64,000 nt of DNA from positions 1,304,819 through 1,368,818 of the forward strand of contig OX638318.1 in assembly GCA_951812585.1 (NCBI GenBank). The letters are read 5' to 3'. The translations under genes and the position numbers were made by a program. Source of the stretch: Rhodothermales bacterium (GTDB lineage Bacteria; Bacteroidota; Rhodothermia; Rhodothermales; Bin80). Positions 1 to 64,000 of this stretch are shown here, piece by piece; positions within the stretch are counted from its first letter, which is position 1; each line of letters opens with the position of its first letter. The notes beneath the pieces are model-generated. The model was not told the origin of the DNA. It was given only the letters and a program-made list of their open reading frames with translations, and did no database searches.

Positions 1-1277
1 TGCAAACTGTCTACTCGCGCCGGGAATTGTTCGGCCAGGTCAACCTCCTGCGCCGGATCCGTATCCAGGTCATACAGCTCATGCTGGTTGACCAGGCGCC
101 ACCGTCCAGACAGCACCGCCGACTTGCGCCACTTTTCGGGGTAGGGAATGCGCTGCGAATGCACAAAAAGCGTGCGGGCAGGCACGGGGTCGCCGCGAAG
201 CTGCGACGCGAGACTGATGCCATCCAGCGCAACGTCTGCGGGCGGCTCCAATGATGCGAGCGCTGCAACCGTCGGCAGCACATCGATGTGGGCTGTCAGT
301 CCGTCTACATCGCGGCCGCCCGTGAGTCCACCGGCTGGCCAACGCATAAAGAACGGCACGCGGTGTCCACCGTCGTATTCTGAGCCTTTCCCGGCGCGCA
401 TGCCCGCGTTGTATCCGGTCCAGGTGCCGTCCTCGTTGCGCCAGTTGGACCACCCTTCAGCGGAGCCGTTGTCGGTCATAAAGATCAGGATCGTGTTCTC
501 GGCCAGCCCCAGCGAATCCAGCTGCCCGAGCAGGCGGCCCATGTTGTCATCGATGTTGGTGATCATCCCGCTGAACCGGGCCATGGTTTCGCTCATACCC
601 AGGTCGCGGTAGGGCTGTGCATAGCGATCTTCCACAAAGTAGGGGCCATGCGGCGCGTTGGTTGCCAGATAGAGGAAGAAAGGATCCTCCTTATGGCGAT
701 CGATAAAGTCCAGCGCATCGTCAAACCACACATCCGTCACATAGCCCGTGACAGGCTCGAGCACGCCGCTGCGCACATACGTGTCGTCAAAGTAATCGTT
801 GCCGAAGTAGTCCGGCCCCTGGCCCACGCCGCCAGCCGGATGGTAGAACGCCTCAGCAAATCCCTGATCCTGCGGCCGCAGCGGGTAGTTGTCGCCGAGA
901 TGCCACTTGCCCACCATCCCCGTGGCATAGCCCGCCGCGCTGAAGACCTCGGCCAGGGTCACCTCCTCTGGACGCATGAGCGAGCGGCCCATGATGGTGT
1001 GCCACACGCCGGTCCGCGTGGAGTACCGGCCGGTCAGCAGTGCGCTCCGCGTAGGGGAGCAGGTGGGATCCACATGAAAGTCCGTCAGGCGCACGCTTTC
1101 GCTGTACAGCTGGTCCAATGCAGGCGTCTGGATCAGGGGATTGCCATGCGCTCCGATATCTCCGTAGCCCTGATCGTCGGTGATGACCAGGATCACGTTC
1201 GGCGGCACCTCAGTGGAGCGGGTGCAACCCGCACAGAGCACCAGCAGCGCCAGTATGCTACTCTTGTTCAAGCTCAT
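1..1277 (-). CDS. Sulfatase, lipoprotein (3' end outside window)
   Basis: A type I formylglycine sulfatase that should remove sulfate esters from a glycan in the periplasm or at the cell surface. Reading leftwards from ATG at 1275-1277, the first 18 residues form a lipoprotein signal ending LCAGC. The metal pair TDD lies at about 33-35 and the modification motif CSPTR at 73-77, where Cys is converted to formylglycine. The frame stays open to base 1 and ends in the typical C-terminal stretch (HELYDLDTDP), so only the last part is missing. A TTG at 1269-1271 is an alternative start. The ATG lies inside the last codons of the preceding gene (20 bp overlap), so translation is probably coupled. 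Substrate cannot be told from the sequence. Confidence 0.9.
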   Translation of the reverse strand, partial: MSLNKSSILALLVLCAGCTRSTEVPPNVILVITDDQGYGDIGAHGNPLIQTPALDQLYSESVRLTDFHVDPTCSPTRSALLTGRYSTRTGVWHTIMGRSLMRPEEVTLAEVFSAAGYATGMVGKWHLGDNYPLRPQDQGFAEAFYHPAGGVGQGPDYFGNDYFDDTYVRSGVLEPVTGYVTDVWFDDALDFIDRHKEDPFFLYLATNAPHGPYFVEDRYAQPYRDLGMSETMARFSGMITNIDDNMGRLLGQLDSLGLAENTILIFMTDNGSAEGWSNWRNEDGTWTGYNAGMRAGKGSEYDGGHRVPFFMRWPAGGLTGGRDVDGLTAHIDVLPTVAALASLEPPADVALDGISLASQLRGDPVPARTLFVHSQRIPYPEKWRKSAVLSGRWRLVNQHELYDLDTDPAQEVDLAEQFPARVDSL

Positions 1278-4200
1278 CGGCGGTATAGAATCCTGCTTTT
1301 TGCGAAGTCTCTTCGCGCACGGCTGCCACCGCAGAGGGCGCTACAGCGTCCGCGTTGTTGCCAAACGCATTGCGCACATAGGTCAGGACAGCGGCCACCT
1401 CGTCGTCGGACAAGAGATCCTTGAACGGCGTCATGGGCACCTGGCCCGGGTACGTTATGCCGCCCACCTCAACAGGCCCTATCAGCCCGTGGAGTGTAAT
1501 CTTGATCAGCCGGTCTGCTTCGCCGGTCACCCACTCGCTGCCTGCGAGTGGCGGAAAACCCGCCGCGGGCAGGCCGTGTCCGTCCGGGCGATGGCACATG
1601 CCGCAGTTGCCCTCTTCGTTGTACAGCACCTTCCCGGCCTCATAGCGGGTCCGTGCCTCGCCCGCCAGGTCTGTGTCGTCTGGCGCGGGAGGCTGACGCG
1701 CGACGGATTCACCGTTCAGATGCGCCAAAGCGGTCGTGTGGGCGTGGACCATCCAGCGGTCCAGCGGCAGCTGTCCCGCCGCAATCATGGCTGGCATGCC
1801 CTTGTCCGCCTCCAGCCAGGAGGCGGCCACGATGGCTTCCAGGCGCACGCGTCCATGCGCATCCGACGCAGCTTCGGCCAGCAGCGCGGCCTGATCGGAG
1901 ACTTTGTCTCCCACATAGCGCAAGACGCGCACCGCCGCGGCCCGGGCACGAAAGTCTTCTGCCTTCAGCAGCCTGCGAAGCAGCGATGCATCAACCTGAT
2001 CAAGACCCCAGGTGACCCAGAGGGCTTCCAGCAGGTGATGCTCGTAATGCGGCGCAGTCGGGTCCAACGCTTCCGTCCAGCGAGCCAGGGCCGCAAGCAC
2101 CTCGCCTGCCGGACGGCCGCGCAACTCCCTGCGCGTGCGGTAACGCGCACGATACTCAGGCAGCTTGAGGTTCTCCAGCAGCACCGTAATGGGTGCGTCA
2201 TGAATGTGCGGGGGCTCCACCAGCGGCCGCTCAGGGTACGTTATGCGGTACACACGTCCGTGCACATGGTCGCGGAGCGGATCACGCGCATTGTGCTGCA
2301 TGTGGCCGATCAGCACATTGTGCCAGTCGAGGAAGTACAGCGATCCATCGGGCGCAAACTCCATGTCCACTGGACGGAAGTTGCCATCGTTTCCAACAAC
2401 CAGATCCTGCCGGTGCTCGCTATGGAATCCTGTGCCATCGTCCCGCATCATGTGCTGCTTCATGCCCAGGAAGCCGATGGTGTTGTTGATCAGCAAATCG
2501 CCCTGTGTCTCCTCTGGGAAGTGCCTGCTTGACACAAACTCGAGACCAGAGGTGGGCCGCACGCGGTGGGCGTCTTCAATGAGGTTGTAGGACTTGTGCG
2601 TGGCGTTGCCGTAGCGCGGCTTGACCGTGCCCGGCATCATCCAGCGCACATCGGGACCCGAGGTCTCTGCAAAGAACATCTGCCCCCATTCGTCGAAGGC
2701 GATCCCCCACGGGTTGGGAATGGAAAGCTGCGCGGTGCGTTCCAGTTGGCGGCGCTGCGGCGCATAGCGGAAGAAGCCCCCGTTCGTCCCTCGTATCGTG
2801 CCGTAAGAGGTCTCCACGTTGGAGTGCAGGAACACACCCTCGCCCATGTAGATGGCACCCGATGGGTCTGCGCAAAAGGCCCCAATGACGTGATGGGTGT
2901 CGTGGTCGTCAAAGCCGCTGAGAACGATTTCCCTGGAGTCTGCCCGATCATCGCCATCGGTGTCCGATAGCAGCACCAGGTTGGTGCCTTGACTGACATA
3001 CACGCCTTCAGGTGCAAACTCAAAGCCCATAGGCAGGTGCAAGCCATCCGCCCAGGTGGTCTGCTGGTCTGCTTTGCCGTCGCCATCGGTGTCTTCCAGA
3101 ATGATCAGCTTGTCATTCGGGCGTGCGTCTCCTGGACGGTAGTGGGGATAACTGGGAATGACCGCGACCCAGAGACGCCCCTTATTGTCGAACGAGAGCT
3201 GAACCGGGTTGGCCAGATCGCTGAATTCACTTTCTGACGCGAACAGCTCGATCCGGTAGCCCGGTGCCGCATCGAGCGTTGCCAGCGCCTCCGCTCCGTA
3301 CAGGTATCCGATGTTGCCGTTCTTTGGGCTTGGTTCGAAGTTCGTTTCCACAGCAGGCAGCGTCAGGGTGCGCGCGTCGGCTGCAGCCAGATCCATCGTT
3401 GCACCCTGAGCTACCCGCCAGATTGCCGTGTCGCGTATGGCAGTCAATTGTCTGATCTTGGCGAATTCTGCTGGATAGTTGTCCGGGCCAAACGGGTTGA
3501 AGCGCCGCCCGTACGCGTGCACGCCATTGGGAATCTTGAAGTCGTTGTGCCAGAACCAGTTCTTATCCTGGACCGCTGCGTGGATGGCGTCCCGGCGCTC
3601 GGGCACTGGCCCAGCTCCTTCGCCAAACAGCGCACTGGCGAGCAGCTCTGCGAGCAGCGCGTAGCCTTCTGCTGTCAGCTGCGAACCATCAATGGTGAGC
3701 GGTGCATCGGCGCGGCGGTACCACTTGCGCGAAGCCTGGAAGGCATCCACGAAGGGCACATCGTTGCGCTCCGCAACCTGTCGCATCGTCTTGGTGATAG
3801 CGGCCAGGCGACGATTGGTCGCCACTCCATCCGGCACGTTCATCTCCTTGGAGCGGTCCTCAAAGGCTATGGGCGAGACCAGCGCCATGCGCGGCGGAGC
3901 GGCACCGTTGTAGATCTGGGCCTGTGTATGGCGCACCAGGGCCTCCAGCTCCTCTTCGAAGCGGAGCGCATCGCCAAAGGCCGCGCTGAAGCCGAAGAAC
4001 GCGATGATCACATCGGCTTCAAGGTGTGTGAGCCACTGGTCCGGCGTTTGGAAGTGGCCACGGCTTCCGGATGGTGTGGCAAGGTCGGTATAAAAGGAGT
4101 CCGCTCCGGGGAATGTCCAAGGCGACGCGCGCCCGGGATGCGGCCGAAAACCCGGGGTGTTACCGCCATCGCCCATGTTGCGGATTGTCAGCAAGCGGTC

Positions 4201-4383
4201 TGGAAAGCGCGTGTGGAGCTCTGTTTCAAAGTGCCCGTAGTTCATCATGCGCGAGGCAAGGTTGTTGCCAATAAGCACTACGCGATCACCTTTATAGAGC
4301 GGCAGCGGCGTCTGGCCTGCCGGTCCGCACCCTGCTATGAGCAGTATCCCCAGGCAACACAGGCCCACCCTTATCTCATTCAT
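1258..4383 (-). CDS. Lipoprotein with SGNH-like, six-bladed propeller (TIGR02604-type), HEAT-like and cytochrome c domains
   Basis: A large exported haem protein of the type common in Planctomycetes/Verrucomicrobia and some Rhodothermota. With ATG at 4383 the protein has 1041 residues and a lipobox at about residue 19 (LIAGC). An ATG 21 bp upstream would only lengthen the signal region. Domains in order: an SGNH-hydrolase-like region (about 30-260, with IGNN instead of GDS), a propeller of the membrane-bound dehydrogenase type (about 365-760, repeats such as DTDGDGKAD), a helical repeat segment (about 780-910) and a C-terminal cytochrome c with CGMCH near residue 927 and a likely axial Met in PMTPF. 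It is co-transcribed with the following sulfatase. The family suggests periplasmic oxidation of a sugar or alcohol with electrons passed to haem; the actual substrate is unknown. Confidence 0.85.
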   Translation of the reverse strand: MNEIRVGLCCLGILLIAGCGPAGQTPLPLYKGDRVVLIGNNLASRMMNYGHFETELHTRFPDRLLTIRNMGDGGNTPGFRPHPGRASPWTFPGADSFYTDLATPSGSRGHFQTPDQWLTHLEADVIIAFFGFSAAFGDALRFEEELEALVRHTQAQIYNGAAPPRMALVSPIAFEDRSKEMNVPDGVATNRRLAAITKTMRQVAERNDVPFVDAFQASRKWYRRADAPLTIDGSQLTAEGYALLAELLASALFGEGAGPVPERRDAIHAAVQDKNWFWHNDFKIPNGVHAYGRRFNPFGPDNYPAEFAKIRQLTAIRDTAIWRVAQGATMDLAAADARTLTLPAVETNFEPSPKNGNIGYLYGAEALATLDAAPGYRIELFASESEFSDLANPVQLSFDNKGRLWVAVIPSYPHYRPGDARPNDKLIILEDTDGDGKADQQTTWADGLHLPMGFEFAPEGVYVSQGTNLVLLSDTDGDDRADSREIVLSGFDDHDTHHVIGAFCADPSGAIYMGEGVFLHSNVETSYGTIRGTNGGFFRYAPQRRQLERTAQLSIPNPWGIAFDEWGQMFFAETSGPDVRWMMPGTVKPRYGNATHKSYNLIEDAHRVRPTSGLEFVSSRHFPEETQGDLLINNTIGFLGMKQHMMRDDGTGFHSEHRQDLVVGNDGNFRPVDMEFAPDGSLYFLDWHNVLIGHMQHNARDPLRDHVHGRVYRITYPERPLVEPPHIHDAPITVLLENLKLPEYRARYRTRRELRGRPAGEVLAALARWTEALDPTAPHYEHHLLEALWVTWGLDQVDASLLRRLLKAEDFRARAAAVRVLRYVGDKVSDQAALLAEAASDAHGRVRLEAIVAASWLEADKGMPAMIAAGQLPLDRWMVHAHTTALAHLNGESVARQPPAPDDTDLAGEARTRYEAGKVLYNEEGNCGMCHRPDGHGLPAAGFPPLAGSEWVTGEADRLIKITLHGLIGPVEVGGITYPGQVPMTPFKDLLSDDEVAAVLTYVRNAFGNNADAVAPSAVAAVREETSQKAGFYTADELEQE

Positions 4384-4848
4384 ATCCCGAATAATGCGTT
4401 GCACCCCGTGAAGTTAAGACTTTGCGCCTGCCGAACCCCTGCTAAAAGCTCTCCCCAAGCATGGCTTGCGAACGGTTGGCGTCTTGTGATGTGCGTCTGT
4501 CCAGCACCGCTGCCCAACACCGGCGGCCGAAATCCGTGTCCACTGCCTATTTCGATTGCGCAAGTGCGGGCAGCAGCAGGAAGCCGGGCGGCCCAGGCAG
4601 GCCTCCCATCCTTCCGCTGCGCACGCGGTGCGGACGCTCCGCGGAGCAGCAAAACAGGGCAATCGCCTGCCATGGATATTTCGGGAAGCGCTGCATCTGC
4701 CCGCGCAGCCGTGGCTTTAGCTGCGCGGCCCGACCGCATCGCCCATGACCTTCGGCAGCCGCTTTGCCCCCAGGCCGATGCCGCGGCCTTGTTGAGCTTT
4801 GCGTATGCGTTGTACCTTAGGCCAATTGCAGCGTGAAGCGCACCAGCC
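4384..4848. other. Divergent intergenic region between the two sulfatase operons
   Basis: About 465 bp without a convincing gene. Open frames here have no recognisable domain and no ribosome binding site. It must hold the promoters of both divergent operons; a candidate -10 element for the rightward one is listed separately. Confidence 0.6.
4813..4820 (+). promoter_or_regulatory. Candidate promoter -10/-7 element (TACCTTAG)
   Basis: TACCTTAG lies 28 bp before the ATG at 4849, with a TTGTTG 18 bp upstream of it. The octamer matches similar ones upstream of recJ, the ior genes, a glycosyltransferase, the MFS gene and the Fe-S oxidoreductase in this window, which is why it is reported. Confidence 0.4.
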
Positions 4849-6189
4849 ATGAACCACATCAGTCGTCGCTCATTCCTTGGCACACTGGGGGCAGGCACCG
4901 TGGCCATTCATGCGCGGCGCCGCACAGCGCAGCCGAATATCGTGCTCTTTGTGATGGATGATCTGGGCACCGGGGACGCCGGCTGTTATGGCAACCCGGT
5001 GATCAAGACACCGGGGCTGGATCAATTGGCAGCGAACGGCACGCGCTTTACGCATGCCTTCTGCACCACGGCTTCGTGCAGTGCGAGCAGGTCGGTTATG
5101 CTGACCGGGCTGTACAACCATGCCAATGGGCAGTATGGCCACATGCACAGCTTCCACCACTTCGCAACATTTGACCATGTCCGTGCGCTGCCCACGCTCC
5201 TAAGCGCGGCGGGGTACCGCACCTTTCGCACGGGCAAGTACCATGTTGCGCCGGCGCATGTGTACGCCTTTGACGGCCATATCACGGCGGAGGGGGCATC
5301 GCCGGAGGAGCGGGCAACGCAGTGCAGGACCATCATGACTGCCCGGGATGCGCGGCCGTTCTTTCTGTACTTCTGCACGCAGGAGCCCCACCGACCCTTT
5401 TTGCGCGGCGGCAGCGCGCCCGTGGATCCTGCAGACGTGATCGTACCGCCATACTTGCCGGATCTCGATGCCACGCGCCAGGAGCTGGCGCACTACTACA
5501 TGTCTGTGGAACGCGCGGATAAAGGCCTCGTCCGGCTGATTGATCTGCTCAAAGCCACGGCGCATTGGAACAACACCGTAGTGGTGGCGGTGTCTGACAA
5601 CGGCATCGCGTTTCCCGGTGCAAAGACCACGCTGTATGAGCCGGGCATGCGCCTGCCCTGCGTGGTGCGTCGTCCAGAGCTTCTGCCTGGAGTCTGTGAT
5701 GCGATGATCACCTGGGCGGACCTGGTGCCTACGCTGTGCGACATTGCACAAGCCGACTCGCCGGCGGTACACGGTCGAAGCTTCAAGCGTGCCATGGAGG
5801 AACGGACGCCGCCGGGATGGGACGAAGTCTATGCCTCGCATACATTCCACGAAGTGACGATGTACTACCCGATGCGTGTGGTTCGTACGCGGCGTCACAA
5901 GTTGCTGTGGAACCTGGCCCATGGGCTGTCCTATCCATTTGCTTCCGATCTGTTCGCGTCTGCGACATGGCAAGCCGTACGGGCGGAGGGCCACACGCAT
6001 TATGGAAGGCGGCACATAGAAGACTATGTGCACAGACCAATGTTTGAGCTGTACGACTTGGAATCCGACCCGCACGAGGTACACAACCTTGCAGCGGACA
6101 CCGCATTGGCTGATCCGCTTAAGCATAAGCTTCGTGCCTTCCAGGAACGAACCGGCGATCCTTGGATTGTCAAATGGACGTACGAGTAA
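4849..6189 (+). CDS. Sulfatase related to heparan N-sulfatase (sulfamidase), Tat-exported
   Basis: A 446-residue sulfatase. The N-terminus SRRSFLGTLGAG is a Tat signal, so the protein is exported folded. The metal pair is DD at 37-38. The modification motif is C77-S-A-S-R81, i.e. Ala instead of Pro, which the C-x-(P/A)-x-R consensus allows. The stretch after it (LTGLYNHANGQYG, then HSFHHF) resembles the N-sulfoglucosamine sulfohydrolase group, where the same positions read LTGLPQHQNGMYG, so removal of N-sulfate from amino sugars is a reasonable guess. It is followed after 14 bp by a second sulfatase and lies divergent to the cytochrome c/sulfatase pair. The subfamily assignment is from motif memory; sulfatase membership is secure. 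Confidence 0.88.
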   Translation: MNHISRRSFLGTLGAGTVAIHARRRTAQPNIVLFVMDDLGTGDAGCYGNPVIKTPGLDQLAANGTRFTHAFCTTASCSASRSVMLTGLYNHANGQYGHMHSFHHFATFDHVRALPTLLSAAGYRTFRTGKYHVAPAHVYAFDGHITAEGASPEERATQCRTIMTARDARPFFLYFCTQEPHRPFLRGGSAPVDPADVIVPPYLPDLDATRQELAHYYMSVERADKGLVRLIDLLKATAHWNNTVVVAVSDNGIAFPGAKTTLYEPGMRLPCVVRRPELLPGVCDAMITWADLVPTLCDIAQADSPAVHGRSFKRAMEERTPPGWDEVYASHTFHEVTMYYPMRVVRTRRHKLLWNLAHGLSYPFASDLFASATWQAVRAEGHTHYGRRHIEDYVHRPMFELYDLESDPHEVHNLAADTALADPLKHKLRAFQERTGDPWIVKWTYE

Positions 6190-6203
6190 AATGAATTTGA
6201 GCC

Positions 6204-7700
6204 ATGACTAATCGCTTGTGTACGATGCCATTAACCGTCCTTGGCCTTTTCGCGCTGCTTTTTGCGGGATGCGATTCGGGGGGTGAAGTGGTCGATGGCC
6301 CTGCAAACACGCCCAATATCCTGTGGATTGTCGGCGAGAACTTCAAGCTGGACTTCGGCATCTACGGTGCGGCGAATGTACATACGCCGAACCTTGATTC
6401 ACTGGCCCGGAGCGGCATGCGATACACGCGCGTATTTGCCACCTCGCCCGTGTGTGCACCCAGCCGGTCAGCGTTCTTCACAGGGATGTACCAGACTTCT
6501 ACGGACACGCACAACATGCGCTCGCATCGCGATGATGACTTCCGCCTGCCCGAGGGCGTACGGCCGCTCACACACTGGCTCAGCGATGCCGGCTACTTCA
6601 CGGCCAACATCAGCACGATCGCGGACAGCATTGTGGGCACGGGCAAGCTTGACCTGAACTTTGTCAACGAGGGTGCGCTCTACGACACCGAGGACTGGGC
6701 CTTGCTTAAGGACAATCAGCCCTTCTTTGCGCAGATTAATACGCCCGAAGCGGAATACGACATCTATGACCGACAGTCAGCCGAAAAGCCGCGCGTTCCG
6801 TGGGTAGGCGAGGAATGGCACCCGCAGATCGCCACGCCGGAAAACGTGTCGCCGCCCCCGTACTACCCTGATCACGCCATCACACGCGAGGAATGGGCGC
6901 GCTACCTTAACAGCGTGTCCGGCATGGACATGCGCATTGGATGGATCTTGGATCAGCTGCGCGCCGACGGCCTTGCTGACAACACCATCATCGTGTTTTT
7001 TGCCGACAACGGCCGCCTAGAGGCCCGCGGCATCCACTGGGTCTGGGACACCGGGCTGCATGTGCCCATGATTATCTACTACCCGGAAGGTCTGGCTGCA
7101 CCCGCGGGCTATGTAAGCGGCGGCGTAGGCGAAGAGGTCATCAGCCTTTTGGACCTGACGGCCACAACGCTCTGGATGGCGGGCGTGCCACGCCCGGCAG
7201 GGATGCAGAGCTTGCGCTTTCTGGGGGAGGACGCCGATCCGCCGCGGGACTATGCCTTTAGTGCGCGGGACCGCATTGATGAGACGGTGCTGCGTCTGCG
7301 CTCGGTTCGCGGGCCGCGGTTTCATTACATACGCAACATTGTGGGCGGTGAGGGTTTTCCGACGCTGAACCGGTACAAGGAGAAGTGCTTTCTGGTGAAG
7401 CCGCTTATGCGCGAGATGCATGCGCAGGGCACCTTGGAGGGCGCCGCCGCCGCACTGTGGGCACCATTTCCTGCCGAGCAGCTGTACGACACCGAAGCCG
7501 ACCCGCATGAGATCAACGACCTTGCTTCGGATTCCGAGTACCAGATGGTGTTGGAAGAGATGCGTGCGGCGCTGGACACCTGGATGGTGGAGACCGAGGA
7601 TCTCGGCCAGTTTCTCGAGCCGGACTCTATTGTGTCGCCTTTCATCCAGGAGATGCACGACTGGTTCGGCACGCCAGGCTGGCATTCTGCCCAGGAGTAG
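6204..7700 (+). CDS. Sulfatase, lipoprotein
   Basis: A 498-residue sulfatase with a lipoprotein signal (LFAGC, Cys 23), so probably anchored in a membrane on the periplasmic or outer face. The modification motif is C84-A-P-S-R88 followed by SAFFTGMYQTSTDTHNMRSH, a signature of the subfamily that reads DTHNMRS after the active site. The usual Asp-Asp metal pair is replaced by Glu-Asn (GEN, about 44-46). The second metal/substrate block is FADNGRLEARG. It sits 14 bp after the sulfamidase-like gene and is surely in the same operon; the two probably act in sequence on one sulfated glycan. ATG at 6204 was kept; an ATG seven codons later would still give a signal. Confidence 0.87.
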   Translation: MTNRLCTMPLTVLGLFALLFAGCDSGGEVVDGPANTPNILWIVGENFKLDFGIYGAANVHTPNLDSLARSGMRYTRVFATSPVCAPSRSAFFTGMYQTSTDTHNMRSHRDDDFRLPEGVRPLTHWLSDAGYFTANISTIADSIVGTGKLDLNFVNEGALYDTEDWALLKDNQPFFAQINTPEAEYDIYDRQSAEKPRVPWVGEEWHPQIATPENVSPPPYYPDHAITREEWARYLNSVSGMDMRIGWILDQLRADGLADNTIIVFFADNGRLEARGIHWVWDTGLHVPMIIYYPEGLAAPAGYVSGGVGEEVISLLDLTATTLWMAGVPRPAGMQSLRFLGEDADPPRDYAFSARDRIDETVLRLRSVRGPRFHYIRNIVGGEGFPTLNRYKEKCFLVKPLMREMHAQGTLEGAAAALWAPFPAEQLYDTEADPHEINDLASDSEYQMVLEEMRAALDTWMVETEDLGQFLEPDSIVSPFIQEMHDWFGTPGWHSAQE

Positions 7701-8040
7701 CGGCGCCGTCGCAGCGACGCGCGCCAACCCGTTCAGTGCTTATTCCAGGTGCGAACGCGGCCCTGCCCTATGCTGGAGATGTCTGCGCGCCTGAAACGCA
7801 TACAAGCGAAATGCGCAAACCGGTCGCACCGACAGAGCAACCCGACGCGGGCTAAGCGCCTACCCCGCGCCGCATCCGCTGGTCGGCATGCATCCAGAAG
7901 TGCCCAGGATTCTGGGACCCCCTGCCGACCGCTGGATGCACGGTCTTAGGAACGATGGCAGACCCGCGCTACTTGCGCTGAATGTGGCGCACGGGAAACG
8001 CATGGACTGGTATATTGAGGCAGCTGTACTACGAAACGCA
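7701..8040. other. Intergenic region without recognisable gene
   Basis: About 340 bp between the sulfatase and the CBM9-like gene. The frame of the next gene is open back to 7888, but the signal peptide starts at 8041, so this part is taken as untranslated. A TATATTGA at about 8011-8018 could be part of a promoter for the downstream gene. Confidence 0.5.
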
Positions 8041-8871
8041 ATGCATCGACCGGCGCTGCTTGCTGCCCTTGCCCTTCTCTTTTCCTGGTCCGCGACCGGG
8101 CAGGATGCGCCAAGGCCGACGCAGACCGTTAAGCTGCTGGTGCCTTACCTGGAAGCCAAGCCCGTCATCGATGGCGCGCTTGACGAGTGGAAGGATTATG
8201 CATTCAACGATGGCACCTGGGACATGAACCGTATCCGTCACACCTTCTGGTATGACGAAGGCCGCCGCAACCGACTCACGGACCACGGCGAAACGGACCA
8301 TGTGGATGATGACCTCCGTGCCCGGTATTACATAGCCTGGGACGAAACCTACCTGTACTTTGGCGCAGTCGTCCATGACAATGTAAATGATGTCGAGGCG
8401 CTCGGCAACGCCGACCGAGCATGGTACGCGCGAGACAGCATCTGCTTCTTCATGGAAGCGCCGCGGGACGAGGCTCCCGAATTCTTTGGCCAAGGAGACA
8501 ACGCGTTCTGCTTCACCGCCGATGCCACCCTTCCTTCCTACGGAGCCTGGTGGCGTCACGGCTCAGCCGGGGCATCATACCTGGAAGAGCCGATCCCGGA
8601 CGAAGCCGTGGACTATGCACTGGTGTTCGATGACGCGAATTTCGTTCTGGAAGCCCGCGTGGCCATGGCCCCTACGCTGGGAGTGAGCGACCCCCGCTGG
8701 CTGCCACCCCAGATTGGCGACCTGTACGGACTGGAGATTGTCCACTGTGACCCTGATGGCGGGCCCTATGGCGGGCACTTCATGATCTATGGCACAGGAG
8801 ATGACGACGCCACATGGGCACGCATGGTCCTGGTGGGGCCTCAGTCGGCTCTTGAGCGCCGCAGCGAATAA
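8041..8871 (+). CDS. Secreted CBM9-like carbohydrate-binding protein
   Basis: A 276-residue exported protein. The start at 8041 puts a clean signal peptide (MHRPALLAALALLFSWSATGQ) at the N-terminus; the longer frame to 7888 carries a non-signal, non-conserved sequence. The mature part looks like a single CBM9/DOMON-like beta sandwich: it opens with KPVIDGALDEWKDY, then ITWDET-type strands (YYIAWDETYLYFGAVVHDN) and FVLEARVAM. Such domains bind sugars or sit beside glycan-active enzymes. It lies in the same direction as two sulfatases and a DUF1080 gene, which fits a role in glycan recognition. No catalytic motif is visible. Exact ligand is unknown. Confidence 0.78.
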   Translation: MHRPALLAALALLFSWSATGQDAPRPTQTVKLLVPYLEAKPVIDGALDEWKDYAFNDGTWDMNRIRHTFWYDEGRRNRLTDHGETDHVDDDLRARYYIAWDETYLYFGAVVHDNVNDVEALGNADRAWYARDSICFFMEAPRDEAPEFFGQGDNAFCFTADATLPSYGAWWRHGSAGASYLEEPIPDEAVDYALVFDDANFVLEARVAMAPTLGVSDPRWLPPQIGDLYGLEIVHCDPDGGPYGGHFMIYGTGDDDATWARMVLVGPQSALERRSE

Positions 8872-8934
8872 CGGTGCTTTGCCGAAGGTTGCCACAAGTA
8901 GTAGATTCAACTTTCACGCTAACTCTTTCCGCTG

Positions 8935-9942
8935 ATGAAAATGCGAATCCTAGTTCTTTGCGGGCTGATGGCCGCAGCGCTTGTTCTCCCGGCTCAAGCA
9001 CAAAATGAGGCGACGCCATTCATGGGCCGATGGGCGCTGCACCTGCCGGGCGGTGCGGGATGGCTCGAGGTCCACGACCGTAATGGCTTCCTGGACGCTT
9101 CCCTGCTCTGGTACGGCGGCAGCGTGCTGCCAGTGGCGAACGTCAACGTAAGTGGCGGCGTGCTGATGGTGTCCCGTGTGTCGTCTGTCACCCGTAAGAC
9201 CCAGGATGGCACCGAGCGCAGACATACGATCACCAACCGCCTGGAAATAAAACCCAAGGATGGAATGCTGGTGGGCACCGGCTACTTTCCTAGCCGATCC
9301 GGCATCGGACAAAACGTTGTGGAATTCACTGCCACGCGCATTCCGGATCTGCCGCCCGCGCCCGACCTATCTGCCATCGAATATGGCGAAGCCATAGCAC
9401 TGTTCAATGGAGTGGATCTAAGCGGCTGGTCGCTGACCAATCCAGACCAGACGAACGGTTTCGTGGTCGAAGATGGCGTTCTCGTCAACAATCCGGTCCA
9501 GCCGGACAACGGTGCGCACATCCGCTATGGCAACCTGCGAACGAATGCGACCTTTGAAGATTTCAACCTGAAGCTGGATTTCAACATCCCGGCCGGAAGC
9601 AACAGCGGCGTGTATCTGCGCGGCATCTACGAGATTCAGGTATCTGATTCCTACGGCAAGCCGCTCGATTCGCACAATATGGGCGGTCTCTACAGCCGTA
9701 TTGCCCCGAGCACCAACGCCGAAAAGCCTGCCGGCGAGTGGCAGTCCTACGACATTACGCTGTACAAGCGCCATCTCACGGTGGTGCTCAATGACATCAA
9801 GATCATCGACAACCAGCCTGTGCTGGGCGTCACAGGCGGCGCGCTTACCGCTGACGAGTCCAAGCCAGGACCCCTCTACCTTCAAGGCGACCATGGCCGC
9901 GTGTTGTATCGCAACATGGTGCTGACGCCCATCACCAACTAA
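8935..9942 (+). CDS. Secreted DUF1080 protein (3-keto-disaccharide hydrolase family)
   Basis: A 335-residue protein with a Sec signal peptide ending AQA (residue 23). The N-terminal 110 residues form a small beta-rich domain ([18 protein letters not shown]) seen in front of DUF1080 in similar proteins. Residues about 150-332 are the concanavalin-like DUF1080 domain: [35 protein letters not shown] and a C-terminal [15 protein letters not shown]. Some members hydrolyse 3-keto-glycosides formed by Gfo/Idh-type dehydrogenases; others are merely annotated as DUF1080. The gene closes the glycan locus and runs head-on into a truncated sulfatase whose stop codon lies inside its last codons. Confidence 0.85.
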
Positions 9943-10279
9943 GCGGCCTGAAGACTTCTGCCAACGTGGATTCGTCCAGATCCATGCGCTCTGCCCCGGC
10001 ACTGGTTCCGGTAACGCCCGAGCGTGGGTGGTAGCGACCCGTCAAGAGCTCGGCGCGTGTGGGAGAGCAGACAGGGCTAACATAGAAGTGGTTGAGCTTC
10101 GCCCCCTGCGCTGCAATCCGGTCAATGTTGGGTGTCGCAATATTGCTGTTGCCATTGTAGCTGACATCGCCCCATCCCTGGTCGTCTGCCAAGATGATGA
10201 CGATGTTGGGGCGTGGTGTGGACTCTTCGGAGCACGCAGACGCTGCTAGTATCAGTAGCACGACTAGGTGGCGGTACAT
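9932..10279 (-). pseudogene. Truncated sulfatase (N-terminal 115 residues only)
   Basis: Only the first fifth of a sulfatase remains. With ATG at 10277-10279 the product starts with a lipoprotein signal (LILAASAC), continues with the metal pair ADD and GWGDVSYNG, and has an intact CSPTR motif. It breaks off shortly after TLAEVF, where a complete sulfatase would go on with the EAGY block. The last four codons and the stop are the antisense of the DUF1080 gene end, so the break point is at about 9945-9955. It cannot fold into an active enzyme. It probably marks a deletion that fused this sulfatase to the end of the glycan locus. Confidence 0.8.
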
Positions 10280-11095
10280 AGTGGTCTGTAGAGCATGCGC
10301 GCTAGTGGATGATGCCTCTCTTTGCTGAAGCCAGATAGGACTTGATAATGATTTCAACGGGGCCGAAGAACTGGCTTACTTGCCGGCTAAGGTGGCGGAC
10401 GCCTCGTTGGCCCCAGTCGGAAAGGATACGGCATCCATGAGCAACCAGCCTGGCGCGAGAGCGTGCCCTGGTGCCAGTGGTCATCGCGTGGGCCCTAGCG
10501 CCACTTGTAGGCGGCCTGACACGTACGCCGCCGGCGCTAGTTGCAGCACGATAGTACCAAAGTTAGTATCCGCCCCCGTATAGCCAACCTCAAACGCACG
10601 AAGGGAGCCTATTACTGCCCAATCCCAGAGACAAGGGTCATTGGTCACCACCACTGGATGCTGACGCTACACAGGCTCTCATCAACCTGCCGCGACGCCG
10701 ATCGAAGCATCGCATCCGGGGTGTCGCTCCGCTCCGCATCGGTGCCACCCGAGCAGCGCCGACAGCTGGACACAGACGTGCGCAACTTCAAGTGGCCACA
10801 TGGGACTATGCGGACTCCCCATCTGCACGCTATTGCGTGCGACAGGTGCGCAGTGACCCCCGACGTGTCATGCACAACACCGCACGGCCACGAGGCATCG
10901 TATTCTCTTCGGAATCGAGCCTCCGTGAACCAGGTCGTCCGCCGTTTGGCGGTGCTGTGGATAAGCCCTGGCGGTCTACTGGCTGCCTGCCCCCGACTCG
11001 CCGTCCAACCCCTCTCATTGGAACTGTCAGTGATACTGCCAGTTAAATGCTGTCCAACCGCACGCGGCGGCGAAGGAGCCATCGAGGAGGCAGCC
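10280..11095. other. Long region without recognisable gene
   Basis: About 816 bp. The frame of the following propeller gene is open back to 10541, but the translation up to 11095 has no domain, is rich in Arg, Ser and Pro, and precedes a good ribosome binding site, so it is treated as non-coding. On the minus strand a short frame ends near 10302 without any known domain. The stretch may be debris from the rearrangement that truncated the sulfatase. Confidence 0.5.
11084..11090 (+). promoter_or_regulatory. Ribosome binding site GAGGAGG deciding the propeller start
   Basis: GAGGAGG 5 bp before ATG 11096. The surrounding 11 bases (11080-11090) recur exactly at 12580-12590 in front of another ATG, suggesting a duplicated or shared leader. 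Confidence 0.6.
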
Positions 11096-12403
11096 ATGCA
11101 AGTGACCCCACGCATCACAAGCCGAACCGAACCCGACCGACCACTTCGTCTCCGCGCGCGCTTCCACGCCCTACTGCTAGCAGCGACCACCGCCCTCCTC
11201 CACGCCTGCGGAACCGATGCAGGCTACTTCGACGCCAGCCCCAGCACCATCGTCGAAACCTTCGGCGATACCACGCTGGTCCGTACCCTGTCCGGAAGCG
11301 TCTGGGGCGCTGAGGCCTCACTTGTGCCCGAAGTCTCGATCGGCGAGCTCGAAGGGCCCGAGGAGTACCTCTTCGGCAGAATCAGGTCGATCGCGGTGAA
11401 CGATGATGGGACCGTGTACGTCCTGGACCAGCAGGCGCAGCATGTCCGCGTCTTTGACTCGCTCGGGATCTATCTCGAAACGCTAGGTCGACGCGGCAAG
11501 GCCCCAGGCGAGTTCAGCCGCGCCGAGGCCATCGCCTTGCTACCAGACGGACGTCTGATTGTGCGCGATCCCGGCAACCAGCGCGTCATGGTATTCGGTC
11601 AAAAACCTGAAGAAATGACCGAATGGAGATACAATGCCAGCGTGTATACGTCAAAACCTCTATACACCGATATGCACGGTCGGACTTTTCTGCTCGCGGG
11701 CGACCCTTCTCGCGAGGCTGATCTCGTCATGCACATCATCGTACTGGACCCGGACGGAATGCATCTCGACACCCTTCCAGAACCTGCGAACGACTACGTA
11801 CCCCTCTTCGTGAAGGCCGAGGCTTCCGGGATGTCAGTGAGCTACGGCGTCCCCTTCACTCCCCGTTTTCTCTGGACCATTCACTCGAGCGGCCAGTTCC
11901 TCACCGGTCTCTCCAATGACTACCGGATCGACCTCGCTCGCGACAACGGCTTACTCCGGATTGAGCGCAACTACAATCCGGTCCGGGCGTCGGATGCTGA
12001 GCGCTCCTTCCAGCGAGAACGCACCGTCGGAAACATACGCCGGTCACTGCCGGACTGGGATTGGGATGGCCCGACGATCCCAAGCCGCAAGCCGTTCTTC
12101 CAGGAGTTGTTGGCCGGACGAGACGGACGCATATGGGTGCGGCTGTCGGCCGAGGGGCGCCCGGTGGACAATGAGGACTACGATCCCGACGACCCCAGTT
12201 CGTTTCCGGAGACCTGGGAAGAAGAGACCCGGTACGATGTCTTCGAGCCGGATGGGACCTACCTGGGCGTCGTAGTAGCGCCGGATGGATTCTCCCGTTT
12301 TCCGGCCCCAGTATTCGCCAGGGATTATGTGTGGGCCGTAGCCGTAGACGGGCAGGGGGTGGAACGGGTGGTGCGCTACCGGATCCATCTCGGGCGCCCA
12401 TAA
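11096..12403 (+). CDS. 6-bladed beta-propeller lipoprotein
   Basis: A 435-residue exported protein. The ATG at 11096 follows GAGGAGG (11084-11090) by 5 bp, an excellent ribosome binding site. The N-terminus is Arg-rich, then a hydrophobic stretch ends in LLHAC (Cys 38), a plausible lipobox. The mature part has NHL/6-bladed propeller repeats, for example RIRSIAVNDDGTVYVLDQQ, HVRVFDSLGIYLETLGRRG, and AIALLPDGRLIVRDPGNQR. These proteins are thought to be surface binding scaffolds; no enzyme function can be assigned. Codon use and leader sequence differ from flanking genes and resemble propeller families of other phyla, so lateral transfer is possible. It stands alone with several hundred bases of non-coding DNA on both sides. 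Confidence 0.75.
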   Translation: MQVTPRITSRTEPDRPLRLRARFHALLLAATTALLHACGTDAGYFDASPSTIVETFGDTTLVRTLSGSVWGAEASLVPEVSIGELEGPEEYLFGRIRSIAVNDDGTVYVLDQQAQHVRVFDSLGIYLETLGRRGKAPGEFSRAEAIALLPDGRLIVRDPGNQRVMVFGQKPEEMTEWRYNASVYTSKPLYTDMHGRTFLLAGDPSREADLVMHIIVLDPDGMHLDTLPEPANDYVPLFVKAEASGMSVSYGVPFTPRFLWTIHSSGQFLTGLSNDYRIDLARDNGLLRIERNYNPVRASDAERSFQRERTVGNIRRSLPDWDWDGPTIPSRKPFFQELLAGRDGRIWVRLSAEGRPVDNEDYDPDDPSSFPETWEEETRYDVFEPDGTYLGVVVAPDGFSRFPAPVFARDYVWAVAVDGQGVERVVRYRIHLGRP

Positions 12404-12596
12404 ACCTGCCAGGCTGCCGAACCGCCCCATCTAGGCGCGGCCACATATAATCGGCACGTGACGCTCGTTAACGCCGGTGCCGAACGGTCGGCCCCGGCAA
12501 GCCGAACCAGCAAACCACACCGAGCATACCCGAGAATCGAGTAGACAAGCGATCCCCGCCTTCAGGGCGCCTCAATCAGCATCGAGGAGGATCGGC

Positions 12597-12788
12597 ATGT
12601 GTTCGCTCAACCCACCTCCATCAGGTATCACCCCGGTCCAGGTGTCTTGCGCGCGCGGCCGATTGGCCGCGCAAGTGCGTGGCGGCAAGAGATGGTCAAG
12701 CGATTCCTTCGTTGGAGCATTGCCGGTTCTACGATTCGCCAAGGCCGACGCTCAGTACATGAGCTGCGGTGACCACGATCAATGGTGA
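12597..12788 (+). CDS. Hypothetical 63-residue protein, possibly a gene remnant
   Basis: A short frame starting at ATG 12597, 6 bp after a perfect GAGGAGG (12584-12590). The 11-base leader is identical to that of the propeller gene 1.5 kb upstream. The product (begins MCSLNPPPSG, ends SCGDHDQW) has no signal peptide, membrane segment or domain that I recognise. Because of the good leader it may be the start of a former gene that was later cut; equally it may be non-coding. The rest of 12404-12907 holds nothing recognisable. Confidence 0.25.
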   Translation: MCSLNPPPSGITPVQVSCARGRLAAQVRGGKRWSSDSFVGALPVLRFAKADAQYMSCGDHDQW

Positions 12789-12907
12789 CTCAAATTCCAT
12801 GGACCTCCGATTCGGGCCAACAGATTTCAGTTGACAAAGAGGGAGCAATTGAGGCAACCAATGCGACTTTGCAGGTCTATGGCTGCCGCGATAGCGTCAA
12901 TCTCTAG

Positions 12908-13198
12908 TCCGGCCTCTATCGGTGGAAGGAGTCGCGTGATGTGCCGGATACCATCAACGCTTCGCTGCGCTACCCGGAAGGCTTTCTTGTCAGCCTCAGC
13001 GGCACCTTTGGCAACCAGCGCGGTGGATCTGGTCCCATGCGGATCATGGGCACTGAAGGCACCCTCGTTATGGGCAGCAGCTTGCGATTCATCCCTGAGA
13101 TCGTCTACGAAAGCAATCAGTGGGTCGTGGAAAGTTGGCCAGAGGCGCTCCAGGATGCCTACTACAGCGATCCCAAGAACCGCCATTATCAGACGTAA
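12908..13198 (+). pseudogene. 5'-truncated Gfo/Idh/MocA-family oxidoreductase (C-terminal fragment)
   Basis: Only the C-terminal about 95 residues remain. Homology begins right after a TAG at 12905-12907 with GLYRWKESRDVPDT, a typical block of Gfo/Idh/MocA proteins, and continues with SLRYPEGFLVSLSGTFGNQ and MGTEGTLVM up to the natural stop. The NAD-binding half and the catalytic EKP region are missing. An ATG at 12941 could start an 85-residue product, but it would be non-functional as a dehydrogenase. The fragment lies directly upstream of a tyrosine recombinase and was probably cut by the event that brought that gene in. Confidence 0.75.
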
Positions 13199-13212
13199 AC
13201 GGTATTTAAGCT

Positions 13213-14152
13213 ATGCACCCCTCTGTGTCCCCCACCGTGTCCTCAGCAGCGCCGAAGTCCATCAGTGCAGGTCGGGCCGCCCGGCAGCTGCAAGCCCAGT
13301 CGCTCAGCGCCAACACGCTGCGCGCCTATTCCCGCACCCTTGGCCGCTTCCGCAGCTGGCTGGATGGCCGCGAGCCTACGGACACCTCGTTGTCAGACTA
13401 CCTGGCGCACCTCCACGCCGCAGGCAAAGCGCCGTCTACCATCGCACAGGTACGCAGCGCTGTGCGATATGCGGATCGCAAGGCAGACACCACGGTTGCC
13501 GGCCCCCAGTCGGAAACCACACTCGCAGGCATCCGCAGGGAAGGCCGCTCGCGTGGCCGCGGCCAGGCCACCGGCCTCACATGGTCGCGCACGGATGCCA
13601 TACAAGTGCTCCTGCGCCCCCGCTCCCTGCAAGCGCTCCGAGACGCCGCACTGATTGCGGTTATGTCGGACGCCATGCTGCACGCGTCTGAAGCTGTAGC
13701 CGTCCAGGTGCAAGGCATTACCACCGAGGCGGACGGAACGGGACGCCTCGCCGTGCACCAGTCCAAGACCGACCAGAAAGGCACCGGAGCTGTGCTCTAT
13801 CTCGGTGCGCCCACCCTGCAGCGCGTGCAGGCCTGGCTTACCCGCGCAGGCATTGAGTCCGGCCCCGTGTTCCGGTCCGTCCGCAAAGCTGGCAGCGTTA
13901 CCGGTAGTGCGCTCACCACGCGCAGCGTATCGCGCATCATCAAGCGCATAGCCGAACCACTGGGTATCACCGGACGCGTTAGCTCACACTCGTTCCGGGT
14001 GGGCTCTGCACAGTCGCTCGTTGAACGCGGCGCCACGCTCACGGAGACACAACTCGCAGGCCGCTGGAAGTCGGCACGGATGCCCGCCCCATTATGCGCG
14101 CGGCCAACTCGCAGGACGCGGCGCAGTGGCCCGGCTGCGCTACGCAGCGTAA
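13213..14152 (+). pseudogene. Tyrosine recombinase/integrase, frameshifted and with a mutated catalytic Arg
   Basis: A site-specific recombinase with an N-terminal SAM-like core-binding domain (about 20-110, SANTLRAYSRTLGRFRSWL) and a catalytic domain (about 125-310). The catalytic Lys (about 185), HSFR box (259-262) and RW block are present. Two lesions are visible. The first catalytic Arg, expected in a LLR-x-SE block, reads MLHASE because codon 13681-13683 is CAC rather than CGC. A C run at 14083-14090 (CCCGCCCC) has one extra base; removing it restores PAHYARGQLAGRG with the nucleophilic Tyr and a natural stop TAA at 14150-14152. Without that repair the frame runs on to 14316 with unrelated sequence. 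The gene is therefore almost certainly dead. Confidence 0.85.
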
Positions 14153-14964
14153 ATCCACGCCAGGATGCCATACCCGCACTGTGCCGCCGCTGTGCGCTGT
14201 GCATGGAGCCAGCAGTCTATGCCCCACCCGGCCCACGACTCCCCGGGCATAATGCCGCCATACGGCAGTGTCTTCGCAATCCAATGACTATCAGAAACTC
14301 CAGCGCCATGCGGTAGGCCGGCGCACTGGCCACGCCCGCCTTTCGCAGTGCAGGACGGTCAATCAGCGGTCCCTTTCGCTTCCAGGCAGCAGGTGCACAG
14401 TGACGCGCATCCAACCATCGCGCCGGCCTTCGCGGGGAATAACAACTGGCGTTACGATGCGCAAGGCACCTCCGCCTCAGGGCCTCCGAAGGGAATCCGC
14501 GCCTCATCGCTTTCCAGCGCACGGAAGGCTTGCGCAGTCGAGGCCAATGCTTGTGCGGTCGGTAGTGCCTTGCCCCTCGCCGTACAGCCACGGTAGCATA
14601 GCGGGCAGCGCGCCCCGCAAATGTACGAGCACATTCAGGACGCGCTCAATGGACAGACGCTGGACCATCGGGTGCTCCGCTTCGGGGCGGACGTGTGGCC
14701 AAGGGCAGCAGAAGAGGCTGTGTCGCAGGGTGTGTTCTGATTGGCGTTTACATACAGTTTCCTATAGCAGTCATGCCACACGAAAATGTGCGAACAGTGT
14801 ACAACACAGTGCGGATACGCTTTGATTTGATGCTGCAGGTACCCCAGCCGCACGCCCCGAAATTCCGAATAGCACTTGACTTAAGAGTTGCTGATCTTTT
14901 GTATACTATTCCGACGTGTGGTGTGAACGGACATGCTGGCAACAAACTCTTAAGGAGGTCTATC
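14153..14964. other. Region without convincing gene between integrase remnant and peptide cassette
   Basis: About 810 bp. Several open frames exist on both strands but none has a domain or a ribosome binding site. One short frame at 14622-14741 (starts MYEHIQDALNG, 39 residues) reads like the tail of a natural protein and could be a remnant. The last 90 bp probably hold the promoter and leader of the cassette at 14965. Confidence 0.45.
14876..14907 (+). promoter_or_regulatory. Candidate promoter of the cysteine-rich peptide cassette
   Basis: TTGACT at 14876-14881 and TATACT at 14902-14907, separated by 20 bp, which is longer than the usual 17. The local sequence is much richer in A+T than its surroundings, and the region lies 58 bp upstream of the presumed start, so a promoter here is likely even if the exact boxes are uncertain. 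Confidence 0.4.
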
Positions 14965-15282
14965 ACGAAAGGCAGGCTCAGTTACTTCTCGGTGCGGTTT
15001 CTCCTAATGACCACGGTTGCTTTCGTGGGGTATGCAGGGGCCACGATGTTCAACTCGATTACGAGCTCTCCGGCGGAGGCGGTCCCCGGTTGTGAGGAGA
15101 ATATTTGCGAAAAGTTTCCAAGGAAAGATGGCAACTATATCATTGGCTTGTGTTTACCCTATGACCCTGCTGTGCCCCCCGCGCCTGTTGGCTGCAAAGC
15201 CAAATGGGTGACACAAGACGGCGTAAGATATCTCGACTGCGATAATTACGATTGTGACGATGGGGATGGGGAGGAGGAATAA
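14965..15282 (+). CDS. Exported six-cysteine acidic peptide, apparent ACG start
   Basis: A small exported protein, 105 residues if it starts at ACG 14965. AAGGAGG (14952-14958) sits 6 bp before this ACG, which is ideal spacing, and no ATG, GTG or TTG is in place; the next ATG (15007) would remove the positive N-terminus. From ACG the protein has KGRLSYFSVR, a hydrophobic stretch to about residue 26, and an AEA site near 37-39. The mature part has six Cys (43, 48, 63, 77, 92, 97) and an acidic tail (DCDDGDGEEE). The layout recalls NVEALA-type small exported proteins of Bacteroidota, which also stand next to 6-bladed propeller genes. It overlaps the downstream propeller gene by 29 bp. Function unknown; disulfide bonding is likely. 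Confidence 0.6.
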   Translation, partial: TKGRLSYFSVRFLLMTTVAFVGYAGATMFNSITSSPAEAVPGCEENICEKFPRKDGNYIIGLCLPYDPAVPPAPVGCKAKWVTQDGVRYLDCDNYDCDDGDGEEE

Positions 15283-16459
15283 TGCTGAAGCTGCAGCTTC
15301 TCTGCGGCAACTCGTATACGGCGCGGGTTGTTTGGCTGTCAGTCTTATTTTCGCGTCCTGCCAAGGCGACCGGGAATCCGTTGTACTTCACCCTACGGAG
15401 GAAAACGTCCCGGTAATCACTGACCCACGGTTTGTTCTGTACGAGCCTGAGTCTGACACGGGAGTGGCAGTGCCATGGCGGTTGGACTTCGGCAATCTTC
15501 AGGGCCGTACTATTGGGTTTAATGAAGGATCATCTCGCGAGATGATCGGCATGGTGCGAGATCTGGATATTGACTCAGAGGCTGTCTACTACACAGATTA
15601 TGAGTACCATGAGGCGCGCGTCTACGACCTGCACGGCACTTTGAAAGCGATTCTCGGCAAAGAGGGAGTCGGTCCGGGAGAAATGCTTTACCCCAGTGCG
15701 GTTGCGGCTACTGCTACTGATGAGGGGCAAGTACTTGTATTTGTAGGTGCTGGACGACGGGTTCATGTGTTCAGGCAACAGGACTCCACCTATGTGCCAG
15801 CGAGCTCCTTTCTTGTGGCGGCTTCTCTTAGAAGAGGCGGCGATCTTTGTGTGATGCATGGACACGTATACACAATCGGGCTATCAGACGAGTTAGATGG
15901 GATTATCCACAAATATACTCTTGTGGGAGAGTACGTTATGTCCTTTGGGACAGCGTACCAATCCCCCAGTGATTTTGTGCGGCATTTGCTAGCTCCACGA
16001 GGTGTTCTGGAGTGCAATAAGATGCACCGCGTAATCGGTTATGTGCACCCTAATATTCCGGTGCTTACTGGGTACTCGGAGACCGGTACTGTACTCTGGC
16101 GCGTTAAGTTTGGGGACCTGAAGATAACGCCTGAAGAAGAGCACCGTGTGGCAGGTAGAGCACGTAGACTGGCAACCCGGGCTTGGAGGCGAGGAGAAGC
16201 CAGGATGATTCAGCTGCTTGCAGGAGGGACGGACACTTTTACTGTTACATATCTTACCGAAGGAAGTACGGGGAGACGTCATTTCTTCACGGTAGACGTG
16301 GTATCGGGACTAGGTGCATATCTGGGCGGGTATGTCCCATATGATGGCATTGCTTTTTACCCAACGGTGCTTGCGGTGGATTCAACGTACGTGTACACGG
16401 TGAAGCATAACCCGTATCCTCAAATCGGAATTTACCGACGCCAGGATACTCTCCCGTGA
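15254..16459 (+). CDS. 6-bladed beta-propeller lipoprotein
   Basis: A 401-residue lipoprotein with the lipobox LIFASC near residue 36, so presumably anchored in the envelope. The mature part is a 6-bladed propeller of the type found beside small exported peptides in Bacteroidota (blocks such as MVRDLDIDSEAVYYTDYEY, ARVYDLHGTLKAILGKEG, GPGEMLYPSAVAAT). Start ATG at 15254 or at 15260; both lie inside the end of the peptide gene, and GAGGAGG inside this overlap leads to an out-of-frame ATG at 15282, so the true start rests on the lipobox frame. It ends with a GTGA overlap into the next gene, showing a tightly coupled three-gene operon. No catalytic residues are recognisable. Confidence 0.75.
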   Translation: MTMGMGRRNNAEAAASLRQLVYGAGCLAVSLIFASCQGDRESVVLHPTEENVPVITDPRFVLYEPESDTGVAVPWRLDFGNLQGRTIGFNEGSSREMIGMVRDLDIDSEAVYYTDYEYHEARVYDLHGTLKAILGKEGVGPGEMLYPSAVAATATDEGQVLVFVGAGRRVHVFRQQDSTYVPASSFLVAASLRRGGDLCVMHGHVYTIGLSDELDGIIHKYTLVGEYVMSFGTAYQSPSDFVRHLLAPRGVLECNKMHRVIGYVHPNIPVLTGYSETGTVLWRVKFGDLKITPEEEHRVAGRARRLATRAWRRGEARMIQLLAGGTDTFTVTYLTEGSTGRRHFFTVDVVSGLGAYLGGYVPYDGIAFYPTVLAVDSTYVYTVKHNPYPQIGIYRRQDTLP

Positions 16460-17214
16460 ACAACGTTGCGACAATTCTCCACCGTTATGCGTGGTTCCTG
16501 GCTGCAGCCTTCGTTTTTGCGGTGTTGTTCGTCTCAGGCATAGCCGGCCTTCTGCCGACTCCAACGATAGAGCTCCGCTGGTCTGATAGTTTCGCCGCGG
16601 TTTCAGACCGGTACGTACCTTCCTATACCAGTCGACAGGGTCGGGAAATCGTGATGGTGTACATTGGCTCCTCAGCGTGTGATTTTGCCAATCTACCCGA
16701 GGTACCTGAACTTGTTGAGCGCACGAAGCTTGCATTGCAACAGCAGGCGGTCGCTAAAGGATTCGGGTTTTCGGTAATCGGCCTGTCTGTTGATTGGGAC
16801 ACAGACAACGGACTCCAACACCTTTCCCAATTTGGCCGCTTTGACGAGATCCTAACGGGGAGAAAGTGGCAAGGCATGGGCCCTCGCCTGCTGGGTTTAC
16901 CGGAATTGGCGGCTACGCCGCAAGTGCTCGTAATCATACGTTCGTCAGAGAGCCCTTCGATGGGGCAGTCCAATCAGGTGTTTGGGGGAAATGTGGTTGT
17001 CCGCAAGGCTGGATTCTCACAGATTGCGGCTTGGTTGGAAAGGGGAGTCCCCCTTCCCGCAGATCTGTTGAAAGACTTGCCTCTTTCCTGCGCGCACTGC
17101 AATTACTTCCCGCTGGACGGGGGCGACACAGGCTACCACTCGAATCAGGCCCTGACCGGCTTGGCCGTGCGGAGAGGCGCTGGAGTGAACATTCGCGCAC
17201 CTGCTGCGGGGTAA
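16456..17214 (+). CDS. Membrane-anchored thioredoxin-like protein with CxxC motif
   Basis: A 252-residue protein starting at GTG 16456, overlapping the propeller stop by four bases. One membrane helix (about 13-33) anchors it, with the bulk outside the cytoplasm. The core (about 60-200) reads like a thioredoxin-type fold: IVMVYIGSSACDFANL at the position of the active-site strand (only one Cys, 75), FGFSVIGLSVD, and TPQVLVIIR with the cis-Pro position. A CAHC pair (212, 215) lies near the C-terminus. In a cassette with a six-cysteine exported peptide, a role in its thiol/disulfide state is an attractive inference, not proven. The last 70 bp overlap a convergent small gene, so the C-terminus may have been altered. 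Confidence 0.6.
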   Translation: MNNVATILHRYAWFLAAAFVFAVLFVSGIAGLLPTPTIELRWSDSFAAVSDRYVPSYTSRQGREIVMVYIGSSACDFANLPEVPELVERTKLALQQQAVAKGFGFSVIGLSVDWDTDNGLQHLSQFGRFDEILTGRKWQGMGPRLLGLPELAATPQVLVIIRSSESPSMGQSNQVFGGNVVVRKAGFSQIAAWLERGVPLPADLLKDLPLSCAHCNYFPLDGGDTGYHSNQALTGLAVRRGAGVNIRAPAAG

Positions 17215-17372
17215 GCGGAGGACTGCGCCGTGATCCAGTCATAGCCGGCGGGCGCCACTTCTTCTTCGATCAGTCTGAGTAGTGCGTGGGCCTCGGAAGG
17301 CTTGAGGCCGGTGGCCTGCAGCAGCGTAAAGGTGCGCTCCGAGTCGGCGGTGCTGTGATCATCCTTGGCCAT
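17145..17372 (-). CDS. Small protein, truncated paralogue of the 22.5 kb membrane protein
   Basis: A 75-residue frame from ATG 17370-17372. The middle (LLQATGLKPSEAHALLRLIEEE) matches the protein encoded at 22489-22803 (LLRTGLNGRDTYLLIQLIEEM) in spacing and key residues, so the two are relatives. The partner goes on with a coiled coil and a membrane helix; here the sequence after LIEEE diverges and the end is antisense to the thioredoxin-like gene. It is therefore probably a 3'-truncated copy. Function unknown. Confidence 0.4.
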   Translation of the reverse strand: MAKDDHSTADSERTFTLLQATGLKPSEAHALLRLIEEEVAPAGYDWITAQSSAYPAAGARMFTPAPLRTAKPVRA

Positions 17373-17840
17373 CAGGTCAGTATACGCACGGCGGAGGATT
17401 AAGACCCTCCTTAACCACTGCAAGCGCACCCTCGTGGTGTTGGCGCGGCTGAATCCGAGCGCAGAGAACACCTGGATTGTGCTGGAACGCACCTTGACCC
17501 TAACCAAGTGCTCTCTGCTGCGCCTACGCCCGCGCAAAAGGTGCGCATTGCAGAGCTGACCCGGAAGCGCGCGTGGGACTGGGACAAAGAACGCGGCCTG
17601 GGACTTTGAGACCCCCGAGGGACTCAGGAGCCAATCCGGTCCACCGCCTGTACCAATAAACAGCGAACCATCCGGGAGGCAAAAGTGTGGCGGTGGTGCC
17701 GCTCAACCAAGTACGAATCCGTGCGCTGGATATTAGCACAGTTGGGCCGTATAAGGACTGCTCCGCGCTTTATTTCCAGGCGCGCGCGAACATGCGTACG
17801 CGTACGATTGGGCCGTGTGTACTACCTTTAGCGCTTCATC
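17373..17840. other. Intergenic region without recognisable gene
   Basis: About 470 bp. A frame ending near 17608 finishes with RIAELTRKRAWDWDKERG, which looks protein-like, but nothing upstream in that frame is recognisable; it may be the tail of a lost gene. Confidence 0.4.
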
Positions 17841-18500
17841 ATGCACATACCTATGACTTCCGCACCCAGCGCGTGTTGCCCCGGCGTTGATGAATTCTTC
17901 AGTCAGCGGCTCGCGTATCGGGAGCTGCAGACCTACCGCCGCCGCGGGCCTTCGCGGTCTACCAAGAAGCTGATCAATGCCCTGCTCAAACAAGACATCA
18001 CCGGATGGACGCTCCTTGATATCGGCGGCGGCATTGGGGCAATTCAGCACGCTGTGCTCGACGCCGGCGGGGCCTCGGTCGTGGGCGTCGATGCATCCAA
18101 GGAATACCTGCGGGCCCTTCAGGAGGAGGCCCTCCGCCTCGGCAATCGGTTACGCACCTCTCTTTACCACAGCGATTTTGTAGCGATAGCAGACAAGCTC
18201 GATACCGCAGACATCGTCACGCTGGACCGCGTCCTGTGCTGCTACAAAGATCTCGAGTCGCTTGTCGCTGCATCGACCGCAAAGGTGCGGCGTGTATATG
18301 GCCTGGTGTATCCGCGCGGCTCACTGCTTTCACGCCTTGGCATCTTTCTCTTCAACGCGTCCATGTGGCTGACGCGCAAGGAGTTTCGTACGCATTTTCA
18401 CCACCCGGACAAGATTCACAGCCTAGTAGCCGCGGCAGGACTATCCGAATCGTACCGCGCCAACACCCTCTTGTGGCAGGTGGAGGTTTACAGCCGTTAG
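17841..18500 (+). CDS. Class I SAM-dependent methyltransferase
   Basis: A 219-residue cytoplasmic methyltransferase. Motif I is LLDIGGGIG (58-66), followed by the acidic end of beta 2 (VVGVDAS, about 79-85) and a motif at DIVTLDRVLCCYKD (about 125-138), the arrangement of small-molecule methyltransferases of the BchM/UbiE type. The end (THFHHPDKIHSLVAAAGL) resembles the same group. The substrate cannot be told. An ATG four codons downstream is an alternative start. It is followed after 140 bp by a lipoprotein gene in the same direction. Confidence 0.8.
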   Translation: MHIPMTSAPSACCPGVDEFFSQRLAYRELQTYRRRGPSRSTKKLINALLKQDITGWTLLDIGGGIGAIQHAVLDAGGASVVGVDASKEYLRALQEEALRLGNRLRTSLYHSDFVAIADKLDTADIVTLDRVLCCYKDLESLVAASTAKVRRVYGLVYPRGSLLSRLGIFLFNASMWLTRKEFRTHFHHPDKIHSLVAAAGLSESYRANTLLWQVEVYSR

Positions 18501-18640
18501 CCGATTCGCCATCCGATGACCGCTTTCATGCCGGCAGGTTCGGGCTCGGCAACCGGGGATGCAAGGCGCGATGCAGGCATGGGCATCCCAGCGCACCGAT
18601 AGCTGCTGCACCTGCATCTGGTACGTCCGCATATCAGCTA

Positions 18641-19432
18641 ATGCGCAGTCTCCGTTCATATGGACAACGCAAACGCTTGACGCGCTGCTGGTTGCTTGTT
18701 GTGCTCTGCGCAACGCTGTCGCTGTCTGCCTGTACGTCGCTGAAGCAGACGCTGTCGAACAAGGCATGCCACCTGTCTCCGGAGAATCCGTTTGACGTGG
18801 TGACAATTGACCTCAGCCGCCATACCGTGGAACTCCTCTGGACGGACGAATACGGCGCACCCCTGCGCACGCTGGACAATGCTTTGACGCTGCTTCAGTC
18901 GCGCGGAGACTCGGTTGTGGCGCTGACCAATGGCGGCATCTACACACGTGAGCTAGTTTCGCTGGGACTCTATGTGGAAGGCGGCAAAAGGCTCGTGCCA
19001 CTCAACAGCGGGGATGGTTACGGAAACTTCTACCTGAAGCCCAATGGGGTCTTTATGATCCGAAGCGGCCGTGCCCGGATCGTAGAATCCTCCCGGTACG
19101 ACGCCGACGGCTACGTGCCGGATTATGCCCTGCAGTCCGGGCCGCTCTTGGTGCTCGATGGAGAGATCCACCCGGCCTTCACACCGGGCTCCACTAACTG
19201 CAGACTACGCAGTGGCATCGGCGTGGATGCAGAGGGTCGCGTCTACCTGGCGATATCCAACGGGGCCGTGAACTTCTATGACTTCGCACTGCTCTTTAAG
19301 AGGACGCTGCAGTGCGATAACGCCTTGTACCTTGATGGTGCGATCTCTGCGCTCTATGCCCCGACTCTCGGGCGAGAGGCCATGTCGGGAAGGCGATTCG
19401 CCACGTTTCTCGCCGTGTTAGCCGCAGAATAA
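18641..19432 (+). CDS. DUF2233/NAGPA-like phosphodiester glycosidase family lipoprotein
   Basis: A 263-residue exported protein. ATG 18641 gives a basic N-terminus and a lipobox (LSLSAC, about residue 27); the frame is open much further upstream but that part overlaps the methyltransferase and is not signal-like. The body matches the phosphodiester glycosidase/DUF2233 family: ALTNGGIYTRELVSLGLYVEGG, GDGYGNFYLKPNGVF, ALQSGPLLVLDGEIHPAF and a C-terminal CDNALYLDGAISALY. Relatives remove capping sugars from phosphodiesters or act on cell-wall polymers. The substrate here is unknown. A tRNA gene on the other strand begins 14 bp after its stop. Confidence 0.8.
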   Translation: MRSLRSYGQRKRLTRCWLLVVLCATLSLSACTSLKQTLSNKACHLSPENPFDVVTIDLSRHTVELLWTDEYGAPLRTLDNALTLLQSRGDSVVALTNGGIYTRELVSLGLYVEGGKRLVPLNSGDGYGNFYLKPNGVFMIRSGRARIVESSRYDADGYVPDYALQSGPLLVLDGEIHPAFTPGSTNCRLRSGIGVDAEGRVYLAISNGAVNFYDFALLFKRTLQCDNALYLDGAISALYAPTLGREAMSGRRFATFLAVLAAE

Positions 19433-19445
19433 GCCAGAAGGGCGT

Positions 19446-19517
19446 TGCCCCGCCAGGATTCGAACCTGGAACCTCCTGGTCCAGAGCCAGGCGCTCTGCC
19501 ACTTGAGCTACAGGGCA
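19446..19517 (-). tRNA. tRNA-Gln (anticodon CTG)
   Basis: A 72-base cloverleaf. Acceptor stem TGCCCTG/CGGGGCA with the weak first pair U-A typical of tRNA-Gln, D stem GCTC/GAGC, anticodon stem CCTGG/CCAGG with loop CTCTGGA (anticodon CTG), and T arm CCAGG-TTCGAAT-CCTGG. CCA is not encoded. It reads CAG codons. Confidence 0.93.
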
Positions 19518-19528
19518 AGGGCGTCATT

Positions 19529-20317
19529 CTACGTCGAATGGGCCTCCGTAGTTCGCTGTACGAGGCCATCGACATGCGCACGCGTGACGCCGCGCCACGC
19601 GGCCAATTGCTGCGCCATCACGCCGCGCACCTTCTCCTTGAGGGCCGCGGTATCCTTCGCCTTGAGACCCGTCGTGGATACCGGCGCCAAGACGCGGACG
19701 CGAACGTCCGCGGTGCCAAAGCGCCAGCCGCCGCGGGGGAGTGCGTACTGTGATCCGTCAATGACCATGGGCAAGACAGGCACCTGCGTCTTTATTGCCA
19801 GCATGAACGCCCCGTCATTAAACGCATACAGCCGACCATCGGGAGAGCGCGTGCCCTCCGGAAAGAACATCACCGATACCTTTTGCTTGAGATACTGGCG
19901 CGCAGCTACCAGTGCGCGCGCGCCGCTGGCCCGGTCGCCGCGGCGCACCGTGATATCGCCCACCAGCCGCATGAGAATGCCGATCAACGGGGTTCTCAGC
20001 AGTTCTTTCTTGGCCACCCATTTCATCTCCCAGGGCACACAGCTGAGTATGGGAATGTCCGCCAGGGCCAAATGGTTGGACACCACGACATACGGATTGC
20101 GCGGGTTATCCAGGACGGTGCCCTCAAACCTGATGCGCCACGCGCGGTTTACCTTCGACATCGCGCGACCCAGGCGGCGAAAAAACCGCCCGCACCGGTA
20201 CAACCCCGGCTCCCGGTCAAAAAGCCGTGCCACCGCCGTCATGGGCACCCATAAGGCAATCAGCGACACCAATCCCGCCCACGTAAGCGTCGATTCGAGC
20301 TTGGAACGCAGCTCCAT
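19529..20317 (-). CDS. plsC: 1-acyl-sn-glycerol-3-phosphate acyltransferase
   Basis: A 262-residue membrane-associated acyltransferase that makes phosphatidic acid from lysophosphatidic acid. The catalytic NHLALAD box (NHx4D, 81-87) and the FPEGTR glycerophosphate-binding box (152-157) are intact, and an N-terminal hydrophobic segment (about 10-32) would hold it at the inner membrane. It is divergent from ribD with only about 80 bp between them, and its 3' end lies 11 bp from the tRNA gene on the same strand, so the two may be co-transcribed. Confidence 0.9.
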   Translation of the reverse strand: MELRSKLESTLTWAGLVSLIALWVPMTAVARLFDREPGLYRCGRFFRRLGRAMSKVNRAWRIRFEGTVLDNPRNPYVVVSNHLALADIPILSCVPWEMKWVAKKELLRTPLIGILMRLVGDITVRRGDRASGARALVAARQYLKQKVSVMFFPEGTRSPDGRLYAFNDGAFMLAIKTQVPVLPMVIDGSQYALPRGGWRFGTADVRVRVLAPVSTTGLKAKDTAALKEKVRGVMAQQLAAWRGVTRAHVDGLVQRTTEAHST

Positions 20318-20396
20318 CCGTATACCATTAATTGGTGCCCGTAAGAACGTATTTCTGCACTAGTTCGTTTCTTTTGGCGGATTGTAGCAGGAGGTC

Positions 20397-21494
20397 ATGA
20401 CACCAAAGGATCACAACCGTTGGATGAAGCGCTGCCTTCTGCTGGCAGCGAAAGGCCAAAGCCGGGTCAGCCCCAACCCGCGTGTCGGTGCGGTGGTCGT
20501 GGGCCAAGATGGTATGCTCCTAGGCTCTGGATACCACCGCATCTACGGCGGTGATCACGCGGAGCGCATCGCCCTTAGGCAAGCGGCTGAGCGGTTTCCG
20601 GCGCGCACCCTGGAGCAGGCCACGCTCTACGTAAACCTGGAGCCATGCAATCACACGGGCAAGACGCCCCCGTGCACGGAAGCGGTGCTTCAGCATAACA
20701 TACCGCGGGTCGTGGTGGGCATGATGGATCCGAACCCGACGGCCGGCGGCGGTATAGCGGCCCTGCGTGCCCACGGCGTGGATGTGGTGGCGGGCTGCAT
20801 GGAACATGAATGTCGGCGACTCAACGAGGCGTTCCTGCATCGCTTGGTCAGCCGAAGACCACTTGTCACGCTGAAGATTGCGCAGACACTGGATGGCCGA
20901 GTCGCGACGGTGACGGGCGCATCCCAGTGGATCACAGGTCCCGATGCACAATTCGCCGTACACAGGCTCCGCGCCGACATGGACGGAATCCTGGTCGGCA
21001 GTGGCACGGCCCGTATGGACAACCCTTCGCTGACCGTGCGAAGGGTTGCCGGGCCCAATCCGCGCCGCTTCGTACTGGACCGATGCGGCACCTTGCCTAA
21101 AAGTCTGAAGCTCTTCAGCGATGACCTCCCGACCATTGCGGTTGTCGGGCCTCGGGCTGCACCAGCCTATGCAGCGCTGCTGCGTGCGTGCGGCGGCTCC
21201 CTCTTGCAGGTGCCCGAACGGGAGGGCCACCTGGACCTGCAGCATTTGCTTGAACACATGAGCCTGCAGTCGCTCCTGGTGGAGGCCGGGCCAGGACTCG
21301 CCACGGCGCTCTTGCGCCAGGACCTCGTGGACCGCCTCTTCGTCTTCATTGCGCCCAAGGTCCTAGGCGGCGGCATCCCGTCTTTTGACGGGCTGGGCAT
21401 CACTACGCTGACGGATGCCCTAACCTTTGCCGAGCACGTCTGGGAAGACGACGGGTACAACATGCTGCTGCGCGGGTACCTGCGGGCGGTATAG
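20397..21494 (+). CDS. ribD: Bifunctional diaminohydroxyphosphoribosylaminopyrimidine deaminase/5-amino-6-(5-phosphoribosylamino)uracil reductase
   Basis: Second and third steps of riboflavin synthesis. The 365-residue protein has the N-terminal zinc deaminase domain with HAE (54-56) and PC-x7-PPC (Cys 84 and 93), and a C-terminal NADPH reductase domain (from about 150, LVTLKIAQTLDGRVAT, SQWITG). Both halves are complete. AGCAGGAGG precedes the ATG with good spacing. The riboflavin synthase gene follows after 14 bp in the same direction, so the pair forms a small rib operon; the other rib genes are not in the window, and no FMN riboswitch could be recognised in the 79 bp upstream. Confidence 0.95.
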   Translation: MTPKDHNRWMKRCLLLAAKGQSRVSPNPRVGAVVVGQDGMLLGSGYHRIYGGDHAERIALRQAAERFPARTLEQATLYVNLEPCNHTGKTPPCTEAVLQHNIPRVVVGMMDPNPTAGGGIAALRAHGVDVVAGCMEHECRRLNEAFLHRLVSRRPLVTLKIAQTLDGRVATVTGASQWITGPDAQFAVHRLRADMDGILVGSGTARMDNPSLTVRRVAGPNPRRFVLDRCGTLPKSLKLFSDDLPTIAVVGPRAAPAYAALLRACGGSLLQVPEREGHLDLQHLLEHMSLQSLLVEAGPGLATALLRQDLVDRLFVFIAPKVLGGGIPSFDGLGITTLTDALTFAEHVWEDDGYNMLLRGYLRAV

Positions 21495-21508
21495 ATCAAG
21501 ACACACAA

Positions 21509-22102
21509 ATGTTCACGGGCATTATCGAAACGGTCGGCAGGGTCGCAGCGCTGGAGGACCGCGCAGGCGGCCGCTTGCTGCGCATTGAAGCTGGATTTGC
21601 TGATGCGCTGGCCATAGGCCAAAGTGTCGCGGTTAGCGGAGCCTGTCTTACCGTGACCGCTACGCACCAGGGAGCCTTCGAAGCCAATGCCGTACAGGAA
21701 ACGCTCCGCAAGACTAACCTCGGCCGCCTTGTGCGGGGGGCGCCGGTGAATCTGGAGCGTGCCATGCCTGCGAACGGTCGGTTCGAAGGGCACATCGTGC
21801 AAGGCCATGTGGACGGAACCTGCCGTGTTTTGAAGGCGACCCCTTCGCAAGGGGATCGCTTGTATACGTGCGATACGCCGCCCGAGCTGCAGCACTACGT
21901 CGTGCGCAAGGGGTCCATTGCCCTGGACGGCATCAGCCTGACGGTTGCAAGGGCCGACCCGTCCTCATTTGCCGTGGCCATTATTCCCCATACCTACGCG
22001 CACACCACGGCTCGAGCCTGGCAGGAAGGTACAGTACTTAATGTGGAGTGCGACATTTTGGGCAAGTACGTGGCGCGCTACCTGGCGGCGCGCATTGGGT
22101 AG
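21509..22102 (+). CDS. ribE: Riboflavin synthase alpha chain
   Basis: Final step of riboflavin synthesis, dismutation of two lumazine molecules. The protein has 197 residues, normal for the family, with the conserved N-terminus MFTGIIETVG and the two lumazine-binding repeats (about 1-95 and 96-190; second repeat begins with EGHIVQGHVDG and includes KGSIALDGISLTV). It lies directly behind ribD. Confidence 0.95.
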   Translation: MFTGIIETVGRVAALEDRAGGRLLRIEAGFADALAIGQSVAVSGACLTVTATHQGAFEANAVQETLRKTNLGRLVRGAPVNLERAMPANGRFEGHIVQGHVDGTCRVLKATPSQGDRLYTCDTPPELQHYVVRKGSIALDGISLTVARADPSSFAVAIIPHTYAHTTARAWQEGTVLNVECDILGKYVARYLAARIG

Positions 22103-22488
22103 GGCTGCGGGTCCAAGCCCAACGGAAATTTGAGCATGCAAGGCTGGATGATTCTGGCATGTTTAGCCTAGTTGATAATCTACCCAAGTGAAGACGGTTG
22201 GCCGCCTATGGCGCCGAATTTCCCAGCATGCGGACCTTGACTCCCTCATGATCACCGCGGAGTGGGTTGTACCGGCTTCTATCGTGTTGACATGTGACCT
22301 GGCAAGATCCAACTCGCCGCATGGTCCAACGCTGTTCGAATGCCGCGTTCTTGACACTTTGTCTTATTCGATTGGAGAGTCATTCAGCCCCTTGGGCCCA
22401 GTGATAGAATTCAGTAAGTCCCAAGCCATTCACGGCTGGTAGAACAGCGACACGGCACCGGGAATTGCAAAACACCGCTCCCAGTGCA
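22103..22488. other. Intergenic region without recognisable gene
   Basis: About 386 bp after ribE. A GTG-initiated frame at 22188-22442 has no known domain and no clear ribosome binding site; nothing else is visible. Confidence 0.4.
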
Positions 22489-22803
22489 ATGGCTGCTGAT
22501 GATCACCTTGATGCAGAACCTGAGTCCGATGAGCGTGCCCAGCTGTACGACATCCTCTTGCGCACCGGCCTCAACGGTCGAGATACCTATCTTCTTATCC
22601 AACTAATAGAAGAAATGGCCTCCGCCAACCCCATCCATCGCTTCGACGCCGAGCTTGATGTGCAAAAGGCCGAAATAGACGCGCTGCTTGATGCACGAAG
22701 GGCCGAACTCCGATTCATCCAATGGGGCATCCAAATCATCATCCTCAGCCTCACTTTAGCCCTCGGCATAACGGTTGGTATCCTTATCGCGCAGGCCAGC
22801 TAA
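22489..22803 (+). CDS. Small coiled-coil protein with C-terminal membrane helix
   Basis: A 104-residue protein, start ATG 22489 (a TTG at 22465 is possible). The first half is acidic and helical (LYDILLRTGLNGRDTYLLIQLIEEM), followed by a coiled-coil-like stretch (DAELDVQKAEIDALLDARRAEL, about 55-76) and one C-terminal membrane helix (IQIIILSLTLALGITVGILI, about 82-101). A relative of its N-terminal half is encoded at 17145-17372. The layout recalls small tail-anchored proteins such as DUF1640-type; function unknown. Confidence 0.6.
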   Translation: MAADDHLDAEPESDERAQLYDILLRTGLNGRDTYLLIQLIEEMASANPIHRFDAELDVQKAEIDALLDARRAELRFIQWGIQIIILSLTLALGITVGILIAQAS

Positions 22804-23510
22804 CCCCGCTATCGCGAACAGGCCATTCCCTGATGTGGCGTTTCTCCGAGGCTGTACTACTGTTCCAATAGCCTGACGACCGTATTATGGCTACGCGGGC
22901 ATGACGGGAGTAGGCGGCGGACATGCTGAGAGATTTCTACCGTCCGGCCTGTGGAGTTCCACCAAGGTGGCACCGCGATTGGCTGGCTGTGCGCGGCGCC
23001 GGCACGACCGCTGTGTCCGAAGCACGTTCCATCCAGCCCTTCGGCTTTGTCGGCGGCTTGATGCACTGGGTGATTTGTCGCGTTCCAGATCCGAAAAGGG
23101 AGGCTTGAGGATCACCGAAGGCGCGGGCGATGGTCGTGGGCGTCTGAACAGTGGCCCGGGTGAGGCAGGTGACTTGCGGGTGTACGCCTTCGAGGTTGGT
23201 CGGGGCTGGTTTTGATGAGCCCGATGATCTGGAGTCTTCTGATTCCGTCGGGTTCGAAGAATACATTCTGCCAGGTGAGGAGTGCGGCCTCGCTTCTGCG
23301 CAACGGGATATTGCGAAAGCACGTACGGAAGCGATTGTCGAGCAGTCCGCGCTGGCTGGCGGTTATAGGGGATTTTGGGTGTCCGCCGCGGCCGATTCGC
23401 GGCAAGAGAGCAGTGACATCAACGGCAGCTGCGATGAGCGGGGCTGCCTGTTGCGTTGCTCCCGGATTACGGTCCCAGAGCTGCATCCTGGCAAGGCCGG
23501 GGACGCGCTG
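22804..23510. other. Long region without recognisable gene
   Basis: About 700 bp. Long frames are open on both strands (for example minus-strand 23112-23486 and 22891-23322), but the translations are Arg/Pro/Ser-rich and match no family I know. No RNA gene, repeat or transposase could be recognised either. Confidence 0.45.
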
Positions 23511-24182
23511 CTACATCGGCATGGCGATGAGATTGCTGACATGCACGTTCAGCGCATGGTTGATGCGCAGTCCATAGGTGCCTTGCGTGTTGACCTCGCC
23601 GTGCGGCAGGCGGGCGACCAACTGATTGTTGATCCAGAACAGCACATCGTTGGGCCCGTTGACGACGGCAATCTTGTTCTCGATGGAGCCTTCGCTATCG
23701 GGCCCATACGTCACGATGGCATCGTGGGGCGTCCAGTCGTTGATCACCGCGGTTTCTGCACCAACGCGCCGCTTGATGAGAAACTCTCCGCTGTTGCGCA
23801 GCAGGAAGTAGTCGTAGGTAATGGAGTCCGTGTCCAAATGCTGACCCGCAAAAAACAGGCCGTACGCTTCGCGTCGCTCGCCCGGGTCGAACAGGTGAAT
23901 CGTCGTTTCAACGCGGTACCACCCGTCCGCGATGCTGTATGGGTGGTAGAAGATCGCCGCCGGCCCCGTCGTGATGTGCCAGCCAGGCGTCATGTTCACA
24001 AACCAGATGTCAACGCTGTCCTGAACCGACCCGATCTTGACATCGGGCATGGGTCGATCCGTGCGCACAACCCAGGTCGGCGGGGTAGCCAGGTTGTCGC
24101 CTTCCGGATTCTGCGGATCAGGCTGGGCACGGAGCGGAAGCGCAAACAGGACAATGGTCAGAAGGATAGCTAAACGGCGCAT
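23511..24182 (-). CDS. Secreted hypothetical protein, concanavalin-like beta sandwich
   Basis: A 223-residue exported protein. ATG 24180-24182 gives a clean signal peptide (RRLAILLTIVLFALPLRAQ); the frame is open further upstream but that part is not signal-like. The mature protein is beta-rich, with WHITTGPAAIFYHP, YRVETTIHLFDPGERREAYGLFF, YDYFLLRNSGEFLIKRR and a C-terminal VNTQGTYGLRINHALNVHVSN, which looks like a jelly-roll/LamG-like fold of the family-16-like or DUF1080-like class. No catalytic residues are obvious. A long frame on the opposite strand over the same bases is a shadow. Confidence 0.7.
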   Translation of the reverse strand: MRRLAILLTIVLFALPLRAQPDPQNPEGDNLATPPTWVVRTDRPMPDVKIGSVQDSVDIWFVNMTPGWHITTGPAAIFYHPYSIADGWYRVETTIHLFDPGERREAYGLFFAGQHLDTDSITYDYFLLRNSGEFLIKRRVGAETAVINDWTPHDAIVTYGPDSEGSIENKIAVVNGPNDVLFWINNQLVARLPHGEVNTQGTYGLRINHALNVHVSNLIAMPM

Positions 24183-24448
24183 CGGCGTGTCAAGCAATTT
24201 GGTGGATGACCATCCAATATACCCAAAACAGGACAGTGCCACACGCATGCGGGTAGACCAGGAGCTGTCGTCAAACGGCACCGGGCAGTGTCCGTGCGCA
24301 TGAGAATGGCCGGTGAGCGAACGGTATGGGCAAGCCACTGTACGCAATTTATGCGCATTGGCTTAGTAGGCAGGCCATGCAGACGCACATGCTCGCGAAC
24401 ATTGCACGCTGGTTTGGCGTATTTGTGTGTTCACCTTGAGCGATTATC

Positions 24449-25840
24449 GTGCTGCACGAAATCCCCATCCTGGAAGACCTGGACACGCGGAAGCTGCCAT
24501 ACGCGGAGACGAACGGAAGAAGGCAGGTGTATCTGGAAACGTACGGGTGCCAGATGAACGTCTCTGATTCTGAAATCGTGGCGGCCGTGCTGCGCGAGAG
24601 TGGATACGGATTAACGCGTGATGCTGCTCAGGCCGATGTGGTGCTGCTCAACACATGCGCGATTCGCGAAAACGCAGAGCAGAAGGTGCGCCACCGCTTG
24701 GACCATCTCCGTGCACAAAAGCGCAAGCGCACCGGTGCGCTCACCATCGGAGTGCTGGGCTGCATGGCGGAGCGGCTGCGGCACCGGCTCCTGGAACAGG
24801 AACAACTTATTGACCTCGTCGCGGGGCCTGACGCCTATCGCGACCTGCCGCGCCTGCTCCAGGAAACGCAGGAAACCGGCCAGGCTGCCATCAACGTGCA
24901 GCTGTCACGAGAAGAGACCTACGCCGACATCGCGCCCGTGCGCGTGGACTCCAACGGCGTCTCCGCGTTTGTGTCCATCATGCGCGGCTGCGACAACATG
25001 TGCGCCTTCTGCGTAGTGCCCTTTACGCGCGGGCGTGAACGGAGCCGCCCCTTTACCACCATCCTGGATGAGTGCCAGAAGCTGGTCGAAGAAGGCTACA
25101 AGGAAGTGACGCTCCTGGGGCAGAATGTCAACTCGTATCGAGACGGGAAGGTGAACTTCGCCGCGCTGCTTTGGCGGCTTAGCGCGGCCGCGCCGACCCT
25201 GCGGATCCGCTATTCTACCAGCCACCCCAAGGACTGCACCGACGAGCTGCTCCATGTGCATCAGGCATGCGACAACGTTTGCGACTACATTCACCTGCCG
25301 GTCCAGCACGGCAACAGTGCGGTCCTGCAACGAATGCGGCGGGGATACACCATCGACACGTACCTGCACCTGATTGCGCGCGCGCGCACGATCTGCCCGG
25401 GCGTGTCCATCTCAACAGACATCATCACCGGATTCTGCGGAGAAACGGAAGCGGAGCACAGGGACACGCTCGCCCTTTTAGAGCAGGTCCGCTATGACCA
25501 CGCGTACATGTTCATGTACTCCGAGAGGCCGGATACCTATGCGGCCAAGAAGTACCGCGACGATGTCCCGCATTGGGTCAAGAAGCGGCGCCTCACCGAG
25601 GTCATCCAGCTGCAGAGCAGCATCGCGCTGCAGAACAACCAGGCAGAGATCGGTAAAGTGCACACCGTCCTCGTGGAGGGCAACAGCCGCAGGAGCGCGG
25701 ATCAACTGCGCGGTCGCACCGATACCAACAAGATGGTGGTCTTTGATCGGCAGCAGTACGCCAAAGGGCAGTACGCCAAGGTGCAAATCACCGGCTGCAC
25801 GTCAGCCACGCTCCTAGGCAAGGCGGTCGAACCGGCATAG
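24449..25840 (+). CDS. miaB: tRNA-2-methylthio-N6-dimethylallyladenosine synthase
   Basis: Radical-SAM methylthiotransferase that modifies A37 of tRNAs reading UNN codons. The 463-residue protein starts at GTG 24449. The N-terminal cluster cysteines are C34, C70 and C105; the radical SAM motif [10 protein letters not shown] has C181, C185 and C188; a C-terminal TRAM domain ends the protein (about 395-460). Family length is normal. It heads a co-directional run of genes extending to thiL. Confidence 0.95.
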
Positions 25841-25900
25841 CACGCGCCCCCGCCAAGATACCCTGATCGATAGCCTTTAGCGCATCGACTTACGCACAGC

Positions 25901-27148
25901 ATGGATCGGCAGGCAGTTCAGGAACGATTCGGCATCATCGGCACCTCGGCGACCCTGGGCCATGCGGTGGATCGCATCCGACTGGTCGCGGGCACCGACG
26001 TGACGGTGCTTCTTGAAGGTGAAAGCGGCGTCGGTAAGGAGCTTTTTGCCAACGCGATCCACGGGCTGAGCCAGCGCCGCCACAAGTCGCTCCAGGCCAT
26101 CAACATGGGGGCCATCCCCGAAGGCCTGATCGAAGCCGAGCTGTTCGGCGCCGAAAAGGGATCGTATTCCAGCTCCGTGGCCAAGCGCGTGGGCTACTTC
26201 GAAAAGGCGCACGGAGGCACGCTCTTTATGGACGAGATCGGAGAGATGCCGCCGGCCATGCAGGTGCGTCTCTTGCGCGTGCTCGAATCCGGCTCCTTCA
26301 ACCGCGTGGGATCCTCCACCGCGCAGCTGACCGATGCCCGCGTCATCGCTGCCACCAACAAAGACCTCGGGCGCGAGGTGCAGGCGGGACGTTTTCGTGA
26401 AGACTTGTACTACCGGCTGAGCACTGTGATCATCCGCGTGCCGCCGCTCAGAGAGCGGCCCGAGGATATCTATCCGCTTTTCAGGCGATTTCTGGATGAG
26501 TTTGCCGCCCGGTACCAGTGCCCGCTGCACCGGCTTGCGGACGACGCCGTACGGCTGCTCAAGCGCTATCACTGGCCTGGCAACGTGCGCGAACTTCGCA
26601 ATGTAGCCGAGGCGTCTACGATAACCTACACCGAGAAAGAGATCACCGTGGAAATGCTGCGCCCGCTGCTAAGGGGTGTGGCCTTGCACGACAACACGGC
26701 ACTGGTGCCGGTAACGCGGCAGGATGACACAGATCCTTCGGCCTTTTCGGAGCGGACCCTGATGTACCGGGCACTGGTCAGTCAACAGGTCGTGCTGCAG
26801 CAGCTGCACGAAGAGGTGCGCAAGCTGCGGTCGGGTCTCGAACGGATCGCAGCACTGCAGCAGAACAACGGAACCGTAGTGCCGGCGACCGCGCCGGCTG
26901 TGCCCCTGCTCCCCGAGCGAGCGGTGACCCCTGGCGACAATTTCATAGGGTACGTGGAAGCCCAAGACGCGGATGTGGACCCAGACAACGCAGAAACGAT
27001 CCCCACGCTCGTTGAAGCGGAGCGCGACCTTATCACGCGGGCCCTGGCCCATTTTGGGGGCAACAAGCGTAAGGCAGCCCAAGCACTCGGAATCAGCGAG
27101 CGGTCGCTCTACCGCAAGATCAAGGAAGCGCGCACAGCATCGGCTTGA
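25901..27148 (+). CDS. AAA+ sigma-54-activator-like regulator with Fis-type HTH and degenerate GAFTGA loop
   Basis: A 415-residue regulator without receiver or sensor domain. The AAA+ module starts almost at once: Walker A GESGVGKE (40-47), Walker B TLFMDEIGE (107-115), and arginine-finger region FREDLYYRLS. A linker of about 100 residues follows, then a Fis-type helix-turn-helix (371-412, NKRKAAQALGISERSLYRKI). The loop that contacts sigma-54, normally GAFTGA, reads GSYSSS (87-92), so activation by the usual sigma-54 route is doubtful. Its place between miaB and lptE appears in related genomes and suggests a role linked to the envelope. The next gene overlaps or abuts its stop. Confidence 0.88.
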   Translation: MDRQAVQERFGIIGTSATLGHAVDRIRLVAGTDVTVLLEGESGVGKELFANAIHGLSQRRHKSLQAINMGAIPEGLIEAELFGAEKGSYSSSVAKRVGYFEKAHGGTLFMDEIGEMPPAMQVRLLRVLESGSFNRVGSSTAQLTDARVIAATNKDLGREVQAGRFREDLYYRLSTVIIRVPPLRERPEDIYPLFRRFLDEFAARYQCPLHRLADDAVRLLKRYHWPGNVRELRNVAEASTITYTEKEITVEMLRPLLRGVALHDNTALVPVTRQDDTDPSAFSERTLMYRALVSQQVVLQQLHEEVRKLRSGLERIAALQQNNGTVVPATAPAVPLLPERAVTPGDNFIGYVEAQDADVDPDNAETIPTLVEAERDLITRALAHFGGNKRKAAQALGISERSLYRKIKEARTASA

Positions 27149-27149
27149 C

Positions 27150-27650
27150 ATGAAACGGTCGATGCGCGCCGCTCTGCCCATCCTGCTCTTGTCAGGATGT
27201 GCGTACTACAGCTTCAGTGGAGCGTCCATACCACCCCACCTGACGACGATTGCCATTCCGCTGGCTGAGGACAACAGCGTGAGTCCGCTGACCATACTGG
27301 ATGAAACGCTCACCGAGCTCCTGGTAGATCGGTTTGTGCGCCAGACCCGGCTGACGCTGGTCGAAGATGAGGCGGAAGCCGACCTTCTGCTTACCGCACG
27401 TATCGACCGGTACACGAACGCCCCCACCTCGGTCACAGGCCAAGAGCGCGCACAGTTCAACCGAGTGTCGCTGTCTGTATCCGTGCGATATTACAACCGG
27501 GTAGACGACGAGACGCTGGAACGCAGCTTCAGCAACTTTGACGACTACGATCCGCTTGCCGGAGGCCTCGAAGCTGAGGAAGCCGCCGCCTTGAGCGCCC
27601 TGGAAAACATCGCCGACGACCTTTTCACGGCTGCGACCTCCAACTGGTAG
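27150..27650 (+). CDS. lptE: LPS-assembly lipoprotein LptE family
   Basis: A 166-residue lipoprotein. ATG 27150 begins one base after the TGA of the regulator gene; the frame is open upstream but that part is the regulator. Lipobox LLLSGC (Cys 17), followed by AYYSFSGASIPPHLTTIAIP, the typical N-terminal motif of Bacteroidota LptE. It should sit at the outer membrane and help LptD insert lipopolysaccharide. Seven bases separate it from the GT2 gene. Confidence 0.88.
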   Translation: MKRSMRAALPILLLSGCAYYSFSGASIPPHLTTIAIPLAEDNSVSPLTILDETLTELLVDRFVRQTRLTLVEDEAEADLLLTARIDRYTNAPTSVTGQERAQFNRVSLSVSVRYYNRVDDETLERSFSNFDDYDPLAGGLEAEEAAALSALENIADDLFTAATSNW

Positions 27651-27656
27651 CACGGG

Positions 27657-29126
27657 ATGATCGCCCTTCTGTATGCGGTCGCAATGGCCGTGCTGGTCTT
27701 GTACGGACTCAACCTGTTGTACCTGTCGCTCGTTCGCGTGCGGCATGACACGATGCAGGAAGACCCTATGCCACGCGCTTCGGCGCTGCCGCATAACGGC
27801 ACCGACTGGCCCACGGTCACGGTACAAGTGCCTTTATACAACGAGGCGCTCGTGGCCCACCGCATCATAGACGCGGTGGCGCACCTGACATATCCGCAGG
27901 ACCGCAAGGAGATTCAGATCCTGGACGACTCCACGGACGAGTCTACGGAAGCCGTCGTGCGCCGCGTGCGGCACTGGGCTAGGCGAGGCGTGCGCATCGC
28001 GCATGTCCGACGGGGCAGCCGGGAAGGCTACAAGGCGGGGGCGCTCGCGCACGGACTGACACACAGCCGCGGCACATTGATTGCGATGTTTGATGCTGAC
28101 TTCGTCCCTGCGCCCGACTTCTTGCTGCGCATGGTGCCCGCTTTCGATGATCCGCGGGTCGGCATGGCGCAGGCGCGCTGGGGACACCTCAATGCGGATG
28201 CCTCGCGGCTGACCCGTCTGCAGGCCTTTGCGCTCGATGGCCATTTTGCACTGGAGCAGGCCGCGCGCCATGCCGGCGCATTCTTCATGAGCTTCAACGG
28301 CACGGCGGGCATGTGGCGTCGGGCGTGTATTGACGACGCAGGCGGCTGGCAGAGCACCACGCTGACCGAGGACCTGGATCTCAGCTATCGCGCCCAGCTG
28401 AAAGGCTGGCAGTTCAGGTTTCTGCCCGAGGTGGAAACGCCCGCGGAATTGCCGCAGGACATCAACGCGTGGCGCGCGCAGCAATTTCGGTGGACCAAGG
28501 GCACCGCGGAAACCGCTATTCACCTTATGGCACGCCTCTGGCGCGCTGCTCAGCCAATGGCCGTCAAGGTGGAAGGCACACTACACCTGACTGCGCATGT
28601 GGTGTTTCCCTTTCTAGTGCTGGCCGCCCTGTTGCACGCGCCGCTCCTGGTGATGGAGCATCTCGGCATGGGGCCCGGGCCGTTGTATTTCGCGCTCATG
28701 GGCCTAAGCCTGATCGGGCTCTTGGGATTCTTTCTGGCACAACTCTTGGCCCAACGCTCGCTGTACCCGGACTGGGGTCGACGCATGCTGTTTTTTCCCA
28801 TGGTGATGGCAGGCACGATGGGGATGGCCTTGTCCAACACGCACGCCATCTGGCAGGCCGTCCGGCAGCGCCGGACCCCGTTTGAGCGCACACCCAAGCA
28901 TACGGACCAGCCCTGGTGGGCGTCCCGCTATGCCCAGCGCGCTGTCCATCCGGTCATGTTCGGCGAGGCACTGTTGGCACTATACTCCATTGCAGGCTTG
29001 ATTGTATTAGCTTTACAGGGTGCATGGGCCGCGCTACCGTTTCAGGCAGTGTTTGCACTTGCGTTCACTTTTGTGAGCTGTTGGAACGTGTTACAGGTCC
29101 GTCGCACGAATCTGCAACCTGCCTGA
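27657..29126 (+). CDS. Membrane family 2 glycosyltransferase (cellulose-synthase-like)
   Basis: A 489-residue inner-membrane glycosyltransferase. An N-terminal helix (about 3-25) precedes the GT2 domain, which has the DDSTDES block (90-96), the metal motif DAD (146-148), the catalytic TED (237-239) and QQFRW (275-279), the Q-x-x-R-W signature of processive enzymes. At least four membrane helices follow (about 300-485). It probably polymerises or transfers sugars for surface or envelope glycan. Product unknown. The start ATG is 7 bp from the lptE stop. Confidence 0.9.
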   Translation: MIALLYAVAMAVLVLYGLNLLYLSLVRVRHDTMQEDPMPRASALPHNGTDWPTVTVQVPLYNEALVAHRIIDAVAHLTYPQDRKEIQILDDSTDESTEAVVRRVRHWARRGVRIAHVRRGSREGYKAGALAHGLTHSRGTLIAMFDADFVPAPDFLLRMVPAFDDPRVGMAQARWGHLNADASRLTRLQAFALDGHFALEQAARHAGAFFMSFNGTAGMWRRACIDDAGGWQSTTLTEDLDLSYRAQLKGWQFRFLPEVETPAELPQDINAWRAQQFRWTKGTAETAIHLMARLWRAAQPMAVKVEGTLHLTAHVVFPFLVLAALLHAPLLVMEHLGMGPGPLYFALMGLSLIGLLGFFLAQLLAQRSLYPDWGRRMLFFPMVMAGTMGMALSNTHAIWQAVRQRRTPFERTPKHTDQPWWASRYAQRAVHPVMFGEALLALYSIAGLIVLALQGAWAALPFQAVFALAFTFVSCWNVLQVRRTNLQPA

Positions 29127-29131
29127 CTCTG

Positions 29132-29608
29132 ATGCACAACCCGCTGGCCGAGGCTGTCAAGCTGATCCAGTCCAGGCGACCCGAAGCGGCGCTGGTCCCT
29201 CTCCGTGCACTAACCGCACAGGACTCGCCACCTGTCGAGGCCCATTACTTGCTGGGACATGCACTGGAAGTGCTGCAACGATGGCCGGAGGCGCGCAACG
29301 CCTGGCTGGCCGCAGTGCGCCTAGCACCGGCTCACGGGCCGGGCGATTTGGACCGGATCCTTGAGCAACTGAAAACGGGCAAGCGTGCCGACATCGACGA
29401 TGCTGATCCGTTTGTTGCCCCGGACGCAACCGATGGGGACAGCGAAATAGTGACGCCGACCTGGGCCCGTGTCCTAGCCTCGCAGCGTCAGTATGAGACC
29501 GCCGCGGAAGTCTACGAGAAGCTGGCCCGGCAGCATCCAGCACAGTCCGGGAAGTTTCTGAAAGCCGCCGCTCAGATGCGCAGCCGGGGCGACGCCGAAT
29601 CGTCATGA
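29132..29608 (+). CDS. TPR-containing hypothetical protein
   Basis: A 158-residue soluble protein starting at ATG 29132, six bases after the glycosyltransferase stop. The N-terminal half has two tetratricopeptide-like helical pairs (AVKLIQSRRPEAALVPLRAL and HALEVLQRWPEARNAWLAAV), an acidic linker (DIDDADPFVAPDATDGD) and a C-terminal pair (VLASQRQYETAAEVYEKLARQ). It is likely a protein-interaction module. Its stop overlaps the next gene by 4 bp. Confidence 0.8.
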   Translation: MHNPLAEAVKLIQSRRPEAALVPLRALTAQDSPPVEAHYLLGHALEVLQRWPEARNAWLAAVRLAPAHGPGDLDRILEQLKTGKRADIDDADPFVAPDATDGDSEIVTPTWARVLASQRQYETAAEVYEKLARQHPAQSGKFLKAAAQMRSRGDAESS

Positions 29609-30780
29609 TGGTGCCGCTGCGCGGCACGCCGCGCGCGCAGCATGTGGCTGGCGTCATGAGCGGCACTTCTCTGGACGGGGTTGATGTAGTGGTCGCGCGC
29701 ATTGCACGCCGCGGCACTGACCTGGCTATTGAGCCGCTGGCTTTTACCTCTACCCCGTACAGCCCGGCCCTTCGTACGGAGTTGCTGCACGCAGCCACGC
29801 GCGAAGCGTTCCCGGTGACCGCGCTGTCGCAACTCAATGTGCGCCTGGCGCATGAGTACGCTCGCTGCGTCACCGCTACCACGGAAACTACCGGCGTAGA
29901 TGCACTCAACCTGGTCGGCTCGCATGGACAAACCGTACGCCATGTGCCCAAGGCTGCCGTGTGCGCGGGCCTGCCGGTGACTTCCACACTGCAGATTGGT
30001 GATCCTTCGGTGCTGGCCAACCTGTTGCGCGTGCCCGTGGTGGGAGACTTTCGCATGGCGGACCTGGCCCTGGGCGGCCAGGGCGCGCCCCTCGTACCAT
30101 ACTTCGACTATGTCGTCTTTGGCCACAAGACCGTGACGCGAGGACTGCTTAACATTGGCGGTATTGCCAACCTGACGGTGCTCCCTGCGGGAAAAGGCCT
30201 TAGCAGCGTATACGGCTTTGACACCGGGTGCGGCAACATGGTCATGGATGCACTGGCGCGTGCGCACTACGGCCTGCCCTATGATGAGGACGGAGCCATT
30301 GCCCGGCAAGGGCAGGTATGCACAGCGACAGTGCACGAAATCATGCAGGATGCGTACTACCATAGGCCCCCGCCCAAGTCAACAGGGCGCGAAGACTACG
30401 GACCTGCGTTTGTGCGCCGGCTGACCGCGCTCTGCAGGGGACGGCCCAGCGAAGACCTGTTGGCTACCGCCACAAAGCTGACTGCAAGCTCAGTGTTTCA
30501 CGCCTACCGGACCTATGTGGAGGACCGGCACCCGCTTGATGTCCTTATCGTGTCCGGCGGCGGCTGCCGCAACACGACCCTGATGGCGTCGCTCAAAGCG
30601 TGCTTTGCTCCCGTACCCGTCACCACATCGGATGAGCTTGGCATTGCCAGCGAATCAAAAGAAGCGTTGTGTTTCGCCGTTCTGGCCTACGAAACGATGA
30701 TGGGCAATCCCACCAGCATGCCAGGTGTTACCGGTGCCTCGCGTTCCACGATTCTTGGCAAGATCTGCTTGCCGGCGTGA
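29605..30780 (+). CDS. anmK: Anhydro-N-acetylmuramic acid kinase
   Basis: A 391-residue cytoplasmic kinase of cell-wall recycling; it converts anhMurNAc and ATP to MurNAc-6-phosphate. The N-terminal ATP-binding motif is GVMSGTSLDGVDVVVARI, and GGIANLT, FDTGCGNMVMDA and VSGGGCRNTTLM are all present, as in the family. Overlaps: ATGA with the TPR gene and GTGA with thiL, so all three are translated together. Confidence 0.93.
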   Translation: MMVPLRGTPRAQHVAGVMSGTSLDGVDVVVARIARRGTDLAIEPLAFTSTPYSPALRTELLHAATREAFPVTALSQLNVRLAHEYARCVTATTETTGVDALNLVGSHGQTVRHVPKAAVCAGLPVTSTLQIGDPSVLANLLRVPVVGDFRMADLALGGQGAPLVPYFDYVVFGHKTVTRGLLNIGGIANLTVLPAGKGLSSVYGFDTGCGNMVMDALARAHYGLPYDEDGAIARQGQVCTATVHEIMQDAYYHRPPPKSTGREDYGPAFVRRLTALCRGRPSEDLLATATKLTASSVFHAYRTYVEDRHPLDVLIVSGGGCRNTTLMASLKACFAPVPVTTSDELGIASESKEALCFAVLAYETMMGNPTSMPGVTGASRSTILGKICLPA

Positions 30781-31760
30781 AGACACTGGCGGACATCAGA
30801 GAACAGGGGCTTATCGCCCGGCTGCAGTCGCTTGTGCGCGTACCTTCCGCTGTGCTGCACGGCATTGGCGACGACGCCGCGGCGTACGACTTGGGTGCGG
30901 ACCGCGCCGTTCTCGTCACGGTGGACACGATGGTGGCCGGCGAGCACTTCCTGCCCGACAGCGCGCCGATGCGCCTCATCGGACGCAAGGCCATGTCATC
31001 GAGCGTCAGTGATATCGTCGCAATGAACGGGCAGCCGCTATGCGCCGTTGTGGCGCTCAGCGCGCCGAAGGACACAGAGATTCAGACCATTGAGGCCCTG
31101 TACCAGGGCTTGGAAGCCGCTGCTCAGGACTACAGCGTGGCGCTTGTGGGCGGCGATACTACGCGGTCTTCCGTGCTTGCTATTTCGGTCACTGTCATTG
31201 GCGAGGCCCATCGGAAGGCCATCGTGCCGCGAAGCGGTGCCATGCCCGGCGATGTGCTCTGCGTCACCGGCACACTGGGCGCTTCTCAGGCCGGACTGCA
31301 GTGGCTATTGTCGGGCCGCCTAACCGACCGGCCCGAAGCCGAAGCCGCTCTGCGGGCGCACTATGATCCGACGGCGCGAATCGATATCGTAAGGGACTGG
31401 CAGCGCCGCGGCGTGCGGCCGCATGCGCTCACCGATATCTCGGATGGCCTTGCGGCGGAAGTGCATAACCTCTGTGATGCCAGTAAATGCGGGGCGGTGC
31501 TCGACGCTGCGGCGCTGCCGGTGTCAAGCACCGCAAAAGCTGTCGCGGCGCTGCTCGGCGAGGATGCCCTGGACTACGCCCTGCACTGGGGCGAGGACTA
31601 CGAGCTCCTGTTCGCCTTGCCCGATCAGCAACTGGCCCGCCTGCATGCATCAGCGTTCACGGCCATCGGGCGCTGCACTGCTAAGTCGGAGGGTGTTCGC
31701 GTCAAAGGACGGAGCGGCCGCATCACCCCGCTGGCACGCAGAGGCTGGGAGCACTTCTAG
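30777..31760 (+). CDS. thiL: Thiamine-monophosphate kinase
   Basis: A 327-residue cytoplasmic kinase making thiamine pyrophosphate. Start GTG 30777 inside the anmK stop (GTGA). The N-terminus IREQGLIARL, the GIGDDAA motif (about 29-35) and the metal-binding DTMVAGEHF and GGDTTRS blocks are in place. It ends the co-directional run from miaB; the next gene is on the other strand. Confidence 0.93.
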   Translation: MKTLADIREQGLIARLQSLVRVPSAVLHGIGDDAAAYDLGADRAVLVTVDTMVAGEHFLPDSAPMRLIGRKAMSSSVSDIVAMNGQPLCAVVALSAPKDTEIQTIEALYQGLEAAAQDYSVALVGGDTTRSSVLAISVTVIGEAHRKAIVPRSGAMPGDVLCVTGTLGASQAGLQWLLSGRLTDRPEAEAALRAHYDPTARIDIVRDWQRRGVRPHALTDISDGLAAEVHNLCDASKCGAVLDAAALPVSSTAKAVAALLGEDALDYALHWGEDYELLFALPDQQLARLHASAFTAIGRCTAKSEGVRVKGRSGRITPLARRGWEHF

Positions 31761-31906
31761 CCCATCCCCAGTCTGGTGCGTCCCGGCCCCCCGCTGCTGT
31801 GGACATTCTGGTCGCTCTTGGGAGCCGGGCCTGCGCGGTCTTTCATCGTGTTGATCAGCCGCATTGCCGATATTCGCGTCAGGCCCGTCGGATTCAGCGC
31901 TCGCAC

Positions 31907-34408
31907 CTAATGGATCTGCGTGCAGTATTCGACAAAGAGCCCGTCCAGGACGGCCTGCTGTGCTGCGCTGCGCTGCAGCGCCCCGATCGGCGACCCTGGC
32001 GGCACTGTGAGTGCCTCATTGCCTTCGCCGAGCCTGTAGTCTCTGAGCAGATAGCGATCAATCTGGTCCAGCACCTGGCTGCGGTGCGCGCGCGTGGACT
32101 CCTCGCGCGCGCCGCCGGGGTTCTCGACGAGCCATTCGTGCAGCTCTCTGAGCTTGTGCGCAGTCATGGCGCGCACGGCCGGCGCAGCGCTTTCATTGGC
32201 CGCAAGCCTCACCAGAGCGTCGATCCATGCCTGCTGCACTACGCGTTGCAGCTCCGCTGCGTAGCGATCGCTCGGCACGGGCGCAGCCCATGTGGCATCG
32301 CTGAAGATTTCCATGATCTCCTCAAAGTCCGGCAGCGTGTCGTCAAAGTCGCTCTGGTACGTCAGCCGCGCCGCACGCGCCGGGTGCGTCACCAGGCCCA
32401 ACACCATATACGCGGCCGTCGCCGCGGGCGCATACGGATCGAATATGCGCCCGGTATGGCCGCTGAAGAGCTCCCGATGCTCTCCATGTCCCGGCGGTCT
32501 GGGCGGTATCTGCGTACGCAGGTTGGCGGGCAGCTGCAAGGCGGCAGGTTCTAGTGTTTGCGCTAATGCGACGGCCGCTGCGCGCTGCATGTCTCCCGGC
32601 ACCGGCGCAGGCAGCGGCTGCTGATCGCCTCGCAGGGCATAGGCATAATGGGCGCCGCCGAGAAGCTTCACTGTCGCCTCCACTTGGTACCGGTGTCTGA
32701 GATACAGCGGCACCAGCGCTTCCTCGAGGGTGGCCAGCGGCCGTCCCTGGCGGACCACAGCGGCGCCGAAGCGCGCCAGGGCGGCGGCGCGGACGGCCAT
32801 CTCCCGCTCCAGCGAACCAATCATCTCCTCGCCGTTGTCCCACAGGTTTGCCCTGGGGTGCGCCGCGGCAGGTCCGCGGGCATCGGCATCGGTGATGTAG
32901 TACAGCCCGCGCCTGTCGGCATCCGCAAGAATCTGCGCCAGCATGGGCGCTTCTTCGGTGCCCGGCGCAAATTCTGTGTAGCCGTATGCTATCGCAACCT
33001 TGTCCCACTCGCCAATACCTGTGGCATAGGCGTTCGTCAGATCTATGCGCCCGGCCTCATCCACAGCCGCCAGTGGGGCCGGATAGTCCATGACGGACGC
33101 ACGGCCCGTCGTGGACGAAGCAAAGTTGTGCGAAAGCCCAAGCGTGTGTCCGACCTCATGGGCCGACAGCTGCCGGATGCGTGCCAAGGACATGGCCAGC
33201 ATCGGATCCAATGAATCCGGTGCTGGCGGGTCTGTATAGGGCGCCATCAGGCCTTCCGCTATCAGATAGTCCTGACGCACGCGCAAGGAACCCAGCGACA
33301 CATGGCCCTTGATGATTTCACCTGTACGCGGGTCTGTGACGCTCGATCCGTAGCTCCACCCTCTGGTGACGCGATGGACCCACTGAATGGTGTTGTAGCG
33401 CACATCCATGGGGTCGGCGTCCTCCGGCAATAGCGCCACCCGGAAGGCGTTGGTGAAGCCGGCCGCCTCGAAGGCTTCCGCCCACCAGCGCGCGCCATCC
33501 AGCAGCGCACCGCGCACTGGCTCCGGCGTACCTGGATCCAGATAGTACACGATGGGCTCGATGGCATCGCTGACCGGAGCCGTGGGATCCTGCTTCTTCA
33601 GGCGATGTCGGCGTATAAACCGCTGCACCATGTCGTTCCCGATCGGCACCGCGTAGTCGCGATAGGACAGCGCACCGTAGCCTGAACCCGGATGGAAGGC
33701 GCGCGGCGTATACCCGTCGTCCGGCAGCCGCACCAGCGAGTGGCGCACGCGCAGCGTCACCGCGGTGGGATCAGCCGCAACGTTGCGGACCCAGGCACCG
33801 GGCTGATCCGACGTGAACGTTACCCGCGCCTCCAGCTCCGTATTGTCTGGAAATGCCTTGAGCCTCGCGGGCACGGGTGCGCTGCGACCGGCATCCAGCT
33901 TGAAGGAGCCCTGGTTGGCGCGGGCGAGCGTCTGCACGACACCGTGGCTGTCGCGCACGATGAATGATGTTGCATCCACGAGCACGCGTCCGTCAGTTTC
34001 CGCCAGGGCCGTGAACCCCCAGAGGACGCCTTCCGCGAATGCCTCTTCCACCGAACGCTGTTCAAAGGCATCGGCACCACTGGCGCGAAAGCGCAGGTTC
34101 GGCATGGCAAGCAAAACCTTGGGCCCTACGCGTTCAAACCGCACGAGTCGCGTCTGGCCCAGCTGACTGCGGTCCAGGCCAATGTCGTTCGAGCCAAGGC
34201 CCGCCGGCAGCGAAGTCACATAGATGAACGCCGCCCCCATCTGCGGCACCTCCAAGAAAACGTTGCCGCTGGCTTCGTCCCAGTAGACAGGGAAGAAGCC
34301 GTCGTGCTTTGCCATGTTCTGGGTCTTTTCTTCGATGGAGGGCAGGTCCTGGCCGTGGAGCGGCCAAACGATCAGAAGCGCCAGTACAAGCGCCAGCGTA
34401 TTGGGCAT
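31907..34408 (-). CDS. Secreted zinc metalloprotease (DUF5117/DUF4953 zincin type)
   Basis: An 833-residue exported protein. ATG 34406-34408 gives a signal peptide (MPNTLALVLALLIVWPLHGQ). The N-terminal part (from SIEEKTQNMAKHDGFFPVYW) is the DUF5117 domain. The catalytic motif HEVGHTLGLSH (HExxHxxGxxH) sits near residue 416, followed by the Met-turn-like SVMDYPAPL. The remainder resembles the C-terminal domain of this large Bacteroidota peptidase family. It is probably periplasmic or surface-located. Divergent from atpD with about 190 bp in between. Confidence 0.88.
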   Translation of the reverse strand: MPNTLALVLALLIVWPLHGQDLPSIEEKTQNMAKHDGFFPVYWDEASGNVFLEVPQMGAAFIYVTSLPAGLGSNDIGLDRSQLGQTRLVRFERVGPKVLLAMPNLRFRASGADAFEQRSVEEAFAEGVLWGFTALAETDGRVLVDATSFIVRDSHGVVQTLARANQGSFKLDAGRSAPVPARLKAFPDNTELEARVTFTSDQPGAWVRNVAADPTAVTLRVRHSLVRLPDDGYTPRAFHPGSGYGALSYRDYAVPIGNDMVQRFIRRHRLKKQDPTAPVSDAIEPIVYYLDPGTPEPVRGALLDGARWWAEAFEAAGFTNAFRVALLPEDADPMDVRYNTIQWVHRVTRGWSYGSSVTDPRTGEIIKGHVSLGSLRVRQDYLIAEGLMAPYTDPPAPDSLDPMLAMSLARIRQLSAHEVGHTLGLSHNFASSTTGRASVMDYPAPLAAVDEAGRIDLTNAYATGIGEWDKVAIAYGYTEFAPGTEEAPMLAQILADADRRGLYYITDADARGPAAAHPRANLWDNGEEMIGSLEREMAVRAAALARFGAAVVRQGRPLATLEEALVPLYLRHRYQVEATVKLLGGAHYAYALRGDQQPLPAPVPGDMQRAAAVALAQTLEPAALQLPANLRTQIPPRPPGHGEHRELFSGHTGRIFDPYAPAATAAYMVLGLVTHPARAARLTYQSDFDDTLPDFEEIMEIFSDATWAAPVPSDRYAAELQRVVQQAWIDALVRLAANESAAPAVRAMTAHKLRELHEWLVENPGGAREESTRAHRSQVLDQIDRYLLRDYRLGEGNEALTVPPGSPIGALQRSAAQQAVLDGLFVEYCTQIH

Positions 34409-34598
34409 GGTCCCTGGGAGGTTGCTGAAGTTGGACGGTGCAATGGCGTTGGATAACGGCCGCGGCCAAGACGTGAATTCGCCGTTTCTTTGCCGCAGCA
34501 CGCGTGCCGCCTGCGGCGTTAGAATACAACTCCTTCGCCAAACAGGCGTTTATATGCAGCGTCATGCCTCTTTTCCTGTCCCCAGAAGTCGCCTGTAA

Positions 34599-36092
<1,494 letters not shown>

Positions 36093-36094
36093 GC

Positions 36095-36586
36095 ATGTCC
36101 ACCACCGTGCAGGTTTCGGACACCGGGGGTACGCCGACGATCGAGGCTAAGCTGAGTGTCGTCGGACCCTTGCAGGTCTCTATCGTTTCACCGTACGGCA
36201 GCGTCTTTGAGGGCAATGCCGTGCGTGTGCAGGCCCCTGGCGCGGACGGCGGCTTGGAGATCCGCGCGCGCCATGCGCCCATGATTGCGTCGATGGCTAC
36301 GGGGGCCGTAGTGCTCACACTGCTCAACGACGAGCAGCTGACCTACGCCATCAGCGGCGGCTTCATCGAAGTCCTGGGAGATGTCGTAACGATTCTGGGT
36401 GAAACAGCCGAGCCGGCGTCAGAGATAGATTTGGAACGAGCCCGTGAGGCAGAAGCGCGCGCCCGTGGACGCCTTGCAGAGCGGGCGTCTGGCCTTGATC
36501 GCAGGCGTGCGGAGCAGGCACTCGAGCGGGCGCGCAATCGGACCCGCATCGGCATGGCGCGCGTCGGACAGCAACTGTCCGCGTAG
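36095..36586 (+). CDS. atpC: F1F0 ATP synthase subunit epsilon
   Basis: A 163-residue epsilon subunit, two bases after atpD. The typical beta-sandwich starts only at about residue 26 (LQVSIVSPYGSVFEGNAVRV), so there is an unusual N-terminal extension of about 25 residues. APGADGGLEIRARHAPMIA and AISGGFIEVLGDVVTIL are normal. The C-terminal helical hairpin (about 110-160) is rich in Arg, Glu and Ala. An internal start that removes the extension is not obvious. Confidence 0.92.
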   Translation: MSTTVQVSDTGGTPTIEAKLSVVGPLQVSIVSPYGSVFEGNAVRVQAPGADGGLEIRARHAPMIASMATGAVVLTLLNDEQLTYAISGGFIEVLGDVVTILGETAEPASEIDLERAREAEARARGRLAERASGLDRRRAEQALERARNRTRIGMARVGQQLSA

Positions 36587-36587
36587 C

Positions 36588-37439
36588 ATGATCCGGGGCG
36601 TACTGCTGGCGCTTGCGCTTTTTGTGGCATCCACTGCAACGAGTCAAGAGACCCCTGCGTGGGACCGGAGTGCCAAAGGAAAGGTGTCCTTTACACAGGC
36701 GGGGTTCTACCGGTGGCATGATGGCGGCGTAAGCTCTTTGGCGCTTAGTGCCAGCATCACGGGCGAAGCCACGCATGACGGGCACCGCTGGCGTCAAAAT
36801 CATTCCATCCATCTGGCCTATGGACTGGTCAGGCAGAACGGCCTGGCACTGCGCAAGTCAGAGGATGTCATCCATGTGCATTTGGGCTTTACCAATCCCA
36901 GCAACCCGTTCTTCGGGACCTTGCAGCCCAGTGTCACCGTCAATATCCGGAGCCAGTTTGCATCCGGGTTTGACTACAAGGAGGCAGATTCTTTGTCCGG
37001 GCGCTTCCCGCGCATTTCGGGCTTTATAGCACCCGCCACGATTGTGGAGACGGCTGGCGCCAACTATATGCCGTTTTCCTTCGCCAGTGTGGTGTTTGGG
37101 CTGGCGGCGAAGCAGACGATTGTTACAGCGCGGCCCCTTCGCGCGCGGTACAAGGTCAGGGCTAGCCGCGCCATGCGCGCGGAGCTCGGGCTCTCCGGCC
37201 TGTTTTCCATCAGCCGCGATGTCTTTAAGAATGTGCATCTGGATCATTCGGCTCAGCTTTTTGCCGCCTTCAACCAGCCCGGCAAGCCGGATCTGCTTTC
37301 AGAGACGATGGTCACCATGACGGTCAACCAGTGGCTGCAGGTCAACCTGGAATACGTGGCGAAGCTGGATCGCGATGTTGCCAAGTCGCTACAGATGAAG
37401 GAACTGATTTCGCTTGGCGTGTCTTTCCGACTGCTCTAG
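36588..37439 (+). CDS. DUF3078 family envelope protein
   Basis: A 283-residue exported protein. ATG 36588 lies one base after the atpC stop and opens a signal peptide (LLALALFVASTATSQ). The mature protein is beta-rich and follows the DUF3078 pattern: FTQAGFYRWHDGGVSSLALS, VIHVHLGFTNPSNPFF, YMPFSFASVVFG, and a C-terminal LKELISLGVSFRL-like beta strand ending in Leu, as in outer-membrane barrels. Function unknown; position after atpC suggests co-transcription. Convergent with the MFS gene. Confidence 0.8.
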   Translation: MIRGVLLALALFVASTATSQETPAWDRSAKGKVSFTQAGFYRWHDGGVSSLALSASITGEATHDGHRWRQNHSIHLAYGLVRQNGLALRKSEDVIHVHLGFTNPSNPFFGTLQPSVTVNIRSQFASGFDYKEADSLSGRFPRISGFIAPATIVETAGANYMPFSFASVVFGLAAKQTIVTARPLRARYKVRASRAMRAELGLSGLFSISRDVFKNVHLDHSAQLFAAFNQPGKPDLLSETMVTMTVNQWLQVNLEYVAKLDRDVAKSLQMKELISLGVSFRLL

Positions 37440-37620
37440 CGGGCGTCGGCCTTGCGAACACCACCGGGACGCATCCATCCGGACGCGCCAGGACTGATCC
37501 CATCCAACGCGCAGGGACTGGACCAGCGGCGTACTGCGCCGGCGGTCAGATTATCCGGGCAGCACGCCGCCGCGCGCGGCATGGTGGCAAAATCAGTTGG
37601 GCTTGGAAAATGGCGGGCGC

Positions 37621-38868
37621 CTACGATTCTGTTGCGGGAGCCAACGCGCGAGCGGTCCTCCGAGGATCCGCAATGATGGCCCAGACCATAAGAGCAACCA
37701 ATCCCATGCAGGCCGCAGCAGCAATGCTGTTGCTGACGTATCCGGCCCGCACGTAGAGCCACCCGGCCATGGCACTGCCGAAGCCGAAGCCACATTGCCC
37801 GACGGCATTGCAGAGGCTGAAGAAGGTGCCGCGCTGTTCGCTGCTGACCAGCTCCGACATCAGGGCCTGCAGCGGGGCCGCGCGCAGCGACTCAAAGGTC
37901 ATGGCCAGCCCGAAGAATATCATGGCGGTCAGCATACCGGTCGCTACCATAGTTACGGAGCCGACGATCCCGCAGGTACACAGGCAGGCCATAACGATCA
38001 GCACCTTTCGGCCCAGGTGGTCCGACACCTTGCCCGCAATGGGACTCGCCACAACCTGAATCACGCCGGCTACCAGGAAGAGCGACGCCACCTGGGTGCC
38101 GGAAAGCGCCAGATCCTGCTCCAGCCAGGTAGGCAGGAAGAAGATGAAGAGACCTGCGCAGGCATACATAAGGAAGTAGCACAGCACGATGGTGCCCGGC
38201 TGACGCCTTCGGATAAGCCTGAAGTGCTTGGCGGCAATGCGCCGCACGGAAAGGGGCGCGGCGTCCCGCGGCACATCGGGCTGCGGCAAAAGGAGAAGCG
38301 CGAGCAGCCAGGCGACGACCATGATCCACCCGAAGGCGACAAACGGAGCCGTGAAACCGACCGAGCCCGCGAGGATGGTGCCTGCCGGAATGCCAATGAT
38401 CCATCCGGCAGCAAACCCGCTGAGCACCCACCCCAGCGCCATGCCGCGCTTTTCATACGGAAAGTAGTCGCCGATATAGGCGGCGAACGACCCGGTCAAC
38501 AGCCCCGCAGCCGCGCCCGAAAGCCCACGGAGCAGGATCAGCATGCCGATGGAGACCGCCATCGCATGCAGTATCAGCGTGATGGCCAGTGCTGCGCTGC
38601 CGATCAGAATAATCTTTCTGCGACCCAGCTTGTCGGACAACGCACCGGCAACCAGGGCCACCAGCATGAGTGAGAGCGAGAACGCCGTGCCCAGCAGGCC
38701 CAGGACCGGTTCCGAATCGGGGCCGAGCTGCAGCTCCTCGCTGATGCGCGGCAGGACTGGTGCAACGATGACTTGCTGCACGCTCGAACAGAACAGAATC
38801 AGCCACAGCGGCACAATGACCGCGAAGGTACTGCGGCGCTGGTTGGGATTCGCCCAGGTGAGCCTCAT
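37621..38868 (-). CDS. Major facilitator superfamily transporter
   Basis: A 415-residue inner-membrane transporter with 12 hydrophobic segments. The conserved motif between helices 2 and 3, GALSDKLGRRKIIL, and its counterpart GKVSDHLGRKVLIV between helices 8 and 9 are clear. ALLLLPQPD and surrounding cytoplasmic loop follow helix 6. The family covers drug, sugar and metabolite transport; the substrate cannot be inferred. A TACCTTGC candidate promoter is found about 105 bp upstream. Confidence 0.9.
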   Translation of the reverse strand: MRLTWANPNQRRSTFAVIVPLWLILFCSSVQQVIVAPVLPRISEELQLGPDSEPVLGLLGTAFSLSLMLVALVAGALSDKLGRRKIILIGSAALAITLILHAMAVSIGMLILLRGLSGAAAGLLTGSFAAYIGDYFPYEKRGMALGWVLSGFAAGWIIGIPAGTILAGSVGFTAPFVAFGWIMVVAWLLALLLLPQPDVPRDAAPLSVRRIAAKHFRLIRRRQPGTIVLCYFLMYACAGLFIFFLPTWLEQDLALSGTQVASLFLVAGVIQVVASPIAGKVSDHLGRKVLIVMACLCTCGIVGSVTMVATGMLTAMIFFGLAMTFESLRAAPLQALMSELVSSEQRGTFFSLCNAVGQCGFGFGSAMAGWLYVRAGYVSNSIAAAACMGLVALMVWAIIADPRRTARALAPATES

Positions 38869-38973
38869 TGCGCTCGATCCATGATGCGCAGGCTGATGGT
38901 ACGCATGGTGCTCTGGTGACTGCGGCGCAGCCGGGGCGCATTAGCGGATGCCATCGCCACGCTCGCCTGTGAT

Positions 38974-38981
38974 GCAAGGTA
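38974..38981 (-). promoter_or_regulatory. Candidate promoter element TACCTTGC of the MFS gene
   Basis: The minus strand reads GTACCTTGCATC here, and the same 12 bases occur upstream of the Fe-S oxidoreductase gene at 54489-54500. The match between two unrelated genes supports a functional element. Confidence 0.4.
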
Positions 38982-39191
38982 CATCAAACGAAGGGGTCAT
39001 GCCGCAGCGGGGCAGCCGACTGCGTCTGGCGCGCGTGATATAACGCCGTTACGCTGACTGGCGACCGAACGGATGCGTCGCGGACTGATGCCCACGGCCT
39101 GCCCTCCCGCGATCACGCACCGAGCAGCCTTATGCCCGGCGTGTTCCGCTTCAGCGACTGCAAACGAGCGGCCCAATCAGGCCAATAAGTG

Positions 39192-39199
39192 TACCTTAC
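39192..39199 (+). promoter_or_regulatory. Candidate promoter element TACCTTAC of recJ
   Basis: TACCTTAC lies 33 bp before the recJ ATG, a distance that fits a -10/-7 element. No clear -35 hexamer is visible. Confidence 0.35.
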
Positions 39200-39232
39200 G
39201 TACAATCGCCCGTACAGGTTTAGCGCTTAACA

Positions 39233-40963
39233 ATGGAGTGGATAAGTCGCCCACTGGCAGATGAATCAGCCGTGCACACGCTGGTGCAGGAAGGCAGGAA
39301 TCTCCACCCTGCACTGGCCCGTGTCCTGGTCCTCCGAGGGATTAATACGCCTTCCAAGGCGCAGCATTTTTTTCGCGACCGCCTTACGGATCTGACCGAT
39401 CCCTTCCTGATGTACGGGATGGTCGCCGGGGCCCGGCGCTTGGCGCGGGCCATCAAACGGCGGGAGCGTGTCATGATTTTTGGTGATTATGACGCTGATG
39501 GCGTAACGGCTACTGCGCTATTGACCACGTACTTGCGAAAATGGGGCGTGCCCACGCAATACTTTATCCCAAACCGGTTCCAGGATGGCTATGGGCTTTG
39601 CAAGCGCGGCGTGGATGCGGCCGTCGACTACGGTGCCGCCCTCCTCGTTGTGGTGGACTGCGGCATCCGGAACATAGACGAGGGGGCCTATGCCAAAGAC
39701 AAAGGGCTCGACACCATCATCTGCGACCACCATCTGCCCAAGCATGATGGCACCTTGCCGGATGTTGTTGCGGTCATAGATCCGCATATCCCGGAGGACC
39801 CCAGCCCGTTCAAGCACTTTTCTGCTTGCGGGCTTGCGTTCAAGCTGGCGCAGGCAACGACGGTGCTCCTGGATGAGGATCCCGGCGATCTCAACGACCT
39901 GTTGGACCTTGTCGCCTTGTCTACTGTGGCCGACATGATGCCGCTGCACCAGGAAAACCGCGTGCTGGTGGCTGAGGGCCTCAGCCGATTGCGCACCACA
40001 AAGCGCTTGGGGCTTCGGGCGCTTGCGGGTTTGGTTAACAGGGTACGCCTTGAAGCGGTGAACGCTGATGATGTGAGTTGGCAGCTTGCTCCGCGACTCA
40101 ATGCCGCCGGGAGGATGGATGACGCGTCCCTAGCGGTAGATCTCCTTTTGGCGACCGATCCCGCCAAAGCGAGGTCCCTTGCGCGCCGGCTAGACGCGCT
40201 CAACAAGACCCGTCGCGCAACCGCCGCAGAACTTACGCAGCAGGCCAGGCCGCAGGCGCGCGTTCAGATCAGCGGCGAGCACGACGGCATCCTAGTGCTG
40301 CATGGCCCCGATTGGCATCCCGGGGTGGTGGGGATCGCGGCGGGGCAAATCGCCCGGGAGTTTATGCGCCCCACCCTGGTACTCTCCCTGCAAGACGGGG
40401 TGGCAGGAGGATCCGCCCGCAGCTTCGGCGGCATAGACCTGTTCGAAGCACTCTCCGGTTGCAGCGACCTGCTGGTGCGATTTGGTGGCCATGCATCGGC
40501 GGCAGGGCTGGCTGTTGAAGAGCACAACATCCTGACACTGCGGCAACGGCTTAGCGCGTTTGTCAAAGCACGGCTTAAGCCTGAAGACCTTGTGCTTCGA
40601 GAAGAATACGATGTGGAAGTGTCGCTCAGCGAGCTGGATGCGCGCTTCAAGAAGGTCCTGCAACTCCTGGAGCCGTACGGCCAGGGAAACAAGGAGCCCA
40701 AGTTCATGGCTCGCGACATAACAGCAGACCGCTTGAAGCTGCTCAAGGATAAGCACTTGAAGGGTACGGTTCGGCAGGCGGACAGCCCGCGCAGCCCGCA
40801 TCACCAGATGATTGCATTCAACAAACCCGACGACTTTTCGGCGCTGCAGCGCGGTGCGCTCTTTGACATGATTTTCTCCGTCCGCGAAAACTACTTTAAC
40901 GGCGTCACTACGGACGAGCTGCATGTCCACCAGCTTCGACTCTCTCAGCAGGCTGCACCATGA
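39233..40963 (+). CDS. recJ: Single-stranded-DNA-specific exonuclease RecJ
   Basis: A 576-residue 5'-3' exonuclease for recombination and mismatch repair. The DHH family motifs are complete: GDYDADG (84-90), VVDCGI (139-144), DHH (164-166) and the DHHA1 block with GGHASAAG near 420. The C-terminal OB-like domain is present (from about 455). ATG 39233. The stop overlaps the next ATG by four bases. Confidence 0.95.
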   Translation: MEWISRPLADESAVHTLVQEGRNLHPALARVLVLRGINTPSKAQHFFRDRLTDLTDPFLMYGMVAGARRLARAIKRRERVMIFGDYDADGVTATALLTTYLRKWGVPTQYFIPNRFQDGYGLCKRGVDAAVDYGAALLVVVDCGIRNIDEGAYAKDKGLDTIICDHHLPKHDGTLPDVVAVIDPHIPEDPSPFKHFSACGLAFKLAQATTVLLDEDPGDLNDLLDLVALSTVADMMPLHQENRVLVAEGLSRLRTTKRLGLRALAGLVNRVRLEAVNADDVSWQLAPRLNAAGRMDDASLAVDLLLATDPAKARSLARRLDALNKTRRATAAELTQQARPQARVQISGEHDGILVLHGPDWHPGVVGIAAGQIAREFMRPTLVLSLQDGVAGGSARSFGGIDLFEALSGCSDLLVRFGGHASAAGLAVEEHNILTLRQRLSAFVKARLKPEDLVLREEYDVEVSLSELDARFKKVLQLLEPYGQGNKEPKFMARDITADRLKLLKDKHLKGTVRQADSPRSPHHQMIAFNKPDDFSALQRGALFDMIFSVRENYFNGVTTDELHVHQLRLSQQAAP

Positions 40964-43518
40964 CTCTGCCACGTTCACTATTCGCGCTGTTGTGCCTGGC
41001 ACCTGCTCTGGCAACGGCGCAGGTCCGCACACCGGAAGATTTTCTGGGATACGCCTTAGGGGAGGCGTTCACGCCCCACCACCGCGTGGTGGACTACTTT
41101 GAGCATGTGGCCGCGGAGAACCCGCAGGTCGTGCTGGAGCGCTACGGCCATACTTACGAAGGTCGGCCCCTGCTGTACGTGGTTGTGTCGTCACCGAAGA
41201 ACATGGCGCAGCTTGAAGCGATTCGCACGGGCAACCTCCAGCGCGCAGGACTTATGGAGGGCGCGCCTTCAGGGACGGCACCCGCCATCGTATGGCTCAG
41301 CTATAATGTGCATGGCAATGAATCTGTCAGCACGGAGGCGGCCATGGCGACGATCCATGCCTTGACGGATTCAACCCGTACGCAAGTGCAATCGTGGCTG
41401 AACGATGTGGTGGTGATCATGGACCCCTGTGTCAATCCGGACGGACGCGACCGGTATGTGCACTTTTTTCAAGAGACTCGCGGGCGGTTTCCCAACTATC
41501 TGCCCGAGGCCCGCGAACACAACGAACCGTGGCCCGGGGGACGTACCAACCACTACTACTTCGATTTGAATCGCGACTGGGCTTGGGGCACACAGATAGA
41601 GACGCAGCAGCGACTGCCCCATTACCAGCGATGGATGCCCCACATTCATGTGGATTTTCATGAGCAGGGCGTAAATGAGCCGTATTACTTTGCGCCCGCT
41701 GCGGAGCCCTACCATGAGGCTGTGACGCCGTGGCAGCGAGAGCTCCAGGAACACATCGGTCGCAATCACGCCAAGTACTTTGATGCAAAAGGATGGCTGT
41801 ACTTCACCCGCCAGGTCTTTGACCTGTTCTATCCTGGTTACGGCGACACCTGGCCCCTCTTTAACGGTGCCATCGGGATGACGTATGAGCAAGGGGGTTC
41901 CGGGCGCGCAGGCCTTGGCATCATCACGGCCGAAGGCGATACCCTCACCTTGCGCGACCGCATCGACCACCACTTTACTACAAGCCTTTCCACCATAGAA
42001 AGCGCAGCGGCGCACCGGGAGCGGATTGTGGAGGAGTTCGAAGCCTTCTTTGGGGATGTCCCCGCGGGGCCGTATGCCACCTTTGTCGTGAAAGGCAGTG
42101 GCGATGCCGCCAAGGCTAACGCCCTGTGGCGGCACCTGGAGATGCAGGGCATTGCGGTGGGAAGGATCAGCAATGCGCGTCAGGAGCGCGGCTATTCGTA
42201 TAAGACTGGAAAGACCGAAGTGATCACGATCACGCCGGCGGACCTCGTCATCAGCATGCAGCAGCCCAGGCATGTTTTGGCCCGGGTTTTGTTCGAACCC
42301 AACGCCGTGCTGAACGACTCCTTGAGCTACGACATCACGGCCTGGGCCCTTCCCTACGTGTACGGCGTGGATGCGTATGCCCTGCCGAAGGAGGTGGTGT
42401 CGGACCTTGCATGGCATCCCGGTATCCGGATAGACTTGCAGCAGAACCCTGGTCGGCCCACGGCATACCTGGCCGGGTGGCACAGCGTTGCCGATGCGCA
42501 GCTTTTGGCGGCGCTCCTCAAGGAGGGATTCAAGGTGCGCTTTTCTGAGGTGCCCTTCTCCATCAACGACCACACGTATGGACGCGGCACGCTGATCATT
42601 ACGCGCGGCTCCAACGCCCACTTTGGCGAGGCCTTTGATGAAACCATTGAGCTTTTGTGGTGGACGCAAACGCACCAGGATCTCCACCCCGTCTGGCACT
42701 CTCGCGTGAGTGAAGGCGTGGACTTCGGCTCGGCCGATGTACCCTTTTTGAAAATGCCGCGCGTGGCTGTTGTGGGCGGCGAGCACACCAGTTCATACGG
42801 CTTGGGCGTCTTGTGGCACTTTTTTGATCAGCAGATAGAATACCCCGTGACGATTGTGGATACGGACGACTTTGCCGACCTGCATCTGTACGACTTTGAT
42901 GTGATCGTGCTGCCCAGCGGCTCGTACGCCCAGGTGCTCACGGATGTCGTGCTGGAGCGCGTCAGGACCTGGGTCCGCGATGGCGGCCGCCTGATTGCTG
43001 TGGATGGGGCCGCCCGCTTCCTGGCAGGCAAGGATGGCTTTGCGCTCAAGGCCAAAGACAAAGAAGGGGCGGAGGAGGAAGCGGAGGAGAAGAAAGCGGA
43101 GGGCGACGGGGACACAGCACCCGAGCGCCGCCTGTACGGTGAGCGGGACCGCCACGACATCACTGAAAGTGTCACCGGCGCCATCTTCCGTGTGGACATG
43201 GACACGACGCACCCCTTGGCCTTTGGGTACAAACAGCCGTACTACACGCTGAAGCGCAACAGCGCGGCCTTTGAGATGCTGAAAGATGGATGGAACGTGG
43301 GCATTCTGGGGGATGACGCGCATGTAAGCGGCTTTGTCGGATCGAAGGCACGCGAGTCGCTTAAGCAATCGCTCCTTTTCGGCGTACAGACCATAGGCAG
43401 GGGCGAAGTCGTCTACCTGATGGATGACCCGCTCTTTCGGGGTTTCTGGTACAACGGCCGCCTATTGATGGCCAATGCCGTCTTCATGGTTGGTCAGCGC
43501 ACCATCAGCAGCTTCTAG
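40960..43518 (+). CDS. Secreted M14-family zinc carboxypeptidase
   Basis: An 852-residue exported peptidase with a signal peptide ending ALATA (residue 20). Zinc ligands: H118 and E121 in NVHGNES, and a third His in the VDFHEQG block (about 230); DLNRDW and MTYEQGG supply substrate- and catalytic-Glu-like motifs. After the peptidase domain (about 25-350) a long beta-rich region follows with a GATase1-like fold (GEHTSSYGLGVLWHF, DVIVLPSGSYAQVL) and a charged insert (KDKEGAEEEAEEKK). Such proteins are frequent in Bacteroidota and probably degrade peptides outside the cytoplasm. Translationally coupled to recJ. Confidence 0.88.
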   Translation: MTLPRSLFALLCLAPALATAQVRTPEDFLGYALGEAFTPHHRVVDYFEHVAAENPQVVLERYGHTYEGRPLLYVVVSSPKNMAQLEAIRTGNLQRAGLMEGAPSGTAPAIVWLSYNVHGNESVSTEAAMATIHALTDSTRTQVQSWLNDVVVIMDPCVNPDGRDRYVHFFQETRGRFPNYLPEAREHNEPWPGGRTNHYYFDLNRDWAWGTQIETQQRLPHYQRWMPHIHVDFHEQGVNEPYYFAPAAEPYHEAVTPWQRELQEHIGRNHAKYFDAKGWLYFTRQVFDLFYPGYGDTWPLFNGAIGMTYEQGGSGRAGLGIITAEGDTLTLRDRIDHHFTTSLSTIESAAAHRERIVEEFEAFFGDVPAGPYATFVVKGSGDAAKANALWRHLEMQGIAVGRISNARQERGYSYKTGKTEVITITPADLVISMQQPRHVLARVLFEPNAVLNDSLSYDITAWALPYVYGVDAYALPKEVVSDLAWHPGIRIDLQQNPGRPTAYLAGWHSVADAQLLAALLKEGFKVRFSEVPFSINDHTYGRGTLIITRGSNAHFGEAFDETIELLWWTQTHQDLHPVWHSRVSEGVDFGSADVPFLKMPRVAVVGGEHTSSYGLGVLWHFFDQQIEYPVTIVDTDDFADLHLYDFDVIVLPSGSYAQVLTDVVLERVRTWVRDGGRLIAVDGAARFLAGKDGFALKAKDKEGAEEEAEEKKAEGDGDTAPERRLYGERDRHDITESVTGAIFRVDMDTTHPLAFGYKQPYYTLKRNSAAFEMLKDGWNVGILGDDAHVSGFVGSKARESLKQSLLFGVQTIGRGEVVYLMDDPLFRGFWYNGRLLMANAVFMVGQRTISSF

Positions 43519-43524
43519 GACGCT

Positions 43525-45189
43525 GTGCGTCGCACTAGGCAACGCGGCTTAGCCGCCGGAAAGTGTCTGATTTTGCGCACCGCCATGCTGGCGTGGTGCA
43601 TCTTCCTGCGGGCCGATGCCGGTGCGCAGGATGCGCTGATAAAGGGCGTGGTCTGGACGCAGCCGGCCGAGATTCCCACCGCGTATGCGGACCTTGTCGC
43701 TATGCGGGATATGGGGGTGGACGCGGTGCGCACGGGCATTGTCACGAATACGCACATCCTGGCGGCGGCTGATTCGCTTGGGATGCAGCTGTTTCAGGAG
43801 CTCCCCGTTGCGCATTACACCGCCGCCACACTCCTGGACACGCTGGCGTTTGCGCAGCGCGTGCTTGCACAGGCAATGGTTCGCAGCGCGCCGTACGCCG
43901 CCGCGCGTCACTTTGGGCTTGCCAATCTCAGCGATACGAGCACGCCGGACGCGTGCGCCTATTTTGAGGCATTGTCCAGCGCTGCACGCCGATTACCCGG
44001 TGCCCGGACATACTACAACACCCCCTTTACCCACGCGGATCAGTGCGCCTATGCGGTGGATCTGGTGCTGCTTGACGCGCTGGAGGAGGCGGATCCTGCA
44101 GCGATGCTCCGCGGCTGGCCCCACGCCACGCCCGCAGGTTTGGCTACAGTAGGGAGATATGCGAACGAAGACGTTGTGGGGCTGCTCCATCCGCGTTCAC
44201 CAGAGTCGCAGGCCCGCTACCTGGAGACGCATCTGAACACACTGGTTGGCAGTGATGCCGCGGCGGCTTTCGTCTTCCGATGGCGTGACCCGGAGCGTTC
44301 TTCAGGCGCATATGCGCCCCCTGGTGTGTATGGTCTCAGTAGTCATGCCGGCCATGTCCGACCCAGCTTCTTTGTGGTGCAGGGCATTTTTAGCGGAGAG
44401 CAGCGTGCTTTTGCTTTTGCGCAGGGCGCGCATCCGCACATGCCTATTCCGTGGCACATGCTGGCAGGCTGGCTGGCTATCGGCTTGCTGGGCCTGATGT
44501 TTTATTCCAGCACGCGCTTTCGGCAAACGCTGCACCGATACTTTTTTTCGCACCATTTCTTCGTGGAGTCCATCCGCGACGGGCGCGAAGTGCTGCACGC
44601 CTCGACGGGCGTCTTTCTGATTGCGCAGGCGCTATGCGCTAGCGTGATCCTGAGCTGCGTCATGCAAATGGCACAGCATCACGCCGCTTTGAACTATGTG
44701 CTGGCCAAGATGCCACCGCTCCTTGTCGATTTGGCGGGCCCGGCGCTCCACCAGTCGTGGACGCTGATCGCCCTCTGCTCGGCGCTGTTTGTGGTCCTGG
44801 CCTTACTCGCAGTGCTCGTGGTGGCCGTACTGTACCGGTGGATAAGGCGTTTCACCGTCGCAAAAGCATACGTCATGATGGTGTGGCCGCTGTGGCCCGT
44901 TATTCCGCTGGCGTGGGCCTCACTGGCGATCATGTCGCTGCCGGGTCCCCAGGCGCTCCGCGGCATGGTCACGATCTGCGCCTTTGGGCTTGCGCTGGCC
45001 ATGGCTGCTGTGGTGCGTATCGTGGCTGACCTCAGTCGGTTGGATCCCACCCACTCCGCCCGGGTGGTCCTCTATTTCTTCTGCTTGTGTGTGCTCGTGG
45101 CAGCTGGCCTGGCGCTCACCTTTTTCTGGATTGCTCCTGAATGGGCCGACAGTCTTGCCTTCTTTCTGCACCTGCTTACGCGCACGTAG
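43525..45189 (+). CDS. Membrane protein with extracytoplasmic TIM-barrel-like domain and C-terminal membrane helices
   Basis: A 554-residue protein, start GTG 43525; ATG 43585 would begin directly at the signal sequence (MLAWCIFLRADAGAQ). The first 280 residues resemble a glycoside-hydrolase-type barrel (IKGVVWTQPAEIPTAYADLV, GVDAVRTGIVTNTHILAAAD, LQLFQELPV-like), though a catalytic Glu pair is not evident. The second part has about five membrane helices (about 313-332, 360-385, 408-435, 440-470 region and 500-545). Role unknown; related proteins are annotated as GH2-like membrane proteins. Six bases after the peptidase gene. Confidence 0.7.
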   Translation: MRRTRQRGLAAGKCLILRTAMLAWCIFLRADAGAQDALIKGVVWTQPAEIPTAYADLVAMRDMGVDAVRTGIVTNTHILAAADSLGMQLFQELPVAHYTAATLLDTLAFAQRVLAQAMVRSAPYAAARHFGLANLSDTSTPDACAYFEALSSAARRLPGARTYYNTPFTHADQCAYAVDLVLLDALEEADPAAMLRGWPHATPAGLATVGRYANEDVVGLLHPRSPESQARYLETHLNTLVGSDAAAAFVFRWRDPERSSGAYAPPGVYGLSSHAGHVRPSFFVVQGIFSGEQRAFAFAQGAHPHMPIPWHMLAGWLAIGLLGLMFYSSTRFRQTLHRYFFSHHFFVESIRDGREVLHASTGVFLIAQALCASVILSCVMQMAQHHAALNYVLAKMPPLLVDLAGPALHQSWTLIALCSALFVVLALLAVLVVAVLYRWIRRFTVAKAYVMMVWPLWPVIPLAWASLAIMSLPGPQALRGMVTICAFGLALAMAAVVRIVADLSRLDPTHSARVVLYFFCLCVLVAAGLALTFFWIAPEWADSLAFFLHLLTRT

Positions 45190-45195
45190 GCATGC

Positions 45196-46047
45196 CTATG
45201 TGGACGCCGATTCGCCCGCCAGGCGCGTCCAGGTCCGGTCTGCAAACGCGTTGAACGGGCTCTTTTCGTGAAGCCAGCTGAAGTGCAACGCAAATGGGGT
45301 GGTATGCAGGTAGTCCTGCCGTCGCAGCAGCGTCGTGGCCAGACGAAAGCAGAATGCTCGCACCTTCGGATTCTGCAGCCCCCGAATGTCATAGATGAAC
45401 TGGTCGCAATAGTATTTGCACACAACGTCTTCAAAGTCGTCCGTATGCGATGTCAGCGAACTGATGTAGTCCAGTTGCGGACTGTCGTAGCTGAGTCGCC
45501 AGGGGTATACCGGAAGCCCGTGCTTGCTCATGGCCATGGCCAGACTCCATTCGCAGGATTCTTCCGTGCGCCCTTCCAGGAATCGCGTTCTGAAGTGCAT
45601 GTCCTCACTTTGCGCCAGAAAGCCAGCGGCCGACGCGCAAACCGTGCGTGTGAGCACGGCGTCACGCGCATAGATCATGCCTGCCTGCACCCGCGGCAGG
45701 TAGGTCAGCTGGTGGCGCTTCAGGGTCTTCTGCCGCCGGTCCCGCAGAAACTCCCAGATTACGCCCAGGCTCTTGGGTCCGCCAAAGTAGGGGTCCGCGC
45801 GTTCCAGCCCCGTTGCCGTGAAGGGATACACCGATAGCTGTTTCCACAGTCTGTCGGGCGAGCGGCACCACACCATGTCCGCATCGACGAAAAGGGTGCG
45901 TTCAAACGGCATGAACTGGTGGAGGTGGTGCTTGAACCCCACGATGGACTGATTCTCCGAAGGTAGTAGCGCGATGCGTGCAAAGAGGTGCGCCAGGTTG
46001 TGCTTTTCCAGCGCGGCCCGGTGGGAGGCGGTGCAGTAGAGCGCCAC
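45196..46047 (-). CDS. Glycosyltransferase (nucleotide-diphospho-sugar transferase), true start probably upstream
   Basis: A sugar transferase with the metal motif LFVDADMVW. The nearest standard start is GTG 46045-46047 (283 residues), but protein-like sequence continues upstream in frame to a TAG at 46174-46176: GYVLHTYGKEQYVRHAVASL is the usual first strand and helix of this fold, which a start at 46047 would discard. The likely natural start is the codon ATA at 46150-46152 (TVEGYVLHTYG follows); no ATG, GTG or TTG exists in that stretch. A promoter-like TTGGCA-18-TATCTT lies just before it. So either ATA is used or the gene has lost its ATG. Target sugar acceptor unknown. It lies downstream of mlaC on the same strand. 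Confidence 0.8.
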   Translation of the reverse strand: MALYCTASHRAALEKHNLAHLFARIALLPSENQSIVGFKHHLHQFMPFERTLFVDADMVWCRSPDRLWKQLSVYPFTATGLERADPYFGGPKSLGVIWEFLRDRRQKTLKRHQLTYLPRVQAGMIYARDAVLTRTVCASAAGFLAQSEDMHFRTRFLEGRTEESCEWSLAMAMSKHGLPVYPWRLSYDSPQLDYISSLTSHTDDFEDVVCKYYCDQFIYDIRGLQNPKVRAFCFRLATTLLRRQDYLHTTPFALHFSWLHEKSPFNAFADRTWTRLAGESAST

Positions 46048-46173
46048 CGGCCGCTGCCTGTCATACCGACGCAGCGTGATGAGCGAGGCTACGGCATGGC
46101 GGACGTACTGCTCCTTGCCGTAGGTATGGAGTACGTATCCTTCGACTGTTATGGCGGCGCTGATGTGATGCGC

Positions 46174-46205
46174 CTAAGATAATGGGCTGAGGTCGGCCTT
46201 GCCAA
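46174..46205 (-). promoter_or_regulatory. Candidate promoter of the glycosyltransferase gene
   Basis: On the minus strand TTGGCA and TATCTTAG are separated by 18 bp, near-consensus boxes with good spacing. Transcription would start about 15 bp before the ATA at 46152, which supports the upstream start. Confidence 0.45.
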
Positions 46206-46223
46206 CCATCCGGTACCCGCCCT

Positions 46224-46838
46224 TCAGGTGCCGGCGGCTGGCTCCAGCCGGGCGCGCTTCTTTTCCAGGCTTGTCATCAGGCGGTCGAACCCGCGCTTGC
46301 GGATCACGCTCTGAAAGGACACCGCATATCCTTCAATCGTCCCGACGCCGTCCAGTATGATGTCGTACAGCCACCACCCATCGCTCTTGTGCTGCAAGCG
46401 ATATTCCACCGGGACCTGCTTGCCATCTATCTCTGCGCGCGTCTGCACATGCGCGGTGTTGCCATTTACGACGATGTCGCCGAAGATCACTTTCGCGTTA
46501 TAGACCGTTAGATCGGACAGCGACTGTGCGCGCACGATCGCCCCGAAGGTGTCCACATACCGGGCCCGCTGCTCTGGCGTCAGGTCCGCGTCGTATTCCC
46601 CGAGCGCGCGGCGTCCCATTTCCTGGAAGTCGATCTTCTCGTTTACGAGTGTCCTGACGTAGGCTTCCTGGTCCGGATCGCTGTCCAGCCTGGCTATAGC
46701 CGCCTTGATGTCCTGGTCGCGCTGCTGCAGAAAAGCGCGAACGCCGGCTTCGTCGGCCTGGGCCCATGCGCGGGACGCGCACAGCACCATGAGCAGCACC
46801 ACCGCGTAGTGCGCGCTTCGGATGATTATGTTCGTCAT
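46224..46838 (-). CDS. mlaC: MlaC/Ttg2D family phospholipid-binding protein
   Basis: A 204-residue periplasmic protein with signal peptide ending SRAWA. The family pattern is clear: LVNEKIDFQEMGRRALGEYD, LTPEQRARYVDTFGAIVRAQSLSDL, VEYRLQHKSDGWWLYDIILDGV and a tail of basic residues. MlaC shuttles phospholipids between the outer membrane and the MlaFEDB complex to keep the outer-membrane asymmetry. The other mla genes are not in the window. Confidence 0.9.
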   Translation of the reverse strand: MTNIIIRSAHYAVVLLMVLCASRAWAQADEAGVRAFLQQRDQDIKAAIARLDSDPDQEAYVRTLVNEKIDFQEMGRRALGEYDADLTPEQRARYVDTFGAIVRAQSLSDLTVYNAKVIFGDIVVNGNTAHVQTRAEIDGKQVPVEYRLQHKSDGWWLYDIILDGVGTIEGYAVSFQSVIRKRGFDRLMTSLEKKRARLEPAAGT

Positions 46839-47350
46839 GATCTAAAGCCGTTCATGCGTGCCTTGAAGCGCTGAGGAGTCCCGCTTGCCTCACGTACACC
46901 GAAGAGCCTGACCGCTACCAATTGTACGTAACGCTTCCGCACCGCTGCTGTTCTTACGGTGGCAACAAGAACCGTGCCTATCTCTACTCTGCTAGCCGAA
47001 CACAGCTTTTATGCCAACGGGTAGTGCATGCTGTGCGCCACTCACCCATGCGCCTCTGTGGCGGTGCCCCCATGCGGGCGCCGCTGGATGGGCGGGAAGA
47101 GGTGGGCACGTACGTGCGCAGCCTGATTGGACGCCTTTCCGCTGCGCACGCATTGCGGCGCATCCCTTTTGCTTGGAAGCGTCCGGGCGAGGACTGTGCC
47201 GAAGCTGCGTGACACCCGCATCATCGCCCTGGGAAATTGACAAACATTTGCGCTGATCCTATCTTATCTGGGCGGTGTAGCGTGCGTCGAGCCGGACTGG
47301 GCGGCGAATTGCGTGCGAATCCTTCGCGATCATGATCAAGTCTTTTTGCT
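46839..47350. other. Intergenic region without recognisable gene
   Basis: About 510 bp between mlaC and the ior genes. Overlapping frames exist on both strands but none is convincing. A promoter for the ior genes lies at its right side. Confidence 0.5.
47239..47267 (+). promoter_or_regulatory. Sigma-70-like promoter of the ior genes
   Basis: TTGACA (47239-47244) and TATCTT (47262-47267) with a 17 bp spacer, the best promoter match seen in the window, 84 bp before the start of the 2Fe-2S subunit gene. The -10 box belongs to the same TA(C/T)CTT group found before other genes. Confidence 0.6.
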
Positions 47351-47812
47351 ATGGCCATTTACGACCTTACTGTCAACGGAGAGGCGCACACGGTTGATGT
47401 GCAGCCTGACACACCGCTCCTCTGGGTGCTGCGGGATCATCTGAAATTGCCTGGCACCAAGTTCGGCTGCGGCATTGCACAGTGTGGTGCCTGCACGGTG
47501 CTCCTTGGGGACAACGCCATCCGCTCGTGCTCCTTCCCGGTCGCCGGCGTTGGCCAGGTGCCCGTCACCACGATCGAAGGCCTCTCTCCAGATGGCAGCC
47601 ATCCACTGCAAGAGGCATGGTTGGCGCATGACGTGCCCCAGTGCGGGTATTGCCAGGCGGGCCAGATCATGAATGCCGCTGCGCTGCTTAAAGCCAAGCC
47701 GCAGCCTACCGATGAGGAGATAGACCAGGGAATGGACGGCAATCTCTGCCGATGCGGCACGTACCTGCGTATTCGGGCAGCCATCAAGACCGCTTCCGCC
47801 AATATGGGCTAG
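47351..47812 (+). CDS. 2Fe-2S subunit of xanthine-dehydrogenase-family enzyme (IorA-like)
   Basis: A 153-residue electron-transfer subunit. The plant-type 2Fe-2S cysteines are C40, C45, C48 and C60 ([12 protein letters not shown] region from 38), and the second cluster uses C98, C101, C133 and C135 (CGYC, CRC). Short length without FAD domain is typical of isoquinoline-1-oxidoreductase-type enzymes. The large molybdenum subunit follows 27 bp later. Substrate is not clear from sequence; aldehydes or N-heterocycles are known for the family. Confidence 0.93.
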
Positions 47813-47839
47813 GCCTTTTCACCCAAACCATCAATCACT

Positions 47840-50032
47840 GTGTCCACGCAATCAGTATCCCGGCGCACGTTCCTCAAGGCCTCCGCGCTGTCAGGGGGTG
47901 GCTTCGTCCTTGGTTTTCACTGGCTTTCCAAGACCGCCAGCGGCGCGCCTGGGAGCGCACCCGCTGACGCCAACCAGGCGATTAATGCTTTTCTATCCAT
48001 CGCCTCCGATGGAACAGTTACGATCCAGTCGCCCAACCCTGAGATCGGACAGAACGTCAAGACATCCATGCCCATGATCGTGGCGGAGGAGCTTGATGTG
48101 GACTGGGCGGATGTTGTCGTCGAGCAAGCGGGGTTGGACACGCAGAACTTTCGCCGCCAGCTCGCCGGAGGCAGCCAGTCTATCCGGCTCAGCTGGAAAC
48201 CCCTGCGCACCGCGGGCGCAACCGCCCGCCGCATGCTGCTGGAGGCAGCTGCGCAGCGCCTGGAAGTCCCGGTAACCACGCTGACGACGCAGTCCGGTGT
48301 CATCACGCATCCTGCTTCTGGTCGTACGCTCACCTACGGGGAGGTTGCCGCGGATGCGGCAAGCGTAGAGCTGACTGCGGACGTAGACCTGAAAGATCCG
48401 AGCACGTTTCGCATCATCGGGACGACGCGCAAGAACGTGGATGGCCACAAGATTGTCACCGGCCAGCCCCTGTACGGCATTGATGTGGACCGTGAGGACA
48501 TGCTTCTCGCCATGATCGTGCACGCGCCTGGCTTCGGGATGCGGCTGCGGTCCATGGACGATGCCGCGGCGCGGGCGATGTCCGGCGTGGTGGACATCTT
48601 CACCATTGATGCCTCGGTTGCAGACCGGCAGTGGAGCGATGTCAATGCTTTCACAGAGAAGGTGGTTGTGGTGGGTACCTCCACTTGGGAGGTCCTTAAA
48701 GCCAAGCAGGCGCTCGTGCTTGAATGGGAAACCGATGGCTCGCCGGAATCCACGGAGTACCACGAGCAGCAGTTGTCAGACCTGCTCAGTGCTACGGGTG
48801 TCCGCGTGGGACGGCGTGACGGAGATCCTGAGGCGGCCTTTGCGCGCGCAGCGAAGGTGATCGAGCGTACTTTCAGCACGCCGTTCTGGGCGCATAACAC
48901 GCTGGAGCCTATGAACTTCTTTGCGCATGTGCAGGGTGATCGCGCAGAGCTGTTGGGCCCGGTTCAGACGCCGGAATTCCTTCGCAGCTCGGTTGCCAGT
49001 GCGTGCAACCTCCCGGAGGACAACATCTCTATTGGCCTCACGCGCATGGGCGGCGGATTCGGCAGGCGGCTGTACGGCAACTTCGGAGTGGAAGCCGCGG
49101 TGATTTCGCAGAAGCTGCAGGCTCCTGTCAAGCTGCTCTATACGCGCGAAGACGATATGACGCAGGGCACGTATCGCCCGACCTACAAGGTGCATTACCG
49201 CGCGGGCCTGGACGATGCAGGGAACCTGATCGCCTTCTCCGTGCGTGGCGCTGGTGTGAACGAAAGCCCCGTGTTTGCCAACCGATTTCCCGCCGGTGCG
49301 GTGGACAACTACTTGGCGGAGCTTGTCGTGCTGGATTCTGATGTGACTACGGGGGCCTTTCGCGCGCCGCGCAGTAATTTCATCGCGGGAGCTGAGCAAA
49401 GCTTCCTGGACGAAGTCGCCCACGCAGCGGGCAAAGATCCTATCGACTTCCGGCTTGAATTGTTTGATCGGGCCTTGAACAATCCGGTAGGCGAAGACAA
49501 CGACTACGATCCGGCGCGCTATGCCGGCACGCTCAGGCTCGTACGCGAAAAGTCCGGATGGGACCAGGCCAAGCCCGGCGTGTATCGCGGCATCAGCGCC
49601 TACTATTGCCACAATTCGTATGTCGCGCAGGTTTTGGACATTGCCATGGGCGACGCCGGGCCGCAGGTGCAGAAGGTCTGGTGCGCCATTGACTGCGGCA
49701 TTGTGATCAACCCCGATGCCGCGCGCAACCAGGTGGAGGGGGGCATTGTGGACGGCATCGGCCATGCCATGTATGCAGGACTGTCCTTTGCGGACGGCAA
49801 GCCAGAGCAGGACAACTTTCACACGTATCGCATGATTCGCATGAGCGAGGCGCCGCGCGAGATCGATACGTTCTTCGTCGACAACGGGATAGACCCAACC
49901 GGGCTTGGCGAACCGTCGCTGCCGCCGGTAGCGGGGGCACTCGCCAACGCGTACTTCCAGGCAACAGATCTCCGCCTGGACACGCAGCCATTCATTCAAG
50001 CCATGCAGCGCGTGCGGCAGCCGGAGGGCTAG
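47840..50032 (+). CDS. Molybdopterin-binding subunit of xanthine-dehydrogenase-family enzyme (IorB-like), Tat-exported
   Basis: A 730-residue large subunit starting at GTG 47840. The N-terminus SRRTFLKASALSGGG is a Tat signal, so the complex is assembled in the cytoplasm and exported to the periplasm, as for IorB-type enzymes. The body has the duplicated molybdopterin-binding fold with DLKDPSTFRIIGT, GQPLYGIDVD, TRMGGGFGRRLYG (MPT-binding loop), TGAFRAPRSNF, and the C-terminal GLGEPSLPPVAGALANA with the catalytic Glu. Likely a periplasmic hydroxylase or aldehyde oxidase that delivers electrons to cytochrome c. Confidence 0.92.
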   Translation: MSTQSVSRRTFLKASALSGGGFVLGFHWLSKTASGAPGSAPADANQAINAFLSIASDGTVTIQSPNPEIGQNVKTSMPMIVAEELDVDWADVVVEQAGLDTQNFRRQLAGGSQSIRLSWKPLRTAGATARRMLLEAAAQRLEVPVTTLTTQSGVITHPASGRTLTYGEVAADAASVELTADVDLKDPSTFRIIGTTRKNVDGHKIVTGQPLYGIDVDREDMLLAMIVHAPGFGMRLRSMDDAAARAMSGVVDIFTIDASVADRQWSDVNAFTEKVVVVGTSTWEVLKAKQALVLEWETDGSPESTEYHEQQLSDLLSATGVRVGRRDGDPEAAFARAAKVIERTFSTPFWAHNTLEPMNFFAHVQGDRAELLGPVQTPEFLRSSVASACNLPEDNISIGLTRMGGGFGRRLYGNFGVEAAVISQKLQAPVKLLYTREDDMTQGTYRPTYKVHYRAGLDDAGNLIAFSVRGAGVNESPVFANRFPAGAVDNYLAELVVLDSDVTTGAFRAPRSNFIAGAEQSFLDEVAHAAGKDPIDFRLELFDRALNNPVGEDNDYDPARYAGTLRLVREKSGWDQAKPGVYRGISAYYCHNSYVAQVLDIAMGDAGPQVQKVWCAIDCGIVINPDAARNQVEGGIVDGIGHAMYAGLSFADGKPEQDNFHTYRMIRMSEAPREIDTFFVDNGIDPTGLGEPSLPPVAGALANAYFQATDLRLDTQPFIQAMQRVRQPEG

Positions 50033-50601
50033 TGGCCCGCAGCTGCCTGTAAGCATTTGAATCCTTCCGTGAATATCTGCGACAGGATTCCAAGAACCGG
50101 GTTTTGAGAACGCTGCCTGCGCACCCATCGTTTTCGGGAAGATGCGCTGAGACCGGCGTCTGGACCGATTGGTTGGCATTGGTCCGCCACGCTCGCAGGT
50201 GATCTCCCGGATGCTCGCGACAAAGCGCGACTCTTTACAAGCGCTGCGCGCATCACGGGCCGTGAGGCGACCAGTATTGCGTACGGTGCCATGCAGCGCA
50301 CCAAGCGTCGGGTACATGAGGCATGAGCTGCAGATGCTTTTGGCGCAGCGACATGCAGGCCATCCTTCATTGCAGGGGCGCGCGGCTGCTGGGTGCACAT
50401 TGCAAGGGTGCGCCGCTGGAACATCAAGACGTTCCGATAACAAGCAGGAAACCCTCAATATCAACGCACAGCATCCAGCACTTGGCCTGAAGCCCCAATC
50501 TTTGATGCAGGCAGCACTTGTTTGACCTCCGATATGCCCATCCAGCTGGGAAACACAGGCTGGCGGTGCGTGGATCCCACTGCATTCCCACAAGTCGGTT
50601 C
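50033..50601. other. Intergenic region without recognisable gene
   Basis: About 570 bp between iorB and a sulfatase. The sulfatase frame is open for 84 bp upstream of the chosen start, but without a signal. No other coding or RNA feature is visible. Confidence 0.5.
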
Positions 50602-52014
50602 ATGCGTTCGACAATTATTCCGCTAGCTGCCGCGCTGCTCGTTGTTTTCGCCGGCTCCATGTTCGTCGGCTGCATGGGTGAAAATCGCCCGATGCCCGCT
50701 GCCGCCAAGCTGCCACCGCCCAACATCGTGCTGCTCTACTTTGATGATCTGGGGTGGAAAGACGTAGGGTTCAACGGTAGCCGCTACTATGAAACGCCCA
50801 ACATTGACCGGCTGGCAAGCGAAGGAATCATTTTCACCGATGCCTATGCCAACGCGCCTAATTGTGCGCCAAGCCGGGCTTCGCTGATGACTGGGCTCTA
50901 TGCGCCGCGGCACAAGATCTATACCGTGGGAAGCTCGGCGCGGGGCAGAGAAGAAAACCGCCGGATGGTTCCGGCACCCAATACAAGAGAGCTGGCGCTT
51001 CACTTCGTGACAGTGGCCGAAGCGCTACGCGAGGCAGGGTACACAACCGGGCATTTTGGCAAGTGGCATCTCGGCGGTACGGGCTTTCACCCCGAAGACC
51101 AGGGCTTTGGCGTGAATGTGGGTGGGTATTTCAGCGGAAGCCCGCGCGGCGGCTATTTCTCCCCGTACAGCAATCCCGCGTTGGTGGATGGCCCGGAAGG
51201 AGAATACCTGACTGATCGGTTGACTCACGAAGCCATGGCCTTCATTTCCGGGAACCGGGCGCGGCCATTCTTCCTTTTCCTCTCGCATTATGCCGTGCAT
51301 ACGCCCATTCAGGCCAAGGCTGACCTCATCGCGGGATACGAAGCCAAGTCTCCGGATGGCCGGCAGAACAACCCCGTTTATGCAGCCATGATCGAGAGCG
51401 CCGATCAAAGCGTAGGACAGGTGCTGAACCATCTGGACACGTTGGGCTTGGGGGACGACACCGTCGTACTCTTCTTTTCCGACAACGGTGGTGCCATGCA
51501 GGCTACCTCCAACGAGCCACTAAGGGGTCACAAGGGAATGCTGTACGAAGGAGGCATTCGCGTGCCGTTGGCCATTCGGTGGCCCGGTGAGATTGCCCCG
51601 GGCCGCGTGGAAGACACGCCGGTGATTGGCATCGACCTGTACCCGACGCTTCTGGATATTGCCGGTGTCGAGAGGCCGGGCCAGAGGCCGGACGGTATGA
51701 GCCTGATGCCCCTTTTAACCGGTACGGACGTGCTGTCGGCAAGGAGTCTCTACTGGCACTTTCCCGCGTATCTGGAAATGCCGCGTGGATTTCCCGGACC
51801 ATGGCGCACGACCCCGGCCGGAGCCATTCGTCGCGGCGACTTCAAGCTGATCGAGTTTTTTGAGGACGGCACGCTGGAACTTTACAACCTGCGGAGCGAC
51901 ATACAGGAAACGTCAAACCTGGCCGAAAGCATGCCGGAAATGGCTGAGGTGTTGCACGAGCGCCTGCAGGCTTGGCGTGAGGAAACAGGAGCCGATATGC
52001 CGTTGCCAAAATAG
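50602..52014 (+). CDS. Sulfatase, lipoprotein
   Basis: A 470-residue sulfatase. ATG 50602 starts a lipoprotein signal (AGSMFVGC, Cys 24). The metal pair DD is at 48-49, the formylglycine motif C88-A-P-S-R92 is intact, and the second metal block is FFSDNGGAM. HFGKWHLGG carries the conserved Lys and His of the sulfatase active site. C-terminal block ELYNLRSDIQETSNLAE is complete. It belongs to the arylsulfatase A-like group and stands alone, away from the glycan locus at the left end; whether it acts with it is unknown. Confidence 0.92.
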   Translation: MRSTIIPLAAALLVVFAGSMFVGCMGENRPMPAAAKLPPPNIVLLYFDDLGWKDVGFNGSRYYETPNIDRLASEGIIFTDAYANAPNCAPSRASLMTGLYAPRHKIYTVGSSARGREENRRMVPAPNTRELALHFVTVAEALREAGYTTGHFGKWHLGGTGFHPEDQGFGVNVGGYFSGSPRGGYFSPYSNPALVDGPEGEYLTDRLTHEAMAFISGNRARPFFLFLSHYAVHTPIQAKADLIAGYEAKSPDGRQNNPVYAAMIESADQSVGQVLNHLDTLGLGDDTVVLFFSDNGGAMQATSNEPLRGHKGMLYEGGIRVPLAIRWPGEIAPGRVEDTPVIGIDLYPTLLDIAGVERPGQRPDGMSLMPLLTGTDVLSARSLYWHFPAYLEMPRGFPGPWRTTPAGAIRRGDFKLIEFFEDGTLELYNLRSDIQETSNLAESMPEMAEVLHERLQAWREETGADMPLPK

Positions 52015-52461
52015 GCCATGGCCATTTACGAGCCGCAACCGTGGAAATCAAAACAGCTGCACGGCTACGTCATACGATTCCTGCTTCAAGAGCATCCTCT
52101 TGCGCAACCTAGCCTTTCCGCAAACTTCGAACCACGTATCGCGCGCAAACGCGCGGCTAACTGACACGGCCAACCGACTGTGGTACTACGTACTGTGGCA
52201 CTACGGGGCGCGTTCGGCTGCCCGAATGTCCGCCGCTGAGCACCTGCTCGGGTCAACCCGCGACGCGTGCGACCTAAGCGTCCCCCCAACCTGATTCTGC
52301 TGGAGCATGCCGCGAATCTATGCAGCAAGGTTCACGATGCCAGCAGGCAGGGCCGCGTAAACGTCAGCGGCGCAAAGGCATTAAGAAGTATCGGCGATGT
52401 GCGTCTATGTGCACGAGCAGCTTTTGGGGCTTGCGCGTCGAAGGAGGCCCGACATTGCAAC
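52015..52461. other. Intergenic region without recognisable gene
   Basis: About 450 bp between two convergent genes. Long frames antisense to the Fe-S oxidoreductase extend into it but have no domain. No clear terminator was recognised. Confidence 0.45.
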
Positions 52462-54468
52462 CTAATCGGAGAGGCGCTCCGCCAAGAGCTCGGCTACGTC
52501 TTTGACAACCAGTGGCTTGGCGTCCTTATTGGCTGCATCCGTCATCATAGTCAGGCAGAAGGGGCAACCCGTCGCGAGCGTTTGGGCGCCCGTGCCTGCT
52601 GCTTCTTCGTAACGGAGGCTGCTCACCGTGGGAGGTTCTTCTTCCATCCACATCTGCGCGCCTCCAGCGCCGCAGCAGAACGACTGCTTGCCACGGCGTG
52701 GCATCTCCAGTATCGGCAGCGCAAGCCCTTGCAACGCGTCCCGCGGTGCATCCACGATGCCATTTTGGCGGCCCAGGTAGCACGGATCGTGAAACGTCAC
52801 GCCGTCACCATTGGGTTGGGATTTAAGGTCAAGCTTCTCTTCAGCCAAGAGCTCCGCCAAAAGCTGCGTGTGGTGAATCACTTCGTAGTGCCCACCGAGG
52901 GCCCCGTACTCCTTGCCGAGCGTGTGCAGGCAATGCGGGCATGTGGTCAGGATGCGCTTGGGGCGCACCTTGTTCAGGGTCGCAATGTTGCCCCGCGCCA
53001 GGGTGTCGAAGAGGTACTCGTTGCCGCTACGACGGGCCGCGTCGCCGGTGCATCGCTCCTGGGCTCCCAGCACGGCAAATCGCACGCCGCCCGCATGCAA
53101 GAGCTTTACGAGGCTACGCGCGGTCATTTGGGCACGCTGATCATAGGATGGCGCACAACCTACCCACCACAGGATGTCCGCGTCCGGATCGTCGGCGATA
53201 GTCGGCACGTCGAGCCCGTCGGCCCAGGCCGTCCTGTCGGCAGCCCCGAGGTTCCACGGATTGCCATTGCGCTCCATGCCGCGGTATGCGCCTGTAAGCT
53301 CCGCTGGAAACCGATCCTCCATCAGCACTTCGCTCCGCCGTATGGCCAGAATGTCCAGCATCGGTTCATTGCCTACGGGGCAGATGTCTACGCACGCTCC
53401 GCACGCCGTGCAGGCCCATAGCGCCGATTCTGTGATCGCATACTCCAGCAGCGTCTTTTCCGAGGCGGCACCCTCGGCCAACGTGTGCATGTGCTCGTTC
53501 AGGAAGTACCGCTTATTGACTTCCAGGGCTGCCGGAGAGAGGTCCTTGCCGCTAGCGTACGCAGGGCATACGTCCTGGCACCGATTGCACATGATGCATG
53601 CAAAGGCATCCACGAGGCTTGTCGCCGGCAAGTCTTCGATGTGGCGCGCGCCGAAGGTCTCCAGCGACTCATCTTCAAAGTCGATGGGATCCAACGCGCC
53701 CATAGAGGTGCGTTCGGGCTTCGTCCAGTAATTGAAGCCCGCCATGATGAAGTGAAAGTGCTTCGTATACGGGAAGTAAGGAACAAAGAGCAGGATGAGT
53801 CCCAGCGCACCCCACCAGCACAGGTGGCGGCCAAGCACATGGTTGGCCTCGCCCAGAAGCGGCGCGATGGCGCTGGCCAGGGGTTGGTAGCGATCAGGGC
53901 CCTCCGCCGCTACGCCGTAGGCTTCGCCCAGGATCCTAAGGCCTACGTGGAGGACGATGAAGAGCCCTACGATCAGCGAATCGCGCGAAACGGTAAGCTG
54001 CATGAACTTGACCTGAACCGACGGAATGTGCCTGATGTCGCTCCGAAACGACAGCCGGCGCTTCTCTGGCGTCCAAAACCGTCGCACCAGGAGTGCCACC
54101 ATGCCGATGAGTACCAATCCGCTGAAGATGTCTGCACCCAGGCGATACAGGTTTCCAAGCACGCCGCGCCCCATAAGGTGCATACCGGTATAGCCCCAGA
54201 CCACATCCAGCACATTGACTGCCAGGTAGAAGACAAAGCCCCAGGCGATCATGGCGTGCACGACGCTCGTGACCCGACGCGCCTTCCAGATGGGCTTCAT
54301 GATGATCCAGGTCCCGAGCGCCTTCGCCATCCGCTTGCACTGCAGCCGGGGCTGCGGACCTGTGCCTCTGCCAATCGTCTTGAAGACGGCCGTGAAACCG
54401 CGCCACGCTGCGTACGCGGAGCACCCCGCAGCGAGAGCAAAGAGCACCTTTTCTATTGCCGTGAGCAT
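52462..54468 (-). CDS. Membrane-bound (Fe-S)-binding oxidoreductase with CCG domains (HdrD/GlpC-like)
   Basis: A 668-residue fusion. The N-terminal about 250 residues have five membrane helices of the heterodisulfide-reductase/NarI-type cytochrome b kind. Two 4Fe-4S motifs follow: CIMCNRCQDVCP (about 290) and CTACGACVDICP (about 350). The C-terminal part has two cysteine-rich CCG domains (TTCPHC, DPCYLG and SFCCGAGGAQMWM near 600). Such proteins pass electrons between quinones and soluble partners, for example in lactate, glycolate or acyl-CoA oxidation. The gene may be transcribed from the TACCTTGC element 24 bp upstream. Confidence 0.9.
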   Translation of the reverse strand: MLTAIEKVLFALAAGCSAYAAWRGFTAVFKTIGRGTGPQPRLQCKRMAKALGTWIIMKPIWKARRVTSVVHAMIAWGFVFYLAVNVLDVVWGYTGMHLMGRGVLGNLYRLGADIFSGLVLIGMVALLVRRFWTPEKRRLSFRSDIRHIPSVQVKFMQLTVSRDSLIVGLFIVLHVGLRILGEAYGVAAEGPDRYQPLASAIAPLLGEANHVLGRHLCWWGALGLILLFVPYFPYTKHFHFIMAGFNYWTKPERTSMGALDPIDFEDESLETFGARHIEDLPATSLVDAFACIMCNRCQDVCPAYASGKDLSPAALEVNKRYFLNEHMHTLAEGAASEKTLLEYAITESALWACTACGACVDICPVGNEPMLDILAIRRSEVLMEDRFPAELTGAYRGMERNGNPWNLGAADRTAWADGLDVPTIADDPDADILWWVGCAPSYDQRAQMTARSLVKLLHAGGVRFAVLGAQERCTGDAARRSGNEYLFDTLARGNIATLNKVRPKRILTTCPHCLHTLGKEYGALGGHYEVIHHTQLLAELLAEEKLDLKSQPNGDGVTFHDPCYLGRQNGIVDAPRDALQGLALPILEMPRRGKQSFCCGAGGAQMWMEEEPPTVSSLRYEEAAGTGAQTLATGCPFCLTMMTDAANKDAKPLVVKDVAELLAERLSD

Positions 54469-54491
54469 GGAACGCAGTCGAACTTAGCGAT

Positions 54492-54499
54492 GCAAGGTA
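54492..54499 (-). promoter_or_regulatory. Candidate promoter element TACCTTGC of the Fe-S oxidoreductase
   Basis: The minus strand reads GTACCTTGCATC, identical over 12 bases with the element before the MFS gene, 24 bp before the ATG at 54468. Confidence 0.4.
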
Positions 54500-54587
54500 C
54501 GCCGAACCGTGTCAGGCGTACTTTGCATTTGCTGTGGCCGATGCCTCCGCGGCAGCGGCCACAGCTGATTCCGGGCAGGCCCTGGCG

Positions 54588-55853
54588 TCAGTCCAGCGTA
54601 TAAAGCGCTGGATCAATCTCCAGCCGTGTGCCCTGCAGGATGGCGTTATTGGCCACGATGGCAATCACGGTCGCTTCCAGTCCCCGCTGGTAATCTGCAG
54701 CCGGAGGGTAAGGCCCGAACTCGTGGTTGTCCATGAATTCTTTCAGGGCATACCAGAGCGGCGTTTCTACGTTGGGATCATCCTCCGTAGGGTCCTGGTT
54801 CTGGGCATCCAGCTGCGTGGCGTTCGCCAGGAGGGCGATGCCTGTTTCCTTGTAGAACTTGTCCTTGCGCGCATACACCTCCCAGCCCAGCATGGGCGCA
54901 TCCACCTCCTTGAACATCCAGGCCTTTCCGCGGTCGCGAAACAGTATCGTGCTGTCCGTGCCGTAGTACGCCTCATACGCATCATCAAAGGAGCTCGCCA
55001 GCGTGGCATCGAACATCATGTTCATGCCGCTCGGAAACTCAAACATCGCCTGCACCGTGTCCGGCACCTCGCGATCATCTTGCCACGCCATGATCTGGCC
55101 GAATCCTGAAACCGCCTGGGGCAAGGCGCCCAGGACCCAATACGCGACGTCCATCTGGTGGATACCATGTTCGCCCATGAGTCCGATCGATACATTCGGA
55201 TCCAGGCGCCAGTTCAGTGCCTGCACGCGCTGCTGATTCGGCGAAGTCCGTCGCCAGCTTTCGCGCCGATGCCACTGGGCCCGGGCCATCGCCGGACGTC
55301 CGATCGCACCGCTGCGTATGAACTGAAATACGGACCGGTGCTGCGGGTTGGAGCGGTTTTGCTGTCCGACCTGAAAGACCTGTTCGTCCACGACGGCCCG
55401 TGCTGCCGCCGCCATGGTGCGTGCATCCTCAATGGAGGATGCCATGGGTGCCTCGCAGTAGACGTTCTTTCCCGCGTCGAGCGCACTGAGGGCGATGTCT
55501 TTGTGCAGGTGCGTCGGCGTCGCGACTATTACGGCCTGGATGTCTGGATTATCCAGGAGCGCGCGGTAGTCTTCGTGCCGGCTCGCCTCAGGATAGTCCC
55601 GCTGCGCACGGCGGAGCATGGTCGCATAGTTGTCGCAAATGGCAACAAGGTGCGCGCCTGGCACCCGCTGCAGGGTGGACGCGATTTCGCGCCCTCGAGG
55701 CCCGTAGCCTATCAGTCCTATGTTGACCTCGATGTCGGAGGTTGGCCTGGGGTGGACTAGGGCGGGATCCGGCCGTATCTCCACGGCGCGGGAAAGCCCC
55801 AGCAGCGAAGCTGCGCTGGTGCTGGTCTTCAGAAAGTCTCGTCGACTGATCAT
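54588..55853 (-). CDS. Gfo/Idh/MocA-family oxidoreductase, Tat-exported
   Basis: A 421-residue NAD(P)-dependent dehydrogenase of sugar-like substrates. The Tat signal is SRRDFLKTSTSAASLLGL. The Rossmann motif is GLIGYGPRGREIA (about 46-58); the sugar-dehydrogenase motif that normally reads EKP is EAP here (YCEAPMASS), a substitution also known in one exported subgroup. The C-terminal domain carries HGIHQMDVAYWVLGA and MGEHGIHQ with likely catalytic His and Asp. Together with DUF1080 and sulfatase proteins it may oxidise sugars at C3. The ApbE gene precedes the next gene pair on the same strand: this gene starts 10 bp downstream of nothing but follows ApbE in reverse order, i.e. it is transcribed first and ApbE's stop lies 9 bp after its start region on the opposite end. 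Confidence 0.85.
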   Translation of the reverse strand: MISRRDFLKTSTSAASLLGLSRAVEIRPDPALVHPRPTSDIEVNIGLIGYGPRGREIASTLQRVPGAHLVAICDNYATMLRRAQRDYPEASRHEDYRALLDNPDIQAVIVATPTHLHKDIALSALDAGKNVYCEAPMASSIEDARTMAAAARAVVDEQVFQVGQQNRSNPQHRSVFQFIRSGAIGRPAMARAQWHRRESWRRTSPNQQRVQALNWRLDPNVSIGLMGEHGIHQMDVAYWVLGALPQAVSGFGQIMAWQDDREVPDTVQAMFEFPSGMNMMFDATLASSFDDAYEAYYGTDSTILFRDRGKAWMFKEVDAPMLGWEVYARKDKFYKETGIALLANATQLDAQNQDPTEDDPNVETPLWYALKEFMDNHEFGPYPPAADYQRGLEATVIAIVANNAILQGTRLEIDPALYTLD

Positions 55854-55862
55854 GCTGATGTG

Positions 55863-56822
55863 TTATGCGTGGTGGTGTAAGGCTTGCGCCGGCGCGTGGA
55901 GGTCAATTCCTTCAGCATAGACGCCCCGTGGGCCGTACGCTATGAGCAGCTTCAATTTATCAAATTGTTCAGTAGTTGACCGGCGCTCGTCTGGTGTCAT
56001 CACCATGAGCGCCGTGGAGAGGGCATCCGCTGTCGTGGCGGAATCGTGCACAACGGCCGCCATCTCCGCGCCCTGCACTGGCCCGCCGCTACGCGGATCG
56101 ATGACGTGTCCGTACGATTTGCCATCCTTTTCGAACGCCTTGCCCCACGCAGCCGAAACCGACAGTGCCTGGCCTTTCAGCGGCACGACCGCCAGAGGCG
56201 GATCGCCGCACGCATGGGTATGCGATGCGGGAAGTGCGATACGCCAGGCTGCCTCTTGCGGGGGTGCGTCCAGCGCGATGATACTGCTGGTGCCGCCATG
56301 CAGCAGCGCGCGCTGCACGCCGCATGTGCGCAGGACCTTGGCCGCCTCGTCGATGGCATAGCCTTTCCCGATGCCGCCCAAATCTATGCTTGCGCCTTCC
56401 TGCAGGAACGATACCGCTCGTTCGTTACGATGCAACACGACATGCTGCATGCCCACCTTGCTGCGTGCATCGTGCAGGGCGTCTGGTTCCGGCCAGGCTC
56501 CTTTGCCCCGAACGAATCCCCAGCACCGCATCAGCGGCGCTACGGTGATGTCGAAGGCACCCTGCGTCCAGGCGGTCATCTCCGCCGCTTGCGCAAGCAG
56601 CTCATAGGTTTGCTGAGAAACCCGCACTGGTTGCCGGTGCGCAGACCGGTTAACGCGGCCGACATCGCTGGTCGGGCGATAGAAGCTGAGCACCGCTTCG
56701 AGCCGGCGGATTTCGGCCAGTGCTTCCTCGCCTGCTGCGCGCAGGTCCATTACGCTTTCGCCATACAGGACCAGCTCAAAGCGTGTCGCCATGGCTTCCA
56801 GCGCGAGCCTGACCGTTTCCAT
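55863..56822 (-). CDS. FAD:protein FMN transferase (ApbE family), apparently without signal peptide
   Basis: A 319-residue flavin transferase that attaches FMN to a Thr of a target protein. With ATG 56820-56822 the protein starts METVRLALEAMATRFELVLYG, i.e. directly with the mature domain; no lipoprotein or Sec signal is visible, whereas most ApbE proteins are exported. The frame is open further upstream (to 56924), also without a signal. The Mg/FAD motif DLGGIGKGYAIDEA and HVIDPRSGGPV are intact, as is DSATTADALSTALMVM. Transcribed upstream of the Gfo/Idh gene on the same strand with 9 bp between them, so the two form an operon. The FMN acceptor protein is not evident in the window. Confidence 0.88.
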   Translation of the reverse strand: METVRLALEAMATRFELVLYGESVMDLRAAGEEALAEIRRLEAVLSFYRPTSDVGRVNRSAHRQPVRVSQQTYELLAQAAEMTAWTQGAFDITVAPLMRCWGFVRGKGAWPEPDALHDARSKVGMQHVVLHRNERAVSFLQEGASIDLGGIGKGYAIDEAAKVLRTCGVQRALLHGGTSSIIALDAPPQEAAWRIALPASHTHACGDPPLAVVPLKGQALSVSAAWGKAFEKDGKSYGHVIDPRSGGPVQGAEMAAVVHDSATTADALSTALMVMTPDERRSTTEQFDKLKLLIAYGPRGVYAEGIDLHAPAQALHHHA

Positions 56823-56889
56823 GCGACCCAGCGTTTTCCCGACGTTGCAACGATTGTATAGTGTTCGACAGCACCGCTCTGAGGCCCCC

Positions 56890-58110
56890 TGCCAAGCACA
56901 AGTTACCATCCCTTGCGTTGGCATCCAGTGTCAGGTCCGCATCCGCCGCACGCCGCTTTTCGGGGTACACAGGCCTGCGGGGAGCTGACCAGGAGGAATT
57001 GAGCGAGAGGTTGGCGCGATCGAAGCTGCAGGTGCGCAGGGTCGGACACTGCTTCGTCGCTTGCTTCACGATGGGCACCGCGATGGCTACGTCTTGCTCC
57101 TTCCACAAAAACATATAGGTACGCACGAAGCCGTGTTGATCCTGCATGACGGCACCTGGAACGCCCAGCTCGGCCAGCACGCCCGCCTTGCCCTTAGTTG
57201 ATCCAGCGAGTCCAAAGCATGTAGAGCGCGAAGCGTCTCCCTGCGTGCGGAATCGTCTGCTCCTCCAGCAAGCGCCGTTTGGTTTGATCCAACAGCCGTT
57301 TGGCGCAGTCCAGGAAGTACCGAAGCGCAACAGGCCTGGACTCGCTGGCCTGCGACTCACTCAAAGCCGCAAGGTATTGCTCGCACAACCGGAGGTGTTT
57401 GCGCAAGCCCGACCGATTGCGCCTGTACTGGTGGGCGGTACGGATCGCGGCGAATCGTTTCTTCAGCATCTCTCGCCGATAGTGAATCTTACGCCAGCCG
57501 GGCAAGTCATGGGCGTCAGCAATCTTATGACTGAGCTGCACCACAGGCCGCGTCGCGTCAAGAGCAGACGGACATCGGTCGGCCACTCAACAGGGATTTT
57601 TATCACTTTCGAGTCACAGCGCCCGTGCAGAAGCGCGCTATCGTGATGTCCCACGGCCCGATGACCCGCCTAGACGATCAAAGCATTGAGCTGCTTCAGC
57701 AGCTCTGGCGACAAGCTGCTCACATTCTCAATCACCGTGGAGCCCTTGAAGGTGTGCCTCCCTGGAAGGTCCTGTCCTTGTCATCCAACACCTGGCGTAA
57801 CAGCCGATGGTGGGTCGCCTGGTCCACCAGCCGATCATAGCTGCAGTTGTGGCCTTGCTTCACCATGGCCAGCGCTACGACTTGCCAGGCCGACCCCGGT
57901 TTAGATCGGCCTCCCTGGAGAAGTGATCCGACAGCAGGCGCTCCAGCTTGACGCGGCAGACATCATCGTGCTGTAGCGTGACCAGCCCCAACAAGAGCTT
58001 GGTCATGGCATCGATGCACGGGGGTCGAACGCGATTGCCTCCAAATCCGGGGCGGCAAAAAGATCGGCGAATTCGTTGATTTTGTGCAGGTCTTCAAGCG
58101 AAGTGAGCAT
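56890..58110 (-). pseudogene. Decayed ISNCY-type transposase
   Basis: Pieces of one transposase in different frames, in the right order on the minus strand. From ATG 58108-58110: LTSLEDLHKINEFADLF, then VKQGHNCSYDRLVDQATHHRLLRQVL (about 57780-57860), then LPGWRKIHYRREMLKKRF, then LDQTKRRLLEEQTIPHAGRR (57194-57510), then KGKAGVLAELGVPGAVMQDQHGF and CSFDRANLSLNSSWSA. These blocks match the ISNCY family in order and spacing. Several frameshifts and in-frame stops separate them, and the last part is missing, so the element is dead. No terminal repeats could be found. Some blocks are only recognisable by reading across frames. Confidence 0.75.
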
Positions 58111-58603
58111 TTCGGGCCTCTGGCGTCAGAAGCGAACACATTCGCTTCGCTCACCGACCCACGATCGCTAAGCGCAGTCTCGAACGATTAGGTTGCTAAA
58201 GAGCTGATGACCGACCCCGATAGTAGGTGACGCCAATAGCGTCACACTCATCAGAATCTCTTCCGACCAAGCAATAGAGCAGCACAGATCGCAGCTCCCA
58301 GGAGTCAGCACGTATGCGCCTGGGGGCTGCCTGTCTGCACAGCTCCCGAGAGCCAGTGGTACGCATCCAAGCCCAGACGATGAATATCGTGGCTACCAGC
58401 GCGATGTGCGGCGCCAGTCCTGCAAGGTTGCTCTGGCTATTTGCCACGCCCCCACATCGGACTGGCGCTGCAACGAACAACGGTGTTGCTGAAGACACCT
58501 CCCGCGATGCCCTGGGGGAGTCTCCGCTGTACAAGAAACGGTGCAGGGCGTCTCCTACAAGCGCTGGGGGGCGGCCTTAGTGCTCAACAGGAGAATACCC
58601 CTC
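58111..58603. other. Intergenic region beside the ISNCY remnant
   Basis: About 490 bp. A minus-strand frame (58196-58534) contains one hydrophobic stretch but no recognisable domain. Probably debris beside the dead transposase. Confidence 0.4.
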
Positions 58604-59128
58604 TCAGGGTATGATGTCTATGCACACCCCGGCGGGGATGCCCCCCTCAGTGTTGTGCTGGAAACTAGCCCTGGCAGACGTGGCGCCATGCCGGGCCTTT
58701 TGTGCCCTTGGATGCGAGCGATCTTCGAAGGACTCGTACACCCGCTCGAACACGGCCGCGCTCCCCCCATAGAGCGTGCCCTCCACCCTGCACGAAGCAT
58801 TGACAAGAGCAAACCAGGCCTTGCGCGACTGATCTTCGGTGCCGTCCCGGAATATCCGTCCCAGCTCTTCAGCAAACGCGTCCAGCTCGGCAGCCGTCCG
58901 GGGCTCGAACACCTGCTTTAGTATGGCCACGGCTGCAGAGTTGGCATAGTAGTCTTGGTCAGGATCGTCCGCCATCAGCAGGCGCAGTGCCATCTCTATT
59001 GACGGCGCCCGCCAAACTCCGTCAACCATTACCGCGCCGTACTTGTGCTTGTAGTTGTCTTCGGCTTCCTGGGCTTGCGCACCGGCGGGAAGCAGCAGCA
59101 GTGAAAGCCATAACATCAGTTTCTTCAT
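58604..59128 (-). CDS. Secreted hypothetical protein
   Basis: A 174-residue exported protein. Signal peptide MKKLMLWLSLLLLPAGAQAQ, preceded by GGAGGAAAACC at a normal distance, so the start is secure. The mature part is helical and acidic with one Cys at the position SCRVEG; the C-terminus (about 130-174) is Ser/Ala/Gly rich. No domain is recognised. It follows the zincin-like gene by 13 bp on the same strand, so the two are an operon and may act together, for example as a peptidase and partner. Confidence 0.65.
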   Translation of the reverse strand: MKKLMLWLSLLLLPAGAQAQEAEDNYKHKYGAVMVDGVWRAPSIEMALRLLMADDPDQDYYANSAAVAILKQVFEPRTAAELDAFAEELGRIFRDGTEDQSRKAWFALVNASCRVEGTLYGGSAAVFERVYESFEDRSHPRAQKARHGATSARASFQHNTEGGIPAGVCIDIIP

Positions 59129-59141
59129 TGGTTTTCCTCCG

Positions 59142-59747
59142 TTAGCATCCTTTCTTACCTGAGGAGTGGCCCTGTATCCCGGGGTAAGAATTCAACCACG
59201 TTGAGCCATAGTACCTCCAAAACGCATTCCCGTTCGGATACTCGGACGCATACTCGGCGGCGGGATAGAGCTTGTTGACGTAGTAATCCTGCCACGCGTC
59301 ATTTGCTTTCGTCTGCACTTCACCCTTGTTGCCGGTAATCTTCTCGATCTTCTTCATCACCGCGCGGGTCGTTGAGCTACGCAAGCACTCGTTGTGGCCC
59401 TTCTCATGCTCCCGCTCATGCTCGATGAGATCATTCCTGAATTCCCCCATATACTGCAGGGTCTGGCAGCTTGTGTTTACGGTATGGTAGGATTCGCTGG
59501 AACCGAGCGCTGGCACTGGGTTCATGCAGGTATTGTTGGCCCCGGGATACGTGGGGAGATTCGAGGGGTTGCTGGGGTTGTAATCCTCGCGAACGTGGAG
59601 CTCAGTAGGAACAACTGGAAAACGCGACGTGAAATGCTGGCCCGCCCACGGGCCAGACCCTTCCTCTATATCAACTGTATAGACTCTTCCCAGTCTGAAA
59701 AACGCCAAATAACCTTGCTGCCTCGGCTCCTCGGTATACTGGACCAC
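59142..59747 (-). CDS. Putative zincin-like secreted protein, 5'-truncated
   Basis: A 201-residue product from GTG 59745-59747. The motif HEREHEKGH (HExxHxxxH) near residue 110, flanked by LIE and NECL, looks like a zinc site similar to DUF922-type proteins. Four Cys (in NNTCMNP, NTSCQT, NECLRS and at the C-terminus) suggest an exported, disulfide-bonded protein, but no signal peptide is present. The open frame goes on upstream to about 59850 (IPQPSNAVVQYTEE), which reads like the middle of a protein, and then enters the mobile element. I infer that the 5' end with the signal peptide was lost. The downstream secreted gene follows after 13 bp. Confidence 0.6.
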   Translation of the reverse strand: MVQYTEEPRQQGYLAFFRLGRVYTVDIEEGSGPWAGQHFTSRFPVVPTELHVREDYNPSNPSNLPTYPGANNTCMNPVPALGSSESYHTVNTSCQTLQYMGEFRNDLIEHEREHEKGHNECLRSSTTRAVMKKIEKITGNKGEVQTKANDAWQDYYVNKLYPAAEYASEYPNGNAFWRYYGSTWLNSYPGIQGHSSGKKGC

Positions 59748-59983
59748 GGCATTCGACGGCTGTGGTATTGGCCAAGTCCGCGCGGAAACATCGATTGTCT
59801 CCGAATCTTGGAACAGCGTTGCGCCCTGGTGATGCGGTAGAAATCGGATTCACTCAGCTTTCCGCTTAAGGTTACGTCAATCAAATACCGCTTGATTTCA
59901 TGCGCCGCGTCTGCCAATTCTCGGCCCGTATGCAAGTTGGCCAAGATGAATCGGGCGCGCGCCAGTATCTCCCTATTGCTCAT
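59666..59983 (-). CDS. Hypothetical 105-residue protein downstream of the methyltransferase
   Basis: ATG 59981-59983 overlaps the end of the methyltransferase gene. The first 50 residues (SNREILARARFILANLHTGR, then HEIKRYLIDVTLSGKLSESDFY) look like a real helical protein; from about residue 52 the frame runs into the region of the truncated zincin gene and ends as Arg/Ser-rich sequence. So the natural C-terminus is probably lost or replaced at about 59830. Function unknown; may be an accessory to the methyltransferase. Confidence 0.45.
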   Translation of the reverse strand: MSNREILARARFILANLHTGRELADAAHEIKRYLIDVTLSGKLSESDFYRITRAQRCSKIRRQSMFPRGLGQYHSRRMPWSSIPRSRGSKVIWRFSDWEESIQLI

Positions 59984-60791
59984 GTCGCGCCCGGTATTGC
60001 TCTGCAAACTCGTGCTTCGTGAGCCAATATACGCCACCATTCGCGCATGAATTGCCCCGCCAGTCAACTTGCCGGATTCTCTTTGCCAACACGGCAGCAT
60101 CAATCAGGGCTTTCAAAAAGTGCCCACGGTTATTCGGCTTCGGATCGGTAATTACACGTCTTGGTGAGGCCCCGAACACGAATAGATCAAAGTCCCTGCG
60201 TGTCGAAAACAGAAAGTCTTTGGTGCCCGTTACCTTTGCAGGTGGACGGACTCGAAGGTCTGGACCACTCGATTTATCCAGCACAAAAAAACTGGCGGGC
60301 ACATGGTGGATATTGCCATCAAGCGTAAAGCAATCCCGTCCCAAGTCCGTGATCGAAACTATGCGCCAATCCTTAGGAATGACGCGCTGCCGCGTGTGTT
60401 TGCGATACACATTAGGCAGGATAAACGCAATGGTCTGCACATTAGGAAATGCCATTGCGTGCTGAATGAACGCCTTGGATAGCGCGTGGTAGCGTCCGTA
60501 GGGAGGATTACCAAACACCAAGACGTTCTTATGGGCAGAATCTAGATCGAAGTCAAACCAATCTGCCTTTACAATGCTGGAGTGCTGTGGGTCAATGTCG
60601 ATACCGACCTTGTTATGATGTTCAACTGCTGTAAGGAAGGTTCCACTTCCGGCAGACGGCTCAATAATCAGGTCGTACCTAGACAAGTCGCACAGTTGCT
60701 CCAGGCATTTACACACCACATGGGGGCGCGTGAAATACTGATCCAGAGCTTGCCCAACTGTCGCAGGTTCGATGCGTTTCAGTTGATGCAC
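59973..60791 (-). CDS. N6-adenine DNA methyltransferase
   Basis: A 272-residue amino-methyltransferase with gamma-type order: QYFTRP (19-24), motif I EPSAGSG (44-50), and the catalytic NPPYG (95-99). Start GTG 60789-60791 follows immediately after the TAA of the broken IS1595-type transposase (TAAGTG), and the small gene at 59983 overlaps its end. No restriction endonuclease is nearby, so it is an orphan methyltransferase or mobile-element cargo. The recognition site is not predictable. Its codon use and A+T content are higher than in flanking genes, consistent with transfer. Confidence 0.88.
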   Translation of the reverse strand: MHQLKRIEPATVGQALDQYFTRPHVVCKCLEQLCDLSRYDLIIEPSAGSGTFLTAVEHHNKVGIDIDPQHSSIVKADWFDFDLDSAHKNVLVFGNPPYGRYHALSKAFIQHAMAFPNVQTIAFILPNVYRKHTRQRVIPKDWRIVSITDLGRDCFTLDGNIHHVPASFFVLDKSSGPDLRVRPPAKVTGTKDFLFSTRRDFDLFVFGASPRRVITDPKPNNRGHFLKALIDAAVLAKRIRQVDWRGNSCANGGVYWLTKHEFAEQYRARHEQ

Positions 60792-61737
60792 TTACGCCAC
60801 CAAGTCTTTGTACAGCAGCCGTTTTCCGACCATAGCGGCCACAACGTGGCCCATCTGGTCGATAGTATCGAGGCCGCGAAGGTTGTGTTTGCCCGCGAAC
60901 TGATCCACGTAGCGCTGTAGGTGCTTCGGGCTGATGTGATGGTACACGCCGTGATAGGCGCGCTTCAGCACGGCCCAGAACGATTCGACGCCGTTTGTGT
61001 GGGCTTAGCCATTCAGGTACTCCGAGACACTGTGGCGTACGCTATCGTGGTTCTCAAGCCCGATATAGGCACGTACATCATCAGTGTAGACTTTCGCACC
61101 GTCTTCCGCGTGCTCATGCACAAAGCCTTGCAGTGCCGGCTTATCGGTGCTTGCCAACACACGCGCCGTAACGCTGTTGCTGTTCCGGTCTTTCATGCCA
61201 ACGACGGCCGTTTTGCCGACCGGTCCGCGTCCCAGGTTAGCTTTCTTACTGGCGTGCTTGTTCTTCTCCAGTCCACCGAAGTACGCCTCGTCAACCTCGA
61301 CCGGCCCCCTCAAACTCCATCGGCGTATCCAGGCTGAATGCCTCACGGATGCGACGCAGCATGAACCAAGCCGTCGTTTGGGTCACGCCAAGATCACGGT
61401 GTAGCTTCATGCTCGAAACACCTTTCAGGCTGGCTTTCTCAAGATAAATGGCGTATACCCACTTGCGCAAGGGGATTTTGGATGACTGCAAGGCCGTGCC
61501 GGTCTTAACACTGAAGAACCGATTACACTCGCGGCAACGGTATGGCATCTGCTTGTGTGTGCTACGATACACGTTCTGTCCCTTGCAACGCGGGCACGTG
61601 GTGCCCTCCGGCCATATCACATTCTCGAACCATTTGTGCGCCGATGCTTCATCGGGAAACATATCCTGCAACTGCAACAGCGTGATCCCCTTGCGTTCGT
61701 TCCTTCCAAGCGTTTTCTTCGTGTCTGTATTGGGCAT
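60792..61737 (-). pseudogene. IS1595-type (ISXO2-like DDE) transposase with frameshift and stop
   Basis: From ATG 61735-61737 the protein has the zinc ribbon (CPRCKGQNVY, then CRECNRFF), a helix-turn-helix block (VTQTTAWFMLRRIREAF) and the DDE region (VEVDEAYFGG, VYTDDVRAY, then AHTNGVESFWAVLKR with the final E), ending at TAA 60792-60794. Two lesions: a C run at 61305-61309 on the plus strand (five instead of four) shifts the frame before VEVDEAY, and TAA at 61005-61007 replaces the residue before AHTNGVE. Without these it would be full length (about 314 residues). The gene is inactive now unless read through. Confidence 0.88.
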
Positions 61738-61942
61738 GATGTTGTCCGTTTGATATAATGCCCTATACGCGCCCCGCGAGGAAAGTTTCAGTTTCTTATA
61801 TAATTCCCTTAGCAAACCTCCCGCATAAGGCGCACCGACCCAAGCACACTGCCGATCAGCTCAGGCTTCCTAGGAGCTGCCATGCAGATCCTGCGATGGT
61901 CCCCTGGTGGTTGCTATTGCAGCGCTCTGGGTTCGCGCGCAG

Positions 61943-63349
61943 CTAGTCAAGCATGCCGTAGGTGAGCGCCTCCACCTTCGTGCCACTGCCCGTGGTAAGC
62001 GTGCGTGTGGCTTCGTCGAAGTAAAGCATCTCGCCGGTGCGCTCCGACTGCTCCGCCATCGAAATGATGGTCTGGCAGCGAACCGCCACATCAATGTTGC
62101 CGCTGGCGGGACGGTCATCCCGGATCGCGGTAAAGAAGTCATTGATGTGCACCGGAATGCTCACACCAGGCTGGACGTTCTCTGCCATCTCGCCATCCAC
62201 CAGATCCGCGAACGGACGCTCGGGGCGCAGCTCCACGCTGGATCCGCTGAAGTACAACGTAGCCTCGTGGCCGCGAATGACCTGGTTGAGACCCTGCTCA
62301 TTGACCGTACTCCCCGTGATCATCATGCACATGCCGCTGGGGAATTCGGCCAGAATCTGACAGTTGTCCGTCACGTCCCGGTCTTCCGGTCCGTTGTTGG
62401 CGTCCCCAATCTTCTTGTTGCCGATAGAACACACGCGCTTCGGAAACTCGTTCGCGCCCGTGGCGATCACCAGCGGGTGAATCCGGTGCGCCAGAAGGTC
62501 GCCCAGGATGCCCGCACAGTACGGGTAGTACTTGCGCCAGCGATGAAAATGCTGCTTGTTGAACGGACGATCAGACACGGGACCCAGCCATTTGGCCCAG
62601 TCGATGGTCTTGCCGGCCTCGAGCTCGTCCTCGATCCGGTAGTAGTTCCACTCGCCGGTGGGACTGTTGCGGCAGTACGAATCCTGCGCCGACACCAAGG
62701 GCCCGATCCTGCCTTCGGCGATGAGCTTGGCCGCGTGATGCCACTTGCCCTCCGTGCAGTACTGCGAACCGACCTGAAACTTCATGCCGGTCTCCTTGAC
62801 CTTGTCGTAGATCTCGAACGCCTCGCCCAGATAACGGGTCATGGGCTTTTCGCAGTACACATGCTTGCCGGCATCCAAAGCGTCCACGGCAATCTTGGTG
62901 TGCCAGTGGTCCACGGTGCCTATGAAGATGGCATCGATGTCCGGGTTGTCCAGCACGTACCGGTAATCCTCATGCGCGGTCACCTTGGCCTCACGACCGG
63001 CCGCCTGGCGGGCCTGCTCCAGCGAGGCCAGCGCCCGATCCTGGCGAACGGAATACAGATCGCACGCAGCCGCCCCAATCGCGTTCAGCGGAACGCTGTG
63101 CCGCGGCTTGCCTTCCCTGTCGATGTTGGTGACGTTCAAAAGATGCGAGTTGTACCCCTGCCCACCGACGCCGATGAAGCCAGCCACGATCATATCATTG
63201 GCCCCAAGCACGGGGCCGATGACCGGGGCCTTGGCCTGCGTGACCCTCGGCTTTGCTGCGGAACCAACCGCAGCGACTGCCGCAGCAGCACCCAAAGTGG
63301 ACTTCTTCAAGAAGTCACGGCGTGAAGTACGAGTTCCTGTCTGTTTCAT
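61943..63349 (-). CDS. Gfo/Idh/MocA-family oxidoreductase, Tat-exported
   Basis: A 468-residue exported dehydrogenase. Tat signal TSRRDFLKKSTLGAAAAVAAV. Rossmann region AGFIGVGGQGYNSHLL, then DIDAIFIGTVDHWHTKIAVD and the sugar-dehydrogenase motif YCEKPMTR with Lys intact. The C-terminal domain has GDLLAHRIHPLV and HWHTKIA with the usual His residues, and ends in the ALTYGMLD tail. Similar exported proteins are frequent in marine Planctomycetes and Bacteroidota and are thought to oxidise sugars. Its substrate is unknown. Divergent from the YceI-like gene. Confidence 0.9.
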   Translation of the reverse strand: MKQTGTRTSRRDFLKKSTLGAAAAVAAVGSAAKPRVTQAKAPVIGPVLGANDMIVAGFIGVGGQGYNSHLLNVTNIDREGKPRHSVPLNAIGAAACDLYSVRQDRALASLEQARQAAGREAKVTAHEDYRYVLDNPDIDAIFIGTVDHWHTKIAVDALDAGKHVYCEKPMTRYLGEAFEIYDKVKETGMKFQVGSQYCTEGKWHHAAKLIAEGRIGPLVSAQDSYCRNSPTGEWNYYRIEDELEAGKTIDWAKWLGPVSDRPFNKQHFHRWRKYYPYCAGILGDLLAHRIHPLVIATGANEFPKRVCSIGNKKIGDANNGPEDRDVTDNCQILAEFPSGMCMMITGSTVNEQGLNQVIRGHEATLYFSGSSVELRPERPFADLVDGEMAENVQPGVSIPVHINDFFTAIRDDRPASGNIDVAVRCQTIISMAEQSERTGEMLYFDEATRTLTTGSGTKVEALTYGMLD

Positions 63350-63744
63350 TACCCGGTTACTGATTAGGTGAAGAAGTCGCGGCTAAGACCCCGCTGTTGC
63401 CCCGCCTCGCGAGGCGAGTACTGCAGTGCGAGGTGCCAACAGGCACGTTCGCTATTGGCCGCCATGTGCGTAAACTAAGGCTGGTATCATACGCATAGCG
63501 TCGGGCTGCACCGAGCCGCCCCCAAAGCCGATCTGCTTCGGCTGCGCCACCGGCACGGCTTGAAAATATACCACTCTACCGAGACCCTTGCCTGTGCATT
63601 GGATCCCAAGACTGCCATGAAACCGCTTCCTAATTCAATTTACTGTGAAATCTCGCCGGAGGTTCCAGATTGCCCTGTTGGAACCATTGTTGTGCCTTTT
63701 CGCTAGAAGTGCCTGAGATACATCCTGCACTCAGTCCAGATCCG
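63350..63744. other. Divergent intergenic region without recognisable gene
   Basis: About 395 bp between the Gfo/Idh and YceI-like genes; should contain both promoters. No convincing small gene or RNA was found. Confidence 0.45.
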
Positions 63745-64000
63745 ATGCTACGCTTGCTCCCTGCGCTTGTGCTCACCGCTCTGATTGCGAGCACAGCCTC
63801 TGCCCAGTCCACCACCTACGACTTTGACCCGGACAGCTCCAAGATCTGGATAGAGGGAACCTCCAACAACACGCCGCACTGGACCGTGTACGCCACGGAA
63901 TTCAGCGGGTCCATCACATTGGGCGCCGCTTCAGAAAACAGCCACGCCGCAGTGGAGGCAGTCACGCTGACGGTGCCGACTAAGATGATCAAGAGCAACA
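63745..64000 (+). CDS. YceI-like family protein (3' part outside window)
   Basis: The first 85 residues of an exported protein. Signal peptide MLRLLPALVLTALIASTASA, then STTYDFDPDSSKIWIEGTSN and WTVYATEFSGSITLG, the typical opening of YceI-like lipocalin-fold proteins, which bind isoprenoids or polar lipids in the periplasm. The frame is open to the end of the window. Confidence 0.82.
   Translation, partial: MLRLLPALVLTALIASTASAQSTTYDFDPDSSKIWIEGTSNNTPHWTVYATEFSGSITLGAASENSHAAVEAVTLTVPTKMIKSN

Follow-up and report, generated by a model that had tools for sequence, protein, structure and literature searches.

A multi-copy three-gene module of Rhodothermia encoding a predicted exported six-cysteine peptide, a propeller lipoprotein and a thioredoxin-like protein

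The window (the whole 64,000-nucleotide stretch of DNA analysed here, from contig OX638318.1 of a Rhodothermales bacterium) carries three ORFs on the same strand, which code for a peptide with six cysteines, a propeller lipoprotein, and a membrane-anchored thioredoxin-like (TRX) protein. The ORF coordinates confirm this set of genes, which had been recognized in the first-pass annotation. The features of the locus are as follows.

14962–15282, + strand: six-cysteine peptide gene; stop codon TAA at 15280; start placed by homology
15254–16459, + strand: gene for a propeller lipoprotein (6-bladed, NHL type) with the lipobox IFASC; may alternatively start at 15260 or 15266
16456–17214, + strand: gene for the membrane-anchored TRX protein; CxxA active site (CDFA)
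14952–14959, + strand: Shine-Dalgarno-like AAGGAGGT, assigned from the sequence, preceding the peptide ORF
14962–15084, + strand: predicted peptide leader, basic at the start and then hydrophobic, with probable signal-peptidase cleavage after ...SPAEA
15085–15279, + strand: mature peptide with six cysteines (C-x4-C ... C ... C ... C-x4-C); its last residues overlap the propeller start region
16678–16680, + strand: codon for Cys75, the single conserved active-site cysteine of the TRX protein, invariant in alignment A1
17089–17100, + strand: CAHC in the C-terminal extension of the TRX protein; window copy only, in a low-confidence part of the model

The propeller and TRX genes overlap by 4 bp, as previously described. 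The 29 bp overlap given for the peptide and propeller genes holds if the propeller starts at its GTG codon, and becomes 23 or 17 bp when counted from in-frame ATG codons. The start of the peptide gene had initially been set at 14876, where there is no start codon and which is upstream of the coding part; homology places the start at 14962. In the homologue alignment, the codon ATC at this position, right after AAGGAGGT, aligns with the ATG that is found in most homologues. ATC is a rare start codon in NCBI translation table 11, and the window peptide may use it as such or, equally, may have undergone a start-loss mutation. L087 (ATA) and L093, at least, likewise have no ATG at the aligned peptide start. 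More generally, the peptide genes of L087, L089, L093, and the window have ATC, ATA, or ACA at the aligned start, or a frameshift in the leader, next to open propeller and TRX frames. In such genes the start may be weak or may have been lost, or the assembly may be in error. Scanning the locus for sigma-70-type promoters and terminators gave values no better than those of shuffled sequences.

The window peptide has no convincing match in Pfam, NCBIfam, or PDB sequences; a PDB sequence match to a ribosomal protein was dismissed as a chance hit. Its cysteines are conserved across homologues, which were checked for loss of this feature: in 29 aligned peptides, four cysteines are invariant and two are present in at least 90% of the sequences. 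The cysteines are arranged as C-x4-C ... C ... C ... C-x4-C, the first pair typically reading CExDxC, and some peptides have an extra pair, often CGxC. Leaders of the 29 homologues comprise 30–47 aa and cores 36–67 aa. The mean net charge of the cores is −5.2, with negative values in 26 of 29. The acidic tail reported for the window peptide is not conserved; its GEEE coincides with a purine-rich stretch ahead of the propeller frame. The acidic and variable core points to a ligand for recognition or signalling, not to a membrane-lytic toxin.

ORFs with the cysteine pattern and a hydrophobic leader are strongly enriched before propellers, where they make up 38 of 179 ORFs just upstream of propeller genes against 9 of 4861 elsewhere (odds ratio 145, Fisher p = 1e-48). 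A different Cys-rich exported peptide is encoded directly before another propeller at L030 (2641–4043, on the minus strand of that locus as oriented), and no TRX gene of the cassette family is present.

The propeller of the window was modelled with AlphaFold (pLDDT 80). Comparison of the model with NHL propellers gave Z scores of 20–24, the closest being the Brat NHL domain (1q7f; Z = 23.8, rmsd 3.3 Å over 265 residues), so that the earlier assignment as a 6-bladed propeller is upheld and can be specified as NHL type. PF17170 (DUF5128) is matched by 10 of 13 propeller homologues (best E = 2.4e-12), while the window protein itself is below the Pfam cut-offs. A simple pattern search found a lipobox in about two thirds of the propeller-family ORFs (18 of 28). 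Another 6-bladed propeller (PF17170, E = 7e-8; NHL) is encoded at 10541–12403, about 2.5 kb upstream; its ORF may begin too early.

Methylamine dehydrogenase combines a propeller with a small Cys-rich subunit and depends on an anchored thioredoxin-like maturation protein of MauD type. The cassette has the same ingredients, and its peptide could accordingly be imagined as the subunit of a propeller enzyme. We consider this very improbable: the cores lack the conserved Trp pair from which the TTQ cofactor is derived (16 of 29 have no Trp at all), the best folds for the propeller are 6-bladed NHL domains, and no MauE-like gene was recognized adjoining the cassettes.

By sequence, the window TRX protein likewise has no convincing match in Pfam, NCBIfam, or PDB sequences (a PDB match to an integrin is a chance hit), and none of the 19 TRX family members scanned matches a Pfam thioredoxin profile. 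A stand-alone relative, which aligns with the TRX family at E = 3e-15, has PF13905 at E = 6e-6, just under the cut-off. In the structure model, an N-terminal helix precedes a thioredoxin fold. Its best Foldseek match is DsbE (3gl3, E = 8e-6), and comparison with tryparedoxin gave Z = 9.2 (rmsd 3.5, 130 residues aligned). The nearest folds are DsbE/TlpA/ResA and tryparedoxin, and the model gives a TlpA/DsbE-like thioredoxin fold. A single cysteine at the usual active-site strand had been noted before; this is Cys75, which follows the first strand of the domain and is invariant in 19 aligned sequences. Pro155 in the cis-Pro region is also invariant (alignment A1). The CAHC near the end, to which attention had also been drawn, is part of a C-terminal extension found in the window copy alone and is not conserved.

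The window TRX protein lacks a CxxC redox centre (CDFA), and most cassette copies have CxxS or CxxA. The resolving cysteine has been lost in about 43 of 51 cassette TRX proteins, CxxC being kept in eight; these eight are mostly beside peptides with 7–8 rather than six cysteines (L025, L073, L077, L079, L123). In contrast, six of seven stand-alone relatives have CxxC (Fisher p = 0.0005 against the cassette copies, with kinship ignored). The TRX tree requires 3–5 changes of the active-site state. This loss of the resolving cysteine in cassette TRX proteins, compared to CxxC in most stand-alone relatives, is a new observation. In a further explanation, the peptide would sense redox state or metal, the anchored TRX protein would keep its thiols reduced, and the propeller would read the state of the peptide. 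The cysteines and acidic residues of CExDxC could bind metal, and Foldseek also ranks the Sco and ResA families of reductants and metallochaperones for the TRX model. However, a lone cysteine without CxxC is a poor reductant, and no recurring metal-handling gene was recognized in the flanks, so that we regard sensing as rather unlikely.

Within the family, 14 of 16 genomes encode the TRX protein, and within the order 31 of 114 do; it also occurs in seven genomes of a neighbouring family of the same class (f18) and in one Acidobacteria MAG. The other named TRX relatives are from Rhodothermales or Bacteroidota MAGs. A propeller gene is directly upstream in 55 of the 67 TRX genes or remnants examined. 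The other 12 consist of two at contig ends, two decayed fragments, one with the propeller downstream (L158), and seven stand-alone genes. The flanks differ between cassette sites. The three genes had been proposed to form a functional unit, and homologues were inspected for genes that regularly occur apart; instead, the gene order is held across Rhodothermia, together with the cysteines. As a module, the trio belongs to Rhodothermia (both Rhodothermales and the neighbouring family), where genomes carry several diverged copies each.

In the Acidobacteria MAG (SCN 69-37; L098, 3727–8547), genes for a propeller, a CxxS TRX protein, and a MacB/FtsX-type permease follow each other. No six-cysteine peptide was found upstream, but the ORF that follows the permease encodes a product whose terminal tail has four cysteines.

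Four loci (L121, L128, L129, L131) have two peptides and two propellers together with one TRX protein, which suggests that peptides and propellers are paired. Strict 1:1 counting fails at other loci, where one propeller is accompanied by two (L119, L157) or three peptides (L159). Distance matrices of the three genes are correlated (rho 0.64 for propeller and TRX, 0.54 for peptide and TRX, 0.48 for peptide and propeller; all p = 0.001 or less), which indicates that the three genes are duplicated together and diverge together. When the peptide core alone is compared with the propeller, the correlation is not significant (rho 0.19, p = 0.13).

The single-contig 3.2-Mb source genome has nine clear propeller paralogues, with TRX sequences at seven further sites in the same places. 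The TRX gene is intact at three of about ten sites (the window, near 0.268 Mb, and near 2.41 Mb); the remaining cassette sites are truncated, frameshifted, or missing parts. A tyrosine recombinase (PF00589) has three genomic copies (window 13213–14316; G000:C1:2851520–2852002; G000:C1:1431353–1432252). Two of them are 0.5–0.7 kb upstream of a cassette peptide, one of these being a fragment with a stop codon; this is a hint of mobility. The cassette might be a decaying selfish element or a relic without current function in the source genome, as would fit the few intact TRX genes, the missing ATG of the window peptide, and the position of the integrase copies. On the other hand, none of the three window ORFs is interrupted and the cysteines are conserved, the propeller and TRX genes in close pairs have dN/dS values of 0.16–0.53, and the module persists across Rhodothermia. 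We thus consider a relic to be quite unlikely. Given the many decayed copies and the peptide genes without ATG, the window copy may nevertheless be poorly expressed.

One orthologous peptide pair has a dN/dS of 1.15 (propeller 0.33, TRX 0.19), and another has 0.14. Diversification of the peptide is suggested, not shown, by these values. Such a ratio, along with paralogues that are multi-copy, diverging, and decaying, is what might be expected if the peptide were a disulfide-rich bacteriocin or contact toxin and the propeller its immunity or receptor protein. The fulvocin C-related profile NF033852 gives a weak hint in the same direction, with one homologue reaching E = 0.11 (13.4 bits against a cut-off of 35). 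Assignment to fulvocin-type bacteriocins was rejected with this score below the cut-off, and NF033852 is absent from the source genome at E = 1e-5. Moreover, the prevailing acidity of the cores argues against a toxin, no conserved dedicated exporter occurs in the cassette flanks, and there is no match to the anti-phage defence profiles of PADLOC. The pair with dN/dS 1.15 includes copies with damaged starts or leaders, for which relaxed selection could be the explanation. We therefore judge a toxin to be improbable.

Among known systems, the NVEALA loci of Bacteroidales (PF14055) are similar in that they encode a 6-bladed propeller lipoprotein next to a short exported peptide, whose leader is hydrophobic and ends near Ala and whose core often bears Cys; tandem copies occur there as well. 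A TRX-like protein is encoded adjacent to such genes (L164) or inside an array (L147). The cassette peptide differs in having six regularly spaced cysteines, where NVEALA peptides have a few irregular ones, and in lacking the NVEALA motif. It is not an NVEALA member: PF14055 does not match the window peptide at E values up to 10, hhalign gave a probability of 17.6% over 13 leader columns, and the profile has no match in the source genome or in the order members sampled. The literature searched yielded no paper naming NVEALA.

A thiol protein beside such peptides had been called unusual, which does not hold in view of loci in two Bacteroidales genomes. L164 has genes for a TRX-like protein, an NVEALA peptide, and a propeller adjacent to each other in that order, and the NVEALA/propeller array of L147 includes an S26 signal peptidase as well as a TRX-like lipoprotein; no such peptidase was noticed beside the Rhodothermales cassettes. 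Homology of the Bacteroidales TRX-like lipoprotein to the cassette TRX protein found no support by hhalign. The two trios may thus have assembled independently. The array of L147 (2881–17653) is interrupted by an IS21-like transposase pair, and the last ~40 residues of its TRX-like lipoprotein recur with 86–97% identity at five other sites of that genome. As far as the libraries searched show, the module is unnamed; its architecture is known but functionally unexplained.

A similar combination is found in SOQ1 of plant chloroplasts, a membrane protein whose thioredoxin-like domain and NHL propeller act together in the lumen. The NHL part has a binding role (PMC10173003). The window TRX model resembles the solved SOQ1 thioredoxin domain (Z = 8.2), and the propellers match by sequence at E = 0.003. 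While SOQ1 is one chain, the cassette consists of separate genes, has a dedicated Cys-rich peptide, and shows a CxxA/S active site. The periplasmic thioredoxins TlpA, DsbE, and ResA share the fold and the N-terminal anchor with the cassette TRX proteins, differing by CxxC from their predominant CxxS/A. With respect to the active site, TMX5 and ERp44 (both CRFS) are closer: they have a thioredoxin fold and a single active-site cysteine, Ser or Ala replacing the resolving one, and TMX5 is also membrane anchored. TMX5 binds its clients in mixed disulfides (PMC11443168). Both are eukaryotic ER proteins with many clients, and the likeness to the cassette TRX protein is one of mechanism, close kinship not being claimed. 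A thioredoxin fold with CxxS is what characterizes natural trapping proteins, TMX5 among them.

The earlier proposal that the thiol protein acts on the peptide finds support as an inference, with a change in its nature: as the resolving cysteine has been lost, the TRX protein may trap or escort the peptide instead of acting as a classical oxidase. In the mechanism that we propose, the peptide would be exported by Sec and would be captured in the periplasm by the lone cysteine of the TRX protein as a mixed disulfide. As a natural trapping-type thiol protein, TRX would then escort the peptide or steer its disulfide pairing. The propeller lipoprotein would bind its cognate peptide and may deliver, display, or sense it. 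Against this mechanism, we count the eight cassette copies with CxxC, the unequal numbers of peptides and propellers at some loci, the non-significant correlation between core and propeller, and the many decayed copies. The locus belongs to a conserved three-gene module that exists in multiple copies. On balance, we see an even chance that this module serves to produce and handle a small disulfide-rich peptide for export, TRX being its trap or escort and the propeller its cognate partner.

Pairs of a short exported peptide and a 6-bladed propeller are a recurring theme in Bacteroidota, in the form of NVEALA and of the six-cysteine family. The module is compact and combines a peptide with a conserved cysteine scaffold, a protein that likely handles it covalently, and another that is likely its partner, which makes the arrangement testable in one complex. 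More tentatively, the secreted six-cysteine peptides of Rhodothermia could form a family not described so far that serves in signalling or recognition. Each peptide would have a propeller of its own and a dedicated thioredoxin for disulfide trapping, the latter having arisen several times as the resolving cysteine was lost; this would be a bacterial counterpart of the thiol-mediated retention or quality control of secreted peptides. If trapping by the TRX protein proves true, the module would show that in bacteria, too, a secreted ligand can have its own CxxS-type thiol trap.

Follow-up and report, generated by a model that had tools for sequence, protein, structure and literature searches.

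The window analysed here, a stretch of 64,000 nucleotides within the 3.2-Mb single-contig genome of a Rhodothermales bacterium, very probably contains what is left of an IS1595-family transposon that has decayed and lost its left part; its cargo would have been a type II restriction-modification (R-M) pair, and we propose an addiction-type mechanism for it. The minus strand between positions 59822 and 61809 presents, one after another, a terminal repeat of the IS1595 type, a broken transposase gene, an intact methyltransferase (MTase) gene and the start of an endonuclease gene coding for 54 residues, all reading the same way. The assignment to a class of IS1595 elements with coupled R-M cargo follows from a transposase-MTase junction that recurs at other loci, and from complete relatives that carry R-M genes. 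A preliminary description of this DNA had already proposed an IS1595 element with an MTase as cargo; the recurring junction and the two-ended relatives bear this out, but the cargo was an R-M pair and the ends of the element lie elsewhere than had been suggested.

The transposase pseudogene (60792-61737, minus strand) survives as three pieces, at 61291-61815, 61005-61346 and 60792-61004. It is broken, as previously described: the frame shifts once, near 61291-61346, and is interrupted once by a TAA codon at 61005-61007. Reading of the sequence places its likely start at the ATG at 61735-61737. The pieces match the Pfam families Zn_ribbon_IS1595 (1.2e-10) and DDE_Tnp_IS1595 (1.8e-18 and 1.3e-6) as well as the NCBIfam model transpos_IS1595, such that the zinc ribbon and the ISXO2-like DDE transposase typical of the IS1595 family are both present, in pieces of a broken gene. 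The terminal inverted repeat at the 5' end of the transposase, GGGAATTATATAAGAAACTGAAA (minus strand, 61787-61809, outer GGG at 61809), matches the termini of the ordinary IS1595 insertions that this genome also contains. With a position-weight matrix derived from these own-genome ends (22 training rows, the repeat of the window among them), it scores 23.9 at 61786-61806, against a shuffle maximum of 9.7 in 12 kb. This right terminal repeat is thus present and the left end is lost: the scan found no left partner, and the outer 8 bases, sought as a target duplication, are absent elsewhere in 52001-61800. The 9-base inverted repeats formerly suggested as the ends were rejected as chance matches, two 201-bp end stretches yielding four pairs with at most one mismatch where 30 shuffles gave 4.6 on average (range 1-13). 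Their left arm is coding sequence, corresponding to the codons for 'YRI' in the small open reading frame (ORF) behind the MTase, and is conserved among homologues.

The N6-adenine MTase gene (59973-60791, minus strand) is an open frame of 272 aa, as the preliminary description had it. Its product contains the motifs EPSAGSGTF and FGNPPYGR, in the order characteristic of the gamma class (EPSAGSG, then NPPY), and matches the PADLOC model MTase_II (2.8e-29); the SAM and catalytic motifs of a type II R-M MTase are therefore in place. The match to M.TaqI is weak (E 0.06), and the predicted structure has a mean pLDDT of 53.7. Relatives share 66-73% identity with the MTase of the window, and the named near ones come from Rhodothermales metagenome genomes; phages encode distant MTases of up to 37% identity, and distant MTases also occur in six plasmid records. 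In a tree of 13 MTases, three of the ten inner branches are starred, and the position of the window sequence is not clear, its support being weak. The genome of the window encodes a further MTase of this type, which stands alone and is about 67% identical (L080, G000:C1:38388-39200), with a C-terminal transposase fossil immediately upstream. In two genomes, a protein of 1092 aa that contains an N6_N4_Mtase domain is encoded just 3' of a solo MTase (L053, 6257-9535). At L081 and L172, and at L086, which represent two families, the MTase gene lies directly 3' of a class II ribonucleotide reductase gene, the downstream side of which is possibly an insertion hotspot.

The small ORF starts at the ATG at 59981-59983 and overlaps the MTase gene, as had been noted, the overlap being 11 nt. 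Over its 54 aa it shares 57% identity with a 191-residue protein encoded directly 3' of the MTase at L086 (4951-5526), and its homologues align with a GD...YEYK motif (GD...YEYKASGFN), which we take to be a PD-(D/E)xK-like pattern. On these sequence grounds the ORF (59822-59983, minus strand) is a putative truncated restriction endonuclease, reduced to its first 54 residues. Because it corresponds to the start of the nuclease-like protein that stands behind the same MTase in relatives, the cargo would have been a type II R-M pair; since only 54 of about 190 residues are left, the window lacks the adjacent intact endonuclease of such a system and holds its relic, and the MTase is now an orphan. 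The endonuclease family occurs in 6 of 114 genomes of the order, always next to the MTase or an MTase remnant; one more piece, decayed and on a contig of 5.2 kb (G395:C184), showed no MTase. Full-length endonuclease genes were found at L086 and L173 only, that of L175 being cut near its end and that of L087 having no in-frame start. The family gave no Pfam or PADLOC match with the models and thresholds used, no meaningful PDB sequence match, and no match in phages, plasmids or viral contigs at the thresholds used.

Homology of the truncated frame to the endonuclease stops at 59822, so that the left break of the element lies at about 59821, and the frame reads through into foreign sequence (59666-59821, minus strand). 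It thereby runs into a 5'-truncated gene (59142-59849) with an HExxxH-like stretch, HEREHEKGHNE, whose homologues are longer and number several per genome in G398 and other relatives. The flanking genes, which from their sequences we presume to be Gfo/Idh-like and ApbE-like, are 95 bp apart in a genome of the same genus but about 5.1 kb apart here. The region missing from that genome (56822-61940) contains the element together with other debris, which indicates that the element lies within a lineage-specific insertion.

The preliminary description had pointed out that the transposase stop is followed at once by the MTase start, and had proposed looking for the same pair in other genomes. Both points held: in the window the TAA (60792-60794) and the GTG (60789-60791) meet without a gap on the minus strand, the junction spanning 60789-60794, and such a stop-start junction recurs at three other loci, as TAA|ATG at L269 and L082, and at L268 with a one-base difference right behind the ATG. 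At the decayed locus L269 (the same as L177, G395:C29), the transposase ends in GCGTAA, the MTase begins at once with ATGCACCAACTT, and endonuclease pieces come next. At L082, the TAA of a transposase fossil ending in '...GKRIVYKGLVA*' abuts the ATG of the MTase. At L268, which has the closest transposase (its C-terminal piece is 90% identical to that of the window), the TAA is followed by ATGCAACCAACT, the rest of the MTase being gone. In a more distant pair, at L152 (G270:C79), an IS1595 transposase gene overlaps an MTase gene (MTase_II, 2.2e-57), and two short ORFs there give weak REase_II matches.

C-terminal transposase fossils upstream of the MTase score above all 200 shuffles at L080, L082, L087 and L172, and above 199 of 200 at L081. 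At the other loci scored in this way (L083, L084, L085, L086, L173, L174 and L175), upstream similarity is at chance level, so that no significant fossil is seen at 7 of the 13 full-length MTase loci; L083 and L084 have downstream genes in common with L082. The case named beforehand as speaking against the MTase as cargo, relatives in which it stands without the transposase, thus exists in several genomes, but five loci keep the fossil upstream. That the MTase moved alone as a small cassette was rejected for the loci with fossils, a verdict that leaves L086 and L175 aside. At these two loci (G301:C4 and G462:C25), an MTase-endonuclease pair occupies one chromosomal site in opposite orientations and without a transposase, reflecting either an inversion or two independent insertions; the pair can therefore move or invert by other means as well. 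No complete window-type copy comprising transposase, MTase, endonuclease and both ends was found among the loci recovered. A candidate left repeat at L087 scores 14.0 and is only suggestive, about 17 such matches being expected per 3 Mb per strand.

Complete elements with cargo of this kind were found in a survey of the order. The transposase search gave matches in 31 of 114 genomes, and 66 loci, picked mostly by score, provided 71 transposase places, of which 57 were long enough to examine. Terminal repeats matching at least 19 of 22 bases are present at both ends in 26 of these 57. The distance from the end of the transposase to the outer end of the right repeat is below 250 bp in 5 elements, which are plain, 370-868 bp in 7, and 1.4-2.4 kb in 14. 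Eleven of these 14 carry MTase or R-M cargo of unrelated types; none was seen in the other three (L153, L184 and a reverse copy in L193). The cargo consists of EcoRI_methylase with GmrSD_N in L180 and L222; of N6_Mtase/HSDR_N with Methylase_S, in two frames, in L181; of N6_N4_Mtase fused to HNH in L189, L215 and L201, or fused to Mrr_cat in L207 and L209; and of N6_N4_Mtase accompanied by REase_II in L216 or by an unknown protein in L225. L154 gives weak Eco57I and Tsp45I matches, below the cut-offs of Pfam. Three further loci with R-M cargo (L195, L186 and L219) have no detected right repeat, and other coupled cargo includes a SocA/Panacea-like gene in L204 and the genes in L187 and L203. The genome of the window itself harbours two further IS1595 elements, near G000:C1 2226964 (L201) and 2115855 (L217), the former enclosing its MTase-HNH fusion and the latter apparently a decayed fusion of this sort.

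Exact 8-bp target duplications flank 14 of the 26 elements with both repeats, and 8 of the 11 with R-M cargo. For L154, L181, L189, L207 and L225, the null gives a chance of 0.006 of an exact match each; the duplications of L209, L215 and L216 come from a looser search, and this null belongs to the stricter one. For the remaining three, 6 of 8 bases match in L222, no duplication is present in L201, and L180 reaches the ends of its contig. The first cargo gene overlaps the transposase stop as ATGA in L181, L189, L209, L186 and L187, and as TAATG in L180 and L207; it abuts the stop directly in L154, L269, L082 and the window, and starts 6 nt behind it in L216 and 21 nt behind it in L195. From this overlapping and abutting geometry only, we infer that translation of the cargo may be coupled to that of the transposase. 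Across the wider phylum, 74 of 395 genomes gave a transposase match, and R-M cargo was recognisable in one of the 20 loci fetched (L258, a D12 MTase with HNH); of 147 plasmid records, 8 were looked at and showed no annotated R-M gene in their IS1595 contexts. The R-M-carrying class may thus be concentrated in Rhodothermales. In Roseomonas marmotae (L262, NZ_CP061092.1), an IS1595 transposase gene overlaps a hypothetical gene by 4 nt and a PIN-domain gene follows, so that genes other than R-M can be coupled passengers too.

Two other accounts of the juxtaposition were weighed. The transposase and the MTase could be chance neighbours, an IS1595 copy having inserted beside an R-M operon already in place and then lost its tail by deletion, which fused it to the MTase start. 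Such a junction could be left by a deletion since in ordinary IS1595 copies the transposase stop is immediately followed by the 3' repeat, and several relatives have the MTase without a detectable transposase. This account would nevertheless have to produce the identical junction more than once, at different loci of two genera, and place transposase fossils before MTases at unrelated sites, and it does not fit the two-ended elements, flanked by target duplications, that enclose R-M cargo; it is strongly disfavoured, and we regard it as very improbable. Alternatively, the MTase could serve the transposon by methylating its ends or promoter and so timing transposition, as its start joined to the transposase stop might suggest and as PMC9296519 describes for IS10, IS50 and IS903, which are under control by Dam. 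The cargo MTases, however, come from families that are not related to one another and presumably differ in their target sites, while the elements have similar ends, and nucleases accompany the MTases; we consider a role of this kind improbable, if somewhat less so than chance proximity.

A further proposal concerns present function only and is compatible with the transposon origin, which it leaves unexplained: the MTase may now be a domesticated orphan with a role for the host, for example in regulation, its link to the transposase being a matter of history. The MTase frame is open at all 13 full-length loci, no intact window-type transposase was found, and the endonuclease is complete at two loci only. 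The dN/dS values of MTase pairs are 0.23 (L081/L172), 0.164 (L083/L084), 0.125 (L082/L083), 0.139 (L082/L084) and 0.075 (L086/L175). In the first four pairs both MTases stand alone, with no endonuclease detected, which suggests that selection continues without the endonuclease; the earlier impression of a cargo under selection is thus borne out by these four pairs (0.125-0.23), and purifying selection on the solo MTase is supported, as judged from sequence comparison. Against a host role, 6 of 16 genomes of the family, the same-genus G400 included, have no match to the window-type MTase, so that its role would not be essential. Domestication is, in our estimation, a real possibility that falls a little short of an even chance.

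Under the preferred reading of the window as a decayed IS1595 transposon with a former R-M pair, one transcript from the transposase promoter would be translated through the TAA|GTG junction, so that production of the MTase would accompany that of the transposase and precede that of the endonuclease. In a newly entered cell, host DNA would first be protected by the MTase; the endonuclease would then make loss of the element costly and cut unmodified incoming DNA, and retention would be favoured because loss would expose the genome to residual nuclease. Retention by addiction has been proposed for toxin-antitoxin genes in Tn3 transposons (PMC7157771). The costly transposase and endonuclease would decay later and the MTase would stay, at first because its loss while the endonuclease is active would kill the cell, and at a later stage as a solo gene under purifying selection. 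The broader proposition, to which we assign about even chances, is that R-M systems of unrelated kinds are taken up time and again, directly behind the transposase stop, by a class of IS1595 elements in Rhodothermales and in at least one genome of another family in the phylum, forming one 'take me or die' unit that spreads R-M genes and leaves domesticated solo MTases behind.

R-M systems are already known to move, and the vehicles that carry them, like the origin of orphan MTases, have so far been mostly guessed. The complete elements of sister genomes suggest a recurrent route for the spread of such defence genes: within well-defined ends, these small elements carry cargo of several unrelated designs, in many cases coupled to the stop codon of the transposase, among them EcoRI-type MTases with GmrSD/HNH-type nucleases, MTase-HNH and MTase-Mrr fusions, HsdM-type MTases with a specificity domain, and MTases with a separate nuclease. 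They would also make traceable a path from a mobile R-M system to an orphan MTase in which the transposase and the nuclease decay first, and they offer a testable model of addiction-assisted transposition. The founding paper on IS1595, by Siguier et al. in 2009, reportedly discusses passenger genes. No IS1595 element with R-M cargo was found in the literature searched, which covers the field in part and does not include that paper; passenger genes in IS1595 elements are known, and it is their recurrence as R-M cargo for which, the 2009 paper aside, no print record was found.

The closest known counterparts are the IS1595-family elements with passenger genes termed tIS, exemplified by MTnSag1/tISSag10 and tISCpe8, which have the same DDE transposase, terminal repeats, target duplications and passenger gene inside the ends; the passengers of the examples described there confer mobilisation functions and, going by a cited title, lincomycin resistance, whereas here an R-M system is coupled to the transposase stop (PMC5704250). 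Cargo other than transposition genes lies between two ends in the 11 relatives with MTase or R-M genes, the window having lost its left end. The cargo itself resembles type II R-M systems with a gamma-class (M.TaqI-like) MTase in its adjacent, overlapping MTase and endonuclease genes and its MTase_II match, but its endonuclease family lacks a match among the Pfam and PADLOC models used, and the copy in the window is truncated. Toxin-antitoxin genes in transposons of the Tn3 family likewise form a two-gene, addiction-type cargo of many unrelated types beside the transposition genes; these transposons belong to another family, have another cargo and carry these genes at the resolution site rather than behind the transposase stop (PMC7157771). 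Tn7-like transposons also carry R-M systems inside defined ends (PMC8649781), but are larger and accommodate many kinds of cargo, while the elements described here span about 2.5-3.5 kb and carry one R-M unit.
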